Made by a program: the position numbers and the translations under genes. Below the pieces are notes generated by a model. The model was not told the DNA's origin and did not search any database. It worked only from the letters and a program-made list of their open reading frames with translations. A DNA stretch of 64,000 nt from Ignavibacteria bacterium (GTDB lineage: Bacteria > Bacteroidota > Ignavibacteria > Tepidaquicellales > Tepidaquicellaceae). Below, one piece after another: positions 1 to 64,000 of this stretch. Position 1 is the stretch's first letter, and every line of letters starts with the position of its first letter. The stretch spans positions 1-64,000 of the forward strand of contig JABAQZ010000019.1 of the NCBI GenBank assembly GCA_019187405.1. Direction: 5' to 3'.

Positions 1-326
1 CATTGTGTCCAGTGCGCTCGCCTTGCTCCGCTTTGCGAAGCAAGGCGGAGCAGGTCTACCAATTCCGCCATTTCGGCATTAATTAAAATTTTTTTAATTT
101 TCTTCCTACCAGTTGAAGTTTTGAAATTTACCTCCCTTGCACGGACTTCATCTCTTGTATGATATTTTTCTTTATATATCAACTTCAATGGTTTGTATTT
201 TTTTGTTGTTTTTACTTTTCCTGTATTATGTTCAAATATTCGTCTTAACAAATCATTTGTATGACCTACATAGGTTTTCTTTTGATGCTCTGAATACAAA
301 ATATATACATAATATTCTTTTTTCAT
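1..326 (-). CDS. GIY-YIG nuclease, second tandem copy (last base of stop cut off by window edge)
   Basis: The copy starts at ATG 326-324. Apart from the window edge it encodes the same 108-residue protein as the copy at 323-649, with one base change seen (position 38). The motif pair Y-V-Y-I-L and Y-V-G-H-T, ten residues apart, is the GIY-YIG core, followed by the R of DLLRRIFEHN and a downstream E in the REVNFKT segment. The family cuts DNA as a single-domain endonuclease; the substrate here is unknown. Its ATG overlaps the stop of the preceding copy as ATGA, so the two are probably translationally coupled. The last codons are read from a tRNA-Leu-like sequence. The stop codon would end one base outside the window, so more copies may lie to the left. 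Confidence 0.7.
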   Translation of the reverse strand, partial: MKKEYYVYILYSEHQKKTYVGHTNDLLRRIFEHNTGKVKTTKKYKPLKLIYKEKYHTRDEVRAREVNFKTSTGRKKIKKILINAEMAELVDLLRLASQSGARRAHWTQ

Positions 327-649
327 TGTGTCCAGTGCGCTCGCCTTGCTCCGCTTTGCCAAGCAAGGCGGAGCAGGTCTACCAATTCCGCCATTTCGGC
401 ATTAATTAAAATTTTTTTAATTTTCTTCCTACCAGTTGAAGTTTTGAAATTTACCTCCCTTGCACGGACTTCATCTCTTGTATGATATTTTTCTTTATAT
501 ATCAACTTCAATGGTTTGTATTTTTTTGTTGTTTTTACTTTTCCTGTATTATGTTCAAATATTCGTCTTAACAAATCATTTGTATGACCTACATAGGTTT
601 TCTTTTGATGCTCTGAATACAAAATATATACATAATATTCTTTTTTCAT
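323..649 (-). CDS. GIY-YIG nuclease family protein, tandem copy
   Basis: Start chosen at ATG 649 (MKKEYYVYILYS), because the 12 codons upstream are read through the tRNA-like segment of the neighbouring module. The protein has 108 residues. The GIY-YIG core is at residues about 6-21 (VYIL, then YVGHT), the catalytic Arg is in DLLRRIFEHN and the conserved Glu is in AREVNFK. Small members like this are common, poorly characterised nucleases in Bacteroidota-type genomes. The C-terminal stretch beginning AEMAELVDLL is the translation of a tRNA-Leu 5' part and is unlikely to be nuclease fold. The stop codon overlaps the ATG of the next copy (ATGA at 323-326). Confidence 0.75.
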   Translation of the reverse strand: MKKEYYVYILYSEHQKKTYVGHTNDLLRRIFEHNTGKVKTTKKYKPLKLIYKEKYHTRDEVRAREVNFKTSTGRKKIKKILINAEMAELVDLLRLAWQSGARRAHWTQ

Positions 650-698
650 TGTGTCCAGTGCGCTCGCCTTGCTCCGCTTTGCCAAGCAAGGCGGAGCA

Positions 699-723
699 GG
701 TCTACCAATTCCGCCATTTCGGC
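699..723 (-). other. tRNA-Leu 5'-end-like fragment (also at 376-400 and 53-77)
   Basis: Read on the minus strand, the segment begins GCCGAAATGGCGGAATTGGT and continues AGACC. This matches the acceptor 5' strand and D arm of bacterial tRNA-Leu. What follows is not an anticodon arm but a G+C-rich imperfect hairpin (CTCCGCCTTGC, short loop, GCAAAGCGGAG). No variable arm, T arm or acceptor 3' strand follows, so this is a fragment and not a tRNA gene. Each 323-bp module carries one. Confidence 0.75.
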
Positions 724-732
724 ATTAATTAA

Positions 733-815
733 CATTACCTCTTATTTTCTTCCTTTTCAATGATGTCTTGAAAAATTCTCTTCTACTCGAACTTCTTCTC
801 TTGCCAGTTACTCTA
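733..815 (-). pseudogene. Degenerate C-terminus of a further GIY-YIG copy
   Basis: On the minus strand this stretch reads RRSSSRREFFKTSLKRKK followed by IRGNVN and a stop. It lines up with the intact C-terminal part AREVNFKTSTGRKKIKKILIN of the tandem copies. No GIY-YIG core is readable upstream, so it is a remnant. It shows that the module at 647-733 arose from, or next to, an older diverged copy. Confidence 0.5.
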
Positions 816-820
816 TATAT

Positions 821-1573
821 TTAATCCTCTTCCAAAGAAAATTTTGCCAAAATCACTCTTCCGTTTTTTAATATCAACTCTTTGCTGTTAATTATTTCAT
901 ATCCGCTGACAAGATTCAATGCCTCTTTAAACAACATTTCACTTTCAATATCCGGACATGACATCATTGTGGAAGCCTGCATGTCAATCTTCAATCCGTT
1001 GTTTTCGCCTTTTTCATAATTTCCAATAAGCGTGTTGCAGGCTTTCCCGTTAACTTTTTTCTCTTCATTAAAATAAATTGTAAAAAAGTTACCGCTCATT
1101 GAATTTTTCTCTGCAGACCTTCCGACTAATTCAATTAAATTCCATGTGTTATTTTCTAATGTCGTTTCCAATGATTTTCCTTCAAACTCAGCCAGCAATT
1201 TCTTCCCGTTTTTTAAAATAAGCATATTTTCACTGATGCTGAAATTATCTGCTTTCTGAAGCGCTTCGGTCACGGCATTTTCTACCGCCATATCTTCACA
1301 CATTTTCTTCGTAGATGCTGCGGTAATTTTAATTTTATTTTTCACGCTCAATGAATATGTACCCATAATATTGTTGCAGCTTGCATTGCCGATAATCTTT
1401 CCTCCTTTATCAAAAATTAAAAAAGGAACCTTCATCAGTTTAGTCTTGTCAAAAGTACTTCCATCACTTAATCTGTTTAAAACCCACTTTTTACCTTCGA
1501 GCGATTCTTTATCCTGTGATATTAATAGATTTGCATTTAATAGCATTACCAGAAAAAAAGATAATACTTTCAT
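821..1573 (-). CDS. Secreted protein with two META (HslJ-type) domains
   Basis: The ATG at 1573 gives a typical signal peptide (MKVLSFFLVMLLNANLLIS), so I prefer it to the upstream TTG at 1600. About 250 residues. Two repeats of the META/DUF306 fold are visible, at roughly residues 25-135 and 140-245. Each has a W-x-L segment, a G-x-x-x-C-N signature (GNASCNNIMGTY and GKACNTLIGNY) and an M-x-C segment (TKKMCED and TMMSCPD). META domains occur in HslJ, a heat-shock outer-membrane lipoprotein linked to novobiocin resistance; their biochemical role is not settled. No lipobox is seen, so it is probably periplasmic. It stands alone. Confidence 0.75.
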   Translation of the reverse strand: MKVLSFFLVMLLNANLLISQDKESLEGKKWVLNRLSDGSTFDKTKLMKVPFLIFDKGGKIIGNASCNNIMGTYSLSVKNKIKITAASTKKMCEDMAVENAVTEALQKADNFSISENMLILKNGKKLLAEFEGKSLETTLENNTWNLIELVGRSAEKNSMSGNFFTIYFNEEKKVNGKACNTLIGNYEKGENNGLKIDMQASTMMSCPDIESEMLFKEALNLVSGYEIINSKELILKNGRVILAKFSLEED

Positions 1574-1652
1574 GTTAATTATATTTTTAATTTTATGCAA
1601 ATTAACGAAAATAAGTAATTAATTAAAGAAAAATCAAATATAGTGGCGAATG

Positions 1653-1690
1653 TAAAAAAAGGCACCAGCAATTTAATACCGGCGCCTTTT
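1653..1690 (-). terminator. Rho-independent terminator of the M1 aminopeptidase gene
   Basis: An 8-bp stem (1661-1668 with 1679-1686, two G-U pairs on the minus-strand transcript) is followed by seven T on the minus strand. It lies 7 bases past the stop codon of the aminopeptidase gene. Confidence 0.8.
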
Positions 1691-1697
1691 CATTAAT

Positions 1698-3716
1698 TCA
1701 CTTAAGGAGAGTGAATTTCTTTGATTTAACAAAATTTCCTGAGATCAAAGTGTAGAAATAAATTCCTGACGGAATATTGTCCCCTGCTTTAAATTCGACT
1801 TTGTGATTTCCAGCAGTTAAATATTCATCCAATAACGTTTCTATTTTTTCTCCAAGTTGATTGTAAATGGTAAGATTTACTTTTCCCGACATTGGAATTG
1901 AAAAATCCAATGTAGTAGTTGGATTAAACGGGTTAGGATAATTCTGATTGAGTGTATAGTTATCTGAAACACTAAGCAAAGGATCGCTTATGTTAACAAT
2001 TCCAGGTGAAGTAGAACCCTGTTTAAGTACAATATCATTGTTCGGATCAAATGTCAGTGTTGATGGCTGTCTGTTAAACATAAATAAATATAACTGTGAA
2101 TTGTAATCATTCATTACTCTTATCAATGTATCCGGACCTGTGTTAAATGTAATCTTTAAAACAATGGGCATTTTATGAAATGGAGTATTTGTCTGTGTCT
2201 GCTTTGCTAAAAAAGCTGCTTTCCAATTTCCGCTTCCCATATCTGTGAACTGATACATATTTTGGTAAACTGGATGATTCGGCTGTTTCACCCATTGCTC
2301 AATAAACCAAGTCAAATCCTGTCCTGCAGCTGAACTTATCTTTGCTGTAAAATCATCGGTAGTTGCGCTCTTATACTTAAATTCAGCAGTATCATTTGCA
2401 TAAGACCTTATCACTTCAAAGAAAACTGCAGTATCCTGAAGTACATATCTTAACATATGAAGCACACATGCTCCTTTTGCATATGTAATCGCAAAATTAA
2501 ACAACTCGCTTGTACTCGGCGTAACTATTGCCCACTGAGGATTATACATTGGCCAGCCGGGATTTTGGTTTAAATATGAACTTGCGTTTGAATTTATATC
2601 ATTTTTATATGAAGTATAACCTCCTGTCTTTTCATACCAAAGTGCTTCACTATATGTAGCGAATCCTTCATTGAGCCAGATATCAGCCCAAGTTGCACAG
2701 GTTATCATGTCGCCAAACCATTGATGTGCATATTCATGCGATACAAGATTTTCCGACCAGCAACCCGCACATAATGTTATGAGAGTTTGATTTTCCATGC
2801 CTCCCCAAGTAAATCCCTGAGCAGGAGCTGTGGTAAATCCAATTTTTTCAAAAGGATATTCACCAAACCGCTGCGAAAAATATGTTGTCATATTCATGAT
2901 AATGCTCTTTATGTTCGTGGTATTTTCGCCGCTGTTGTAATATAGTCTGACAGGCACACTGTCCAGAGGATTTGATATCTTCGGCCATGATCCTTTATTT
3001 ATATAATAGTTTACCTTTCCGGTTAATACCGTTAGATATGTTGCAACCTGATCTTTGCTTATCCAATGATATATAATAGTATCACCTGTTATTGTGGAAT
3101 CATTTAATCTTCCGTTTGAACCAATTCTAACACTTGAAGGCACTCTAACCGTCATATCCGTTGTAGCTTTATCGGAAGGTTTGTCCCAACAGGGAAACCA
3201 TTTTCTTGCTCCCTCCGGTTCACAATCCGTAAAGACTCCTCCCCCGCTGGCATAAAATGCATTATCGGAAACATTGTTATGCTGATAATTAATCAGAACC
3301 TCGGTTACTTCTCCCGGATTGTAAATCCTGTCAAGTGTTATTGTCAGAATATTTGAGCTGTGTGTAAATGAAACGCCAGACATTCCAACTGAATTAACAG
3401 TAATGGATGTATTTACCGCATTTAAATTTATGAAATTTAAAACGCTGTCTATTTTGAATTTTACAATAACGCTTCCCGTAAAAGATTTCGGGTATGGAGA
3501 AATAAAACAGCTTCTAATATTCAAATCAAGTTTATAATTAATTACATCAAATGAATGTCTTGGCGAATTCGGAGAATCACCAGATAAAATCGGATTCATT
3601 GATGAAGACTTTTTCATAGAACAGTATTCACTACCCTTTTGAAATGTATTTTGAGAATATGTAATTGATGTCAATAAAAATATGATGCAAATTTGTAAAG
3701 CGAATATTTTTTTCAT
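1698..3716 (-). CDS. Secreted M1 family zinc aminopeptidase with T9SS sorting domain
   Basis: 672 residues. A signal peptide at residues 1-21 is followed by the M1 N-terminal beta domain. The exopeptidase motif GGMEN is at 305-309 and the zinc motif HEYAH at 327-331, with the third ligand E350 in NEGFA (HExxH-18-E). All catalytic residues are present. The family removes N-terminal amino acids from peptides. The last 80 or so residues form a T9SS type A sorting domain (NQNYPNPFNPTTTLDF, ending KSKKFTLLK), so the protein is exported across the outer membrane and probably anchored or released there. It is monocistronic, with its own terminator. A perfect-armed palindrome (3775-3790) lies 59 bases upstream of the ATG and may put it under the Crp/Fnr-type regulator. 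Confidence 0.92.
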   Translation of the reverse strand: MKKIFALQICIIFLLTSITYSQNTFQKGSEYCSMKKSSSMNPILSGDSPNSPRHSFDVINYKLDLNIRSCFISPYPKSFTGSVIVKFKIDSVLNFINLNAVNTSITVNSVGMSGVSFTHSSNILTITLDRIYNPGEVTEVLINYQHNNVSDNAFYASGGGVFTDCEPEGARKWFPCWDKPSDKATTDMTVRVPSSVRIGSNGRLNDSTITGDTIIYHWISKDQVATYLTVLTGKVNYYINKGSWPKISNPLDSVPVRLYYNSGENTTNIKSIIMNMTTYFSQRFGEYPFEKIGFTTAPAQGFTWGGMENQTLITLCAGCWSENLVSHEYAHQWFGDMITCATWADIWLNEGFATYSEALWYEKTGGYTSYKNDINSNASSYLNQNPGWPMYNPQWAIVTPSTSELFNFAITYAKGACVLHMLRYVLQDTAVFFEVIRSYANDTAEFKYKSATTDDFTAKISSAAGQDLTWFIEQWVKQPNHPVYQNMYQFTDMGSGNWKAAFLAKQTQTNTPFHKMPIVLKITFNTGPDTLIRVMNDYNSQLYLFMFNRQPSTLTFDPNNDIVLKQGSTSPGIVNISDPLLSVSDNYTLNQNYPNPFNPTTTLDFSIPMSGKVNLTIYNQLGEKIETLLDEYLTAGNHKVEFKAGDNIPSGIYFYTLISGNFVKSKKFTLLK

Positions 3717-3774
3717 AATGGATTAAATTATATTTTTTTCTATTATGAAAATAATAAAACTGTTATAACTTCGG

Positions 3775-3790
3775 TATGACGCATGTCATA
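3775..3790. promoter_or_regulatory. Crp/Fnr-type palindrome TATGAC-N4-GTCATA
   Basis: Perfect 6-bp arms separated by GCAT, between the divergent aminopeptidase (ATG at 3716) and histidine phosphatase (ATG at 3965) genes. The TGA-N6-TCA spacing is that of Crp/Fnr family operators. The same motif occurs at 7527-7542 and 58894-58909. Confidence 0.5.
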
Positions 3791-3964
3791 GAATTAAAAT
3801 TTATTTTTAAGTTAAGTTTCTTTCTGCTGTATTTTAGCTTTTTAAGCCAGTAATGTTAATCCTTAAAACAACTTCTTTGCTGTATTAAATAAATGATTTT
3901 TTGAAAATAAATTTACTTATATTAAATTTGTCTTTGATATTTTAAAAAGTTATTTACATGTATT

Positions 3965-4486
3965 ATGCATTTCAACGATACATCAAAAATTCTCAAACTC
4001 TTATTTTTCAGTTTAATGCTTTTCATATTCACATCCTGTACGACAAAATATTACATAGTCAGGCATGCTGAAAAGCTTAATAATACCGATACGTCTTCTT
4101 TAAATGCGCAGGGAATTCAAAGAGCAGAGGACTTGAAAATACTTTTATTAAACAAAGGTATAGACAAGATCTACGCATCAAAATATAAACGTTCTCAGCT
4201 GACGGCTAAGCCGCTTGCAGATGAGCTTAACAAACTAATGGTAATATATTCGCCTGATACGACTACACAGCTTGCTGATCAACTGAAGCGATATTCAGGA
4301 TCTGATGTTCTTATTATCGGACATACTGACAACATACCGCAGTTGATCGAGCTGTTAAGCGGTGATTCTATTAGTCCGATTGCTGAGAATGATTTTGATA
4401 ACATTTATATTATTGAAATTAATAAAAATATTGGTTGGACAAGCAGATATTTGACTAATTCAAATTACGGAATGCCATCACCTTGA
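3965..4486 (+). CDS. Histidine phosphatase superfamily lipoprotein
   Basis: 173 residues. A lipoprotein signal ends at C25 (lipobox F-T-S-C). The phosphohistidine motif R33-H34-A-E follows directly, and the second catalytic His is H120 in IIGHTDN. Both are diagnostic of the phosphoglycerate-mutase-like phosphatases. These enzymes transfer phosphate through the first His; the substrate cannot be read from the sequence. With the lipid anchor it would act in the periplasm. The gene converges on the TonB receptor gene with only 25 bases between the stops. Confidence 0.85.
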   Translation: MHFNDTSKILKLLFFSLMLFIFTSCTTKYYIVRHAEKLNNTDTSSLNAQGIQRAEDLKILLLNKGIDKIYASKYKRSQLTAKPLADELNKLMVIYSPDTTTQLADQLKRYSGSDVLIIGHTDNIPQLIELLSGDSISPIAENDFDNIYIIEINKNIGWTSRYLTNSNYGMPSP

Positions 4487-4511
4487 TTAATAAAAAAGTT
4501 AATTCAACTAA

Positions 4512-6878
4512 TCAAAAATTAAGCGAGATTCCTGAATTATAATTCCTGTTGGGCGCTTGGATTCTTTCAAGCTCTTGATAAGAAGAGTTAAGAAGATTAT
4601 TCACTGCAAGAAAAAAGGATAAGTTAGAGTTAATTTTCTTCGTCAGTTTTGTATTCAGAAGGAAATAAGCATCGGGTTCTTCGTTTTTATAAAAGAGAAC
4701 TTCGTCAATGCTGCTGAGATATCTGCCGTTTACATTCAGATTAAAGCCGTAATAATTCAGATTTACAAAAAAGTTGAAATTACTTTCAGGTTTATAAGGA
4801 AGATAATCGTCTTTTCTTCCCTCTGAAAGATCGCGAGCGTCAAGATGAGTATATCCTATATTAAAATTGTAATCGAACACATTGTTATTTATTTTCATTG
4901 ACGAGTTGTAATCAATATAAAACTCAAATCCTTTTATCTGAGCTCTTGCAATATTCCTGACCTGAAACGGTCCATAAATTGAGTTTCCAATGTTCACATA
5001 CTGTATCAAATTCTCATAATCATTAAAAAAGGCGGAAATGTCAAAAGTAAATCTTGATTTATACTGTTTTTTATAACCAATTTCAAATGAAATCATTTCT
5101 TCAGGTTTTAAATCAGGATTATATACAAATTCAAATCCTCCGAAGAGTTCTTTTTTAAAATAAATCTCCGCTATCGAAGGAGCTCTGAAGGCTCTGCCGG
5201 CAAGAATTCTGAAGGCAGAATTACTGAACAGTCCTGATTTAATCGTCGGCGTATAAATCAATGAAATCTTCGGACTTAACTGAAATGACTCGATGCCGGA
5301 AATAACTTTATTATAATCTGCCCTTGCTCCGAATGTTGCCGATAGTTCGGGATTACCGGTTTTATCATGCAGCAGATTCAGCTGATCCTGAACAAACACG
5401 CCGAAATTATTCATCTGTTGATTGCCATATAGAATTTCCTCGGGTTTGGATTTTACAATATTCATCTGGAAATCAAACCCCGCAATGAGATAATTATTTT
5501 TATCGAAATTAAAATCAACCTGTGTGATATTTCCCAGGTTATACGAATCAATGTAAGTATTTAATCCTTTCCCTGAATCTGCAAACAGAATTGAAACAGG
5601 ATTATTAGGATTGTAAAATGAAATACTGTTAAGATAATAATAATAAAATCTGGTAGTATATTTCGAATTTGAATTTGGTATTGCCCTGTAAAACAGGTCA
5701 TAACTTTGAGTCTTTTTTTTGATTTCATCTCCAATGTAGTAATCGGCAACTTTGTATGGCTCGGCATAGCTTCCTGCATCTTTTTTCCAGTAATGAGGAA
5801 AACCGCTTTCGGAATTTGTAAACTGAACTGTTGCTTCAAGATCTCTGTTAGTCAGCAAGTCGTAAGTAAATTTTCCCGTTAGCCCGAAGAAATTATAATC
5901 TGTCTGCTGAGCATGTCCTTCATTATTGAGATAATTTGCATTAAGCAGATATGAAAATTTTTTATAAGTATTGCTATGAATCAAATCGCCTCCTGATATT
6001 GAAAGCAGCTTATCGGTAAACTTCAAACTATCGGAAAGTTTTTCGTAAAAACCGTAATTCAGATTAATGCTCGTCAGTGATTTATAAGTAGGCTTTTTTG
6101 TAATTACATTTACCACTCCGCCGATAGCGCTTGATCCGTATAAAGATGAAAACGCTCCCTTAACAACTTCCGTCCTCTCAATTAGGGAGACGGGAATCAA
6201 AGACCATAATGCTCCTTTTGAGTCGCCTGTCAGCGAAGGTCTTCCGTCCAATAAGAGAAGCACACGATTTCCTATTCCCCCGCCGGCAACATCGGATGAA
6301 CCTCTTATCGATAATGAACTTACATTAATACCGTTGCTTCTGTTTACAGTTACTCCTTGCACTTCCTCAAGTACATTGTCAAAGGTTAAAATGTTTTTGC
6401 TGCTGATTTCGTCTTTGCTCACGATATTAATTGACGATGGAGTCTGCTGCAGTGTAACTTCAGTTTTGGAGGATGTAACATTTATTTTTTCTATTTCAAT
6501 AACCGCCTGCTCAAGAAAAATGTTTAATGTAACTTTCTTTCCTATTCCAATAAAAATATTCTCTTCATAATCATCATAACCTATGTATGAAACTATTATA
6601 CTGTAGTTTCCTTCATTTAAAAATTCAAACTTATATTTTCCGGAAATATCGGAAACTGTTTTAATTATTTTTCCAGTAACATTATTTGTCAGAGTCAGAT
6701 TTGCAGAATATATAATTGAATTACTTTCCTTATCGATGATTTTTCCTTCAAGCGATGCAGTATTATTATCAGCTTTTAAATCACAAACAGAAAATGTGAA
6801 TACAAATGCAAACAGAATCCCCGAACAGAGTATTCTGAATGCATAAACTGAATTGTTTTTTGTTTCTAGGCAAATCAT
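4512..6878 (-). CDS. TonB-dependent outer-membrane receptor (possible haem/iron type)
   Basis: I start it at ATG 6878, 7 bases after the stop of the upstream lipoprotein gene; the longer reading would overlap that gene by 74 bases. About 788 residues: signal segment (1-36), carboxypeptidase-like beta-sandwich (about 42-120), TonB plug (about 140-260, with LLLLDGRPSLTGDSKG and GSSAIGGVVNVITKKP) and a 22-strand-type barrel ending in F. Late in the barrel FRAPS and NPDLKPE occur in the arrangement of the FRAP/NPNL boxes of haem receptors, but no His lies between them, so haem specificity is unproven. The neighbours (lipoprotein, then an ABM-type monooxygenase) support iron or haem uptake. Confidence 0.88.
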   Translation of the reverse strand: MICLETKNNSVYAFRILCSGILFAFVFTFSVCDLKADNNTASLEGKIIDKESNSIIYSANLTLTNNVTGKIIKTVSDISGKYKFEFLNEGNYSIIVSYIGYDDYEENIFIGIGKKVTLNIFLEQAVIEIEKINVTSSKTEVTLQQTPSSINIVSKDEISSKNILTFDNVLEEVQGVTVNRSNGINVSSLSIRGSSDVAGGGIGNRVLLLLDGRPSLTGDSKGALWSLIPVSLIERTEVVKGAFSSLYGSSAIGGVVNVITKKPTYKSLTSINLNYGFYEKLSDSLKFTDKLLSISGGDLIHSNTYKKFSYLLNANYLNNEGHAQQTDYNFFGLTGKFTYDLLTNRDLEATVQFTNSESGFPHYWKKDAGSYAEPYKVADYYIGDEIKKKTQSYDLFYRAIPNSNSKYTTRFYYYYLNSISFYNPNNPVSILFADSGKGLNTYIDSYNLGNITQVDFNFDKNNYLIAGFDFQMNIVKSKPEEILYGNQQMNNFGVFVQDQLNLLHDKTGNPELSATFGARADYNKVISGIESFQLSPKISLIYTPTIKSGLFSNSAFRILAGRAFRAPSIAEIYFKKELFGGFEFVYNPDLKPEEMISFEIGYKKQYKSRFTFDISAFFNDYENLIQYVNIGNSIYGPFQVRNIARAQIKGFEFYIDYNSSMKINNNVFDYNFNIGYTHLDARDLSEGRKDDYLPYKPESNFNFFVNLNYYGFNLNVNGRYLSSIDEVLFYKNEEPDAYFLLNTKLTKKINSNLSFFLAVNNLLNSSYQELERIQAPNRNYNSGISLNF

Positions 6879-6885
6879 TGCCTGA

Positions 6886-7416
6886 TCAGTATACTTTTTT
6901 TGCAGTGTCAGACCATGAAACCATATCAATGTCCTGAACACCCTGATTTTCAGTACCAATTATGGCATGAAGAGGCGGGTTTAGAAAACAAGTTGAACCA
7001 TAAATTGCTCTTGCTGTATCACAGCCATAAACAGACATTATAGGACTTTGACCGCCTGTTGATTTTCTGAATCCGACTGAGATCACATAGCTTCCCGGAC
7101 TTATGTCTTTGAGAGTATAACTATAAACACGATTGAGAATATTGTTATTGCGGTTTATATGCAAAGTATCATATGCCGTTGGTCCGGCCATCGGAGGCCA
7201 AGCTGTACTCGGATACGCCGATATCAGATAAGTACCTCCTGATAAAATAAAATTTGTATCTACAAAAATTACCGTTCCGTTGATAGTATTATCAGCAGGA
7301 CCTGTCGGAGTGACTGTATCATCATCGCTCGAGCAGCTGTAGATTGAAACAAAAAGTAACGCAGTGATAATAGAAAATACGATAGAACTAGAAAATTTCC
7401 TTTTCATTCTTGTCAT
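6886..7416 (-). CDS. Lipoprotein of unknown function paired with a TonB receptor
   Basis: 176 residues from ATG 7416 (a second ATG at 7407 is equally possible). The hydrophobic leader ends at a lipobox (IYSCSSDD), so it is probably lipid-anchored. The body is a small beta-rich domain (FVDTNFILSGGTYLISAYP, WPPMAGPTAYDTL, SPGSYVISVGFRKSTGGQSP) with two further Cys (C137, C147 approximately) that could form a disulphide. I do not know a characterised family. It is transcribed just before the receptor gene, so it may be a surface partner of that receptor, such as a substrate-capture lipoprotein. That is an inference from position only. Confidence 0.7.
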   Translation of the reverse strand: MTRMKRKFSSSIVFSIITALLFVSIYSCSSDDDTVTPTGPADNTINGTVIFVDTNFILSGGTYLISAYPSTAWPPMAGPTAYDTLHINRNNNILNRVYSYTLKDISPGSYVISVGFRKSTGGQSPIMSVYGCDTARAIYGSTCFLNPPLHAIIGTENQGVQDIDMVSWSDTAKKVY

Positions 7417-7526
7417 TGATTTAATTTTGAATTAATTAATAAAGTAACTTAAATTTTAACTTATGCAATTTAGCAATACATTGAACAAATACTATATGAT
7501 GAAAATCAAATTTACCTTCGGTAGTT

Positions 7527-7542
7527 TATGATATTTATCATA
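7527..7542. promoter_or_regulatory. Crp/Fnr-type palindrome TATGAT-N4-ATCATA
   Basis: Perfect 6-bp arms around ATTT, about 110 bases upstream of the lipoprotein/TonB receptor operon and past the stop of the small peptide gene. TGAT-N4-ATCA is the core of the Fnr consensus (TTGAT-N4-ATCAA). Confidence 0.5.
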
Positions 7543-7586
7543 TCGCGATGATTTATTTACTTAATGAAAGTGAAACGTCTTCAGAT

Positions 7587-7694
7587 TCAACTGAAAAATT
7601 TAGCAATGATAAATGGAATTAGAAGCCAGAGAAGTCCCTTAATCAAAAAGAAAATAAATCCTGCAATTCCTAATCTTTTAAAAAATTTTTTCAA
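7587..7694 (-). CDS. Small membrane peptide (35 aa)
   Basis: A TTG-initiated frame begins 6 bases after the stop of the ABM monooxygenase gene and reads MKKFFKRLGIAGFIFFLIKG, then LLWLLIPFIIAKFFS, ending in TGA. A basic N-terminus leads into hydrophobic stretches that fit one or two short membrane segments. The close spacing suggests co-transcription with the ABM gene. No family is recognised and there is no ATG start, so it could be chance. The composition (KK and RL at the start, no stop in a very hydrophobic run) argues for a real small protein. Confidence 0.45.
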   Translation of the reverse strand: MKKFFKRLGIAGFIFFLIKGLLWLLIPFIIAKFFS

Positions 7695-7700
7695 TTAAAA

Positions 7701-8036
7701 TTACGTAGTTAAGATAGTGTAAGTTTTAAAGTCTGAGGACATTGGCATTTCATCTCCCTTTTCTTTGGCAATTTTTAAATCCTCAAAACCTCTCTTATGA
7801 CCTTCAATGAATTCCGGTGATTTAGTCCATTCACTGAAAGCTTCTTTTGATTTCCAGTGAGAAACAATAAGATATTCGCTTTTACCGTCTTCCGGTTTTA
7901 AAACTTCCATATTTATGAATCCCGGCATTTTGTCAATTGCTTTTGCTCTTGAAGAAAATAGTTCTTCAAATCTTGGTTTATAGTGATCTTTGCATGAGAT
8001 GTAATTTATTGCAACAAAGCTTTTTTTCTGCTCCAT
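7701..8036 (-). CDS. Antibiotic biosynthesis monooxygenase (ABM) family, IsdG/HmoB-like
   Basis: 111 residues, one ABM ferredoxin-like domain, which is the usual length. The segments FVAINYISCKDHYKPRFEELF, MPGFINMEVLKP, YLIVSHWKSKEAFSEW and FIEGHKRGF follow the pattern of the haem-degrading IsdG/HmoB group: an early Asn, a Trp in the HW strand and a His in EGHKRG. Haem degradation to release iron is therefore the best guess, though many ABM proteins do other chemistry. A TonB receptor operon and a candidate Fnr box lie just downstream, which fits iron handling. Cytosolic. Confidence 0.8.
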   Translation of the reverse strand: MEQKKSFVAINYISCKDHYKPRFEELFSSRAKAIDKMPGFINMEVLKPEDGKSEYLIVSHWKSKEAFSEWTKSPEFIEGHKRGFEDLKIAKEKGDEMPMSSDFKTYTILTT

Positions 8037-8108
8037 TATTTGTAGTTTAGTTTAAAAAAGTTGGAGCAAATATAATGCTTATTTAGACTTAGTTCAAATA
8101 ATAAATAA

Positions 8109-9290
8109 TTACTTTACATTCAGCAAATATCCTTTCAGATATTTTGTCTCATTCATTTGAGGAATTACAGGATGATCAAAAGAGCAGTTAATGGATTCGA
8201 GGATTCTTATTTTTCTTTTTGATGATAACGATGATTTGACTATAACATCTTCAAAAGTTTTTTCGCTAATGTGGTGTGAACATGAAAAAGTAAATAACAA
8301 CGAATTTGTTTTTAACAGACGCATGCATTTAGTATTCAGCTCTTCGTAACCTTTTAACGCGCTAACGAGATTTTTTCTTGATTTGGTAAATGAAGGGGGA
8401 TCAAGAATTATTACGTCATATTTTTTATCCGACTGAAACAATCCATTCAGATATTCAAATACATCTGAACAGATAAAATTTATTCTTTCGGCAGAATTTA
8501 AAGCGGCATTTTCTTTTGCCATTTTAATACTATGCTCAGATGAATCAACTGCAGTTATTTCATTCGCTCCTTCAAAAACACATGTGATTGCAAAACCTCC
8601 TTCATTACAAAATAAATCAAGTACACAATGTCTGTCATGAATGTATTTTCCTACAATTTTTCTGCTTCGCCTTTGATCAAGATAAAATCCTGTCTTCTGT
8701 CCATTTATTAAGTCAAATTTGAATTTTATACCATCTATTTCTTCAGTAAAAATAAATTCATTACTTGGCATCTCGCTGAAAATTATTCCTTCTCTCTTTT
8801 CAAGACCTTCAAGCTTTCTAAGATCATTATCATTTTTTTCTACAATTAGTTTTGCTTTAAAATATTCTTTAAGAATATTCACAATGTCTTCGAGATAACT
8901 CTCCATACCAAGCGAGAATATCTGAATAGAATATCTGTCGCCGAATTTGTCTATTATCAGACCAGGCAAAAAATCACTTTCGCTGTTTACTATGCGGTAA
9001 ACATTTCCTGACTCCCTGTAAAGTTTTCTCAAAGAATTTGCATTATTGATTTTCTTAAGTATAAACTTTTTATCAATTATCTCATCTTTATCCGTAATAT
9101 GACGGTAAGCAATAAGGGAGTTTTTATTATAGAAACCTTTTCCGAGAAATCTGCCGTTTTCGGTAAAGAGTTCAGATACTTCACCGTTAGTTACAAAATC
9201 TTCAATCTTTTTAATCTCATTGCTGAAAACCCACTGATGTCCTGCAAGAAGTCTTCTGTCTTCGTTTTTTTTGAGATAGATTTTTGCCAA
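8109..9290 (-). CDS. rlmI: Class I rRNA methyltransferase, RlmI/RlmK family (23S rRNA m5C)
   Basis: 393 residues from a TTG start at 9290; the next residues (AKIYLKK, then GHQWVFSNEI) match the usual N-terminus, so TTG is real. An N-terminal PUA RNA-binding domain (about 1-75) is followed by a Rossmann fold with motif I VLDLFCNEGGFA, the acidic VDSS after strand 2, motif IV ILDPPSF and the Cys motif FSCSHH. The family methylates a cytosine of 23S rRNA with S-adenosylmethionine. It is the last gene of the bshC-GT9-rlmI run, 13 bases after the glycosyltransferase. Confidence 0.88.
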   Translation of the reverse strand: MAKIYLKKNEDRRLLAGHQWVFSNEIKKIEDFVTNGEVSELFTENGRFLGKGFYNKNSLIAYRHITDKDEIIDKKFILKKINNANSLRKLYRESGNVYRIVNSESDFLPGLIIDKFGDRYSIQIFSLGMESYLEDIVNILKEYFKAKLIVEKNDNDLRKLEGLEKREGIIFSEMPSNEFIFTEEIDGIKFKFDLINGQKTGFYLDQRRSRKIVGKYIHDRHCVLDLFCNEGGFAITCVFEGANEITAVDSSEHSIKMAKENAALNSAERINFICSDVFEYLNGLFQSDKKYDVIILDPPSFTKSRKNLVSALKGYEELNTKCMRLLKTNSLLFTFSCSHHISEKTFEDVIVKSSLSSKRKIRILESINCSFDHPVIPQMNETKYLKGYLLNVK

Positions 9291-9303
9291 TAATATTTAT
9301 CGA

Positions 9304-10251
9304 TTAATTGATTCTTATTTCATAATCCATGCACAGAAAATGTTTTCTGGGACACTTATCTTTTCCAATGTGTGTGCATGGTCTGCAATTTAAATTATTA
9401 TTTTCGAAAACTTCAGAAGTATCAAGCTGCGGGAAGAAGCCAAATTCTTTTACAGTACTTCCAAACAGCACAATTACCTTTTTACCCAAAGCTTCAGAAA
9501 GGTGTAATACTGCACTGTCATTGCAGATTACATATTCACTGTTAAATAAAACATTCAAAAGAGATTTCATATTAAGTTTTCCGCACATATTGATTATACC
9601 CGGGCATTCGTTTTCAAGATATCCGCAAATAGAAACATCCCTATCGCTGTCATCTCCGGTTAAAACTATTTTCACATCTTTAACAGATTTAATAAAATTT
9701 ATAAACCTTTCTGCCGGATAAGTTTTTGTAAAATGTTTCGACGAAGGAGAAATTACGATGTATCTGCCGTCAAATATTTTTTCTTTTGAAAACTTTAAAT
9801 CAGAGGTTGTAAATCCAGTTTTGACAATATTAATTATTCCTTCAGCAGTATTGATATACTTTTTATACACCGGAATTATCTCTCGGAAAAAACTCCACTT
9901 AAACCAAACCAGTAAAAGCTTTCTTATACTTTCTTTCTTAACTCTTTTCAAAGTTTTTCCTTTGCCAAAACTTACAAGTCGGCTCTTGAAGTTTTTCTGC
10001 AGGTCAAGGATCAAATCATATTCCGAAGAAGAGATTTCGTTCGCCGTTACGGATAATTTTTTATTCAGAATGAGAATTCTGTCAATGTCCGGATTCAACT
10101 TCAGTATTTCAGAGTATTTTTCTTTTACGAGAAAATTTATTTCAGAATCCGGTAACGTTTGCTTGAGAATTTTAATAAGAGGAAATGTTAGGACAATATC
10201 ACCCAGCGACGAGAATCTTATGATTAATATTTTTCTGATGTCTTTCAACAA
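9304..10251 (-). CDS. Glycosyltransferase family 9 (heptosyltransferase-like)
   Basis: 315 residues, TTG start at 10251 (a second TTG follows directly). The N-terminus ILIIRFSSLGDIVLTFPLI is the GT9 signature. The C-terminal half has VISPSSKHFTKTYP and the nucleotide-sugar pocket ICNDSAVLHLSEALGKKVIVLFGST. GT9 enzymes add heptose or related sugars to the lipopolysaccharide inner core on the cytoplasmic face of the inner membrane. A Cys-rich tail (NCRPCTHIGKDKCPRKHFLC) is common in the family. Ten bases separate it from bshC; that link is probably transcriptional only. Confidence 0.88.
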   Translation of the reverse strand: MLKDIRKILIIRFSSLGDIVLTFPLIKILKQTLPDSEINFLVKEKYSEILKLNPDIDRILILNKKLSVTANEISSSEYDLILDLQKNFKSRLVSFGKGKTLKRVKKESIRKLLLVWFKWSFFREIIPVYKKYINTAEGIINIVKTGFTTSDLKFSKEKIFDGRYIVISPSSKHFTKTYPAERFINFIKSVKDVKIVLTGDDSDRDVSICGYLENECPGIINMCGKLNMKSLLNVLFNSEYVICNDSAVLHLSEALGKKVIVLFGSTVKEFGFFPQLDTSEVFENNNLNCRPCTHIGKDKCPRKHFLCMDYEIRIN

Positions 10252-10261
10252 AGAAAAGTTA

Positions 10262-11926
10262 CTAATCGGAATTTATTTGTTCGGGTTCCGGAGTTATCAC
10301 CTGATGAGTAAAATCATCAATTTTAATTTCCTCATAAAGGCGGTTGATAATATTCAATCCATATTTATTTAGAAAGTAAATTATGTTAACAACTCTTTCC
10401 TGAAAATTATTTCCCGGATAAATGTTTGCCGATACCATATTAAGTTTACCCGAAATTACTTCATTTTTTTTAGTCTGAAGGTTTAAATATTTTTCCTTTG
10501 CAACATCGAGAGAATCAAGAAACTGCTTGTTTCTTTTTGTAAATGATGCAGTCTGATTTTCATCTATGCTTCCCAATTCTTTCTCATAAGAATAGAATAA
10601 TCCCGTAAGTTTTTCTTTCATATCTGCAAAGAGAGAATCTAGGTCTGGTCCTGAACTTGCAGCAATTAGTTTTCTTGCAAGCTCCTTTTCATTAAACAAT
10701 TCTGCAAAAGTAAGATTAAATTTATCCATAAAATTCTTCACTTTGTTTTCAAGAATTGTAACGGAAATTCTTGGGTAAATTACGGGCATACTTTCTTCAA
10801 AAATCTTATAAACATTTTTAAGTTGTGCAAAATACGCAATTTCAGAAGGACCTCCTATATAAGCAACTGTCGGAAAGAGATAGTCCTGACAAACCGGTCT
10901 TGTAACAACATTCCAGCTGAATCTTTCCGTATGATCTTCAAGAAGAGCGAATAATTCATCTTTTGAAAATTTCTGACGTGAATGCTTTAAAGCATAAACT
11001 TCATTCTCCCTGGTTTCAATCAGATACCTATTGTCTTCGTGGATATAAAAAAGATTAACTACTTTAGGTTTAATTTGTGCAGTATAAACCGCTTCAAGTT
11101 CATCAGAAGTATCTATTACAGCTTCACAAGAATGCGGAGCAGTACCCAACTCTCTTTTAAATACGGGTTTGAAAAATTTCTTTAAGCGTGCATCAGATGG
11201 ATTTACAAGTATTAATCCTCTGTCACCTATTAATGAATTTATAAATCCCGCAAAAGCAAGAACAACATTATTACCAGGCTTGTAAAAATTCCGGATATTA
11301 TTCATCAATTCGTTTTTGAAATCCGAATTCTGCAATAACTCGTCAATTTTATTTGTAAATTCATTTATAAAATTGTCAAATATAATTCCGGAGGCAGGTT
11401 TAAGATATTTATCCTGTTCTTCACCGTTAATCAGATATTCAATATTCTGAATTTTATTGTCCTGCGTAAGCAGATTAATATTATTAATCTCTTTAAAATC
11501 ATGATCGTCTGCTTCCATCCAGAATAACGGTACAAATTTGAATTCCCTGAATTTATCATTTAGAAATTCAGAAAGTCTTATTGCGTTGAGAGCTTTTAGT
11601 ATAGTATAAAAAGGACCTGTAAGTAATCCAGTCTGCTGACCGGTAACAATAGCAAATGTATTATTATCATTCAGAAGTCGAATATTGGAAAATGCTTTAT
11701 CACCGGAACAGAAAGCGGAATTTTGATCATTGAGAATTTCAGTAACTTCCGTTCTAAAAAAATTCTTCCCATTAAGATAGGTTTCTTTTTTATATTCTAT
11801 GCATTTAAATATTTCTTCTAGGCTTCTGTAATCGTATTCGAAATATTTCCTTAAATTTTCAAAGTGATATAAATAATCCGTATATAATTCATTTTGGCCG
11901 GGCAAATCAGATGCAGGTATGTTCAT
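10262..11926 (-). CDS. bshC: Bacillithiol biosynthesis cysteine-adding enzyme BshC
   Basis: 554 residues, the usual length. The BshC hallmarks VTGQQTGLLTGPFYTI and FVPLFWMEADDHDFKEIN are present, as are the middle segment PTVAYIGGPSEIAYFAQL and a C-terminal coiled-coil region. BshC adds cysteine to glucosaminyl-malate, the last step of bacillithiol synthesis. bshA and bshB are not in the window. The putative bacillithiol-disulphide reductase ypdA at 46898 supports a working bacillithiol system. First gene of the three-gene minus-strand run. Confidence 0.95.
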   Translation of the reverse strand: MNIPASDLPGQNELYTDYLYHFENLRKYFEYDYRSLEEIFKCIEYKKETYLNGKNFFRTEVTEILNDQNSAFCSGDKAFSNIRLLNDNNTFAIVTGQQTGLLTGPFYTILKALNAIRLSEFLNDKFREFKFVPLFWMEADDHDFKEINNINLLTQDNKIQNIEYLINGEEQDKYLKPASGIIFDNFINEFTNKIDELLQNSDFKNELMNNIRNFYKPGNNVVLAFAGFINSLIGDRGLILVNPSDARLKKFFKPVFKRELGTAPHSCEAVIDTSDELEAVYTAQIKPKVVNLFYIHEDNRYLIETRENEVYALKHSRQKFSKDELFALLEDHTERFSWNVVTRPVCQDYLFPTVAYIGGPSEIAYFAQLKNVYKIFEESMPVIYPRISVTILENKVKNFMDKFNLTFAELFNEKELARKLIAASSGPDLDSLFADMKEKLTGLFYSYEKELGSIDENQTASFTKRNKQFLDSLDVAKEKYLNLQTKKNEVISGKLNMVSANIYPGNNFQERVVNIIYFLNKYGLNIINRLYEEIKIDDFTHQVITPEPEQINSD

Positions 11927-12022
11927 TAATTTTGTTTTAGGAAAAATTAGTCATTAATAATCAAATATGAAATTTAGTAATTTAAATAAACAAATATATT
12001 TCTAAATCAGACTTAAACTACA

Positions 12023-13786
12023 ATGAAATTTTCTTTAACAGTTTTATTTTTATTTGCATTTGGAATTTCACATGCAAATTATTCGACACCTGGAATGGGC
12101 AAGGTATGGGATTTAGACAGCATGGTAACCTATTCATCTGGAAATGTAACATACACAGCGGGTGAATATTATGTAAACGATACCATAATCATATCCGCAA
12201 GCGATACCGTAAAAGTAACAACAAATGCCGTCATAAAATTCGGAACATCAGTTTTCATTGATATTTTCGGAGTGCTAATTGTTAATCCTCCTGATTCCGC
12301 AAAGATAACAGCACAGGATACTTCATTAAAATTTCTCGGATTAAAATTTGAGGATCAAAGTGATGGTTCATTTCTTAAAAAACTGATTTTTGAATATGGT
12401 AATTCAATCAGAATGCTCGACTGCAATATTTTAATAGACAGCTGCACTATAAGATTTAATAATTTAAACAGTTCATTTGCAAGCGGTGCAATTTCTCTTT
12501 TCAGATCAAACTCTGTTATCACTAACTGCAAAATATACAGAAACAGAAGAGCTGCAATAGTTTCAGGAGCAAACATTGCTTCATCGCCGGTAATAGAAAA
12601 CAATATTATATTTGAAAATGATACTGATAATACCAATGTTCCTCAAATAAATTTTGGTGCAACCGCATCAACACCTATGATTATACGTGGTAATCAGATT
12701 ATCGGCGGAATGTACAACATGAGCGGCGGTATATCATTTTTCCCAGCAGGATCAATTCCAAAAGTTATCATTGAAAACAACATCATAAAGAAAAACAGAT
12801 ATGGGATAGCAATCGCCGGAGGGAATTCTAATTTTTATATAAACAACAACATCATCGACAGCAATAATATACAGGGACTTCCGTTATCAGGCGGCAGCGG
12901 AATAAACTTTAACGGAAATTCAACGCAAATATCGGTAGTCACGAGGAATAAGATACGAGGGAATCTATGGGGAATAACAATACAAGGTACCGCTAAACCA
13001 AACCTTGGGGATTTGTTCAGTTCAGACACCTCCGATGCAGGTCTAAATGAAATATATTGGAATGGTAACAGCGGAAAAATTTTTGATTTATTTAACAATA
13101 CAATTGATTCAATTAAAGCAATGAATAATTATTGGGGATCTGCAATAATTGATTCTGTAGAATCACACATATTTCACAAACCTGACAGTGCAGTATTGGG
13201 ACAAGTAAGATATTTACCGCTGCAATCCCTTAAGCTGAATCTCAAATTACTTACCGAAGGATTATATAATAATAGTATTGATCTTTTAGCGCGAAAAGAT
13301 ACAATGAAAGTATATTTAAGAAATGCTGATGCGCCATATTCTATTGTTGACTCTGCAATTAGTACGATTGATACAGTCACATTCACAGGATTATTTGAAT
13401 TTTTCAATGCGTTTAGCGGACAATATTACATTCAGGTAAAGCATTTCAATTCACTTGAAACTTGGAGTAAATCGGGAGGAGAAACATTATCGCTGAATGT
13501 ATCTATTAATAATTTTGATTTCACAAATTCATCCGGACAAGCATACGGCGGGAATATGATATTAGAAGGAAGCAGGTATTGTTTTTACAGCGGTGACATT
13601 GATCAAAACGGAATAATAGATGCCAGCGATTCCGGACCGACCGATAACGATGCTTCTAATTTTGCCTCAGGCATAAGACTGCTGACAGATCTAGACGGAA
13701 ACAATATAGTAGATGCAAATGACATGGCAATACTGGACAATAACACAGCAAACTTTGTGCAGGTAATATCACCTTTGGTCAAGTGA
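12023..13786 (+). CDS. Secreted right-handed beta-helix protein with dockerin-like Ca-binding tail
   Basis: 587 residues with a signal peptide (about 1-18). Residues 40-370 contain the N-rich ladder of parallel beta-helix coils (SPVIENNIIFENDT, KVIIENNIIKKNRYGIAI, FYINNNIIDSNNI), as in pectate-lyase-like folds. The last 60 residues hold two acidic loops, GDIDQNGIIDASDSG and TDLDGNNIVDANDM, which resemble a dockerin type I pair that binds calcium. No T9SS tail is seen. The fold often binds or cuts polysaccharide, but no catalytic residues can be assigned, so the function is open. Monocistronic. Confidence 0.72.
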   Translation: MKFSLTVLFLFAFGISHANYSTPGMGKVWDLDSMVTYSSGNVTYTAGEYYVNDTIIISASDTVKVTTNAVIKFGTSVFIDIFGVLIVNPPDSAKITAQDTSLKFLGLKFEDQSDGSFLKKLIFEYGNSIRMLDCNILIDSCTIRFNNLNSSFASGAISLFRSNSVITNCKIYRNRRAAIVSGANIASSPVIENNIIFENDTDNTNVPQINFGATASTPMIIRGNQIIGGMYNMSGGISFFPAGSIPKVIIENNIIKKNRYGIAIAGGNSNFYINNNIIDSNNIQGLPLSGGSGINFNGNSTQISVVTRNKIRGNLWGITIQGTAKPNLGDLFSSDTSDAGLNEIYWNGNSGKIFDLFNNTIDSIKAMNNYWGSAIIDSVESHIFHKPDSAVLGQVRYLPLQSLKLNLKLLTEGLYNNSIDLLARKDTMKVYLRNADAPYSIVDSAISTIDTVTFTGLFEFFNAFSGQYYIQVKHFNSLETWSKSGGETLSLNVSINNFDFTNSSGQAYGGNMILEGSRYCFYSGDIDQNGIIDASDSGPTDNDASNFASGIRLLTDLDGNNIVDANDMAILDNNTANFVQVISPLVK

Positions 13787-13822
13787 GGAATATAGTATTG
13801 TAAGTTTGGGGAGTAAAAGCGG

Positions 13823-13888
13823 AAACCCTGACAGCGTTTTGGAGACTTTAATAGATATTGGAAGGTAGATAAAACGCTGTCAGGGTTT
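13823..13888. repeat. Palindromic repeat, copy 1 (18-bp arms)
   Basis: AAACCCTGACAGCGTTTT at 13823-13840 is repeated inverted and exact at 13871-13888, with a 30-base loop. It lies between convergent genes and ends in a T run on the plus strand, so it can also act as a terminator for the beta-helix gene. Confidence 0.8.
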
Positions 13889-14048
13889 TTAGTCCAGAGT
13901 GAAACACGTTCTTGAGAAGGACAATTTTTTACACTTTATTTGTATGAATTTTCCCGGCAAAATTTTTTTTTGTTTCAGAGAAAAAACAATTTCTATATTC
14001 CCGTATTGTAGGAATCCTGCAAAACAATAATATAGCAAAGCCTTCCGC

Positions 14049-14114
14049 AAACCCTGACAGCGTTCCAACTACTCTTAACCTCCTCTATACCCCCTCAAAA
14101 CGCTGTCAGGGTTT
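14049..14114. repeat. Palindromic repeat, copy 2 (16-bp arms)
   Basis: AAACCCTGACAGCGTT at 14049-14064 pairs with its exact inverse at 14099-14114. The arms match copy 1 226 bases away, but the loop sequence is unrelated. The pair fills the 361-base gap between the beta-helix gene and the convergent propeller gene. No ORF is seen in the gap. Confidence 0.8.
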
Positions 14115-14147
14115 CTTCCCATCCAAGTACACTCTCTGCCTCCTTCC

Positions 14148-15665
14148 TTATTTCACCAATATCATCCGCTTCGTTTCTTTGTAAATTCCCTTCTCCGATT
14201 TCGCTTTTAATTCATAAAAGTATATCCCACTCGGCATGCCTTTACCATCAAACTCAACCGAATAACTCCCGGGCAATTTCATTCCATTTATCAGTGATTT
14301 GATTTCATTCCCTAATACATCAAATATTCTGATTGTTACTTCCGAAGTATTTAATATCTGAAAATTTATTGTCGTACCTGGATTAAACGGATTTGGATAA
14401 TTCTGATACAGCTTGAAAATATCTGCAGACTGCTGCCCGTTGCCGACTGAAACAACTAAATCTGGATTATACTCCGATACATACTGATAATTTGCTCCTG
14501 TAACGATCGTTCTTACAATCGCTCCGCTTCCCGAATCTATTTCATGCACACCCGTTGAATTCGTTGTCATAAAATTTCCGTTTCCCAATAGATATACACT
14601 CCTGTTACCTGTTACTCCCGTTAGTGTCCGTATATAATTTCCCGCAGAGTCCATTACTACCAATCCCGAAGGCGAAGAAAATCCCGCTACAACTATGTTC
14701 CCATTTTGCATCCTGAACATTTGCTGAGGAAATGACAAATTACTCGATGAATAAAATGAAGAAATAAAATTTCCACTAAGATCAAATTTCGTAATTCTGT
14801 TTGCACCGGATGAATTTGTTATCAGCATATCAGAATCACGAAGAAGTATGTCAAACGGACTGTTAACATTTCCCGAAATGAATGTGCCTATATGAACTCC
14901 TGCAGTATCAAACTGCTGAATTGTATTCTGACTTCCTCCGCTGGCTACGGTAACAAGTAAATTTCTGTTTGCTCTGAAACGGATTCCTCTCATGTTATCT
15001 ACAATTGCATTATTTACTCCTGTAGATGGAGCAAACCAAGTAATATATGTTCCTGATGTATCAAATTTTTGCACAAGATCGCTTATCTGATCAGAAACTA
15101 ATATATTTCTTTTATTGAAATGCTGAAGAGCATGTTTCGGACTCTGAAGATTAGGAGTTGAACTCATTAAAAATGCAGTATCTACAAGATCTCCATTGCT
15201 TTGTTTAAACAAATATACTCTGTCAAATGTCCAGTCCGGTACCATTAGATATACTTCTCCCGGTGAAAAATCAGTTAAAGCAGTCTTATAAATTTCACCC
15301 GTATTATCAATTATATTCCCGTTTCCAAAATCAATTCTCGAATTTGTAGGATCAAACTCATTCTTTATTTCTTCATAAAATGCACAATATCCTCCGTTGT
15401 AAACATCATGAAGATCCGTGAAAACTGCATAAACAACCCTGCCGTCTTCAATAAATTTTGCATCAATCATTCTTCCTGATTTAGTAAGTATGTTAACAGG
15501 TAAATTTTTTGACAGTGCCTCTTTTCTTGCAATATTAACTAAAGCAGGATATTGCTCGCTCTGTATAAGTAATTCTTCAAAGCTTATTCTGGGTTTTGAA
15601 TTTCCGCTTGCGACTGTTACAAAATAAATTAGCAAGACTGATAATGTTTTTAGAAAATAATTCAT
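14148..15665 (-). CDS. Secreted beta-propeller protein with T9SS sorting domain
   Basis: 505 residues with an N-terminal signal peptide (about 1-21). Residues 170-390 carry repeated blades of NHL/6-bladed type (DLVQKFDTSGTYITWF, NTIQQFDTAGVHIGTF, NRITKFDLSGNFISSF, GLVVMDSAGNYIRTL). From about residue 420 the T9SS type A domain begins (LYQNYPNPFNPGTTINF) and ends ETKRMILVK. No catalytic residues are recognisable; such propellers usually bind ligands or partners at the cell surface. It is separated by 91 bases from the upstream BNR propeller gene and may be co-transcribed with it. Confidence 0.8.
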   Translation of the reverse strand: MNYFLKTLSVLLIYFVTVASGNSKPRISFEELLIQSEQYPALVNIARKEALSKNLPVNILTKSGRMIDAKFIEDGRVVYAVFTDLHDVYNGGYCAFYEEIKNEFDPTNSRIDFGNGNIIDNTGEIYKTALTDFSPGEVYLMVPDWTFDRVYLFKQSNGDLVDTAFLMSSTPNLQSPKHALQHFNKRNILVSDQISDLVQKFDTSGTYITWFAPSTGVNNAIVDNMRGIRFRANRNLLVTVASGGSQNTIQQFDTAGVHIGTFISGNVNSPFDILLRDSDMLITNSSGANRITKFDLSGNFISSFYSSSNLSFPQQMFRMQNGNIVVAGFSSPSGLVVMDSAGNYIRTLTGVTGNRSVYLLGNGNFMTTNSTGVHEIDSGSGAIVRTIVTGANYQYVSEYNPDLVVSVGNGQQSADIFKLYQNYPNPFNPGTTINFQILNTSEVTIRIFDVLGNEIKSLINGMKLPGSYSVEFDGKGMPSGIYFYELKAKSEKGIYKETKRMILVK

Positions 15666-15756
15666 ATTACTATTAAATTTGATTATTAAATGAGTTATGT
15701 ATTAATTTCAAATAAAATTTATAATAAATATTAAAACGAAGATTCAGAATTTTCGT

Positions 15757-17916
15757 CTATTTCATTAAAAGCATTTTCTTTGACTTTGTACCTGCAGATG
15801 TTACAAGACTATAATAATATACTCCCGATGACAGTTCGGCTGCATTAAAACTTATTTCGTATGAACCTGCATTAATTTCTCCGTTAACTAATGTATTTAT
15901 TTCATTACCAAGCTGGTCATATATTTTTAGTTTTACATTTCCCGAAACAGGTAAATCAAATTTTATTCTTGTTTCAGGATTAAAAGGATTTGGATAATTC
16001 TGATAAAGATTAAAACTTTCAGGAACTGACGAGGCATTCAAATTAAGATTCACATTTGTCATTACTGAATAAGTAATATTCATTTTAAAAAGTCCTGAAC
16101 ATTGCATTGCTAAAAGGTAACCTTTTTCAGGGAAAATTATTCCGGCGCCGCAACCTCCACCTATACTTGTTGAAATAAAATTTGCTCCAGCATTTGTAGT
16201 AAGCCACGTCGGTGATCCGTAAGTTCCCTTTAATACTACATTTGGATCTTCATGACATACATCAGAGCCCCAGCCCGAACTTCCCGTGCTTCCTGTCAAT
16301 GACCAGTTATTTCCATAATTTGTGGTTTTATAAAATCCGCTTCCTCCCCATTCCGTTGAATAAACTGTAGTTTTGTTAAATACAGAATTGCTCAAAGACG
16401 GCGTTTCACTTGATGCAACTGCATACATCTCTGCCCAGTTAACTCCGTTATTCGTTGTCTTAAAAATCTTTGCCTGTCCGCTTCCTGTTACACCATCTCC
16501 TATATATATCACATCAGAGCTGTCCCAAGTTACAATAATATCGCATGGACTTCTAAATGGATAGTTTCCGCTTATTTCCGTAAAAGAGGCTCCATTGTCA
16601 GTCGATCTGTAAAATCCGCCGCCGTCAGGAGCAAAATAATAATTGCTTGGATTATTTTGATCCATTTCTAAAGGTTGACCATAATTGCTGAAATTTTTTG
16701 ATAATACAGTTGTCCATGTTGCGCCGTAATTGGTTGTTCTTGTAATTCTATCGGGTGAACTTGTAATGGCGCACACCCAAATATTTGTATCTAATGGACT
16801 TACATAAAATGAATGAGCCGAACCTCCACCAGTTACTGTTGCAATATTTGTCCAGTTATCGCCTCTGTTTCTGCTTACATAAACTGTGCTTCCATAAACA
16901 ACATACATAACATCTCTGTTAAATGGATGCATACATAAATTGTTTCCAATCCCGCTGCCTCCGGTGAGTTTTGACTGCCAAGAATAAGTTACAGTCGAGC
17001 CGGCAGTTAATTGCCATGATGTTCCTCCGTTTGAAGTTTTAATTATTGCTGGTGTTAAACTGCTGACTGCAAATCCGGTATTTGAATCATAATAAAAAAT
17101 ATCAACTAAGTTTGCCATCATAGGATTCAGCTCAAAATTATAAAATCTTGAATTTCCATTCTGATTATTTCTGATAAATCCGCCGCCGCCGCATATATGA
17201 ACATCATTAATATTCAAACCTGAAACTCCTCTTATATCAGTTACTATTCTACTATTAACTGATGTCCAGGTATTTGATTGGTAAATAAGTAAAGTACCAT
17301 ACTCACCTACAACTGCAATTCCGTCATTGAAATATTTTGCTTTGAGAAGATTTCTTGTTGTTCCTATATTTTGCAAAATCCAATTTAATCCCCCGTTTTC
17401 AGTGAGATATACCATTCCGTTATTACCGACAGCTACTCCTTTCATTGCATCGAGAAAACTTATCGAATTTAAATTAACTGATGTTATTCCTGAATTTTTT
17501 GAAATCCAGTTTATTCCGCCGTTTACAGTTGAATATACACTTCCTTCATTACCGCAAACAAATCCGGTGTTTGCATTTATAAATGAAACAGAATTTATTG
17601 ATACCGATGCATTCACTACGTAAGAGTTTATCGTAGAATTTACTTTTTGTGTTTTATAAATTTTTCCGTCGCTTCCGGCAATCCAGACATCATTTTCCAC
17701 CGACGTAACATATTTCAGGTCAACACCCGGTATAGTGTAGCTCGCCCAGGTATTTCCGGAATTACTTGACCGGAATATTTTCCCGGAGTTGCCTGCAGCA
17801 ATTACATTTATGCCGTCAGGACTGTGAATGCTGTTAAAACCCTGTGAATACACCAAAGTTACATCTTTAAAACAAAAAGTTATTAAAGTCAGAAAGACAA
17901 ATAAAAATTTTTTCAT
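15757..17916 (-). CDS. Secreted BNR/Ycf48-like beta-propeller with T9SS sorting domain (paralogue 1)
   Basis: 719 residues, signal peptide about 1-24. About ten BNR-type blades with the S-x-N-G-G-x-x-W or T-x-N-x-G-x-x-W pattern (RSSNSGNTW, STVNGGINW, LTENGGLNW, KTSNGGTSW, VSRNRGDNW, KTTNNGVNW, KTTNYGNNW). The sialidase-like active-site arginines are not evident, so this is a binding propeller and not a clear hydrolase. The C-terminus is a T9SS type A domain (LYQNYPNPFNPETRIKF, ending KSKKMLLMK). A paralogue of exactly the same length lies at 25589-27748 in the same orientation, on the other side of the RND efflux genes. Confidence 0.8.
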   Translation of the reverse strand: MKKFLFVFLTLITFCFKDVTLVYSQGFNSIHSPDGINVIAAGNSGKIFRSSNSGNTWASYTIPGVDLKYVTSVENDVWIAGSDGKIYKTQKVNSTINSYVVNASVSINSVSFINANTGFVCGNEGSVYSTVNGGINWISKNSGITSVNLNSISFLDAMKGVAVGNNGMVYLTENGGLNWILQNIGTTRNLLKAKYFNDGIAVVGEYGTLLIYQSNTWTSVNSRIVTDIRGVSGLNINDVHICGGGGFIRNNQNGNSRFYNFELNPMMANLVDIFYYDSNTGFAVSSLTPAIIKTSNGGTSWQLTAGSTVTYSWQSKLTGGSGIGNNLCMHPFNRDVMYVVYGSTVYVSRNRGDNWTNIATVTGGGSAHSFYVSPLDTNIWVCAITSSPDRITRTTNYGATWTTVLSKNFSNYGQPLEMDQNNPSNYYFAPDGGGFYRSTDNGASFTEISGNYPFRSPCDIIVTWDSSDVIYIGDGVTGSGQAKIFKTTNNGVNWAEMYAVASSETPSLSNSVFNKTTVYSTEWGGSGFYKTTNYGNNWSLTGSTGSSGWGSDVCHEDPNVVLKGTYGSPTWLTTNAGANFISTSIGGGCGAGIIFPEKGYLLAMQCSGLFKMNITYSVMTNVNLNLNASSVPESFNLYQNYPNPFNPETRIKFDLPVSGNVKLKIYDQLGNEINTLVNGEINAGSYEISFNAAELSSGVYYYSLVTSAGTKSKKMLLMK

Positions 17917-18403
17917 TCTCGTAATTTATTTTTAATTTATTTTAAACTACTATTTTTCACTTTTTAATTCAATTGTAATCTGCGCTTTTCTATGTTTCAT
18001 GGGATTTTTTAAAATTCAAAATTTAAATTGATAACTATCTAACTTACCTAAGAAAGTATTCCTTTCTAGTACAAAATAAATATGATCCATCGAACATTAT
18101 ATCATTCTATTTATTAAACTTTATATTTTGATAAAATTCTTTTTATCTATTTTTCAGTTTCAAATTTAGTTTGAGCAATAATCAACGCTTTTATTTCTTT
18201 TATTATAAAATCCTTTTTTAATTAATATTATTTCTCTAAATTGCATTCAAAATTTATGATTATAACAGTAAAATGTAAAGCCCGCATTAATTACTTTTTT
18301 TACAGTTCTATCCAAGTATAAGTTTATTAACAAATACATATTCAGATTTATAAGATAATCATAATTAATTGTGAATATGATTTAATTCAAATTTAAGGAG
18401 TAA
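17917..18403. other. Intergenic region, 487 bp, no gene
   Basis: Very AT-rich leader between the divergent propeller and RND efflux genes. No ORF or RNA is supported. Only a short inverted repeat (AGAAAG, 5 bases, CTTTCT at 18051-18067) stands out, and it may be chance. The right end holds a clear Shine-Dalgarno AAGGAG at 18395-18400, three bases before the efflux adaptor ATG. Confidence 0.6.
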
Positions 18404-19546
18404 ATGAAGTTTTTAATTTTATTTTTTATAATTTTTATTTCTGGATGCGGGAAAGAAGAAGAAAAACCAGCTCCCCCGCCGCCTGAAGTAAAAGTATTTA
18501 CCGTAGAAACAAAAGATATTCCTGTCAGCAATGAATGGATAGGACAGACTTTCGGCGCTGAAGATATTGATATACGCGCAAGGGTAAACGGTTACATTGA
18601 CGGAATTTATTTTACCGAAGGTACCGAAGTCGGCAAAGGAACATTGCTTTATACTATCGATGCAAAAGAACTTCAGCAGGAAGTGCTTGAAGCAAAAGGT
18701 AAATTATCTGAAGCACAAACTTTGCTTATACACGCCGAAACCGAAGTAAACAGATTTAAGCCCCTTGCAGAAGCCGGAGCAGTGAGTGTCCAGCGATATG
18801 AATCTGCACTTGCTAATTATGATGCTCATAAAGGAAACGTGGAAGCTGCGCTTGCAAGATTAAACTTAGCCGAAATAAACTTGGGATATTCAAGAGTCGA
18901 AGCCCCGATTTCCGGTATTATCGGAATCACTCAATTTAAAATCGGCGATTATGTAACTAAAACACCCGGTTCGCTTCTTAACACTATTTCTAATGTCGAT
19001 CCTATAAAAGCAAGATTCTCGATAAGTGAAAAAGAATATCTTTCATTCAGAAAAGATGCAATTCAGGAAATTTCAACAACAGGCAGAAGATCTTTAAATA
19101 CTAAAGTTGAAATGATTTTATCAGACGGAACAGTTTATCCTTTTGAAGGTAAAGTTAATATTGCTAACAGGCAGGTTGATCCATCAACCGGTACCTTAAT
19201 GCTGGAAGCTTCATTCCCAAATCCCGACAAGCTTCTTAGACCCGGACAGTATTCTAAAATCAGATCCGTTACAAAAATTCTTACCAGCGCCCTTGTTATT
19301 CCTTCTCGAGCTATCGGCGAATTACAAGGACAGTTTCAGGTCTTCGTAGTGGACAGCGAAAATAAAACCAGTTTGAGAACCATTAAAAAAGGACAGCAGT
19401 TCGGACAGTTTACAGTAATCGAATCCGGTCTTAATGCCGGCGAAAGAATAATTGCCGAAGGCATTCAGAAAATAAAATCTGATATGATAATTGCACCACA
19501 GAATTTTGAATTTCCATCCGATACGAATAAAAGCGAAAACAAATAA
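18404..19546 (+). CDS. RND efflux periplasmic adaptor lipoprotein (AcrA/MexA type)
   Basis: 380 residues. The lipobox I-S-G-C at C15 anchors it to the inner membrane. It has the usual membrane-fusion order: beta-barrel start, half-lipoyl (INGYID-like segment ARVNGYIDGIYFTEGTEV), helical hairpin (about 85-155), second half-lipoyl (GYSRVEAPISGIIG), beta-barrel and membrane-proximal domain. Members link the RND pump to the outer-membrane channel. The start is set by a strong AAGGAG. The stop codon is followed at once by the permease ATG, so the three genes form an operon. Confidence 0.93.
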   Translation: MKFLILFFIIFISGCGKEEEKPAPPPPEVKVFTVETKDIPVSNEWIGQTFGAEDIDIRARVNGYIDGIYFTEGTEVGKGTLLYTIDAKELQQEVLEAKGKLSEAQTLLIHAETEVNRFKPLAEAGAVSVQRYESALANYDAHKGNVEAALARLNLAEINLGYSRVEAPISGIIGITQFKIGDYVTKTPGSLLNTISNVDPIKARFSISEKEYLSFRKDAIQEISTTGRRSLNTKVEMILSDGTVYPFEGKVNIANRQVDPSTGTLMLEASFPNPDKLLRPGQYSKIRSVTKILTSALVIPSRAIGELQGQFQVFVVDSENKTSLRTIKKGQQFGQFTVIESGLNAGERIIAEGIQKIKSDMIIAPQNFEFPSDTNKSENK

Positions 19547-22500
19547 ATGGCAAAGTTCTTTGTTAATAGACCGATAGTTGCGATGGTAATGTCGATCATT
19601 ATGGTGATTGTAGGTACAGTTGTCATGACAAGCCTGCCAATCGCACAATTCCCCGACATAGTTCCGCCTGTAATTAATGTTAACACTACTTATTACGGAG
19701 CCTCAGCGCTTGACGTAGAAGAAACTGTTGCAACTCCAATTGAACAAAATGTCAACGGTGTTGAGAACATGATTTATATGAAGTCAATAAATGCCAATGA
19801 CGGAACAATGAATCTGCAGGTTTCTTTTGAAGTCGGAAGCGACCTTGACATTTCTAATGTTCTCACTCAAAACCGGGTTTCACAAGCTACGCCAAGTCTT
19901 CCGGTAAGCGTTAAAAACGAAGGTACTAAAATTAAAAAATCTCTTGTCTTCCCGCTGCTGATTATTAATCTTAAATCAAAAGGCAACTCGGCTTTTGATA
20001 ATAATTTTCTTTCAAATTATGCATTCATTAATATCAACGACCAGTTAAGCCGTATCAGAGGAGTAGGTGATGTAAAAATTATGGGCGGAAGCGATTATTC
20101 GATGCGTATCTGGCTGAAACCTGATTTACTTGGAAAACTCGGATTAACGGTAAGCGATATTTCAAAAGCTATCAGCGATCAAAATGTTATTACTCCCTCA
20201 GGTCAGATTGGCGCACCACCATCTCCACCCGGAACTGATTTTACTTATTCTGTCAGAACAAGAGGAAGATTACTAAACGAAGATGAATTCAGTAATATTG
20301 TTGTAAGAACAAATCCCGACGGCTCTCAATTAAAACTGGGTGAAGTCGCAAGGATTGAACTCGGTTCTCTGCTCTATAACATGATTGGAAGCAACAACGG
20401 AGATCCTTCGGCAGTTATTTTGGTTTATCAACAGCCCGGATCAAATGCTCTTGATGTTGCCGAAAAAATCAAGGAAACAATGAATGATCTTAAGAAAAGT
20501 TTTCCTGAAGGTATGGATTATGAAGTATCCCTTGATACAACTCTTCCCGTTGAAGAAAGTATTAATGAAATTATTCATACTCTTGTAGAAGCAGTTATTC
20601 TTGTTATTCTTGTAGTATTTATTTTCCTTCAAAATTGGAGAGCTACTCTGATACCGCTTATAACAGTTCCTGTATCGCTTATTGCTACTTTCATGGTATT
20701 TCCTTTGTTAGGTTTTTCCATTAATACTTTATCACTTCTCGGAATGGTGCTTGCCATTGGCATTGTGGTTGATGATGCCATTGTTGTTGTTGAAGCAGTG
20801 ATGCATCACATTGAGCACGGCATGTCTCCAAAAGAAGCCACATTAAAAGCAATGGAAGAAGTATCTGGTCCTGTCATAGCTATTGCATTAGTATTGAGTG
20901 CAGTTTTTATTCCCGCTGCTTTTCTCGGCGGAATTACAGGCAGTCTGTTTCAACAATTTGCTGTTACTATAGCAATTTCTGTTTTGTTTTCCGCTTTAAA
21001 TGCTTTAACATTAAGCCCTGCCCTATCAGCCAAACTTCTAAAACCAAAAGGTGAAAAGAAATCTCCTCTTGAAAAGTTTTATATTTGGTTTAATAAATAT
21101 TTTGACAAATTTACTAACGGGTACATTTCTTTTATTACTCACTTTGTAAGAAAATCTCTGATTAGCGTTGTGATAATTATTGCTCTTATATTCTTTATAA
21201 TAGGTCTATTCAAAGTTGTTCCCGGTGGATTTGTTCCTGAAGAGGATAACGGTTACCTTATGATTCATCTTCAGCTGCCCGATGCTTCTTCGCTGCAAAG
21301 GACGATCGATGTTTGCAATAAAATAAATAAAATTTTGTCCGATACAAAAGAAATCGATAATTATACTACGATTTCCGGTTACAACTTAGTTTCAGGCGTT
21401 TCTGTATCTAATGCAGGTACTTTTTTCCTTGCTTTAAAACCTTGGAGCGAAAGACAGGGAGACAATCAGTCTTCTTTTGCATTGGTCAATATGCTTAATA
21501 AAAAATTGTCAGCTGTTATTCCAGAGGGCATCGTTTATGTCTTCGGTCCTCCAGCCATTCAGGGTCTTGGAACAGGTTCCGGATTTACTATGATGTTTCA
21601 GGATAAAAGCGGTAATACTGCTCAAGAACTTTCCAGTCAAGTGATGGCATTTATGACTGAAGCAAGAAAACGCCCTGAAATAGGCAGTATTAATACTTTT
21701 TACAGATCAAATGTACCTCAGATATTTGCAAATATTGATTATGACAAAGTTTTAAAACTCGGACTCGATATTAACGAAGTTAATAAAGCAATAGGTTCAA
21801 TGCTTGGCTCAAGTTACGTAAATGATTTCAATAGATTCGGAAGAATATATAAAGTATTCTTATCAGCCGAAGGCGAATATCGCGACGATGAAAGCGATGT
21901 AAATTTATTCTATGTAAGAAATAAAAATGGAGAAATGATTCCATTGAGCACTGTTGTTACTTTGACTAAAACAACTGGTCCTGACTTTACAAATAGATTT
22001 AATCTTTATAGAACGGCTGAACTTACTGGCACACCGGCTCCGGAGTACAGCTCCAGCGAAGCGCTTACTGCTCTTAAAGAAGTTGCCGAAGATGTTATTC
22101 CCGCCGGCTGGGGATATGAATGGGCAAATATGTCGTATCAGGAAGAGAAAGCTTCAGGACAAGGAGCTATAGTTTTTGTTTTTGCTTTAATACTCGTATT
22201 CCTGATTCTCTCGGCTCAATATGAAAGTTGGTCGCTTCCTTTCAGTGTATTGCTGGGTACACCGTTTGCTATCTTCGGCGCTATGCTCGGTCTCTGGCTG
22301 ATGAGATTTATTAGTACAAATTATGTCGTCAATATTTATGCACAAATTGGATTTGTAACTTTGATCGGATTAGCAGCTAAAAATGCAATTCTTATTGTTG
22401 AGTTTGCAAAAGAAAATAAAGAAAAAGGTATTGAACTCCTTGAGTCCGCATTGAATGCGGCAAGACTTAGACTTCGTCCGATTCTAATGACTTCATTTGC

Positions 22501-22732
22501 ATTTATACTCGGTGTAATTCCATTGGTCATAGCATCAGGTGCAGGTGCCGAAGCCCGAAAAATTATGGGTATGTCAGTATTTTCAGGTTTGCTTATTGCT
22601 ACCATTCTCGGCATTATCTTAATACCTGCCCTTTTTGTAATGGTCGAAAAATATATTGCGAAAAAGAAATCAACTGAACAGGCTTTCTTATTGCCGGATA
22701 AAACTGAAGTAAAAGATGATGACAATCACTAA
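19547..22732 (+). CDS. RND efflux inner-membrane permease, HAE1 family (AcrB/MexB type)
   Basis: 1061 residues, the usual size. It starts MAKFFVNRPIVAMVMSII as AcrB homologues do. The proton-relay Asp pair is in GIVVDDAIVVVEAV and the partner Lys in GLAAKNAILIVEFA. Two large periplasmic loops follow TM1 and TM7, giving 12 membrane helices in all. It pumps hydrophobic compounds out using the proton gradient, as a trimer with the adaptor and outer-membrane factor encoded on either side. Substrate range cannot be read from the sequence. No local regulator gene is present, which is unusual for such operons. Confidence 0.95.
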   Translation: MAKFFVNRPIVAMVMSIIMVIVGTVVMTSLPIAQFPDIVPPVINVNTTYYGASALDVEETVATPIEQNVNGVENMIYMKSINANDGTMNLQVSFEVGSDLDISNVLTQNRVSQATPSLPVSVKNEGTKIKKSLVFPLLIINLKSKGNSAFDNNFLSNYAFININDQLSRIRGVGDVKIMGGSDYSMRIWLKPDLLGKLGLTVSDISKAISDQNVITPSGQIGAPPSPPGTDFTYSVRTRGRLLNEDEFSNIVVRTNPDGSQLKLGEVARIELGSLLYNMIGSNNGDPSAVILVYQQPGSNALDVAEKIKETMNDLKKSFPEGMDYEVSLDTTLPVEESINEIIHTLVEAVILVILVVFIFLQNWRATLIPLITVPVSLIATFMVFPLLGFSINTLSLLGMVLAIGIVVDDAIVVVEAVMHHIEHGMSPKEATLKAMEEVSGPVIAIALVLSAVFIPAAFLGGITGSLFQQFAVTIAISVLFSALNALTLSPALSAKLLKPKGEKKSPLEKFYIWFNKYFDKFTNGYISFITHFVRKSLISVVIIIALIFFIIGLFKVVPGGFVPEEDNGYLMIHLQLPDASSLQRTIDVCNKINKILSDTKEIDNYTTISGYNLVSGVSVSNAGTFFLALKPWSERQGDNQSSFALVNMLNKKLSAVIPEGIVYVFGPPAIQGLGTGSGFTMMFQDKSGNTAQELSSQVMAFMTEARKRPEIGSINTFYRSNVPQIFANIDYDKVLKLGLDINEVNKAIGSMLGSSYVNDFNRFGRIYKVFLSAEGEYRDDESDVNLFYVRNKNGEMIPLSTVVTLTKTTGPDFTNRFNLYRTAELTGTPAPEYSSSEALTALKEVAEDVIPAGWGYEWANMSYQEEKASGQGAIVFVFALILVFLILSAQYESWSLPFSVLLGTPFAIFGAMLGLWLMRFISTNYVVNIYAQIGFVTLIGLAAKNAILIVEFAKENKEKGIELLESALNAARLRLRPILMTSFAFILGVIPLVIASGAGAEARKIMGMSVFSGLLIATILGIILIPALFVMVEKYIAKKKSTEQAFLLPDKTEVKDDDNH

Positions 22733-24197
22733 CCTGAATAAATATATTTTTTTCTTTTTGCTTGTTTTGCTTGCAGGGTGTTCTGCAGTAGGTCCCGATT
22801 ATGAAAGACCTGAAGTTGATAAACCTGCTGACTGGATGAATAAAGACAGTATAATTTACATTGACAGCACAGACCGCACAGCTGCCGATACTGCATGGTG
22901 GAGATTATTCGGTGATACGATTTTAACAAATCTCATTCATACTGCTTTAGTAGAAAATGCCGACATAAAAATTGCCGCAGCAAGAGTCGAACAATATCTT
23001 GCTTATTATGGAGTATCTAAATCCGAATTTTATCCAGAAATAAATGCCCGATCATCTTATAGCTACGGTAAACTTCCTTCTATCGACGAAAATAATACTG
23101 ATAGAAAATCACGAGGTGTGTTTAGACTTGACATTGCTGCCGATTGGGAATTAGACCTCTGGGGCAGAATCAGAAGACTCAACGAATCTGCAAGAGCCGA
23201 TGTACTTGCGTCAGAAGAATCACGACAGGCTATGGTGTTGTTTATCGCCTCAAAAATTGCATCTTCATATATCGATTTACTTATGTTAAAACAACAGCTT
23301 GAAATCTCAAAGCAAACTGTCGAATCCCGGGAAAATGCAAGAAGACTTTTTGCATTGAGATATGAGAAAGGTGAAATTTCACTGGTAGAAGTAAATCAGC
23401 TCGAATCGGATTACTGGAATGTAAAATCAAAAGTTCCCGAATATGAAAAATTAATCGCTCAGGCAGAAAACAACATAAACGTTCTCATCGGCAGAAATCC
23501 CGGATTCCTGCAAAGCGGAAAATTGATGGATAGTTTGAATATTCCAATGATACCCGCCGGTCTTCCCTCTTCACTGCTTGAAAGACGACCTGATATCAGA
23601 AATGCAGAGCAAATACTCATATCCGCAAATGCTAACATCGGTGCAGTCAAAGCTCAATATTACCCAACTATTTCACTCAGCGGAACTCTCGGACTTGCAA
23701 CACAGGATTTAAAAAATATACTTGAACCAACTTCACAGCTTTGGAATATTGGCGCAAATCTTATTGCACCTCTTTTTAATGCAGGCAGAATCAGCAGTCA
23801 AGTAGAAGTTGCCGAAGCCGTCAAAAAACAGGCATTAATTGCGTATGTTAATACTGTTCGTAACGCTTTCAGAGATGTAGAAAATTCTTTGCTTGAATAT
23901 GATGGAACGAGAGAACAACTTGAATATTTAGGCAACAGAGTTAATGCGCTTTCCATTTATACCAATCTTTCTATCATGAACTTTAACGAAGGTGTAAGTT
24001 CATATCTTGAAGTTTTAGATGCCGAGCGAACTTTGTTTGATACTCAAATAAATTATTATTCAGTTAAAAGTAATCTGATGAAAAGCATAGTCGCAATTTA
24101 CAGCTCTCTTGCCGGAGGCTGGGTTACACATGCTTCAATGCAGTCCGTCCAACCGGAAGGTAAAGCCGATGTAGAAGAGATTAAAAACGATCAATAA
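22716..24197 (+). CDS. Outer-membrane efflux lipoprotein, NodT/OprM family
   Basis: 493 residues. The lipobox L-A-G-C is followed by SAVGPDYERP, the standard N-terminus of the NodT family. Two OEP repeats follow, with ADWELDLWGRIRR, GEISLVEVNQLESDYW, SSLLERRPDIRNAEQ and ISLSGTLG as recognisable family segments. It forms the trimeric outer-membrane channel for the RND pump. The gene overlaps the permease gene by 17 bases, the end of a three-gene operon. The C-terminal tail is acidic. Confidence 0.93.
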   Translation: MMTITNLNKYIFFFLLVLLAGCSAVGPDYERPEVDKPADWMNKDSIIYIDSTDRTAADTAWWRLFGDTILTNLIHTALVENADIKIAAARVEQYLAYYGVSKSEFYPEINARSSYSYGKLPSIDENNTDRKSRGVFRLDIAADWELDLWGRIRRLNESARADVLASEESRQAMVLFIASKIASSYIDLLMLKQQLEISKQTVESRENARRLFALRYEKGEISLVEVNQLESDYWNVKSKVPEYEKLIAQAENNINVLIGRNPGFLQSGKLMDSLNIPMIPAGLPSSLLERRPDIRNAEQILISANANIGAVKAQYYPTISLSGTLGLATQDLKNILEPTSQLWNIGANLIAPLFNAGRISSQVEVAEAVKKQALIAYVNTVRNAFRDVENSLLEYDGTREQLEYLGNRVNALSIYTNLSIMNFNEGVSSYLEVLDAERTLFDTQINYYSVKSNLMKSIVAIYSSLAGGWVTHASMQSVQPEGKADVEEIKNDQ

Positions 24198-24550
24198 GTT
24201 TTTAAAAAAATATTAACTGCTTTTCACAAAATTATTTTTCATAATTTACCGGCTGTTTTTTTTCAATACTTTTTCTTTTTAAATTTTATTCACACTTCCC
24301 ATCTTTACTTACTTTTCATGAGTAATGCCATTTTCATATTTTTTTTACAACATCTTTGGTGAATAAATTATACAACAGAATTGCATTCTCAATCTTCCGA
24401 AAAAATTCTTAATATTCTAATTTAGCAAGTCATTGAGATTAAAAAATAATATTATTATCATTTACAAAACGGAGTCCGGAGACTTCACAAACTGGCCAAT
24501 ACCAAAAAACCAAAAGTATAAGATTAAAATTAAAAAACAGTTATGAATTT
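24198..24550. other. Intergenic region after the efflux operon, no gene
   Basis: About 350 AT-rich bases. A T-run follows the efflux stop, but no good hairpin is seen. No ORF, RNA or clear promoter can be supported. Its right end merges into the 8-bp ATGAATAT array. Confidence 0.5.
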
Positions 24551-24590
24551 ATGAATATATGAATATATGAATATATGAATATATGAATAC
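24543..24590 (+). repeat. 8-bp tandem repeat (ATGAATAT)n that contains the start codon of the VOC gene
   Basis: Six units: ATGAATTT, four perfect ATGAATAT (24551-24582), then ATGAATAC, whose ATG is the start of the VOC gene. Each perfect unit opens a three-codon frame that stops in the next unit (ATG AAT ATA TGA). No Shine-Dalgarno sequence lies in the array. Such short-unit arrays can change length by slippage. Confidence 0.85.
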
Positions 24591-24954
24591 TAGAGTAGTG
24601 CATTTTGAAATTCCCTGCGATAATCCTGAAAAAGTAATGTCTTTCTTCAAAGAAACATTCGGATGGAGTTTCAAACAATTCGGAAACGAGCAACACTGGC
24701 TGACAATAACCGGAGATGAAAAAACTCCCGGTATTGACGAAGGTGTCATGGAAAAGCGCGATCCCAATCTTCCGGTTGTTAATTCAATCAATGTTGATAA
24801 TATTGACGAGGCTGTAAAAAAAGTGGAAAAAGCAGGCGGGAAATTTGTAGTTTCCAAAATGCCGATTCCATCCATTGGATGGCTTGCCTATTTTTCAGAT
24901 CCTGACGCTAACATTCACGGGATTTATCAGCATGATCCTTCATCAGGTAAATAA
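24583..24954 (+). CDS. VOC family protein (glyoxalase/bleomycin-resistance fold)
   Basis: 123 residues, one VOC domain of two beta-alpha-beta-beta-beta modules. It starts NTRVVHFEIPCDNPEKVMSF, where the His in VVHFEIP is a usual metal ligand, and ends LAYFSDPDANIHGIYQHD, where the F-x-D-P-D-x-N-x-x-G-I segment is typical. VOC enzymes are metal-dependent isomerases, dioxygenases or resistance proteins; this short type is often of unknown substrate. ATG 24583 is the last ATG of an 8-bp array; earlier ATGs run into stops. A second VOC gene follows after 34 bases. Confidence 0.82.
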   Translation: MNTRVVHFEIPCDNPEKVMSFFKETFGWSFKQFGNEQHWLTITGDEKTPGIDEGVMEKRDPNLPVVNSINVDNIDEAVKKVEKAGGKFVVSKMPIPSIGWLAYFSDPDANIHGIYQHDPSSGK

Positions 24955-24988
24955 AATAATTTTTTTATAACATAACCGTTTTAAAAAA

Positions 24989-25480
24989 ATGAATGTAAAA
25001 TATAAAATACCTTCCGATACCAGAATTGGTCATGTTCATCTGAAAGTTTCAGATTTGAAAAGATCGCTTGAGTTTTATTGTGGACTGCTCGGATTTGATC
25101 TGACACAGATGTACGGAAAAGATGCTGCATTTATTTCTGCCGGCGGATATCATCATCACATTGGATTAAATACATGGTACAGCAAAAATTCACCTCCTGC
25201 TGATCCGGAATCGGTTGGCTTATTTCATACTGCAATTCTTTATCCTCAAAGAAAAGATCTTGCTGAAATCTATGATCGCTTAAGAAAAAATAATTATCCT
25301 TTAACCGGCGCTTCGGATCACGGAGTTTCTGAAGCTTTGTATCTCGAAGATCCTGACGGAAACGGTGTTGAATTATACTGGGACAAGCCAAAAGAAATCT
25401 GGCCGAAAAATTCTGACGGAAGTCTTGACATGTACACAAAAGCGCTTAATCTCAGAGACTTGCTTGGTGAATTAAAGTAA
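24989..25480 (+). CDS. VOC family protein, catechol-2,3-dioxygenase-like (CatE type)
   Basis: 163 residues. The VOC domain starts IGHVHLKVSDLKRSLEFYCGLLGFDL. The middle segment ISAGGYHHHIGLNTW and the end ALYLEDPDGNGVELYWD carry His and Glu positions that bind metal in extradiol-type VOC enzymes. CatE-like proteins are about twice this length with two domains; here only one domain plus a short tail is present, so the activity is uncertain. It follows the first VOC gene by 34 bases and ends at a strong bidirectional terminator. Confidence 0.82.
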   Translation: MNVKYKIPSDTRIGHVHLKVSDLKRSLEFYCGLLGFDLTQMYGKDAAFISAGGYHHHIGLNTWYSKNSPPADPESVGLFHTAILYPQRKDLAEIYDRLRKNNYPLTGASDHGVSEALYLEDPDGNGVELYWDKPKEIWPKNSDGSLDMYTKALNLRDLLGELK

Positions 25481-25536
25481 TTTAATTCTTTGGATTTTTA
25501 CAATTAGAATTTTAAAATCAATCTACATAAAAAAAG

Positions 25537-25570
25537 AAAACCCCTTTAAATTTTATTAAAGGGGTTTTAA
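25537..25570. terminator. Bidirectional rho-independent terminator
   Basis: A 13-bp perfect stem (AAAACCCCTTTAA with TTAAAGGGGTTTT) and a 6-base loop, with A and T runs on both sides, lie between the convergent VOC and propeller genes. Confidence 0.9.
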
Positions 25571-25588
25571 ATTTTAACTTAATTAATT

Positions 25589-27748
25589 TTATTTTACGAG
25601 AAGCATTTTCTTTGTTGAAGTAAAACCGTCAATATCGAGTTTGTAGAAATAAACGCCTGATGAAAGAGAACCGGCATTGAAGTTGATTTCGTATGAACCG
25701 GCATTTCTATAAGAATTAACAAGTGTGTTTACTTCTTTACCTAATTCATTGTAAACTTTCAGAGTAACGTTTCCTGATTTTGGAATATCAAACCTTATAT
25801 TTGTTGACGGATTAAACGGATTAGGATAATTTTGCGACAAATTAAATTCACTTGGAATTCCCGAAATTGTATTTTCTCCAATATCAGTCATGACAGAATA
25901 AACGACATTTAGTTTATATACATTACTTCCCTGATGACAGAGAATATATCCCCTGTCAGGGATCAAAATTCCTCCGCCATGTCCAGAAAGTCCAGAGCTA
26001 ATGTTAGTCCAAGTAGCGCCGCCGTCAAGAGACATTGTGGCAGATGCACCCCAGCTTCCGGTAATTAACATAGTCGGGTCTTCTCTGCAGATATCAGATC
26101 CCCAACCTGAGAAACCGGTGCTGTGGTGAGTTGACCAGTTATCGCCGAAGTTGGTCGAAAGATAAATATTGCTTCCGCTCCATTCGGTTGACCAGATTAT
26201 ATTTTTCTGAAAAGCAGTATTGCACATTGAAGGAATTTCGCTCGAGGAAGCCGTATGCACTAAAGTCCAGTTTACTCCTCCGTTAATTGATTTGTATATT
26301 TTTGCTTGACCGCTGCCGGTAATTCCGTCAGCAACGAAAATCATAGATGAATTTTCATAAGCTACGATAATGTCGCATGGACTTCTGAATGCAAAATTAT
26401 TGCTGATTTCTGTGAATGTTGCTCCGTTATCTGTCGATTTCCAGAAACCTCCGTTGTCGGGAGCAAAATAAAATACGCTGGGATTATTCTGATCCATTTC
26501 CAGCGGCTGTCCGTAATTGCTGAAATTTTGCGAATGAACTTCAGTCCATGATACACCGTAATTAGTAGTTCTGTATATTTTATCAGGAGAAGATTCGATT
26601 GCAACAAGCCAGATATTGGTATCCAATGGACTTACAAAAAATGAATGAGGCGTAGAGCCTGAAGGAATTGCAGCGCCAATTGTCTGCCAGTTTTCACCTT
26701 TATCAAGACTTTTATAAACTCTGTTACCGAAAGCAATAAAAACAACATCTCTGTTGGTAGGATGAAGGCTCATGTTGTTGCCGAGAAAATTTCCGCTGGC
26801 TCCGGGTTTGGCAACCCAGTTATATGAGACAGTGGTTCCGGCTGTTAATGTCCATACTGTTCCTCCGTCTGTGGTTTTTATAATAGCATTATTTTTACTG
26901 CTAACGGCATAACCGATATTATAAAAGTAAGACATATCTACCAAATCGGCAAGCATGGGATTTTTTGCAAAGTTAAGAAGCTCAGTGTTGCCGTTAACAT
27001 TATTTCTTATAAATCCTCCGCCTCCGCAAATGTGAACATCATTGATTGATTCTCCTTCTACTCCCCGTATATCCGTATTAATTCTCGTATTAATATCATC
27101 CCAGTTTGATCCATTGTAAATAAACAACTTTCCCCATTCACCCGAAACTGCCGCACCGTCGCTGTAATACTTTACACTTAAAAGATTTCTTGTCGTCGGT
27201 ATGGTAGTAGGTGTCCATGTAGAACCGCCGTTTGAAGTAAGGTACGATACTCCACCGTTTCCGACAACAATACCATTCATTGCATTTTTAAAATAAATTG
27301 AATTTAAATTTGCCGAAGTAGTAATTCCCGAAGCAGATGAAGTCCAGCTTAAACCGCCGTTAATGGTTTTCAAAACAACTCCGTTATTTCCGCAAACAAA
27401 ACCTGTGCTGACATCTGAAAAGAAAATCGAATTTAAAGATGAACTTACACCGGTAGTATATGGTGTTATTACTGTTGAAGAAGTGGAAGATTTATAAACC
27501 ATTCCATTGTCGGAAGTAATCCATACGTTCGTGCCAAGCGTAAATACACTTTTAAAGTTGATATTTGATTCTGTGTATTTTGCCCAAGTATTTCCGTAAT
27601 TAGTGGACCGGAATATGTTGCCGGCATTACCAACTGCAATTACGTAAACTCCGTTCGGCGTGTGAACGCTGTTAAATCCGTCTGCAAATGCCGAATTGGA
27701 TGAAACTATCAATAAAGCCATGCAGATAAGATTAAATAATTTGTTCAT
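25589..27748 (-). CDS. Secreted BNR/Ycf48-like beta-propeller with T9SS sorting domain (paralogue 2)
   Basis: 719 residues, the same length and architecture as the protein at 15757-17916. Signal peptide about 1-22, then BNR blades (RSTNYGNTW, KTINGGLSW, LTSNGGSTW, KTTDGGTVW, KSLDKGENW, KSINGGVNW) and a T9SS type A end (LSQNYPNPFNPSTNIRF, ending STKKMLLVK). Whole segments match the paralogue, for instance DIRGVxGxxINDVHICGGGG and SNYGQPLEMDQNNPS. Function unknown; a surface-exposed binding or structural protein is likely. Monocistronic, closed by the shared terminator. Confidence 0.8.
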   Translation of the reverse strand: MNKLFNLICMALLIVSSNSAFADGFNSVHTPNGVYVIAVGNAGNIFRSTNYGNTWAKYTESNINFKSVFTLGTNVWITSDNGMVYKSSTSSTVITPYTTGVSSSLNSIFFSDVSTGFVCGNNGVVLKTINGGLSWTSSASGITTSANLNSIYFKNAMNGIVVGNGGVSYLTSNGGSTWTPTTIPTTRNLLSVKYYSDGAAVSGEWGKLFIYNGSNWDDINTRINTDIRGVEGESINDVHICGGGGFIRNNVNGNTELLNFAKNPMLADLVDMSYFYNIGYAVSSKNNAIIKTTDGGTVWTLTAGTTVSYNWVAKPGASGNFLGNNMSLHPTNRDVVFIAFGNRVYKSLDKGENWQTIGAAIPSGSTPHSFFVSPLDTNIWLVAIESSPDKIYRTTNYGVSWTEVHSQNFSNYGQPLEMDQNNPSVFYFAPDNGGFWKSTDNGATFTEISNNFAFRSPCDIIVAYENSSMIFVADGITGSGQAKIYKSINGGVNWTLVHTASSSEIPSMCNTAFQKNIIWSTEWSGSNIYLSTNFGDNWSTHHSTGFSGWGSDICREDPTMLITGSWGASATMSLDGGATWTNISSGLSGHGGGILIPDRGYILCHQGSNVYKLNVVYSVMTDIGENTISGIPSEFNLSQNYPNPFNPSTNIRFDIPKSGNVTLKVYNELGKEVNTLVNSYRNAGSYEINFNAGSLSSGVYFYKLDIDGFTSTKKMLLVK

Positions 27749-28035
27749 TAAGATTAAATTTTAAGTTATTTGATTAAAAAGATTTGTATACATTTAAAAA
27801 GTTCGGCAAACATAATTATTTCATAATATATTTTCAATTGTAAAATTTGCAATCCCATAAAAATTATAATATTCAAGACATTTTTTTATCTAAGAAAAAA
27901 TTTTACATATTGAAATATTTTGAAAGTCGAATGCTTTATTTTTTAAACGTTATTCAAAATAATTCCCATAAAAAAATCGATTTAATTAAATTCATTTTTT
28001 AAGTAGTTTCTATTAAATCTTCAAATAAAAAGTAA

Positions 28036-30519
28036 ATGAGTTACAAAAAGACATTTTTACTCGCATTGTTATTTTCGTTTATTTTTAACGAAGCAACAAT
28101 CGCCCAGTCATTCAATTATTCAATTGTTTTTGTTTCAAGAAATCATCGGGCAAATGGAAACATCTTTTTCCCTTCAGCCGGCTTATTGCCCGGAATGGGT
28201 CCTTTTTCCCGAACCTCAGTCGTAGGAGGCAGATTGCTGAAAAGAGATGTATCCGGTACCATTACTGTATTAATTGACAGCACTTTAAAAATCGGGAAAT
28301 CTTCTCTTATCGACGTTCAACAACCATGCGTTCATTGGAGTGGAACAAAAATCTTGTTTTCGGGAATTGAGCACAGAGACAGCAGCTGGAGAATTTACGA
28401 ACTTAATCTCAATACAGGAAGAATAAATCAAATTACATATACAAATCGTTTTATTGACTTGTCTCAATTCGGTAAAGCTGCATATAAATTTGTAAAATAT
28501 GACGACATTGATCCCGTTTATTTACCTGATGGAAATATAATTTTTGCTTCTACAAGATATCCAACTCTTTCTATTTTTGGCGGATCACAAGTAACCAATT
28601 TATTTATTACCGATTCAATTGGAAGTTATATGCATAGAATTACAAGTGAAAGAAATGGCGCCGAAAAACCAACCATTGACCCTCAAACAGGTATGATACT
28701 TTATTCCCGATGGTGGGTAAATATTGACAGACCAAGCAACCTTACTTCAAATGGCATAACCAGAGTGGATTCTTTGGCATTAACAAATTACATCGCAAAT
28801 TTTTGGCAGGTGAATATTATTAATCCTGACGGAGATATGCTTAAACAATTTGCTACAGACGCACGAAATAGTAAAAGTTTTTTTTCTTATAGACCGCGAG
28901 TTATGCCAGACGGTAAACTCTTGAGCATCTATGTTCCTTATTTGTCAATGTATCATACAAGCGGAAGCCCCGGAATCAGATACTACTCTCCGGGATTTTC
29001 AGAAGGAAGGAAAATTATCGGCGTTGATAGTACTACACCGCTGTATGTTCAGACTCCGCCGTCTTATGGAACTATGCAGCCCCCTTATGCCACTGACCCG
29101 GTTGCATTGCCCGATGGTAAAATCATGTTCTCTTATGCAAATTCCGTAATTGAACAGGACTACGGTATTTATACCTGCATGCTTGATGGTACAGGTGTTA
29201 CTCCAATATTCGATATTCCCGGTAAACTTGAACTTAATGCCGAACTTTTAATTGAACGAACAAAACCTCCTGAAGTCTTGTACTTAAATGCATACGATAC
29301 GAATTTAGTCCCTCCCACTTCAAACCCAAGTACTTTTTATCAGGGAGGTCTGTTTAGATTTGACTGCATTAATGTTTATGCAAATGCTCCTGTAGATGCT
29401 CCGGTAATTAATGCTCCCCCAATAAAGAAAAATGCTAAATTCAGATTCTTCCTTAATTTTCAAAGAGAAGACGAACACGGAGAAGATTATCCTATTTTAA
29501 TCAGAGAAATTGCTCTTGACAGAGATGGCAAAATTGCCGAAGGTGATATACCGGCAAACGTTTCGATGTTTGAACAGATTGTTGACAGCAACGGAAATAT
29601 TGTAGTAAATCGCGAAGGTGTCTTTGCACATGTTCCGGGTTTTAATTTTGGTAATAACGGCTCAGGTACAAAATGCGCCGGATGTCATGCAGGTCATTCC
29701 TTAATACATGTTCCTTTTAATTTAACCGAAGGTTCATTTACAAATTTATCTACTTCTACCGATGTTAGAGAAAGCAGTTATAGACAATCAGGTTCTAATC
29801 TATACAAAGGAATCAACACTACCGATCGAAAAGCAAGAAATACTGACCTCAATGTTAACTGGATTTCAACAGGCATCAATAATGAATATGTTGTTCTGAA
29901 ATGGGAAATCCCAATTGATGTGAGAAGATTTATTCTTTATGATATTCAGCCGAATACATCAAGTGGTACGGATATTCACGTTACAGATTGCGAAATATTA
30001 ATGTATTATAACAACACTGTTGTTAATCATATTCAATCAACCGGACCCTTAAGCACAGAAGGCGCTGTTGTTGCCGTAAATCCGATCACTACAATTGATA
30101 GCGCGAAGATTATAGTAAAAAGTTTTACAGGAGGCATTACAAATCAAAATGTAGCCGGACTTGCGGAAATTGAAACAAATGCAAGAGTAAGTTCTATTGA
30201 TCTAATGAATGTAAATGAGCCGATTACAAATGCCGTTGATTATAAACTTTATCAAAATTTCCCAAATCCTTTTAATCCTTCGACTTTAATCCGCTTCAGT
30301 CTGCCAAAAGCAATGAATGTCAGGCTTGAAGTATTTGACATTACAGGAAAATCCGTTGCTTTACTTATCAGCGGTAAGATTGAAGGAGGAATAAATTCGA
30401 TTCCGTTTTACGCAAAGAACTTATCATCGGGTGTTTATTTTTACAGAATCACTGCAACTCCCGTAAGCGGTAGCTTAAAAGGCTTTACCGAAACAAAACG
30501 AATGCTGCTTATAAAGTAA
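28036..30519 (+). CDS. Secreted PD40/hydrazine-synthase-alpha-like protein with a c-haem motif and T9SS sorting domain
   Basis: 827 residues with a signal peptide (about 1-23). The N-terminal two thirds is a propeller of PD40/TolB type (YLPDGNIIFASTRYP, RVMPDGKLLSIY, ALPDGKIMFSY), as in HzsA-related proteins. One CxxCH motif, C547-A-G-C-H551, can attach haem c. A discoidin-like beta domain follows (about 590-720), then a T9SS type A end (LYQNFPNPFNPSTLIRF, ending KRMLLIK). Actual hydrazine synthase activity is most unlikely outside anammox bacteria; I infer a surface redox or binding protein. Monocistronic, no cytochrome partner adjacent. Confidence 0.72.
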   Translation: MSYKKTFLLALLFSFIFNEATIAQSFNYSIVFVSRNHRANGNIFFPSAGLLPGMGPFSRTSVVGGRLLKRDVSGTITVLIDSTLKIGKSSLIDVQQPCVHWSGTKILFSGIEHRDSSWRIYELNLNTGRINQITYTNRFIDLSQFGKAAYKFVKYDDIDPVYLPDGNIIFASTRYPTLSIFGGSQVTNLFITDSIGSYMHRITSERNGAEKPTIDPQTGMILYSRWWVNIDRPSNLTSNGITRVDSLALTNYIANFWQVNIINPDGDMLKQFATDARNSKSFFSYRPRVMPDGKLLSIYVPYLSMYHTSGSPGIRYYSPGFSEGRKIIGVDSTTPLYVQTPPSYGTMQPPYATDPVALPDGKIMFSYANSVIEQDYGIYTCMLDGTGVTPIFDIPGKLELNAELLIERTKPPEVLYLNAYDTNLVPPTSNPSTFYQGGLFRFDCINVYANAPVDAPVINAPPIKKNAKFRFFLNFQREDEHGEDYPILIREIALDRDGKIAEGDIPANVSMFEQIVDSNGNIVVNREGVFAHVPGFNFGNNGSGTKCAGCHAGHSLIHVPFNLTEGSFTNLSTSTDVRESSYRQSGSNLYKGINTTDRKARNTDLNVNWISTGINNEYVVLKWEIPIDVRRFILYDIQPNTSSGTDIHVTDCEILMYYNNTVVNHIQSTGPLSTEGAVVAVNPITTIDSAKIIVKSFTGGITNQNVAGLAEIETNARVSSIDLMNVNEPITNAVDYKLYQNFPNPFNPSTLIRFSLPKAMNVRLEVFDITGKSVALLISGKIEGGINSIPFYAKNLSSGVYFYRITATPVSGSLKGFTETKRMLLIK

Positions 30520-30623
30520 CTTAAATGACTTTTAGATTGGATAATAGCTGAATTAGTTTTAAAAATTATTGTTCAACTTGTTTATTATTATTCAGATATT
30601 GTAAATTAAATTATAAGAATCAG

Positions 30624-31169
30624 ATGCAACCCGAAAAAGGGAAACTATTAATCTCGGCTCCATTTCTAAACGATATATTTAAGCGTTCGGTGATTTTGTT
30701 AACGGAACATAACAGTGAAGGATCAGTTGGTTTCATTATAAATAAGAAAACAGATTACAAGCTGCATGAAATCATAGATGATTTTCCGGAATTTGATTCG
30801 CCTGTTTTTATTGGAGGTCCAGTTCAGCAGAATACGCTTAATTTCATACACAGATCAGGCGACATACTGCAAGAAAGCTTTCTGATAAGAGATGAGTTGT
30901 ATTGGGGCGGGAATTATGAATTGCTTAAAATACTGATAACCAATGGTCAGCTTGATCCTTCTGACTTCAGATTTTTTCTGGGGTATGCCGGATGGGGACC
31001 AGATCAGTTGGCGGGTGAATTGAAAACTGATTCTTGGTTTGTAAATAATTCCTCGGAAGAATTGGTTTTCGGAGACAATCCTGATGACTTATGGAGCAGG
31101 GTATTAAAATCTATGGGAAAAAAATATTCTATCATCTCTACATTTCCGAGCGATCCCTCAGTGAATTGA
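30624..31169 (+). CDS. yqgE: YqgE/AlgH family protein
   Basis: 181 residues, the normal length. The family signature is clear: GKLLISAPFLNDIFKRSVILLTEHNSEGSVGFIIN at the start, FIGGPVQQNTLNFIHR in the middle, and FFLGYAGWGPDQLAGEL followed by W near the end. The fold is known from structures, but the biochemical role is not established (AlgH was linked to alginate regulation in Pseudomonas). Cytosolic. It stands alone between the haem-motif gene and the repeat-containing leader of the unknown envelope operon. Confidence 0.92.
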   Translation: MQPEKGKLLISAPFLNDIFKRSVILLTEHNSEGSVGFIINKKTDYKLHEIIDDFPEFDSPVFIGGPVQQNTLNFIHRSGDILQESFLIRDELYWGGNYELLKILITNGQLDPSDFRFFLGYAGWGPDQLAGELKTDSWFVNNSSEELVFGDNPDDLWSRVLKSMGKKYSIISTFPSDPSVN

Positions 31170-31450
31170 TATTTATTTTTCCTATTCGACACAGTTGACT
31201 GATCAAAGTTTCTGAAAAATTTTTGATGCATTATTGCAGCTGATACTTTATTTTAATTGAATAATATATTGGAAGAAATTGATGAATCAAGATTCTTAGA
31301 AAAATTAAATTCTTTAAAAAAAATATTTTCTGTGAAAAGTATTTAAGACAATAGGATAATATCAATTATCAAATTTCAATATAATTATATTAATAATAGC
31401 TAATTGATTTTTTAATTTGTTTAACATATTTTGAAACTCACTTTAATTAA
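31170..31450. other. Intergenic region, no gene
   Basis: AT-rich spacer after yqgE. No ORF, terminator hairpin or RNA can be supported. It runs into the 34-bp repeat array. Confidence 0.5.
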
Positions 31451-31590
31451 ACGACAGAAACAATAATATTAAATTCCAAATTAAATGACAGAAACAATAA
31501 TATTAAATTCCAAATTAAATGCCAGTAACGATAATATTAAATTCCAAATTAAACGACAGAAACAATAATATTAAATTCCAAATTAAATGA
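31447..31590 (+). repeat. 34-bp tandem repeat array ending on a start codon
   Basis: The core GACAGAAACAATAATATTAA recurs at 31453, 31487, 31521 (variant gccagtaacg) and 31555, an exact 34-bp spacing. A fifth partial unit begins at 31589 inside the start codon region of the next gene. Units 2 and 3 carry ATG (31485, 31519). The ATG at 31519 opens a 23-codon frame whose TGA (31588-31590) overlaps the ATG of the gene at 31587 as ATGA. Confidence 0.88.
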
Positions 31591-32297
31591 CGCAAATTGA
31601 TAATAACAAAATTGTGAAATTTATTACAAATTTTATTTCACTTTTCAGCAGCTCAAGATTCTTTTTACTTCTTTTGTCTTTTACAGCTATTTTTGCTTCG
31701 ATTCTAATAAGACCAATAGCAATTTCAAATTGGAATACTATGAGTTATTTTTTATCATATATTCTTCCATTCGTTGTATATTTTGTATTTCTTTCCATGG
31801 CTGCTTTAGCAAAAGGTGAATTGGAAAATAAAGATTTTAAAAATGAAGATGAAATTACGAGAATCATAGATAAATATGAAGGAATAGTTGATGGTATTGG
31901 TACTGCCTTGCCGCTTGTTGGAGCAGGTTTGATATTGTATTTTATTTCTCAGATCGAACCCGGACATAAGTTTGCCAAAACTCCCGACCCTAATCAGCAA
32001 CGATTCTTGAATATTGGCGCGCCGTTTGAAGTAAAATCTATTTTCTTTCTTGCAGCTGCTAAATTATTTGAACCCATATTCGACAATCTAGCTCGTGAAT
32101 TCCAGAAAAAAGGAAACGGTAAAGCTAAGGCGGAAACTCCTATTAATGAATTTCTAAATGATGAAAATTTAACCCATAAGCTGGATAAGATTCAGGAAAC
32201 ATCAAAATCCATTAATGAAACTCTGAATACATTAAAAGACGAGAAAGTGGAAAAGGGATTGGATAATCTTGTGAAACTATCGGAGAAATTAAAATAG
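31587..32297 (+). CDS. Multi-spanning inner-membrane protein, unknown (envelope operon gene 1)
   Basis: 236 residues, no family recognised. Three clear membrane helices are visible at about 24-46, 54-76 and 97-117, and a possible fourth at about 147-165. The charged C-terminal 70 residues look helical (EFLNDENLTHKLDKIQETSK), probably a cytoplasmic or periplasmic coiled coil. The ATG sits in the fifth unit of the 34-bp array and overlaps the stop of an upstream mini-ORF. It is the first of five genes in the same direction (gaps 28, 23, 7 and 68 bases). Confidence 0.7.
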   Translation: MTQIDNNKIVKFITNFISLFSSSRFFLLLLSFTAIFASILIRPIAISNWNTMSYFLSYILPFVVYFVFLSMAALAKGELENKDFKNEDEITRIIDKYEGIVDGIGTALPLVGAGLILYFISQIEPGHKFAKTPDPNQQRFLNIGAPFEVKSIFFLAAAKLFEPIFDNLAREFQKKGNGKAKAETPINEFLNDENLTHKLDKIQETSKSINETLNTLKDEKVEKGLDNLVKLSEKLK

Positions 32298-32325
32298 ACA
32301 TAAGTAAAAAAATAAATTTTTAATT

Positions 32326-32748
32326 ATGATTACAAAGAAAAAAAGAGATGTAAAGTTCATGATATATCTCGGACTTTATTTGTTTATAATTGCATTTATA
32401 ACTTCACAGGGAGCTACGCTCATGGATATCGGAGCCGAATTACCTCCCGAGATAATGGATGACACTTTAATTTCAAAATCAACTCTTGACTCACTGTCAA
32501 AGTTATCGACTTATGACGAAAAATCAAAAATTGTTTTGGATAAACCTAAAAACAATTCGGACAGATATGAATTATTGTCTCCGGATGAAGAAAAAGTTAA
32601 ATCCAGTGAATATGATCAACTGAAAAAAGAAAACTCTAGGTTAGGTGCTCAGATTGATAAAAAAGAAAAATCTAAAGAAAAATCTGAGAAACAATCATCA
32701 ACAGAAATTGAAAACGAAAAAAAAATACCTAAATCAAATTCTAAGTAA
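32326..32748 (+). CDS. Single-pass membrane protein with charged tail, unknown (envelope operon gene 2)
   Basis: 140 residues. A basic start (MITKKKRDVK) leads into one membrane helix at about 11-31, so the protein is probably a signal-anchored bitopic protein. The rest is a very polar, Lys/Glu/Ser-rich, low-complexity stretch with a likely coiled coil (about 90-130). No family is recognised. Such a layout suits a scaffold or linker protein in a membrane complex with its neighbours. Confidence 0.65.
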   Translation: MITKKKRDVKFMIYLGLYLFIIAFITSQGATLMDIGAELPPEIMDDTLISKSTLDSLSKLSTYDEKSKIVLDKPKNNSDRYELLSPDEEKVKSSEYDQLKKENSRLGAQIDKKEKSKEKSEKQSSTEIENEKKIPKSNSK

Positions 32749-32771
32749 AATTTTTCTAAAAATAATCCGTT

Positions 32772-33512
32772 ATGATTTTGAGATATAGAAAATTACTTAT
32801 ATCGGCTGTTGCATTTTCCATTTGGATATTTTTTTCAAATATTTCATTTCCTCAAGATGCCATAACAAAAGCAGTAACAGCATTGTCACCTATAATTAAA
32901 TATTCTTATGCAATACTTAAGAACAATCTAAATTATGATGTTTCAGTTTATGGTCGTAAAAATAATACTGATACTTTTATAAATAAATTTGGTCCTTTTG
33001 AAGAATTTAGTGTTGAAACAAAAGATTATGATAGTTTAAAATTTTATTCAAGATGGGACTTTGACGAAAGTTTTGATAAGGAAGCTACTAACTTTCTCGA
33101 AGTAAAAGATAACCAAAAATTTGAGTTTTATCCTGAACCTATTTTTGAATTAACCGGGCTTGATATGATTGTAGATAACCGCGCTTTAAAGAGACTTATT
33201 GGCAAGAAATTGTATAATATCAAAATTACAGATGATGTTAACCCCAGTGCTATTGAAGCTGCTGCTTATGATGATTCAGCTCCTTATATTGACATCATTA
33301 AAATAGACACAGTTTCATATCAGATAAAACTTAAAGCAAAAGATGAATTTCTAAGAAATCTAACAGAAGCTGAAAAAGTAAAGTGGAGCAAAGGCGAGGA
33401 ATTGATTTTTCCTATTGGTGTAAAATTATATGATACTGCCGTAAAAAGTGATGTACAGGATTATCAAATTTATTTAAAGAAAAAGAAAAAATCTAAAAAA
33501 ACATCAGGTTAA
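32772..33512 (+). CDS. Exported protein, unknown (envelope operon gene 3)
   Basis: 246 residues. A signal-like hydrophobic segment lies at about 8-30 (cleavage near SFPQ-DA). The mature part is mixed alpha/beta with many aromatic and acidic residues (FYSRWDFDESFDKEATNF) and ends in a Lys-rich tail (KKKKKSKKTSG). No domain is recognised. It is expected in the periplasm. Only 7 bases separate it from the next gene, so translation is probably coupled. Confidence 0.65.
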   Translation: MILRYRKLLISAVAFSIWIFFSNISFPQDAITKAVTALSPIIKYSYAILKNNLNYDVSVYGRKNNTDTFINKFGPFEEFSVETKDYDSLKFYSRWDFDESFDKEATNFLEVKDNQKFEFYPEPIFELTGLDMIVDNRALKRLIGKKLYNIKITDDVNPSAIEAAAYDDSAPYIDIIKIDTVSYQIKLKAKDEFLRNLTEAEKVKWSKGEELIFPIGVKLYDTAVKSDVQDYQIYLKKKKKSKKTSG

Positions 33513-33519
33513 TATAAAA

Positions 33520-34236
33520 TTGAAAAGCTTTAAAAAAATATTTTTATTTGGACAGCCGCTGCTTGCAATTATTTTTTTAATCAATGTAAACGTAAAATCA
33601 CAAGGCTTGATCTCTTCCGATACGGTAAGATTAAATGAAGTTGAGCTTGACAGCATCAAATTTTTTCTGCAGGAAGATTTCTCAAATATTGAAAATACTT
33701 TAAGAGATACTGCAGCTGTTCAATTAGACGGCAAGACTTACATTATACCTTATAAAATTACTGCAAGAACATACGTCGAATTTCGCCGTCAGCCCAGATT
33801 ATACAAATTATCCGGAGTATCACTTTCTGAACAAAAAGAACTGGCTTCATACATCAAAGAGCTTTTTGCAAATCCCCGGGAAAGATTAAAAGAAAAAATA
33901 AGCGCAAAAAATTGGAAGAAAAGTTCTGTTTACATAAATTACTTTGCCCCTTATGATCCAAATCCGCTAACTGATGAAGATAAAACATCAGATGATGAAT
34001 TAAAAGAATTTATGGCTGAAGAAGGAGAAGGATTTGTTGCACAAGGTTATGAAAGTTTTCCACTGCCTCAGACAATTGACATTGAGGTTGATCTTACAAC
34101 AACTCCAAAAATAGTAACCATTCTTGGATTGGAATTTGATTTTGACAAGCTCGATAAAAAATTTCAGCATCTGCTGCTGGATTTTGGAGATACTAAAAAC
34201 GAGAGAAACAGAAAAACTTACAATATTATAAAATAA
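33520..34236 (+). CDS. Exported protein, unknown (envelope operon gene 4)
   Basis: 238 residues from a TTG start at 33520 (KSFKKIFLFGQPLLAII), which gives a clean signal peptide; no ATG is available. Mature part begins near QGLISSDTVRLNE. It carries an acidic linker (about 150-172, DEDKTSDDELKEFMAEEGEG) and a repeated phrase about linear ordered strands, but no known domain. Probably periplasmic or surface-attached. Unknown function. Confidence 0.62.
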   Translation: MKSFKKIFLFGQPLLAIIFLINVNVKSQGLISSDTVRLNEVELDSIKFFLQEDFSNIENTLRDTAAVQLDGKTYIIPYKITARTYVEFRRQPRLYKLSGVSLSEQKELASYIKELFANPRERLKEKISAKNWKKSSVYINYFAPYDPNPLTDEDKTSDDELKEFMAEEGEGFVAQGYESFPLPQTIDIEVDLTTTPKIVTILGLEFDFDKLDKKFQHLLLDFGDTKNERNRKTYNIIK

Positions 34237-34304
34237 GAATAACCTTCGGACTTTAATCGAAGAAAAAGAATAAATCTATTGAAAGTACTTTTTTTAAAAA
34301 TATT

Positions 34305-35579
34305 ATGATTACTTATAAACCTTTTTTGAGCAACTCAGTCTGCAGTAATTTATTAGCATATTCAATTATATTAACTTTTCTGTTCTTATTTCTGAATACA
34401 GCTATTTCTCAGGAAAAAGATTTTGTTATTGAATCTGATTGTAATTTATGTCAGGATGAAAAAGGCAGAGCTTTACTGGAATATATTAAAGCAGAAAATC
34501 TGAAAACCATCAGAGATAACTGTATTACTTCTGAACCAATATACGTCTATTTTGAAAGAGAATTTGTAGGTTTTGGAAAAGGCCAGCAGCGAAAACTTAA
34601 TGATGCTCTTCGATCTATCTTATCTAATTGGACAATAACACAATGCGTAAAGAAAGAAACTACCGAAACTGATGACTTTGAGACACCCAAAGAAACAAAC
34701 ATATTTGATCCTCTGACTTATATTCCACGCAGAATTGCCGCTAATTGGAGTTTCAGAACTACTCTGACAAATCAAACAAGATATCTCAGCTCGCTGGATT
34801 ATTATGTTAATCCCTATTTTCAAGCATTCGGCGGAGATCCGCTCGGCATTCCCATTGCTTATGGAGCAGGTGCCGGATTAACAGTTGGCTTTGGAACTCC
34901 CTACACGGGACCTTTGGAAACAGATTTTGTAAAAGGCGGACTGCATTTGTTAATTTTTGACATTGCTGTTACTTCAAGAGTCAAAGAATTTGTATTAAAA
35001 TATTCTTCCAACAGGAATGTGGAAAACACCAGGAATACCTGGATAGGAAACTGGAACAATTTATACACGCCACATCTGGGAATGGAAATTGCCATTGAAA
35101 TTCCCCTGTTAAAAGTGTCTTATTTCAGTGTTCTGGATTCAGGACAGGAATATGATCCGCCTGTTATTGTAATAAATGAAGAAACAGGACAGCCGATGAA
35201 AAATAATATTGTAAGATCACAATATTTTGGATTTGAATTGAGAACACCAAATATAATTTTTTACAACTCAACACGCGCTAAATTTTATTTTGCAAAACAT
35301 TTCGGCGAATATCACCTCGGTTATACCGGAAGAGAAATGAAGATTGACGATTTTATTTTTGATTTCAGATTAGATATGACTTTCCCCGGGAAAAGAGATT
35401 TTCAGATTCTTACTGAACTATACCTTGCAAGCCCATGGACGGGATTTGCCAATAAAGCATTCGGCTTTGGTCCTTCAATAAGACTCGGGAAAACTCCATC
35501 AAACAATTTCGGACTTATCAGCGCTTTTGTTAACGCCCGGATTAAGATCGGAGATTTCTTTGATAAAAATCTTTATTGA
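34305..35579 (+). CDS. Probable outer-membrane beta-barrel protein, unknown (envelope operon gene 5)
   Basis: 424 residues with an N-terminal hydrophobic signal (about 19-36). A Cys-containing helical start (ESDCNLCQDEKGRALLEYIK, then NCI) precedes a region with alternating hydrophobic and polar strands from about residue 140 (NWSFRTTLTNQTRYL, AGAGLTVGFGTPY, IAVTSRVKEFVLKYS, YFGFELRTPN, FIFDFRLDMTF). It ends in an aromatic residue (KIGDFFDKNLY), as barrel proteins do. That suggests an outer-membrane protein of 12 or more strands. It closes the five-gene run, so the set could span both membranes. Confidence 0.62.
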   Translation: MITYKPFLSNSVCSNLLAYSIILTFLFLFLNTAISQEKDFVIESDCNLCQDEKGRALLEYIKAENLKTIRDNCITSEPIYVYFEREFVGFGKGQQRKLNDALRSILSNWTITQCVKKETTETDDFETPKETNIFDPLTYIPRRIAANWSFRTTLTNQTRYLSSLDYYVNPYFQAFGGDPLGIPIAYGAGAGLTVGFGTPYTGPLETDFVKGGLHLLIFDIAVTSRVKEFVLKYSSNRNVENTRNTWIGNWNNLYTPHLGMEIAIEIPLLKVSYFSVLDSGQEYDPPVIVINEETGQPMKNNIVRSQYFGFELRTPNIIFYNSTRAKFYFAKHFGEYHLGYTGREMKIDDFIFDFRLDMTFPGKRDFQILTELYLASPWTGFANKAFGFGPSIRLGKTPSNNFGLISAFVNARIKIGDFFDKNLY

Positions 35580-35603
35580 CTTCTTGAGATAAAATTTAAA
35601 ATC

Positions 35604-35618
35604 TGCTGCAGCGCAGCA
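35604..35618. terminator. Weak hairpin between convergent operons
   Basis: TGCTGC, a 3-base loop and GCAGCA lie between the convergent envelope operon and ABC importer genes. The stem is only 6 bp and the T run is poor, so its role as a terminator is uncertain. Confidence 0.3.
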
Positions 35619-35664
35619 ATTTGTCATTAACTATAATAAGTATTTTACAAAGTAGTAATTAAAA

Positions 35665-36573
35665 TCAGTAAGCTTCGCCATCAGCAGCCGGTGGTCTTGT
35701 CTTTCCGATAAATCCTATTAATACCAATATTGTTATCAGATAAGGCAGCATTTGAATTAATTGCGTTGGTATATTTGTCCCAGATATCTGAAGTGTTATC
35801 TCCAGCGCTTCAAACGCTGAAAACATCAGACATGCAAAAAAAATGTTTACCGGTTTCCACTTCCCTATTATCATTGCGGCAAGAGCAATGTATCCCCTTC
35901 CGGCTATCATTCCTTCACTGTATGAATTCTGATTTGATGCAAGCCATATCCCGCCAAGTGCAGATAAGATTCCGCTCAGCATTATTCCGTAAAATTTATA
36001 CTGCCTTACTCTGACTCCGAGCGTATCGGCAGCTTCCGGATTTTCACCGGCAGATCTCAACCTCAATCCAAACCTTGTTTTGTATAATATAAAATTTGAT
36101 ACAAACACAAGTAATATGCAAAATAAAGTCAGCGGATCGGAAACGATACCTCCAATGATCGGTATCTTCTTGAAAATGTCTATGTCTGATATCCCTTCAA
36201 ATCTGTGGGTGTTGCTTGAACTTCCGAATATTAGCATAAGCAAAAATTTAGTCAGTCCGGCTATGAATAAATTGAAACCAACGCCGGCTATTATCTGATT
36301 AATTTTTAATTTAACCGTAAACCATGAAAACAATATGCTGAAAATAAGATTTATGGTTATAGCGATTAAGAGACTGAAAAAAATATTTCCTGAAATGATG
36401 CCAAACATTGCAAAGCTGAATGCCGATAAGTTCATGAATCCTTCAATCGATATGTTGATAACGCCGCCTCTTTCAGAGAAATTTGCTCCGTTTGCTCCGA
36501 AATAATATGGCGTCATCATTCTGAAGACCTGTGTTAGAAATGTGATTGAAAGTATCGATGATATTAAATCCAT
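35665..36573 (-). CDS. ABC transporter permease, nucleoside/BMP type (NupQ-like)
   Basis: 302 residues with 8 or more membrane helices. The N-terminus ends with the segment PYYFGANGANFSERGGVINISIEGFM, the signature of BPD_transp_2 permeases that work with BMP-type nucleoside-binding lipoproteins. It pairs with the permease encoded just upstream: stop and start overlap by one base (TAATG at 36573). The family imports purine nucleosides or related compounds. Third gene of the ABC operon; no binding-protein gene follows. Confidence 0.88.
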   Translation of the reverse strand: MDLISSILSITFLTQVFRMMTPYYFGANGANFSERGGVINISIEGFMNLSAFSFAMFGIISGNIFFSLLIAITINLIFSILFSWFTVKLKINQIIAGVGFNLFIAGLTKFLLMLIFGSSSNTHRFEGISDIDIFKKIPIIGGIVSDPLTLFCILLVFVSNFILYKTRFGLRLRSAGENPEAADTLGVRVRQYKFYGIMLSGILSALGGIWLASNQNSYSEGMIAGRGYIALAAMIIGKWKPVNIFFACLMFSAFEALEITLQISGTNIPTQLIQMLPYLITILVLIGFIGKTRPPAADGEAY

Positions 36574-37616
36574 TAAGCCATACCTTTTCTTTCAAAATAA
36601 ATTTTCACGGCTTTATCTATGCTCAGCAGAGATAATATAATTATCCCCTGTATCAGCAGCATTATTTCTTTTGGAACAAGCTGATTTACAGATAGTCCGC
36701 CGTAATCCAGAATTGCAAAAAGTAATGAGGATAATATTATTCCGATAGGATTGTTCTTTGCAAGCAATGAAACTGCAATAGCTGTAAATCCAAGATTGTT
36801 TGAAAACCCAAGTTCATAATATCCTTTGTATCCGAAAATATAATTTAAGCCTACAAGAGAAGTAATCCCCGCACCGATAAAAAAAGACAGAAGTAATATC
36901 TTTCCTGTATTAATACCGATATACTTTGAAGCTGTTTGATTAAATCCTACAGCTCTTAGCTTATACCCAAATGTGGTTTTATAAATAAGTAAATAAAAGA
37001 TAACCGAAATTGCCAATGCAATAAAAAAACTAGCGTTGACGGAAGATCCCTGAAAGAAGGGAATATAATCGGACAGCTTAAACAAAAAATCATCGTCATT
37101 TATTTTTTCAGTTCTCATTGTTGCCTTAACCGCAAAAAATTCTACTAAGAAATAATTTATCAGTGCAAGTATAATAAAGTTAAGCATAATTGTCGTAATT
37201 ACTTCACTGACATCTTTTTTGATTTTTATCAACGCCGGAATAAGACCGAATATTCCGCTTACAATGAATCCCGCTAAAGTGCAGCAGATTATTAAAATGG
37301 GAAAAGGCAAAAATCCGAAATAATAAGCGCTAAGAGCAATTGCAAATGAACCTGCATTTAACTGTCCTTCAGCTCCGATGTTAAACAATGAAGCATGAAA
37401 GCATACTGCAATTCCGCATCCGCATATTATCAAAGGAGTTGCTTTGAATAAAACCTGACCGATGCCGTAACCGCTGCCGAATATTTCAGATAAAACAAGC
37501 GAAAAAATTTCAACCGGGTTTTTTCCTATAATCAGCAGCAGCAAAACTACAATCAGTATTGTCGTGAAAAGAGACAATGCAACCGAAATAAAATTTAGCA
37601 TCAGTTTACTCTTCAT
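36573..37616 (-). CDS. ABC transporter permease, nucleoside/BMP type (NupP-like)
   Basis: About 347 residues from ATG 37616, which I prefer to an upstream TTG at 37628. The start overlaps the ATPase gene by 11 bases. It has about ten membrane helices and the family segment CFHASLFNIGAEGQLNAGSFA. It forms the translocation channel together with the second permease. The tight overlaps on both sides indicate coupled translation of the importer subunits. Confidence 0.87.
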   Translation of the reverse strand: MKSKLMLNFISVALSLFTTILIVVLLLLIIGKNPVEIFSLVLSEIFGSGYGIGQVLFKATPLIICGCGIAVCFHASLFNIGAEGQLNAGSFAIALSAYYFGFLPFPILIICCTLAGFIVSGIFGLIPALIKIKKDVSEVITTIMLNFIILALINYFLVEFFAVKATMRTEKINDDDFLFKLSDYIPFFQGSSVNASFFIALAISVIFYLLIYKTTFGYKLRAVGFNQTASKYIGINTGKILLLSFFIGAGITSLVGLNYIFGYKGYYELGFSNNLGFTAIAVSLLAKNNPIGIILSSLLFAILDYGGLSVNQLVPKEIMLLIQGIIILSLLSIDKAVKIYFERKGMA

Positions 37617-39126
37617 CAGCCAAGCCAATCATATACATTCCGATTTTTTCATATATGTCAAATTTATTTTTTGGATTTTTTTCTGAAAATTGTCCCTCAG
37701 CATAATTCCTGTTAAGTTCTGACTTATCAAACTCTTTTACAATCTTTCCGTTATATATGACTCCAAGTCTGTCGGATAGTTTTATAAGTTCATCCAGATC
37801 AGATGAAATTAAAAGAATTGCCTTCATCTTGTTTCTTTCTTCAAGAATTTTTTTGTGAATAAACCCCGAAGCATTAATGTCAACGCCCCTTGTAGGATGC
37901 ATTAAGATGATTATGTCATTGTCGGCTGTTAATTCCCGTGCAAAGATTACTTTCTGCTGGTTGCCGCCGGAAAGAGAATCAAGATCAGAATCAACCGAAG
38001 ATAATCTGACATCAAAATTTTGAGATACATCTTCTGAAATTTTTCTAACCTGATTATCAGATACATATCTGTTTCGTTTAAACTTTAATACAAAATTCTC
38101 TCCAATGCTGTATTCTTTTATCATACCTTTCTTATTTCTGTCTTCGGGAATAATTGATACTTTTTTAGTTAACCTAATTAATTCGCCTGAATAATTATTC
38201 TCAAACCCCATAATCAAATCTGCAATTTCATTCTGACCATTGCCTTCCACCCCGCAGACTCCATAGATCTCTCCCCTGCTTAGTCTGATCTCAAAATCTT
38301 TCAGCTTAGGTAATTTATCTTTAAATAAACAGATGTCTTTCATTGTTAAGACAACTTCACCCTCTGTATCGTTTTTTATGTTTTCCGGATCGGAATGAGT
38401 TTCTTCTTTTCCCGTAATAGCTCTGCTCAATTCGCTTAAATCTAATCCCTCGTCTTTTGTCCTTTTCTCAAATGTAACTTTACCTCTGCTTAATACCGTA
38501 ACTTTGTCCGAGATTTCCATTACTTCCTTCAGCTTATGTGTAATGAAAATTACAGTCTTTCCTTCCGATTTAAATTCATCAACTATCTTAAAGAATTCAT
38601 GTATTTCCACAGGCGACAACACCGATGTCGGCTCATCAAAAATCAAAATATCTGAATTTCTGTACAACAGTTTTAGTATCTCTACCTTCTGCTGCTGGCT
38701 GATATTCAAATCGGAAATTTTACATTCAATATTTAAATTAAGTCTATACTTCTTAATTAATGCATTAATTATCTCCCTGCTTTTTTTAAAATCAATCACA
38801 TCGAATTCAGATATTTCATTTCCCAGAATTACATTTTCTAAAACGCTAAAATCTTCAATCAACATGAAATGCTGATGCACCATGCCTATTTTATGTGAAA
38901 TAGCGTCCAGAGGTGAATTGAAATGAACCTCACTTCCGTTTATTAATAACTTTCCGCTGTCAGGCTTATGAATTCCATATAGAATGTTCATCAGAGTTGT
39001 TTTACCGGCTCCGTTTTCTCCCAGTATGCAGTGAACATCGTTTTTGTTTATGGAAAAAGTTATGCCGCTGTTGGCATAAAAATCTCCAAATGATTTTGTT
39101 ATTTCGTTAAATTCTATTGCTTTCAT
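37606..39126 (-). CDS. ABC transporter ATPase with two nucleotide-binding domains, nucleoside/BMP type (NupO-like)
   Basis: 506 residues. Domain 1 (about 1-235) has a perfect Walker A GENGAGKTT, a signature-like LNISQQQKVEIL and Walker B ILIFDEPTSVLSP. Domain 2 (about 255-490) has a degenerate Walker A (GVEGNGQNE), signature LSGGNQQKV and the motif PTRGVDI. This two-domain form is that of RbsA/YufO-type ATPases. It energises the permease pair downstream. No substrate-binding lipoprotein is encoded nearby, so that component is either elsewhere in the genome or absent. First gene of the operon. Confidence 0.9.
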   Translation of the reverse strand: MKAIEFNEITKSFGDFYANSGITFSINKNDVHCILGENGAGKTTLMNILYGIHKPDSGKLLINGSEVHFNSPLDAISHKIGMVHQHFMLIEDFSVLENVILGNEISEFDVIDFKKSREIINALIKKYRLNLNIECKISDLNISQQQKVEILKLLYRNSDILIFDEPTSVLSPVEIHEFFKIVDEFKSEGKTVIFITHKLKEVMEISDKVTVLSRGKVTFEKRTKDEGLDLSELSRAITGKEETHSDPENIKNDTEGEVVLTMKDICLFKDKLPKLKDFEIRLSRGEIYGVCGVEGNGQNEIADLIMGFENNYSGELIRLTKKVSIIPEDRNKKGMIKEYSIGENFVLKFKRNRYVSDNQVRKISEDVSQNFDVRLSSVDSDLDSLSGGNQQKVIFARELTADNDIIILMHPTRGVDINASGFIHKKILEERNKMKAILLISSDLDELIKLSDRLGVIYNGKIVKEFDKSELNRNYAEGQFSEKNPKNKFDIYEKIGMYMIGLADEE

Positions 39127-39202
39127 TTCAGATTAACAGCAAACTAAATTTTTATGAATTAAAAAAACACATAGAAACTTTTTCAGATATTAATATTTTT
39201 TT

Positions 39203-39220
39203 GTATTCTAAATGGAATAC
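39203..39220. promoter_or_regulatory. Inverted repeat in divergent promoter region
   Basis: GTATTC-TAAATG-GAATAC, perfect 6-bp arms, lies 77 bases from the ABC ATPase start and 57 bases from the divergent gene at 39277. It could be an operator for one or both genes. No known regulator is assigned. Confidence 0.35.
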
Positions 39221-39276
39221 TTAGTGCATTCACATATTATTATATTGTTTCCAAAATAAATTAACATACATATAGA

Positions 39277-40776
39277 ATGAATTATAAATTATTATTGATT
39301 TTAGTTGTCGCAATTGGTTTTACCGGAAATGTATTTTCACAGGATTCCGAAGGTCTGACACGAAAGCAAATGCGTGATAATGCTTTTGTTATCTGGTCAG
39401 GTACAAAGACTACCATGACTTTTTTTGAACTTGCTTCTTACTGTGCTCCTGTATTTTGGTATTCGCCGGACGAACCGGAATTAAGACTTACTTCGGGAAA
39501 AAACATAAAGATTCCCACTTACTTTGGTTTTGAAAATCCTTCCGATTCACCCGTTGTCTATTATCAGATCATAAAAATTATCAAAGACGGCAAAGTAAAA
39601 GGCAGCGTAATGCAAAAAGATTATTCTGATTTAAATAAATCCACGATTGACATTTCAAAGATTAAAGGGTTTGAAATAGATTATAATCATTATTACAAAT
39701 TTGAAGCCGGTCTTGGAGGACATAATCATGATACCGAACAATCACAGTTTAAGTATTTAATTTCCAAATACAAAAAAAATGATACGACTTATTTCAAAAT
39801 TATTTTTATCCAGGCAACTGCTAAAGCTCATGCATTAAGCTGGTATGATAATATTTATGTGGTTGATACAACAGCTTTTGAAACAAAACTTCCCTTTAAC
39901 ATCCTCGTCGAAGAGGGAAAGCATGCAAGCTGTACGGATATGAACGGCGATGGTATGTACACACCCGGATATGACGTAAATCAGAGAGTAAATGATGCTT
40001 GGGGAGTCAGAGATGTCATTAGAACTGGTAATCTGTTTTCATCTACTTTTGAAAGTTATATGCAAAAAACCCGAAAGCCCGAACATCGTGTTTTTCCTCC
40101 ATTGCCCGAAGACAGTCCGCACAGAAAAAAAAATTCAGTCAATGGTATTTATGCTCCGAGAAATGCAGTTTACCAATTAAGACCAATGCCTTCCTATAAA
40201 AAAGCTGCTCCTGACAAAACGCTAATGCACGATATGGAAAGCTATTCGGTAAAAGCTTGGCCGGTAGTTACTGATGATTATAAGAAAGTTTTGGATTGGT
40301 TTGAATCTGATTTGTTTATAAATTCGCTTGGAATTTCATACAGATACGATGATAAGAATAGCGGGATTTCATTTACTTTCCCTTTGCTGGTAGTAAAAAA
40401 TATTGAAGTTCCGATTGTCGGAGGCTGGCTGTTAAACAGGATATATATTCAGGACAAAAAATTCAGAGATTTCGGTTATAATTTACTCATTACTTCGTCT
40501 GCATCCGCATTTTTAAGTCCGTATTTTTCTGCCGGTCTCGAGGTGGATAAAAGTGAAACCGGTACTAATGAATCCGGCGAACCGGTGTTTGAGAAAAAAA
40601 CGGATTTTACAATGGAAACGGGAATTAAACTAAGAGCTAATGTAACTTACTCGCCATTAAAATTTTTAAGCGTCCTTTCAAAATTTTGGGGTGTCAGACT
40701 TGGAATTAAGAATAAAGGATTTCCAGCAATTAACCATTTGAATTATACACTCGAAATTGGCGCAGGAGTGTGGTAG
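39277..40776 (+). CDS. Secreted protein, weak resemblance to Vps62-like proteins
   Basis: 499 residues with a signal peptide (about 1-22). The start of the mature part (YCAPVFWYSPDEPELR) and the middle part (LVEEGKHASCTDMNGDGMYTPGYDV) resemble the Vps62/DUF946 fold, including an acidic loop D-x-N-G-D-G that may bind calcium and a His-rich GGHNHDTEQ segment. The C-terminal 130 residues look like beta strands (GISFTFPLLVVKNIEVPI, TMETGIKLRANVTYS), possibly a membrane barrel part. Function unknown. It is divergent from the ABC importer. Confidence 0.55.
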   Translation: MNYKLLLILVVAIGFTGNVFSQDSEGLTRKQMRDNAFVIWSGTKTTMTFFELASYCAPVFWYSPDEPELRLTSGKNIKIPTYFGFENPSDSPVVYYQIIKIIKDGKVKGSVMQKDYSDLNKSTIDISKIKGFEIDYNHYYKFEAGLGGHNHDTEQSQFKYLISKYKKNDTTYFKIIFIQATAKAHALSWYDNIYVVDTTAFETKLPFNILVEEGKHASCTDMNGDGMYTPGYDVNQRVNDAWGVRDVIRTGNLFSSTFESYMQKTRKPEHRVFPPLPEDSPHRKKNSVNGIYAPRNAVYQLRPMPSYKKAAPDKTLMHDMESYSVKAWPVVTDDYKKVLDWFESDLFINSLGISYRYDDKNSGISFTFPLLVVKNIEVPIVGGWLLNRIYIQDKKFRDFGYNLLITSSASAFLSPYFSAGLEVDKSETGTNESGEPVFEKKTDFTMETGIKLRANVTYSPLKFLSVLSKFWGVRLGIKNKGFPAINHLNYTLEIGAGVW

Positions 40777-40848
40777 TTATGATAAATTGAATTGTTATAA
40801 ATTTTGATATGTGCTATTTTCATTGTTTATAAATAATGAGAATACTAA

Positions 40849-41844
40849 TTGTACACACATTTTAAAGAGATCAATGATCTGATCGAGCAAAGCAGTAAAA
40901 TAATTCTTACCACCCACATTGTTCCCGACGGTGATGCAATTGGAAGCGTAATTGCATTTGCTGATTATCTTAAGCTCAAAGGAAAATCGCCTGTGATCAT
41001 TAATCATTCCGAAACTCCTTTTAATCTTAAATTTCTTGATAAAAAAAACTCCATCAGAGTATTCAGGGATAATGAGAACGAAAATCGAAAGCTGATATCC
41101 GAAGCTGAAATTATATTTCTGCTTGATACCAATGAATATTCCAGAACTAAATCTATGGAAGAGTTTATCAGAAATTCATCTGCAAAAAAAGTCTGCATTG
41201 ATCACCATCTTGGACTTCGTCCGGAAGAATTTACTTTTACGGTAACCAATACCATTTATCCTGCAACCTGTCAGATTTTGTATGAATTCATAAAAGATGA
41301 TGATGAAAAATTTCTTACTCGTGAAGTGGCATCTGCATTATACGTGGGTATTATGACAGATACGGGTTCGTTTAGACATACACGAACTACTTCAGATGTT
41401 TTTATGGTTTGTGCGGAGCTGATTAACTGCGGAGCTGATCCGGTACAGCTTTATGACGAGGTTTATGCAACATCAACTATCGAAAATCTGAAACTCTCAG
41501 CAAGGTTTATCGAAAGTCTTGAATTTCATTTCGGTAACAAAGCAGTAATAGGATGTGTAACTCAGAAAGATTTTAATGAACTCGGTCTCGATATTCAGCA
41601 TGTTGAAGGATTTACTGCAATTATGATGAACATTCTCGATATTAAAATCGGCGTGTTGTTTGTCGAGCTGAAAGACAACATTAAAATATCGTTTAGATCA
41701 AAGGGAGATCTCGATATGGTAAAAATTGCAAAAGAATTCGGCGGAGGCGGTCACAAAAATGCTGCCGGCGCAAATGTAAAAGATATTTCACTCAGCAATC
41801 TTAAAGATTCAGTTTTAAAAAAATTATCAAAATATTTAGAATAA
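40849..41844 (+). CDS. nrnA: DHH/DHHA1 phosphoesterase, NrnA-like nanoRNase/pAp phosphatase
   Basis: 331 residues from a TTG start (no in-frame ATG; the N-terminus matches the family). DHH motifs in order: THIVPDGDAIGS, LLDTNEYSR, IDHHLG and TDTGSFRHT; the DHHA1 end has FGGGGHKNAAGA. All metal-binding residues appear intact. NrnA enzymes degrade 2-5 nt RNA and dephosphorylate 3'-phosphoadenosine-5'-phosphate with manganese. Cytosolic. It is 13 bases upstream of pepA, probably one transcript. Confidence 0.92.
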   Translation: MYTHFKEINDLIEQSSKIILTTHIVPDGDAIGSVIAFADYLKLKGKSPVIINHSETPFNLKFLDKKNSIRVFRDNENENRKLISEAEIIFLLDTNEYSRTKSMEEFIRNSSAKKVCIDHHLGLRPEEFTFTVTNTIYPATCQILYEFIKDDDEKFLTREVASALYVGIMTDTGSFRHTRTTSDVFMVCAELINCGADPVQLYDEVYATSTIENLKLSARFIESLEFHFGNKAVIGCVTQKDFNELGLDIQHVEGFTAIMMNILDIKIGVLFVELKDNIKISFRSKGDLDMVKIAKEFGGGGHKNAAGANVKDISLSNLKDSVLKKLSKYLE

Positions 41845-41857
41845 TCAAACAGTTAAC

Positions 41858-43384
41858 ATGAAAATTAAATTTGAAAAAACTTCAATAAAAAAAATAAATT
41901 CCGACGCATATCTGTTTTTATGTTTTGAAGACAAAAAATTATTTCAGGAAGAGTTGAACATTATCTCAAACCTTCTTAAATGTAAAATATCAAAAGTCAG
42001 TCTCGAGGATTTTAAAGGAAAAGAAAATCAAACCGTTCTAATATATTCCGAGAAACAAAGAATAATTCTTTCCGGTCTTGGATTAAGTAAAGATCTTACA
42101 CTGGAAAAAATCCGAAGAGCTACTGCACGCGGGGTTAAAAAAGCTAATTCTCTCAGAATTAAAAGAATTGCCCTTGAGATACTTCAGGATCAGACTCTTG
42201 ACAAAGTAGAAATGGAAGACGTATCGAGAGCTCAAACTATCAGCTCTATACTTGCTTTATATAATTTCGATAAATATTATACCAAAAAACAATCAAAGGA
42301 AACCACTTCAATTAAAGAGATTATTTTATTCTCCCAATATAACTCCCTTGCTAAGTACTCCAAAGAGATTGAATCAGGAATTAAAACCGGGGCTATCATC
42401 GGCAATGCAACAAATCTGGCACGTGATCTTGGAAATGAACCTTCAAATATTATCTATCCTGAATCTCTTGCCGATTTTGTTGTTGAGAAATCAAGTAAAA
42501 GCAAATATTCCGTTGAAATACTTGATAAAAAGCAGCTTACAGAAATCGGTATGAACGGTGTGCTCGAAGTTGCCAAAGGCAGCAAAAGAGAAGCCAGATT
42601 CATAATTTTAAAGTATTCCGGTGGAGCTGAAAATGAAAAACCATACGTGCTCGTCGGTAAAGGAGTTACTTTTGACAGCGGCGGCATTTCTATTAAACCC
42701 GCTGCCGGTATGGCTCTTATGAAAGTGGATATGGGAGGCGGCGCAGCAGTTGTCGGAGTCTTTGAAGCTGTTTCAAAACTCGGATTGAATCTGAATGTTA
42801 TAGGTCTCATTCCTTGCGTAGAAAATATGCCGGGCGGGAATTCTTTTAAACCGGGAGACGTAATAAAAGCATATAACGGCATGACGATTGAAGTTGATAA
42901 TACCGATGCCGAAGGAAGACTAATTCTTGCAGATGCTTTGTCTTATGCATCTAATTATAATCCAGAAGTCGTAATTGACATGGCAACTCTTACTGGTGCA
43001 AGCATTATTGCCATTGGAAATGTTGCGTCGATTATTATGGGAAATGATCAGTCTCTCATAAACGATCTGATCAAAGCAGGTATGCAGACGCATGACAGAG
43101 TTTGGCAGCTCCCTTTATGGGATGATTATGATAAAATGATTGACTCTGAAATTGCCGATGTTCGCAATACAGGAAAAACAAGACAAGCAGGAACTATACT
43201 CGGCGGAATGTTTCTCAAAAGATTCATTGGCAAGTTTCCTTGGGCGCATATTGATATTGCCGCAACTGCCATGAGAGATTCCGAATCGGATTATGATCCT
43301 AAAAATGCTACGGGTTCCGGAGTAAGACTCGTTACGCAGTTTCTTAAAAATGTGGATATGATGCGATCTTCCGCTAAAAACTGA
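41858..43384 (+). CDS. pepA: Leucyl aminopeptidase, M17 family
   Basis: 508 residues, normal length. The C-terminal catalytic domain has VGKGVTFDSGGISIKP (with the metal-binding Lys and Asp), MALMKVDMGGGAAV and the signature NTDAEGRLILADALSYA. The N-terminal macro-like domain is less conserved. It removes N-terminal residues from peptides with two metal ions, as a hexamer in the cytosol. Ends at a strong terminator. Confidence 0.95.
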   Translation: MKIKFEKTSIKKINSDAYLFLCFEDKKLFQEELNIISNLLKCKISKVSLEDFKGKENQTVLIYSEKQRIILSGLGLSKDLTLEKIRRATARGVKKANSLRIKRIALEILQDQTLDKVEMEDVSRAQTISSILALYNFDKYYTKKQSKETTSIKEIILFSQYNSLAKYSKEIESGIKTGAIIGNATNLARDLGNEPSNIIYPESLADFVVEKSSKSKYSVEILDKKQLTEIGMNGVLEVAKGSKREARFIILKYSGGAENEKPYVLVGKGVTFDSGGISIKPAAGMALMKVDMGGGAAVVGVFEAVSKLGLNLNVIGLIPCVENMPGGNSFKPGDVIKAYNGMTIEVDNTDAEGRLILADALSYASNYNPEVVIDMATLTGASIIAIGNVASIIMGNDQSLINDLIKAGMQTHDRVWQLPLWDDYDKMIDSEIADVRNTGKTRQAGTILGGMFLKRFIGKFPWAHIDIAATAMRDSESDYDPKNATGSGVRLVTQFLKNVDMMRSSAKN

Positions 43385-43423
43385 CATTGAATATTTAACT
43401 GAACTTTGCGTTAAAATTTTATT

Positions 43424-43458
43424 AAAATGCAATTAATTTATTAATTGCATTTTTTTTA
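43424..43458 (+). terminator. Rho-independent terminator of nrnA-pepA
   Basis: A 13-bp perfect stem (AAAATGCAATTAA with TTAATTGCATTTT), a 4-base loop and a run of T follow, 39 bases past the pepA stop. Confidence 0.85.
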
Positions 43459-43478
43459 TAAACAGGACAATAATTCAA

Positions 43479-44708
43479 ATGAAGATAAATATTTTAATTT
43501 CGATTTTATTAATTACCTCTTTCTTATCATTTACCTGCGTATATGGTTTTGCTCAATCTGAAAACAAGTTTTTACTCGGTAATGAGGTACTTTTAAAAAA
43601 TTCCTCGCATTTTATTAATGGAAAAAAGTTAGGTTTAATTGTAAATAACGGAAGTGTATTATCAGACGGCATGCACTTGATTGACAAATTATCAGCGCAA
43701 TTTAATGTTGTAAAAATTTTTACGCCTGAACATGGGTTGAGAGGTAATGATTTAAACGAAGATTATTATGACGACAAATCCGGCATTAATGTAATTTCAC
43801 TGTACGGAAGCAAAAAAAAACCTTCCCGCGAAGACCTGCTTGATACGGATATTCTGATTTATGATATACAGGATGTCGGAGCAAGATTTTATACTTACAT
43901 CAATACGCTTTTTTATTGCATGGAATCATGCTTTGAAAATGATAAACAGATTTTAGTCTGTGACAGACCTATGATTGCAAATGCAGATTATACTGACGGA
44001 TTTCTGCTTGACAAAAGCCAGTCATCTTTTGTCGGTCTTCTCGATATTCCAATTGCTTACGGCATGACCTGCGGGGAACTTGCCGGATTTATCAACGATG
44101 AATACTTTGACGGGAAATGCATGCTGAACGTTGTCAAGATGGAAAACTATTCACGAGATACTGATTATGAATCATTAAAGCTCCCGTGGATCAAACCTTC
44201 GCCAAATCTTTATTACCCTTCTTCGGCAACGACTTATGCGGGAACATGTCTATTTGAAGGAACAAATTTTTCGGAAGGCAGAGGTTCCGATAAACCGTTT
44301 GAATATGTCGGCGCTCCATACTGCGACGGTAATCTTCTTGCAAAACAAATGAATTCGCTAAATCTTGCCGGGGTAACTTTTGAGAGCATTACATTTATTC
44401 CCTCCGAAATATCAAGTCCGTCAAATCCCCCAAAATATGTTAATGAAACATGCGGCGGTGTTTACGTTAAAGTTACGGATAAAAAAATATTCGAACCAGT
44501 TAAAACCGGAATTTCACTGCTTTATGTTTTAAATAAATATTTCCCTGATTTTGAAATAAAGAAAAATAAATTTCTTGACAAACTTGCAGGGACAGAATCT
44601 CTCCGGCTCATGCTTAACGATTATACACCTTTAAATGATATCTTTGCAAGCTACAAAGATGACCTTAATAAATTTAATTCAAAAAGAGAAAAATATTTAT
44701 TGTACTGA
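43479..44708 (+). CDS. namZ: DUF1343 protein, NamZ-like exo-beta-N-acetylmuramidase
   Basis: 409 residues with a signal peptide (about 1-25). The family segments KKLGLIVNNGS, IFTPEHGLRGN, ISLYGSKKKPSREDLLDTDILIYDIQDVGARFYTYI, LVCDRPMIAN and EGTNFSEGRGSDKPFEYVGAPY are all present. DUF1343 was shown to be NamZ in Bacillus subtilis, which removes N-acetylmuramic acid from the non-reducing end of peptidoglycan pieces. It would act in the periplasm in cell-wall recycling. No other recycling genes are adjacent. Confidence 0.9.
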   Translation: MKINILISILLITSFLSFTCVYGFAQSENKFLLGNEVLLKNSSHFINGKKLGLIVNNGSVLSDGMHLIDKLSAQFNVVKIFTPEHGLRGNDLNEDYYDDKSGINVISLYGSKKKPSREDLLDTDILIYDIQDVGARFYTYINTLFYCMESCFENDKQILVCDRPMIANADYTDGFLLDKSQSSFVGLLDIPIAYGMTCGELAGFINDEYFDGKCMLNVVKMENYSRDTDYESLKLPWIKPSPNLYYPSSATTYAGTCLFEGTNFSEGRGSDKPFEYVGAPYCDGNLLAKQMNSLNLAGVTFESITFIPSEISSPSNPPKYVNETCGGVYVKVTDKKIFEPVKTGISLLYVLNKYFPDFEIKKNKFLDKLAGTESLRLMLNDYTPLNDIFASYKDDLNKFNSKREKYLLY

Positions 44709-45480
44709 CTTGTCAGATATTTCATTCTGCCGAGTATCATGGAGTTTGATTAAATTTTTAGTAACAGCGCCGCTTCAGCTGCCGATTAGACATCTTTCTT
44801 AACTGGCATTATTTTTCAGAGAATATTTCAGTGTTCATATTTCCGGAATTGAATTTTACGTTAGACTTTTGATTATCATTTTTCATAACATTTTCTTTCA
44901 GTATTGAAGATTCAAGCCCGGTATTATTTAAAACAAATTATCGATATTTTTCTGCATTTTGTATTTTCACATGTTAACAAAAAATAAGCTTGAATCCTTT
45001 TTTGGCGTCCTTCCAAAAATTTTGAAGTAGTAATGACAAACTAAAGTTTTTGTTTGTAATTTATTTGAAAAATAAATTCAACTTAAAGCCTCCCTCTTGA
45101 AGACTGTCCAACAACCAATAATGTAATGAATATTCTATCGCAGCGCAGGTTATCAGCCTGCGGTATTTTGAATAATAATTCAACTTTACTGATCGAGGAT
45201 ATAACATATTTGAAGTTTTCGGACAGTCTCTTGATCGAGGTTGTTTGAAGGTCAAAGATATTTTATTGACAATCTTTTCTTAAATAAAAGTTTTTATTGA
45301 ATTGAAAAATGTTTTGGATACTAATGACTTTTTTCCGAAAAGCCAAACGCAATTACTTTCCAAATACCGCTTGTCGTTCCTATTTTCAAGGCGGTTTTGA
45401 CTTTTAAATCTTTCATGTGAAATTAACTTTCTATAATCTTTTTATATGAATATTTTGAATTAATATAAACAATCATTATT
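44709..45480. other. Intergenic region, 772 bp, no gene; holds a MITE-like element
   Basis: No ORF with coding character is seen on either strand and no terminator or RNA gene is recognised. Its only clear structure is the 129-bp inverted-ended element at 45096-45234. The rest is AT-rich with no motif I can name. Confidence 0.55.
45096..45234. mobile_element. MITE-like element with terminal inverted repeats and 5-bp target duplication
   Basis: The inverted ends AGACTGTCC (45101-45109) and GGACAGTCT (45221-45229) bound 129 bases. Directly outside each end is the same 5-bp word CTTGA (45096-45100 and 45230-45234), as left by a transposition event. Inside is a second inverted pair (CGCAGG, 7 bases, CCTGCG). 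No coding capacity. No parent insertion sequence is visible in the window. Confidence 0.5.
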
Positions 45481-46905
45481 TTGGTATTTAAGAAAACAAA
45501 AATCATCTGCACAATCGGTCCGTCTGTCGGCACAAAGAAAAAAATATTCGAACTTATCGATGCAGGAATGGATTCAGCCAGACTAAATTTCTCACACGGG
45601 ACTCATCAGATTCACAAAGAGTACATCAAGATAATCCGTGATACTGCACAGGCAAAAGGAAAGATAATTCCGATAATTCAGGATCTTTCAGGACCGAAAA
45701 TCAGAGTCGGTAAGCTGAAAAACGGTAAAATAAATCTTGTAAAAAATAATACGATTAAAATTACTTCAAAAAACATAACGGGAAATGAAAATGTCATTTC
45801 AAGCAATTATAAACATCTTTCCCGTGACCTGAAATTAAACGATTCGGTATTGCTTGATGACGGCAATTTTAGATTAAAAGTTGTTTCCATTGGCAAAGAT
45901 AAAGATTTCGTCGAATGCCTTATAATTGAAGGTGGAATTTTAAAAGAAAGTAAGGGCATGAATCTTCCTGATACAAGACTAAATCTTCCTTCATTGACAG
46001 ATAAAGATTTAGCTGATCTAGATTTCGGGATCAAAAACGGAATAGATTTTGTGGCAATGAGTTTTGTAAGAACTGCAGACGATATTCTTAATCTGAAAAA
46101 GATCTTGAGAAAGAGAAAGTTCGACATCCCGGTAATTTCTAAAATCGAAAGACCTGAAGCCATTCATAACATTGATTCAATCATTGAAGCATCCGATTTT
46201 ATTATGGTTGCTCGCGGCGACCTCGGTGTTGAAATTTCATCCGAAGATGTTCCTCTGCTTCAAAAGAGAATCATTAAAAAATGCAATGATGCCATTAAGC
46301 CAGTTATTACTGCAACTCAGATGCTTGAATCGATGATCGAGAAACCGGTACCGACGCGTGCGGAAGCATCGGATATTGCCAATGCCATTCTTGACGGTAC
46401 GGACTGCGTTATGCTTTCGGCGGAAACTTCAACAGGAAATTATCCCGTGAAAGCCGTTGAAATGATGAACAAGATAATTACGAAAACCGAGACCATAAAA
46501 AAAACTACTTATTTCAAAGATTTATTTGTCGAAGATTCTCCGGAAAACACTCTCCATACAATTTGCAATTCAGCCGCTGAAATTGCAACACGATTAAAAG
46601 CTAAAGCAATTATTACAATTACTCATACAGGAAAATCTCCGCTGTTGCTCTCAAATCACCGACCATCTGCAATGATAATTTCTGCAACTTATGACGAAAG
46701 CATTATTAAAAAATGCAAGCTTATTTGGGGAATCGAATCTTTATTGATAACTAAATCCGGTAATATTAATGAAACTGCCAAGCTGATAAAACAAAAAATT
46801 CTGGATCATAAAATATTAAAACCAAAAACCCGGATTGTAATAATTGCTGCGCTGCCGTTTTCAGATTCAGAATCTGCAAATATGATTCAGGTTTCTCATG
46901 TATGA
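45481..46905 (+). CDS. pyk: Pyruvate kinase
   Basis: 474 residues from a TTG start at 45481 (VFKKTKIICTIGPS, the usual N-terminus). Catalytic segments: RLNFSHG, ISKIERPEAIHNID, MVARGDLGVEI and the ATQMLESMIEKPVPTRAEASD segment. It makes pyruvate and ATP from phosphoenolpyruvate and ADP in the last step of glycolysis. The C-terminal regulatory domain (about 355-474) is present. It overlaps ypdA by 8 bases. Confidence 0.95.
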   Translation: MVFKKTKIICTIGPSVGTKKKIFELIDAGMDSARLNFSHGTHQIHKEYIKIIRDTAQAKGKIIPIIQDLSGPKIRVGKLKNGKINLVKNNTIKITSKNITGNENVISSNYKHLSRDLKLNDSVLLDDGNFRLKVVSIGKDKDFVECLIIEGGILKESKGMNLPDTRLNLPSLTDKDLADLDFGIKNGIDFVAMSFVRTADDILNLKKILRKRKFDIPVISKIERPEAIHNIDSIIEASDFIMVARGDLGVEISSEDVPLLQKRIIKKCNDAIKPVITATQMLESMIEKPVPTRAEASDIANAILDGTDCVMLSAETSTGNYPVKAVEMMNKIITKTETIKKTTYFKDLFVEDSPENTLHTICNSAAEIATRLKAKAIITITHTGKSPLLLSNHRPSAMIISATYDESIIKKCKLIWGIESLLITKSGNINETAKLIKQKILDHKILKPKTRIVIIAALPFSDSESANMIQVSHV

Positions 46906-47893
46906 TATGAATAAAGAAAAAATCCTCGACTTAATTATAATAGGTGCAGGTCCTATTGGTCTTGCATGCGGAATAGAAGCATCCGGTAATTCTCTCGAGT
47001 ATCTCATTATTGAAAAAGGATGTCTTGTTAATTCTATTTTTCATTATCCCACAAACATGACATTTTTTTCGACATCGGATAAAATTGAAATTGGCGGAAT
47101 TCCATTTGTTTCCCACGGCATCAAGCCAACTCGAAGAGAAGCTCTTGAATATTACAGAAGAGTCTGCGATTCATATAAACTAAATGTAAATACCTATGAA
47201 ATCGTTTCGGGAATTATTAAATCAAAGAATATCTTCAAAGTAACAACCGATAAAAGAGTTTACAGAGCAAGAAAAATTATAGTGGCAACCGGATATTATG
47301 ACAATCCTAATTTAATCGGAGTTCCCGGAGAAAATCTCTCAAAAGTAAAGCATTACTTTGACGAACCTCATCCGTATGCTTATCATAATACTGCAGTCGT
47401 AGGTGCGGGAAATTCAGCAATTGATGTTGCTCTTGAATTATTCAGGATCGGCGCTGATGTAACTATGATTATCAGAGAACCCGAAATTAAGTCATCAATA
47501 AAATATTGGGTAAAACCCGATATTGAAAACAGGATTAAGGAGGGTTCCATTAAAGCATTCTTTAACTCTGAAATTATTGAAATCAAAAAAAGTAAAATTA
47601 AAATAAAAACACCCTCCGGTATTATAGAATTAAAAAATGATTTTGTATTTCTTATGACGGGTTATCATCCCGATTTTAAATTTCTCAAAAAGATTAAAAT
47701 AGGAATTGATAAAAACAATGTGCCTGTTTATGACAGAAAAACTTTTGAATCAAACATAAAAGGAGTTTATCTTGCAGGTGTGATCTGCGGAGGTAAAAAT
47801 ACGGATAAATTTTTCATTGAGAATTCGATCGGCCATTCAAAAACAATAGTAAAGCAGATTGTATCACAACTTAAAGATCATTCAAGCCTTTGA
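46898..47893 (+). CDS. ypdA: YpdA family putative bacillithiol disulphide reductase
   Basis: 331 residues. FAD-binding GAGPIGLACGIEA near the N-terminus and an NAD(P)-binding VVGAGNSAIDVALELFR in the middle, as in two-domain flavin reductases. HYPTNMTFFSTSDKIEIGGIPF is the specific YpdA segment. It recycles oxidised bacillithiol with NADPH and thus fits with bshC at 10262. It is translated with pyk by an 8-base overlap, and its 3' end overlaps the end of the convergent CNB gene by 16 bases. A second ATG at 46907 is equally possible. Confidence 0.9.
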   Translation: MYDMNKEKILDLIIIGAGPIGLACGIEASGNSLEYLIIEKGCLVNSIFHYPTNMTFFSTSDKIEIGGIPFVSHGIKPTRREALEYYRRVCDSYKLNVNTYEIVSGIIKSKNIFKVTTDKRVYRARKIIVATGYYDNPNLIGVPGENLSKVKHYFDEPHPYAYHNTAVVGAGNSAIDVALELFRIGADVTMIIREPEIKSSIKYWVKPDIENRIKEGSIKAFFNSEIIEIKKSKIKIKTPSGIIELKNDFVFLMTGYHPDFKFLKKIKIGIDKNNVPVYDRKTFESNIKGVYLAGVICGGKNTDKFFIENSIGHSKTIVKQIVSQLKDHSSL

Positions 47894-48282
47894 ATCCTGT
47901 TGCTCAGGTATTTTAATACCCAAAGATTAAATTCATCATTCTTTGAAGTAACATTATATAGCTCATTTTTATCTACTGCAAAAGTGTTGGTATCCTTGAT
48001 TACGACAGCAGAATTATAATGCTTCTTTGTGGTTAATGCATCGCAGAATCCGATAATGTCGCCCGCATGCACTGTCGTTATGAGTTCGGTCTCTTCTTTA
48101 TTTTTTCTTTTGCATAAATTCACTTCTCCGGACAATAAAAAGTAAATGTCTTTTACATCATCATTCTCCGAAAAAATTATATCGCCGCTTTTGAATGACA
48201 AAAATTCTTTCTGTGTAAATTTATCCAGAAGAGATTCAAAATTAAAATCCTTCAGGAATGAATTTGTATATTTTTCAAACAT
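47878..48282 (-). CDS. Stand-alone cyclic-nucleotide-binding-fold (Crp-type) protein without HTH
   Basis: 134 residues. The sensor barrel of Crp/Fnr proteins is present (FLSFKSGDIIFSENDDVKDIYFLLSGEVNLC and TTVHAGDIIGFCDALTT), and the protein stops after the dimerisation helix start. There is no DNA-binding helix-turn-helix. It lacks the R-x-S-A cAMP pocket signature, so the ligand is unknown. It lies 11 bases after the Crp/Fnr regulator as the last gene of the cco run, which suggests a partner or competitor of that regulator. Convergent overlap with ypdA (16 bases). Confidence 0.75.
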   Translation of the reverse strand: MFEKYTNSFLKDFNFESLLDKFTQKEFLSFKSGDIIFSENDDVKDIYFLLSGEVNLCKRKNKEETELITTVHAGDIIGFCDALTTKKHYNSAVVIKDTNTFAVDKNELYNVTSKNDEFNLWVLKYLSNRIQRLE

Positions 48283-48293
48283 TTTTTTTAGTA

Positions 48294-49001
48294 CTAATCA
48301 TACAGATTAGCAAGTTTAGTTAATGACTCGGGTTTTAGTATTTTTATTTTTTTGCCGTCAATATCTATAATACCTTCTTTTCTCAAATCGGAAAGCAGTC
48401 TGATAGTAGTTTCGGTTGCAGTTCCTACAATATTTGCAATCTCCTCTCTTGTTATTGTGATGTTCAATGAAGGATCATCTTCAGCGAAGCCGTAATATTC
48501 CTTTAACATAAGTAAAACTTCGGCAAGCCGTTCAAGAACCGGCTTCTGAGCAAGTATCGTAATTTTATTTACAGCTTCTCTCAAATCGACTGCCAAGAGT
48601 TTCATTATTCTTTGAGTGATATCAGCATTATTTTGCAGAAACCCAAAGAATACATTTCTCGGTATCAGACATATTTTGGAATCCTCTATCACAGCAGCCG
48701 TAGCAGTATACGCTTCGCCGCTAATTAATGCCCTGTAACCAATAATATCTCCGTCTTTCGCCAACCTAATAATCTGATCTTTGCCTTCAAAACCGCTCTG
48801 CGATATTTTTACTTTGCCGCTGTTAATGCAAAACAATCCAATGGGAAAACTTCCTTCCGTAAATATCACTTGCCCTTTCATGTAATAATTGCAATGCTTC
48901 TGAAGCGAAAGCATTTCAAGCTCTTCCTTTGAAAGCATGCTGAATATCGAGTCCAGTCTTGCTTTACATGTCTCGCACATGGGTAATTGAATTTTCTTCA
49001 T
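48294..49001 (-). CDS. Crp/Fnr family transcriptional regulator
   Basis: About 235 residues from ATG 49001 (the upstream TTG at 49031 is less likely). Sensor domain with KGQVIFTEGSFPIGLFCINSGKVKIS, dimerisation helix, then the HTH ITREEIANIVGTATETTIRLLSDLRKEG. In the recognition helix the Glu and Arg that read the TGA core are kept, whereas Fnr Ser212 is Ile. C9, C12 and C111 line up with Fnr C20, C23 and C122; the position of Fnr C29 is Ser18, and C37 may substitute. This hints at, but does not prove, an Fe-S sensor. Tenth gene of the cco run. Confidence 0.88.
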   Translation of the reverse strand: MKKIQLPMCETCKARLDSIFSMLSKEELEMLSLQKHCNYYMKGQVIFTEGSFPIGLFCINSGKVKISQSGFEGKDQIIRLAKDGDIIGYRALISGEAYTATAAVIEDSKICLIPRNVFFGFLQNNADITQRIMKLLAVDLREAVNKITILAQKPVLERLAEVLLMLKEYYGFAEDDPSLNITITREEIANIVGTATETTIRLLSDLRKEGIIDIDGKKIKILKPESLTKLANLYD

Positions 49002-49094
49002 CTTCTGGTTTGAATTTTGGATTCTATTCAAAATTAGCTCAATCAGTTTTTAATAACAATTCAAATGGAAGCGGCTTTTGCGGACAATTTCTTT

Positions 49095-49799
49095 TTAATT
49101 GCAGATTATCCCCTCGTTAGCTTTGACTGTTTCGCTCAACTTCGGGCTTATATATGGAATACCAAGATTCAGCCCCCTTAGTATGAAAAGTATTGCAAGT
49201 ATTATCGTAAATACGGGTATCAGTTTCCTGACTTTTAGTATTTCAAAATTTATCCTCCTGCCTAACAGCGATACGCTCATCATTAATGGAAATGTTCCCA
49301 GTCCGAACAGCAACATAAATAAAATTCCGCTGACTAAATTTCCGGATAACAAAGCTCCCGATAATGCAAGATATACTAGTCCGCATGGAAGAAACCCGTT
49401 TAATATGCCTGTTAAGAAAAATGCCGCACCGGAATTCTTTCCTAAATAATATCCGAATAGAGTCTTAAATCTAAAATATAATCTTCCTAAATACCGGTTT
49501 TTTATCATCAAAGAAAACGGATCATGTGAAATGAATAATCCGGCGATTATTATCGTCCCTGTTAATATGGAGACTGTCTGCTGAAGACCTGACATCTTTA
49601 TTCTGTCTCCAAGCAATCCGAATATTGCGCCAAGTAATAAGTAGGTTGTTAATCTTCCGGAGTTGTATAATATTCTTTTAAAAATGAATTTCATTTTATC
49701 CTTGTCTTGCCCGGAAAGCGCTAAGGCAATCGGACCGCACATTCCCGCGCAATGCAGACTGCCTGTCATTCCAAGTACTAATCCTGCCAAGATTTCCAT
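49095..49799 (-). CDS. SafE/TauE-like membrane protein of the cco cluster
   Basis: 234 residues with six or more membrane helices. The N-terminus GMTGSLHCAGMCGPIALAL, with its two Cys, is typical of the UreH-like/DsbD-related proteins found next to cbb3 oxidase genes. Their role is thought to be metal or redox handling in oxidase assembly, but is not well defined. The start overlaps the ccoH stop by one base (TAATG at 49799). A 93-base gap separates it from the regulator gene. Confidence 0.82.
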   Translation of the reverse strand: MEILAGLVLGMTGSLHCAGMCGPIALALSGQDKDKMKFIFKRILYNSGRLTTYLLLGAIFGLLGDRIKMSGLQQTVSILTGTIIIAGLFISHDPFSLMIKNRYLGRLYFRFKTLFGYYLGKNSGAAFFLTGILNGFLPCGLVYLALSGALLSGNLVSGILFMLLFGLGTFPLMMSVSLLGRRINFEILKVRKLIPVFTIILAILFILRGLNLGIPYISPKLSETVKANEGIICN

Positions 49800-50236
49800 T
49801 ATTCCAAAAAGATCCTTTCTTCGATAAAATATTTTTCGGAATTATAAATCAGATTAAGTCTTAACTTCCACAATCCTCTGTTCATGTTTTCAGTATTAAT
49901 TTTCTGCATGCCTCCATTGGTGAAATTAATTCTTTCGGTAAAATCCTTGTCTTCATCGTTTGTTCTGTAAAAATAAATTTCACCGGATAAATTTCCTGCT
50001 AATTTCGAATCTTCAACCTCAATTATTATATCTTTCACTTCCAATCTAATTTTAATTTTTTCTTTAAGGAATATAGATCGCTTCAGCATGTCAATCTCAT
50101 TCTGATACTTAATCTCTTTTTCATAATAATTTTCCGCAACAAGATCGGTATCATTTTTCATTGAAACTGCTACCATCACTGCTACCCCAGCAGCAAATAT
50201 TATAAAAGATATTATTATTTTTATTCCCCAGCTCAT
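49799..50236 (-). CDS. ccoH: FixH/CcoH family cbb3 oxidase assembly protein
   Basis: 145 residues, one N-terminal membrane helix (about 5-27) followed by the family stretch ENYYEKEIKYQNEID and a small periplasmic beta domain. FixH/CcoH is needed for stable assembly of cbb3 oxidase. The gene is one base after ccoG and overlaps the SafE-type gene, so all three are probably coupled. Confidence 0.88.
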   Translation of the reverse strand: MSWGIKIIISFIIFAAGVAVMVAVSMKNDTDLVAENYYEKEIKYQNEIDMLKRSIFLKEKIKIRLEVKDIIIEVEDSKLAGNLSGEIYFYRTNDEDKDFTERINFTNGGMQKINTENMNRGLWKLRLNLIYNSEKYFIEERIFLE

Positions 50237-50237
50237 G

Positions 50238-51659
50238 TTATTCCTGCTTCCTGCTTTGCGGTCCTAAGAAAGAAGATTCAATGCTGCCAATGTTTTCATT
50301 ACCCGAAACAGCGTCTATTTTTACCGGAGTATTTGTCATTTTTATGTTTTTTTTCGATAAAATCAAAAGCATGCTTCCTTCATAAATCTCCAGCGGCTTT
50401 AATGTTATTGCCTGCCCGATCAATTTAATTTCTCCCTCCATGTTTGAAAGTCTGAATTCAACAGGCATTTCTTTGAATGTCTTATTTACAATTTTGATGT
50501 TGTATAAATTACTCACTTTATCTTCAGGCATTTCCTGATAAAGCATTCCGGGTGTCCTTAGTACGCTGATGTCAATATCTTTTCTTAAAGCAAACAATAC
50601 GGATATAACGGCGATTAGTATTAATAAAACAGTTGAATATCCGATAATTCTCGGAGTAATTTTAAGTCTGCTCTTATTGAGGATTGCCTCCATCGAATCA
50701 TATCTTATAAGTCCCCTGTCTCTGTTAATTTTGTCCATTACGTCGTCGCATGCATCTATACAGGCAGTGCAGTTTACACACTCAAGCTGCGTACCGTTTC
50801 TAATGTCTATTCCCGTTGGACACACGGCAACGCAGAGTTTGCAGTCAATGCAGTCGCCAAGATTTAATGATTTTTTATCCTTTGCTTTGCCTCTCGGCTC
50901 TCCCCTGACAGAGTCATAAGCTATTACAATAGAATTCTTATCTAGTAAAACGCTCTGAAGCCTTCCATAAGGACAAACAAGTGTACATGCCTGCTCCCTG
51001 AACCATGCAAAAATAAAATAAAATATTCCCGTAAATATCAAAATTGAAATAAAACCTGTAAGATGCTGTGATACAGGTTCATTTATTATCTTCCATAACT
51101 CATCAATCCCTATTATGTATGACAAAAATATGTTTGATATAACAAACGATAGTCCGAAAAAAACTATATACTTCAGAGTTTTTTTAAAAATCTTTTCAGC
51201 ATTCCATTCTGATTTTTCCAATGCAATCTGTCTCAGATAATCGCCCTCGATCAAATATTCTATTTTTCTGAAAACCATTTCCAGAAAAATCGTCTGCGGG
51301 CAAAACCATCCGCAAAATATTCTTCCATATACTGCCGTAACCAAAAATAATGAAACAAACAACGCTATCATTACAAGTCCAAACAAATAAAAATCCTGCG
51401 GTACAAATAAGATGCCAAATATTATGAATTTCCTTTCCAGTATGTTTAAAAGCATGAAAGGATGTCCGTCGATTTTTATGAAAGGCAGTCCGAATAATAC
51501 GGCAAGCAGAAATATACTGAATATATTTCTCGCAGTATAAAATCTTCCTTTTGGTTTTTTCGGGTAAATCCATTTTCTCTTTCCATCACTCTTGACTATT
51601 GAAATCGTATTCCTGAATTCTTCCTCTGCTATTTTCTCTTTAACCTCTTCTTTCTGCAT
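50238..51659 (-). CDS. ccoG: Cytochrome c oxidase accessory protein CcoG (FixG/RdxA)
   Basis: 473 residues. About five membrane helices, the segments YGRIFCGWFCPQTIFLEMVFRKIEY and CTLVCPYGRLQSVLLD, and a double 4Fe-4S cluster site CIDCKLCVAVCP with CVNCTACIDAC (about 265-300). A C-terminal Ig-like periplasmic domain ends the protein. CcoG acts in copper delivery to the oxidase, reducing Cu(II) through its Fe-S clusters. It starts 4 bases after ccoP. Confidence 0.93.
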   Translation of the reverse strand: MQKEEVKEKIAEEEFRNTISIVKSDGKRKWIYPKKPKGRFYTARNIFSIFLLAVLFGLPFIKIDGHPFMLLNILERKFIIFGILFVPQDFYLFGLVMIALFVSLFLVTAVYGRIFCGWFCPQTIFLEMVFRKIEYLIEGDYLRQIALEKSEWNAEKIFKKTLKYIVFFGLSFVISNIFLSYIIGIDELWKIINEPVSQHLTGFISILIFTGIFYFIFAWFREQACTLVCPYGRLQSVLLDKNSIVIAYDSVRGEPRGKAKDKKSLNLGDCIDCKLCVAVCPTGIDIRNGTQLECVNCTACIDACDDVMDKINRDRGLIRYDSMEAILNKSRLKITPRIIGYSTVLLILIAVISVLFALRKDIDISVLRTPGMLYQEMPEDKVSNLYNIKIVNKTFKEMPVEFRLSNMEGEIKLIGQAITLKPLEIYEGSMLLILSKKNIKMTNTPVKIDAVSGNENIGSIESSFLGPQSRKQE

Positions 51660-51663
51660 AAGA

Positions 51664-52629
51664 TCATTGATTCTTCTTTGATGTGTTTCCGTTTAAAGAA
51701 TCCTTAACCGATTTGTTAGTTGCTGCAGTATCTTTTGTCGATTTTATTGTATCTGATTTGGATTTTGTCGTATCCTGATTTTCGATGTATCTATCTCCTT
51801 CGGGCGGTTTTCCGTTTAGCGGCTTCGTACCTTGCAAGCTCAAAACATAGCTCGACACCTGTTGAATCATTTTCGGATTAAACTGATTCATCCACGATAT
51901 CATTCCTTTTGCCGGTACGCCGTATTTTATTGTTTTAAAAACATTTTTAATTCCGCCGCCGTGTATCCAAAACTCGTCAGTAAGATTAGGTCCGACAGTC
52001 CCTCCGCCGTTGTCGCCGTGACATGGGACACAGTTTGTGGAGTATATCTGCTTACCTGAATTCAACGATTCAGCATCTGATAAAAGCTCGACGGTAGTTT
52101 CATTTATAAATGCGCCTGTTCTTATCAGATCTTCCCTCTGAATTTCCGCAGCTCTTACTTCATCTGCATATTCCTGCAACGGAAGTTTGCCAATTTTCAG
52201 TACATGATAATTTATTAGATAAATTACTGCTATAACAATAGTACCGTAAAAAAGCAAATTAAACCACGGAGGTACATTATTGTCGAGCTCCTTTATGCCG
52301 TCATAATCTTCGTCAATAATAAGACTTTGCTCTGCCTCAGCAGGTTTTAATCCCGAAAGTTTGCCGAATAAAATTCCCAGCACAGATTTCTTCATGGCAG
52401 CTTTTGAGTCTGCAGTTTCTGATTCTGATTTTTGCTCTCTGAAAAGAGGAATGAATATTACATTTAAAAGGAGAATGAATAACACAAAAAGAATAATATA
52501 ATATACTTTCATATTCATTTCGCCTTCGGCGGGAACGCTTTGTGCCTGCGCCGCTGCAGTATTTGCAATTATAAGTAAAGCAATTAATACAGCTGAAATT
52601 TTCATGATAAATTTTGAATTATTTTTCAT
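51664..52629 (-). CDS. ccoP: cbb3-type cytochrome c oxidase subunit CcoP (mono-haem)
   Basis: 321 residues. Two hydrophobic segments lie near the N-terminus (about 7-27, 39-63) and the conserved NVPPWFNLLFYGTIVIAVIYL membrane helix at about 118-142. Only one haem c motif is present, CVPCH (about 202-206), with the segment GPNLTDEFWIHGG and the distal Met in the KGMISWMNQ segment. Classical CcoP has two haems, so this is a mono-haem form with an extra N-terminal membrane part. The Lys/Ser/Thr-rich tail (from about 275) is low complexity. It passes electrons to CcoO. Confidence 0.9.
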   Translation of the reverse strand: MKNNSKFIMKISAVLIALLIIANTAAAQAQSVPAEGEMNMKVYYIILFVLFILLLNVIFIPLFREQKSESETADSKAAMKKSVLGILFGKLSGLKPAEAEQSLIIDEDYDGIKELDNNVPPWFNLLFYGTIVIAVIYLINYHVLKIGKLPLQEYADEVRAAEIQREDLIRTGAFINETTVELLSDAESLNSGKQIYSTNCVPCHGDNGGGTVGPNLTDEFWIHGGGIKNVFKTIKYGVPAKGMISWMNQFNPKMIQQVSSYVLSLQGTKPLNGKPPEGDRYIENQDTTKSKSDTIKSTKDTAATNKSVKDSLNGNTSKKNQ

Positions 52630-52642
52630 TATTTCTTTTAAT

Positions 52643-52834
52643 TCATAAAATTAAATCCGATTCATTTTCCGAACCGTCTTTTTCAAGAGGAAGATTTTCC
52701 ATTTCTTTTATATAACTTTTATCAATCAAAAAAAGATAGGCTGTTACCCCTATGAAAAAAAGAAAAAACACCAGTAAAGATATTATCGGATAAATATCAA
52801 TGCCTTCAATTATTTCAAAGTAATGCTTAAACAT
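52643..52834 (-). CDS. ccoQ: cbb3-type oxidase small subunit CcoQ
   Basis: 63 residues with one membrane helix (about 18-40) and a polar acidic tail, the usual layout of CcoQ/FixQ, which stabilises the complex. It is 13 bases after ccoNO and 13 bases before ccoP, the typical place for this subunit. Confidence 0.82.
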   Translation of the reverse strand: MFKHYFEIIEGIDIYPIISLLVFFLFFIGVTAYLFLIDKSYIKEMENLPLEKDGSENESDLIL

Positions 52835-52847
52835 TTTTTAAAATTAA

Positions 52848-54974
52848 TTATTTTTCCGAAACCGTATTTTCTACCTTAATATCCGTCCCAAGTCTCTGCA
52901 GATAAGCAATCAGCGCAATTATTTCCTTATTGCTGTCAACAAAGACTCCGTTTTTTTCAAGATCAAGCCTAATTACATCAGCTTGCTTGAGCAATTCGCT
53001 GTTGGACATTTTTTCAAACTCCTCAGAATAAGGAACTCCGATCTTTCTCATCGCGCTTATTTTGGATTCAGTATTTGTTATGTCTAAGTCTTGCGTCAGA
53101 AGCCATGGATAAGATGGCATTATAGAACCCGGCGACATTGTCCTCGGATCATTCATGTGATAAAAATGCCAGAGATTCGGATATTTTTTTCCGACTCGCT
53201 GAAGATCAGGACCTGTCCTCTTTGAGCCCCATAAAAACGGATGATCATAAACAAACTCTCCTGCTTTGGAATATTCACCGTACCTTTCCGTTTCAGATCT
53301 GAAAGGTCTTATCATTTGCGAATGACAAGTATTGCAACCCTCTCTGATATAAATGTCTCTTCCCTGCAATTCCAGCGGAGTATATGGCTTAACACTGCTG
53401 ATAGTGGGAATGTTTGACTTAATCAGGAAAGTTGGTATCATCTGCACAAGTCCTCCGATTAAAATTGCAATAGTTGCAATTACAGTAAACTTAAACGGCT
53501 TTGATTCAAGAAGTTTGTGCTTATACTTATATATTTCTCTATGGTTTTTTAAATAAGGCGCAGCTTCAGCTTCTTCATTTTCCAAAAGATTTCCGCTTTT
53601 GACTGTCTTTATTAAATTGTACAACATTACAAAAACACCGATTAGATAAAGCGAGCCGCCAATTGATCTCGTAAGATACATCGGAATAATTTTTGTAACA
53701 GTCTCGAGAAAATTAGGATACTGCAGCAGTCCTTCGGGAGTAAAGTGCTTCCACATTAATGATTGAGTAATTCCGCCCCAGTATAAAGGAACAGCATAAA
53801 ATATAATTCCAAGCGTTCCAATCCAGAAATGAAAATTTGCAAGTTTGCTTGAATATAAATTTGTTCTGTATATTTTTGGAATAAGCCAGTACAGAATTCC
53901 GAATATCAAAAATCCGTTCCACCCAAGCGCACCAATGTGAACATGAGCAACAATCCAGTCAGTGTAATGCGCTATTGCATTTACATTTTTCAGAGAAAGC
54001 ATGGGTCCTTCAAATGTTGCCATACCGTAAGCCGTAATTGCAACTACCATGAATTTCAATATAGGATTTTCTCTTACTTTGTCCCAAGCGCCGCGTAATG
54101 TAAGCAGTCCGTTTATCATTCCTCCCCATGAAGGAGCAATGAGCATTATGGAAAATATTGTTCCCAGTGACTGCGCCCAGTCAGGTAATGCAGTGTAAAG
54201 CAAATGATGAGGTCCCGCCCAGATATAAATAAATATCAGCGACCAAAAATGTATTATTGACAGTCTGTAAGAATAAATCGGTCTGTTTGCTGCTTTGGGA
54301 AGGAAATAATACATCAGCCCCAGATATGGAGTAGTAAGAAAAAATGCAACGGCATTATGCCCGTACCACCATTGAACGAGCGCATCTTGAACTCCAGCAT
54401 AAACAGGATAACTCTTAAATAGATCAACGGGTATTTCAATCGAGTTGACAATGTGTAAGACTGCTACCGTTACAACTGTTGCAATGTAAAACCAGATGGC
54501 AACATACAAATGCTTTTCTCTTCTTTTGGCAATTGTGCCGAACATATTGATGGCAAATATTACCCAAACCACTGCAATTAAAATATCGAGAGGCCATTCG
54601 AGCTCTGCATATTCTTTGCTTGTTGTAAATCCCATCGGCAGACTAACTGCCGCGCCAGCAATAATAATCTGCCAGCCCCAGAAATGCAGCTTGCTTAACA
54701 AGTCGCTGTACATTCTCGCCTTGCATAGCCGCTGAAGCGAATAATAAATTCCCATAAACATTGCATTTCCTACAAATGCAAATATTACTGCATTTGTATG
54801 AAGAGGTCTAAGTCTGCCGAATGTCGTGAATTGATTTCCGAGATTCATTGCCGGTTCAATCAGCTGAAGAGATGCTATCAGTCCGGCAAGCATACCAACT
54901 ACACCGAATACGATTGTTGCAATTGCAAAATTCCGCACGATTTTATTATCGTAGCTGAATTTTTCCATTTCCAT
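52848..54974 (-). CDS. ccoNO: cbb3-type cytochrome c oxidase, fused catalytic subunit CcoN-CcoO
   Basis: 708 residues. The CcoN part (about 1-480) has 12 membrane helices with the haem/Cu ligands in GRLRPLHTNAVI, WWYGHNAVAF (CuB), AGPHHLLYTALP and AHVHIGALGWNG. The CcoO part (about 535-700) has the haem c motif CNTCH followed by SQMIRPFRSETERYGEYS and MPSYPWLL. Fused CcoNO is common in Bacteroidota-type bacteria. It is the high-affinity terminal oxidase that reduces oxygen and pumps protons at low oxygen. Start set by Shine-Dalgarno AAGGAGA, 10 bases before the ATG. Confidence 0.95.
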   Translation of the reverse strand: MEMEKFSYDNKIVRNFAIATIVFGVVGMLAGLIASLQLIEPAMNLGNQFTTFGRLRPLHTNAVIFAFVGNAMFMGIYYSLQRLCKARMYSDLLSKLHFWGWQIIIAGAAVSLPMGFTTSKEYAELEWPLDILIAVVWVIFAINMFGTIAKRREKHLYVAIWFYIATVVTVAVLHIVNSIEIPVDLFKSYPVYAGVQDALVQWWYGHNAVAFFLTTPYLGLMYYFLPKAANRPIYSYRLSIIHFWSLIFIYIWAGPHHLLYTALPDWAQSLGTIFSIMLIAPSWGGMINGLLTLRGAWDKVRENPILKFMVVAITAYGMATFEGPMLSLKNVNAIAHYTDWIVAHVHIGALGWNGFLIFGILYWLIPKIYRTNLYSSKLANFHFWIGTLGIIFYAVPLYWGGITQSLMWKHFTPEGLLQYPNFLETVTKIIPMYLTRSIGGSLYLIGVFVMLYNLIKTVKSGNLLENEEAEAAPYLKNHREIYKYKHKLLESKPFKFTVIATIAILIGGLVQMIPTFLIKSNIPTISSVKPYTPLELQGRDIYIREGCNTCHSQMIRPFRSETERYGEYSKAGEFVYDHPFLWGSKRTGPDLQRVGKKYPNLWHFYHMNDPRTMSPGSIMPSYPWLLTQDLDITNTESKISAMRKIGVPYSEEFEKMSNSELLKQADVIRLDLEKNGVFVDSNKEIIALIAYLQRLGTDIKVENTVSEK

Positions 54975-54992
54975 AAAGTAATGTCTCCTTAT

Positions 54993-56195
54993 TTATAAAA
55001 AGTTAATTTCTTTCAGACACTTTTTGATTCTCTCAAAAGCAAGCGTAATGTCATTGTCAATGCCAATGGAAAATCTAATCAAGCCGTCGCTAAGCCCCAT
55101 CTTTTGCTGCTCTTCTTCCGATATTTCCGAAGAAGTGCTGTGACCGGGCGAGCTGAACAGCGTTTTAAAATATCCTAAACTTACTGCAAGATATCCGACT
55201 TTTTCCTCCTGCATCCTTGTCATAACTCTTGAAGCGTTTTCATACGATTTAACATCAAGTGCAAGCATTCCACCATAACCAAATCCCTCATTCATTAGCG
55301 ACTTGAGAAGATCATGGTCTTTGTTTGATTTCAGTCCCGGATAAAAAACTTTTAGCCCCAATTTCTCAAATTCTGTTGCAAGAAACAAAGCATTTTCTCC
55401 GTGCTTTTTTATTCTTATGTGAAGTGTGTGAAGATTTTTCAAAATACTTGCTGCACGGAAACTGTCAAGCACTGGACCAAGCAGCATAGTTGCTCCAGCA
55501 TTTATATCTGTCAGCGTATGTATAAAATCATTTGAAGAGCATATACAACCCGCAACACAGTCGCTTGAACCGTTAATATATTTTGTCATGCTGTGAACTA
55601 CAATGTCCGCACCGAGTCTTGACGGAGACAATATCATTGGACTGAATGTATTGTCAATGATTAGCTTTATTCCATATTTTTTGGCAATAGCGCTTAATGC
55701 CGGTATGTCAGTTACTTCAAGAAGCGGATTGCTGATTGATTCCGCATAAATAATTTTTGTTTTGTCATTAATTAAGGATTCAACTCCGGCAGTATTTTTT
55801 ATATCAGTAAACTTTGTTGTAATTCCCAGTTTGGGCAGAAAGTTTTTCAGCAATGCATAAGTGCCGCCGTAAACAGTTCTTCCTGATATTACTTCATCAC
55901 CTGCCGAGCAGATATCGAGAATGGTAGAACTTATTGCGCCCATCCCCGATGAAGTTACCTGCGCAGACTCAGTATCTTCCAGTCTCGCAAGAGCATTTGA
56001 TAAATATTTGTTTATCGGATTCCAGTGACGTGAATATAAAAAGCACCCTTCGATTTCATGATCAAATACCTCTTCCATTTTTTCAGGATTATGAAACGTA
56101 AAAGTGGATGAATCGGTAATAGAAGGGTTTACGTCGCCGAATTCTCCAAAAACTAGATAGTCGTGTATTCCAGTACTCGGATCAAACTTTTTCAT
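54993..56195 (-). CDS. PLP-dependent Cys/Met metabolism enzyme (methionine gamma-lyase/cystathionine gamma-synthase-like)
   Basis: 400 residues, fold type I. The PLP lysine is K205 in HSMTKYINGSSD; the ring-binding Asp is D181 in DNTF, and YSRHWNP at 54-60 holds the active-site Tyr and Arg. The N-terminal SITDSSTFTF and the GAGMGAISS-like SGMGAISST are typical. The family cleaves or exchanges the gamma position of Met, homocysteine or homoserine esters; lyase and synthase cannot be told apart by eye. It overlaps ccoS by 14 bases and is 18 bases before ccoNO, an unexpected insertion in an oxidase operon. Confidence 0.88.
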   Translation of the reverse strand: MKKFDPSTGIHDYLVFGEFGDVNPSITDSSTFTFHNPEKMEEVFDHEIEGCFLYSRHWNPINKYLSNALARLEDTESAQVTSSGMGAISSTILDICSAGDEVISGRTVYGGTYALLKNFLPKLGITTKFTDIKNTAGVESLINDKTKIIYAESISNPLLEVTDIPALSAIAKKYGIKLIIDNTFSPMILSPSRLGADIVVHSMTKYINGSSDCVAGCICSSNDFIHTLTDINAGATMLLGPVLDSFRAASILKNLHTLHIRIKKHGENALFLATEFEKLGLKVFYPGLKSNKDHDLLKSLMNEGFGYGGMLALDVKSYENASRVMTRMQEEKVGYLAVSLGYFKTLFSSPGHSTSSEISEEEQQKMGLSDGLIRFSIGIDNDITLAFERIKKCLKEINFL

Positions 56196-56382
56196 GATTA
56201 TTTACCTCATTATTGTTTTTAGTATTGTTAATGTTATTATCGAATTCATCATCAAGCAAAATCCTTACCGATGGAGTATATTTATCCTCGTATTGTCCGG
56301 TTTTTACAGACCAGATGAAGCCTATCAAAAAGCAAACTGCCACAAAAAGACTTACTCCAATAAGTAAGATCAGAACATTCAT
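56182..56382 (-). CDS. ccoS: cbb3-type oxidase maturation protein CcoS
   Basis: 66 residues, a single membrane helix at 2-24 followed by the conserved FIWSVKTGQYED (family W-x-x-K-x-G-Q-Y/F-x-D), then a low-complexity Asn/Asp-rich tail. CcoS is needed to insert haem and copper into the oxidase. Its ATG overlaps the ccoI stop by 4 bases. Confidence 0.9.
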   Translation of the reverse strand: MNVLILLIGVSLFVAVCFLIGFIWSVKTGQYEDKYTPSVRILLDDEFDNNINNTKNNNEVNNHEKV

Positions 56383-58826
56383 TTCAGCTTAAGTTTCTTT
56401 GCCGAAAAATTTGTCGCGCCAATTACAATCAGAATTATCGATATGGAATTTATCGGCATTAGCACTGCAGCAATCAGAGGAGAAAATGTTCCCTGCGATG
56501 CCAGATACAATCCAATGACATTATAAATGAATGATATGACAAAGCAGATTTTAATTATTGCTATTGTATGCTTTGAAAATTTAAGAAACGAATTCAGCTT
56601 ATAAAATACCGAAGCATCAATCAGCGCGTCACTTGCAGGTGAAAAATTGGTTATGTCTTCGGAGACGGAAATTCCGGTGTTGCTCTGCTTCAAAGCCCCT
56701 GCATCATTGAGTCCATCGCCTATCATGATTACATTGCTTCCATTTGCCTGAAGAGCTTTGATGTAGTTTAATTTGTCCTGCGGAGTCTGGTTAAATAAAA
56801 GATTATTATCCTCCGTAAATATTTTTTTAAGATTGCTTTTCTCGGAATTATTGTCCCCTGAAATCAAAGAAAGCTCGTAATTTTCATTAAGCTCGCTGAC
56901 TACCTTGCTTAATCCGTCTCTGTACTTATTGTTGAACGAGAAAAAACCTTTTATCTGATTGTCAATGGAGAGAAACACGTTTGTTGTAAATGCAGATTTT
57001 GTAATTTCATTTTTGAGATTTTCATATCCATAGTCCAGACTTTCCAGCAGAAATGATAACGACCCAAGTTTGATGATATTCCCTTCTACAGTTCCGGAAA
57101 TTCCTTCGCTTACCGTCTCGCTGAAATCTTTTACATTAAAAGTATCGCTTATGTCTATTGATTCATAAATCAGTCTGCTCAAAGGATGCGTGGAGTTTTT
57201 TACAAGCGATTTGACCATCGCCTGTTCGCAAAGTTTTAAAGCGCTTCCGGTAAATTTGATCGATACATCTCTTGAATTTGTAATTGTACCGGTTTTGTCA
57301 AATACAATTGCATCTGCAGCTGACAACTCTTCAACAACACCTGAATTTTTCAGATAAAATTTATTTCGTCCGAAAATCCTTACTGCATTGCCCAAAGCAA
57401 AAGGCGCTGTAAGCGCAAGAGCGCAGGGACAAGCAATAATAAGCACAGTGGTGAAAGCATTAAGAGCAAGATTAATGTCGACGGGAAGCCAGTAAACTGC
57501 CGAAGCTATTGCTATAAGCAGAATTACAACAGTAAAATATCTGCTGACTTGATTTGTAATGTTGTTAAAGTCTGTCTGCTTCTTTTTTTCAAATGCTTTG
57601 TCGTTCCACAACTGTGTCAGATAACTCTGCGATACTGTTCTTACAATTTCCAGTTCAATTGCTCCTCCGAAATGCCTTCCTCCTGCATAAATAATTTCAC
57701 CCAGCACTTTTTGTTCGGGAAATGATTCGCCTGTTACAAAACTGTAGTCTATATTTCCCGTTCCGCTGAATAATATTGAGTCGGCTGGAATGATTTCATT
57801 GTTCCTTATTACTATCCGATCGCCTGTTTTTAAATTAATTACTGGAACCGATTTTAGATTTCCGGATTTTTTTACCGATACAGATATTGGAAGATAAGAT
57901 CTGTAATCTCTTTCGAAATTAAGAGTCTCATAAGTCTTATTCTGAAATAATTTTCCTAACAGCAAAAGAAATACAAGCCCTGCAAGCGAATCCGAAAAGC
58001 CGGCATTTCCGAATATTAAGATTTCATAAAGACTTCTGACAAACATTGCAGCAAGACCAAGAGAAATCGGGAAATCAATGTTAAGGAATTTATTCTTTAA
58101 ACCATTAAATGCAGATTTAAAATAATCGGAACTGCAGTAAAATAACACTGGCAGCGAAAGTATTAAGTTTAAGTAATTAAAAATCTGCCTTAGACTATTG
58201 TCAGATTTAATATTCAATCCGAAATATTCGGGAAAACTGAACAGCATGATATTCCCCATACAAAATCCCGCAATGCCTATTTTTGTAATCAGGCTTTTGT
58301 TGAATGATGATTTGATGCCGGTATCCTGCTCGCTCTCATCAAGATTAATCAGCGGCTCATAACCTATCGAAGTCAGGATAATTACAATGTCTTTCAGTGA
58401 AACTTTTGTGTTGTCAAAAACTATGGATATATTTTTTTTGAGGAAATTTACTTTTGAACTCAATATTCCTTCGTTCAACTTGTATAATTTTTCCAGCAGC
58501 CAGATGCAGGATGAACAATGTATTCCCGGAATTTTAAATGAAACTGAGGACAATTTTTTATCAGTAAATTCAATCAGCTTCTTTTTTATATTCTCATCAT
58601 CAAGGTAGTCAAATTTTCTTACCGAAACTGAATCTTTAAGCTTAATGCCAGCTTTTTCATCTATATTATAATAATTGCACAAATCCTTGCTGTAAAGGAT
58701 CTCAAATACTGCTTTGCATCCTGCACAGCAAAAATTCTTATCACCCAATGAAAATACACCTTCGCTGCATGATTCCCCGCAATGATAACAACATATCTCT
58801 GTTTTTTTCTTTAAATTGTATGACAT
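56379..58826 (-). CDS. ccoI: Copper-transporting P1B-type ATPase CcoI (FixI)
   Basis: 815 residues. A Cys-rich N-terminal zinc/copper site (CCYHCGESC and CCAGC) is followed by an HMA domain with GIHCSSCIWLLEKL, then the ATPase core: CPC in IACPCALALTAP, the phosphorylation site VFDKTGTITNS and the hinge GDGLNDAGALKQS. FixI/CcoI exports copper to the site where cbb3 oxidase is assembled. It is the first gene of the cco run; typical clusters start with ccoNO. Two Crp/Fnr-type boxes lie 48-83 bases in front of it. Confidence 0.93.
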   Translation of the reverse strand: MSYNLKKKTEICCYHCGESCSEGVFSLGDKNFCCAGCKAVFEILYSKDLCNYYNIDEKAGIKLKDSVSVRKFDYLDDENIKKKLIEFTDKKLSSVSFKIPGIHCSSCIWLLEKLYKLNEGILSSKVNFLKKNISIVFDNTKVSLKDIVIILTSIGYEPLINLDESEQDTGIKSSFNKSLITKIGIAGFCMGNIMLFSFPEYFGLNIKSDNSLRQIFNYLNLILSLPVLFYCSSDYFKSAFNGLKNKFLNIDFPISLGLAAMFVRSLYEILIFGNAGFSDSLAGLVFLLLLGKLFQNKTYETLNFERDYRSYLPISVSVKKSGNLKSVPVINLKTGDRIVIRNNEIIPADSILFSGTGNIDYSFVTGESFPEQKVLGEIIYAGGRHFGGAIELEIVRTVSQSYLTQLWNDKAFEKKKQTDFNNITNQVSRYFTVVILLIAIASAVYWLPVDINLALNAFTTVLIIACPCALALTAPFALGNAVRIFGRNKFYLKNSGVVEELSAADAIVFDKTGTITNSRDVSIKFTGSALKLCEQAMVKSLVKNSTHPLSRLIYESIDISDTFNVKDFSETVSEGISGTVEGNIIKLGSLSFLLESLDYGYENLKNEITKSAFTTNVFLSIDNQIKGFFSFNNKYRDGLSKVVSELNENYELSLISGDNNSEKSNLKKIFTEDNNLLFNQTPQDKLNYIKALQANGSNVIMIGDGLNDAGALKQSNTGISVSEDITNFSPASDALIDASVFYKLNSFLKFSKHTIAIIKICFVISFIYNVIGLYLASQGTFSPLIAAVLMPINSISIILIVIGATNFSAKKLKLK

Positions 58827-58873
58827 TTCATTAAAATTTACTCAAAAATAGAAGAATTTACAAACCACTTGTA

Positions 58874-58885
58874 TGACGTGAATCA
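58874..58885. promoter_or_regulatory. Crp/Fnr-type box 1 upstream of ccoI
   Basis: TGAC-GTGA-ATCA; on the minus strand TTGAT-TCAC-GTCAT, close to the Fnr consensus TTGAT-N4-ATCAA. Its centre is 22 bases (about two helical turns) from box 2. Confidence 0.5.
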
Positions 58886-58893
58886 AGAAACTC

Positions 58894-58909
58894 TATGATA
58901 TATATCATA
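58894..58909. promoter_or_regulatory. Crp/Fnr-type box 2 upstream of ccoI (perfect palindrome)
   Basis: TATGATATATATCATA is a perfect 16-bp palindrome with the TGAT-N4-ATCA core. It lies in the 241-base gap between ccoI and the divergent groES. Confidence 0.55.
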
Positions 58910-58992
58910 TTAATTAAGTTTCGAAAACTCATTTAAGGTTTTCTTAAAGTACATCTATCTTAGCATTGCAATTATTAATTAAAATGAATAAA

Positions 58993-59019
58993 TTAGCACT
59001 CTACAGTTTTGATTGCTAA
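58993..59019 (+). promoter_or_regulatory. CIRCE operator (HrcA site) of groES-groEL
   Basis: TTAGCACTC at 58993-59001, a 9-base spacer and GATTGCTAA at 59011-59019. The consensus is TTAGCACTC-N9-GAGTGCTAA, so one base differs. The position, 49 bases before the groES start codon, is typical. HrcA represses the operon in the absence of heat stress; hrcA is not in the window. Confidence 0.9.
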
Positions 59020-59067
59020 TATTTAAAATAACTTATCTATAAATAATAAACTTAAGAAAGGTATAAA

Positions 59068-59352
59068 ATGAAAATAAAACCATTAAGCGACAGGATACTG
59101 GTAAAACCTGCTGAAGCCGAAGAGAAAACAGCATCCGGGATTATCATACCTGATACAGCTAAGGAAAAGCCGATGAAGGGCGAAATTGTTGCTGTCGGCA
59201 AAGGAAAAATAACCGATGACGGCAAAGAAGTCAAAATGGAATTAAAAGTCGGAGACAAGGTTCTTTACGGTAAATACTCCGGAACAGAAATCACCATTGA
59301 AGGTGAAGAGTATCTCATAATGAGAGAATCAGATGTTTATGCAATTATTTAA
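59068..59352 (+). CDS. groES: Co-chaperonin GroES
   Basis: 94 residues, normal length. [13 protein letters not shown] at the start, the mobile loop [19 protein letters not shown] and the end [16 protein letters not shown] are typical. It forms the lid of the GroEL chamber. Preceded by a Shine-Dalgarno GAAAGG and by CIRCE; first gene of the groESL operon. Confidence 0.97.
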
Positions 59353-59363
59353 TTAAACTTTAA

Positions 59364-61028
<1,665 letters not shown>

Positions 61029-61075
61029 TAAATTTGAAATTGTAATTTCAGGATTTCAAATCATAAGATTTACAA

Positions 61076-61113
61076 AAAACCTCTCGGACATATCTCCGGG
61101 AGGTTTTTTTTAT
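61076..61113 (+). terminator. Rho-independent terminator of groESL
   Basis: A 9-bp stem (ACCTCTCGG with CCGGGAGGT, one G-U pair), an 8-base loop and eight T, 50 bases past the groEL stop. Confidence 0.9.
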
Positions 61114-61279
61114 AACAATTTATTCTTTTCTGTTTTTCAAATCTACTTAATCGAAATTTTTTCATTTCACAAACACTGCATACAGCGTCTCAGCAAATAT
61201 ATTTTTGATACTAATACATTCTCCTGATTCCTCCACCTCGCTCCCTATCTCCCGATTGATAGCGAAATGGTAGAAACAA

Positions 61280-61373
61280 GTAGGGGCAACCCTTGTGGCT
61301 GCTCCGTCTGATATGTGTTTTTGAACAAACTTTTGGGTGACAACATCACGGCTGCCATAAAGGTCGCCCCTAC
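61280..61373. repeat. Imperfect inverted repeat element, GTAGGGGC ends
   Basis: The left arm (61280-61302, GTAGGGGCAACCCTTGTGGC) and the right arm (61350-61373, read inversely GTAGGGGCGACCTTTATGGC) match in 17 of 20 positions. The GTAGGGGC(G/A)ACC ends resemble REP/MITE-like palindromes seen in many bacterial genomes. No coding capacity. It lies in the 472-base gap between groEL and the next gene, which holds no gene; the rest holds two terminators and a direct repeat of CCTCGCTCCC. Confidence 0.65.
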
Positions 61374-61445
61374 GAAGTAAATTCTTTTCTCCTCGCTCCC
61401 AATCAGGCGATTGGCAACAAGAGAAAAACGAGATATATAAATTAC

Positions 61446-61476
61446 AAAAAACCCCGCTTCAAAAGTGCGGGGTTTG
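61446..61476 (-). terminator. Rho-independent terminator of the 61501 gene
   Basis: A 9-bp perfect stem (AAACCCCGC with GCGGGGTTT) with a 9-base loop and a T run on the minus strand, 25 bases past the stop. Confidence 0.88.
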
Positions 61477-61500
61477 TGCTGTGTTGATTTGAGAACTGAT

Positions 61501-62244
61501 TCAGGATTGCACTATCTTATTTTCAGAAGCATCAGTTAAATTATTACCTGACTGAACTACCGCATTTACCGGAATCTGCTCGCCGTTTTGCTTGTATCTC
61601 TTGCCCATGTCTTTAATGTTTCTTGCAGATCTGTAGCCGTTGAAAAAACTGAAGTCGGATTTTCTGTATTCTTCCGCCATCATGTCAAGGCTTTTTAGTA
61701 TCGAATCAGATTCAGAAAACAATACGTCTATTGTTTTTCCTGCACTGGTTTTTATTGCTCGTGATGACAGCAGATTTTCAACCGATTTTCCGTATTCGGT
61801 GATTTTCTGTTTGAATTCCTCAGCTTTATCGGGATTAATTCCGTAGGAAATGAGCCCTTCAATATTTGATTCTATGTTTGCCGATATGTTCTGAAGTTTT
61901 ATCAGTAATTCACTGTCTCTCATTTTAAGTATTTCCGATCTTGTGAATTCATTCTGTGATTTGAGTTCCTGATTATCCGTTTTCACGGCATAATCATAGA
62001 GCTTAGATGCGTATGCAAATCCTGCATTCGTTATCTCAAATCTATTTGAATTCTTTGCATCTGATTTACCGCTTAGTACATTCAGCCTAAGATTTTCTAT
62101 ACTGCGTATCTCGTTAATCTTTTTGCCGAGATCGGCATATACTAATGCTATACCGGAATTAGCCGTCAGGATGCTTTCAAAATCAGATAAGTAAGCATAT
62201 AATCCCTCAAGCATTGACAGCTTATTTTTATATCTTTTTAACAT
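61501..62244 (-). CDS. Helical protein of unknown function
   Basis: 247 residues, predicted almost all helical, with Lys/Glu-rich stretches (NEFTRSEILKMRDSELLIKLQNIS, NPDKAEEFKQKITEYGKSVENLL). No signal peptide, membrane segment or known domain. The start is fixed by a strong Shine-Dalgarno AAGGAGAAAAG. The coding quality is good and the gene has its own terminator. Upstream lies a minus-strand region of heptad-coding repeats, which may be former or split helical coding sequence of the same kind. Its function cannot be stated. Confidence 0.7.
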   Translation of the reverse strand: MLKRYKNKLSMLEGLYAYLSDFESILTANSGIALVYADLGKKINEIRSIENLRLNVLSGKSDAKNSNRFEITNAGFAYASKLYDYAVKTDNQELKSQNEFTRSEILKMRDSELLIKLQNISANIESNIEGLISYGINPDKAEEFKQKITEYGKSVENLLSSRAIKTSAGKTIDVLFSESDSILKSLDMMAEEYRKSDFSFFNGYRSARNIKDMGKRYKQNGEQIPVNAVVQSGNNLTDASENKIVQS

Positions 62245-62285
62245 TTTTCTTTTCTCCTTATTTTTAATTAATGATTATTTAATAT

Positions 62286-62303
62286 GTCCGCTGCGCAACG
62301 GAC
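62286..62303. other. Short palindrome in the leader of the 61501 gene
   Basis: GTCCGCTGCGCAACGGAC is self-complementary (one G-U pair). It lies 42 bases upstream of the ATG, between it and the heptad arrays. It may be a hairpin in the mRNA leader. Confidence 0.4.
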
Positions 62304-62385
62304 TTTAACCGCACGGTCATTTTATTTTTGTTCCCTTCAAATAATTTCTATAATTTTAATTTTCTCCTCTTTCAGTCTCCAATTA

Positions 62386-62555
62386 TTATATTTCAGTCTT
62401 CATTTCTTCTGTGTCAATCATCATTTCTTCTGTGTCAGTCTTCATTTATTTTATGTCAATCATCATTTCTTCTGTGTCAGTCTTCATTTGTTTTATGTCA
62501 ATCATCATTTCTTCTGTGTCAGTCTTCAATAATTTTATGTCAATCATCATTTTGA
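62386..62555 (-). repeat. 21-bp tandem repeat array A (alternating 42-bp unit), heptad-coding on the minus strand
   Basis: Units of exactly 21 bp such as TCATTTCTTCTGTGTCAGTC alternate between two subtypes, so a 42-bp period is also seen. Read on the minus strand, the fragment is a run of heptads such as MMIDIKQ-MKTDTEE-MMIDIK, interrupted by one stop. No complete gene can be built from it. Confidence 0.8.
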
Positions 62556-62649
62556 AATTACCATAATCCTGAATAACAACCTCTATATGTTCGCTTACAA
62601 TTGTCACTCTTCATTTATTAGATTTAACTGCTCATTTCTTTTGTATTAG

Positions 62650-62735
62650 ATAATATTTCTCTTGATTCAAATTCCATTTCTCTTTTATTACTTAATATTT
62701 CTCTTGATTCAAATTCCGTTTCTCTTTTGCTACTT
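62650..62735 (-). repeat. 42-bp tandem repeat array B, heptad-coding on the minus strand
   Basis: The 42-bp unit beginning AATATTTCTCTTGATTCAAA recurs at 62652 and 62694. On the minus strand the open frame here reads REMEFESREILSNKREMEFE and neighbouring repeats, two heptads per unit. Confidence 0.7.
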
Positions 62736-62839
62736 AACATTTCCATTCTTTCACTCTCCATTTCTCTAATGTCATACTACATTTTAACAATTTCACTATG
62801 CAGCCTGACATTAACTAAAAGTTCTCTAACATTTGTCAG

Positions 62840-62945
62840 TCTTCATTTCTCTTGCGTCACACTTCATTTCTCCTATGTGACACTTCATTTCTCCTATGTC
62901 ACACTTCATTTCTCTTGCATTACACTTCCCTTCTCCTGCTTAAAA
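62840..62945 (-). repeat. 21-bp tandem repeat array C, heptad-coding on the minus strand
   Basis: Starts of TTCATTTCT at 62842, 62863, 62884 and 62905, with a related TTCCCTTCT at 62926, all 21 bp apart. On the minus strand it reads NAREMKC-DIGEMKC then HIGEMKC-DAREMKT, an open heptad run ending at TAG. Confidence 0.8.
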
Positions 62946-62949
62946 AATT

Positions 62950-64000
62950 AATAATAACATGTCATTTATCTTCAATTCAATGCTAAGCAGCATAATTTCC
63001 GTGTTTATGTTTAGTTAGTTTGCGTTGTAGTAAGTTACGTCGCTTTAAATATCCATCTACTAAATATCAGGATACTTCGCTGTAATGCGTTTATGCGCTG
63101 ATTAATTGTCCAGCCGGATTCTGATTAATTGACATCACAATTTACATCTCTTGGAGTTTTCTTTTTTGTTTTAACTTCTGATTCTGCAATTATCAAGTTA
63201 TATTTTTTCTTTGCAATGTGAGATTTGGCGTAGTTTACATTTCATCATTTCAAATTTTCTTCAATTCATTTTACTTTGCCTTTTCTCCGTACAAATGTCA
63301 TTCGTTAATACTTCAACAACTAAGTACATTTTTACTCATCTTAAAGTTGTTTTGCAGTTTTCATCTTCAATCAGAATGCTTAACAATAAAGTTTTTGAGA
63401 ATTGAGTTTTAATGTCAGTGCATTTCTTTTACCTGGGTTATTATCAGATGAAGTCATACAGTAATCAATTTATGAATGTCTCGACAATAATAATTTTTAC
63501 ATCTGTTATTATTCAGGATTACATTATTTCAAAGAACTGAGCAAAACTACATAAGATTTATTATAAAAGTCAAAGGACACTTTTTTAAAAGGGTGAAGTG
63601 AAAATTTGATGATTTTAGAAATTTAGACTTTATAAAATTTGAACAATATTTTTAGATAATATAACAAGATAAAATTATTGATCACGGGAAATGCCCTACC
63701 AGAGCAGGTTTGCAGAGGTTTGAAAAATAATTTTGTTTACCAATTAAGTTTTTTTGTATGAATATTTTTAAAAAAAGATACCGAAAAAATCCCCAAAAGG
63801 TGAAGTACAGTATTTTGTGGGAACTCATTTTTTTTGCTTCATCATGTAATTTTTGATTGTTTTTGTAACCTTGAGGGTGTTTTTTTAAAATTGATTAATT
63901 CATTATGTGTCATCTTTCCAAACTATTAAAATTTGAAAGCTGTGATTTTTTTATGAATTAATTGAAATTTGACAAGCAGAGGTTAACACAAAAATCATTT
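62950..64000. other. About 1 kb with no recognisable gene
   Basis: AT-rich, with only short chance frames on both strands. A short hairpin-like CACTTTT-TTAA-AAGGGTG is present near 63580, but its role is unknown. The right end is cut by the window, so this may be a long leader of a gene outside it. Confidence 0.45.

Follow-up and report, generated by a model that had tools for sequence, protein, structure and literature searches.

The window, that is, the whole stretch of 64,000 nucleotides analysed here, contains a run of 11 minus-strand genes that begins with ccoI and includes a Crp/Fnr regulator gene, to which we refer here as fnr (Table 1). The gaps between these genes do not exceed 18 bp, except for one of 63 bp before fnr. 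A sequence-only reading of this DNA had described the run as uninterrupted, which is correct for the continuous strand and the short gaps but not for the 63-bp gap. The same reading had assigned the Crp/Fnr regulator to the distal gene of the run. A regulator is indeed encoded in the run, but by the tenth gene; the last open reading frame contains no HTH and was rejected as the regulator. The product of this last frame has a nearly constant length (134 to 137 aa) in four relatives, where its gene lies 3' of fnr. In the sister family f2, fnr is followed by the gene for a second, full-length Crp/Fnr protein, with whose N-terminal part the 134-aa product aligns. This product is possibly a conserved partner or inhibitor. 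Several genera have the gene for the methionine gamma-lyase-like enzyme between ccoS and ccoNO, and in genus g3 (G003-G005) it follows ccoI-ccoS while ccoNO lies elsewhere in the genome. At 62393-62939, the window also carries arrays of 21/42-bp tandem repeats, with low-complexity open reading frames on both strands.

Table 1. Genes and promoter features of the cco region (coordinates are those of the window)
Feature	Position	Strand	Remarks
CIRCE element of groES-groEL	58993-59019	+	one mismatch; neighbour outside the cco module
Distal Crp/Fnr-type box TATGATATATATCATA	58894..58909 (core 58896-58907)	-	perfect palindrome; centre 58901.5, predicted -63.5
Proximal Crp/Fnr-type box TGACGTGAATCA	58873..58886 (TGACGTGAATCA at 58874-58885)	-	minus strand TTGATTCACGTCAT; centre 58879.5, predicted -41.5
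Bacteroidota-type -7 element TATTTTTG	58850-58843	-	perfect match to TANNTTTG; first T 29.5 bp from proximal box centre
Predicted ccoI transcription start (A)	58838	-	12 nt 5' of ATG; placed from the -7 register
ccoI, P-type copper ATPase	56379..58826	-	first gene of the run
ccoS, assembly protein	56182..56382	-	
Cys/Met-metabolism PLP enzyme, methionine gamma-lyase-like	54993..56195	-	below curated cut-off; between ccoS and ccoNO
ccoNO, fused cbb3 oxidase subunits I and II	52848..54974	-	
ccoQ-like small membrane protein	52643..52834	-	from position and conservation; no Pfam match
ccoP, cytochrome c subunit	51664..52629	-	
ccoG	50238..51659	-	
ccoH (FixH)	49799..50236	-	
DsbD_2-family membrane protein	49095..49799	-	
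Conserved box-free promoter-like sequence before fnr	49029..49064	-	TTGAATTGTTATT (49052-49064) and TAATTTTG (49029-49036)
fnr, Crp/Fnr regulator	48294..49031	-	cNMP fold and Crp HTH; tenth gene
HTH-less Crp-fold protein, 134 aa	47878..48282	-	cNMP-binding domain only; last open reading frame

Between ccoI (-) and the groES-groEL operon (+) lies a divergent intergenic region of 241 bp (58827-59067). Here we could reproduce, with the same coordinates and spacing, the two Crp/Fnr-type boxes that had been reported with centres 22 bp apart before ccoI. Genome-wide motif counts were obtained by pattern searches, with TGAY-N4-RTCA as the single-box pattern. Single boxes of this kind are not rare, with 10 in the window (5.9 expected) and 354 in the 3.78-Mb genome from which it comes. 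Pairs spaced by 22 bp, for which this density predicts ∼0.03 per genome, occur once in the same genome, at ccoI only. The perfect palindrome of the distal box has one other exact copy in this genome, at G000:C17:10948, where no -7 element was found at the right distance; we therefore rejected the lone palindrome as a marker of the regulon. Two more boxes, spaced by 32 bp, which corresponds to one additional helical turn, are found at 7497-7540 of the window.

The source genome is of the Ignavibacteria type, with a G+C content of ∼35% and with promoters that match those of Bacteroidota. The TAnnTTTG -7 element of the Bacteroidota sigma-A factor is present before ccoI as the perfect match TATTTTTG, which the sequence-only reading had not included. 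In the mapped transcriptome of Flavobacterium, this element occupies positions -12 to -5 (PMC9723704), and the same register applied to TATTTTTG places the two boxes at -41.5 and -63.5. Relative to the predicted start, the proximal box thus has the operator position of class II promoters, with exactly 29.5 bp between its centre and TANNTTTG. In the genome of the window, a single box with a correctly placed -7 element was found at 10 places, compared to none in a reversed control. Among these ten places are ccoI and, as named from sequence, a response regulator, a heterodisulfide-reductase-like gene, two hemerythrin-like genes and a fasciclin-like gene.

We extended the search to 391 genomes of the class, of which 29 belong to the family of the window (f1), 15 to the sister family (f2) and 347 to neither. 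The 22-bp pair was detected in 13/29, 15/15 and 10/347 of these genomes, respectively, while a reversed-pattern control gave three matches in all 391. The 29 f1 genomes contain 50 two-box places when the left box is TGAT and the spacing is 12 to 42 bp, and 18 of these have a spacing of exactly 22 bp, compared to about one for each other spacing; the largest other class, with 10 places at 33 bp, resembles repeated coding sequence. When 77 distinct 22-bp pairs were read, TANNTTTG was located 29.5 bp past the proximal centre in 53 cases and 30.5 bp past it in 4, with no more than two cases at any other offset, although neither the 77 pairs nor the 53 promoters count as independent events, since the genomes are related. 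Alignment of these 53 promoters in register revealed conservation at positions left free by the search: all 53 have T at -35, 45 have A at -70, 43 have T at -57 and 50 have a purine at +1. The spacing and the -7 register together rule out a chance origin, and the 22-bp pair before ccoI is real and far above chance.

Conservation of the pair in related genomes, which had been proposed as a check, extends to most relatives but not to all. Within f1, the pair lies before ccoI in G000, G011, G012, G014, G015 and G026. Only the proximal box is retained at ccoI in G024 and G025, and only the distal one in G016-G018, where a full pair precedes an upstream universal-stress gene. No boxes were found at ccoI in G007, G008 and G009, in which the oxidase and a related regulator are present. 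These sequence comparisons support the view that the paired boxes form a conserved promoter module before ccoI, which keeps the same spacing to the -7 element in varied upstream gene contexts. In family f19, one tandem pair (L117, in G338) is flanked on either side by TANNTTTG at the right distance and may drive two divergent genes at once.

The commonest target among the 77 pairs is ccoI, with 20. Of the remaining targets, again named from sequence, FAD oxidoreductases account for 10 pairs, NtrC-type regulators, with a multihaem cytochrome on the opposite side, for another 10, AsnA-like enzymes for 8 and secreted CxxCH proteins for 6; three pairs have fnr itself as their target, and the rest are single cases.

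The product of fnr belongs to the Crp/Fnr superfamily, with matches to PF00027, PF13545 and PF00325 above the curated cut-offs. It scores 98 bits against the curated FNR model NF008365 (cut-off 228) and 79.5 against the FnrL model (cut-off 300); as judged from these scores, the protein is FNR-like and is not classed as FNR. Its recognition helix, ATETTIR, keeps the Glu and Arg of the FNR motif ExxSR and has Ile in place of Ser; the corresponding helix of E. coli FNR is VETISR. Residues C19, C22 and C121 align with cluster cysteines of FNR. The remaining cluster position is not Cys, and the third classical cysteine of the E. coli cluster has no counterpart at the same position. Five cysteines (19, 22, 47, 68 and 121) are kept in nearly all tandem-linked orthologues, and an oxygen-sensing cluster in this protein appears plausible. 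Inside families f1, f2 and f30, the orthologues group together with good support. With a threshold of E<1e-50, an orthologue was found in 13/13 pair-bearing f1 genomes and in 4/16 others (Fisher 6e-5, in a test that ignores shared ancestry), as well as in all 15/15 f2 genomes, each of which carries the pair. In G002-G005 of genus g3, ccoNO is present and neither the regulator nor the boxes were found.

From the layout and spacing of the boxes, the -7 register, their conservation and the co-occurrence with the regulator, we infer that ccoI is transcribed from an activated promoter of the class II type, bound by two dimers of the cco-run regulator and probably responding to low oxygen. We estimate the probability of this reading at about 0.72. 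The boxes would then serve as tandem operators, with one dimer of the 48294-49031 protein at -41.5 contacting RNA polymerase in the way known from class II FNR promoters, and a second dimer at -63.5, two helical turns upstream, on the same face of the DNA. The polymerase would use the Bacteroidota sigma-A -7 element TANNTTTG and would depend on the activator in the absence of a -33 element. A TTTG-like -33 motif was indeed not found to be conserved among the 53 aligned promoters, so that transcription of ccoI should need an activator; such a gap is expected where an activator replaces the -33 element. A -33 motif could likewise not be identified in Flavobacterium johnsoniae (PMC7366714). The signal, most probably low oxygen, would be sensed via the conserved cysteines, in analogy to Flavobacterium psychrophilum, where the cbb3 oxidase is strongly induced under oxygen limitation (PMC9723704).

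The genome of the window encodes four HTH Crp/Fnr proteins, namely the 48294-49031 product and three more. The tandem operators might thus be real while another paralogue, for example C9:10314-11006, is the main cco regulator. The C9 paralogue has an N-terminal CxxC, and both it and the C10 paralogue adjoin a single-box promoter. The C9 recognition helix is, however, CRP-like (RETATR) rather than ATETxIR, and across the order the tandem sites track the cco-type regulator orthologue, which makes this assignment unlikely.

It had further been proposed that the run is a self-controlled oxidase operon. What stands of this proposal is the box module before ccoI and the presence of fnr within the run, together with its co-occurrence with the boxes; against it, the gap before fnr contains its own box-free promoter-like sequence. 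This sequence, with -33-like and -7-like parts, is found in the window and in seven relatives, with an imperfect -7 part in some of them, and fnr therefore likely has its own promoter. The annotated TTG start of fnr overlaps the -7-like TAATTTTG, and the orthologues begin near an ATG at 49001, which is therefore probably the true start. In its strictest form, self-control would mean that the regulator is made solely from a single transcript spanning 58838 to 47878. The strand is continuous down to 49095 with gaps of no more than 18 bp, and no terminator-like site was found in the 63-bp gap, but given the conserved promoter-like sequence, and since fnr of f2 is separate from the cco genes and opposite in orientation, we consider a sole source of this kind improbable. 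A scan of the run for sigma-70-type promoters yielded 50 matches compared to 42.4 in shuffled sequences (sd 5.4), with no clear enrichment. In this lineage, fnr is thus probably expressed mainly from its own box-free promoter, independently of cco, with read-through from cco being possible. Boxes lie directly at fnr promoters only elsewhere, namely in G007 and also in G341 and G258, where divergently oriented fnr and ccoI genes have a single pair in common; in f2, the box at promoter distance belongs to the gene after fnr, the second Crp/Fnr gene. Since box-linked fnr promoters are confined to these genomes, autoregulation can at most be ascribed to some of the relatives.

Repression from overlapping sites is known for Crp/Fnr proteins, and the proximal box, which ends at -35 and adjoins the -33 region, could accordingly be a repression operator at which a bound dimer blocks the polymerase, with cco being relieved when the regulator is inactive. 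This is very unlikely, as box and -7 element are spaced exactly as at class II activator promoters and the lack of a conserved -33 element in the 53 promoters suggests dependence on an activator. That the boxes serve the groES-groEL operon, whose first gene starts on the opposite strand at a distance of 158 bp and which is the divergent neighbour also in G011, G012 and G025, is hardly credible and was rejected, since the upstream context changes among relatives, the pair persisting before ccoI without a groES neighbour in G014, G015, G026 and the f2 genomes, while groES has a CIRCE element and TANNTTTG was not found at the right distance on its side.

Beyond the activated ccoI promoter, the pairs might represent a rigid two-dimer promoter class, in which only the combination of -41.5 and -63.5 operates at the main targets, perhaps cooperatively, within an order-wide low-oxygen regulon that the HTH-less 47878-48282 protein would tune via mixed complexes. 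We regard this extension as speculative and unlikely to hold.

Regulation in Ignavibacteria is almost unstudied, and many members are known from metagenomes only. The same layout before cco and other respiratory genes would make a low-oxygen regulon of this little-studied order readable from sequence. The fixed layout is a signature with low background that predicts targets and start sites across the order from sequence alone, and it provides a precise model, amenable to testing, for the way in which a Crp/Fnr activator could work with a Bacteroidota sigma factor when the usual -35 element is missing. Our literature search found neither this tandem layout with TANNTTTG across Ignavibacteria nor reports on Ignavibacterium cbb3 with Fnr, Bacteroidetes ccoN with Fnr, or Fnr sites at 41.5 and 63.5, which is weak evidence, as subscription papers were mostly outside its scope.

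Several known systems resemble the ccoI promoter in part. Crp/Fnr proteins of Ignavibacteria, the same broad lineage and protein superfamily, have been called MalR- or Flp-like carbon sensors in the only meta-regulon study that our search found for this group (PMC8510549); the accessible part of that study describes neither a cco-linked regulator nor a tandem operator, unlike the case here. HcpR, another member of the Crp/Fnr family that occurs in Bacteroidota, recognizes a similar TGAC-containing palindrome, with TTGACnnnnGTCAA as the site of its regulon (PMC1274295), whereas no hcp gene turned up among the target clusters linked to the pairs described here, and the targets are largely respiratory. 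Class II FNR/CRP promoters share with the ccoI promoter the box centre at -41.5, here counted from the predicted start, the TGA-N6-TCA core and a weak or missing upstream core element. They differ in having TATAAT rather than the Bacteroidota sigma-A -7 element and the half-site TTGAT rather than ATGAY, and the ccoI promoter has in addition a second site at -63.5, at a fixed spacing of 22 bp. FNR-type control of the cbb3 oxidase, by FnrL, FixK2 or ANR, is well known in Proteobacteria. There, as by analogy here, a Crp/Fnr protein controls cco/fix genes at low oxygen; in contrast to these systems, the one described here belongs to another phylum, with another sigma factor and another operator, and its regulator gene lies inside the cco run, followed by the gene for an HTH-less Crp-fold protein.
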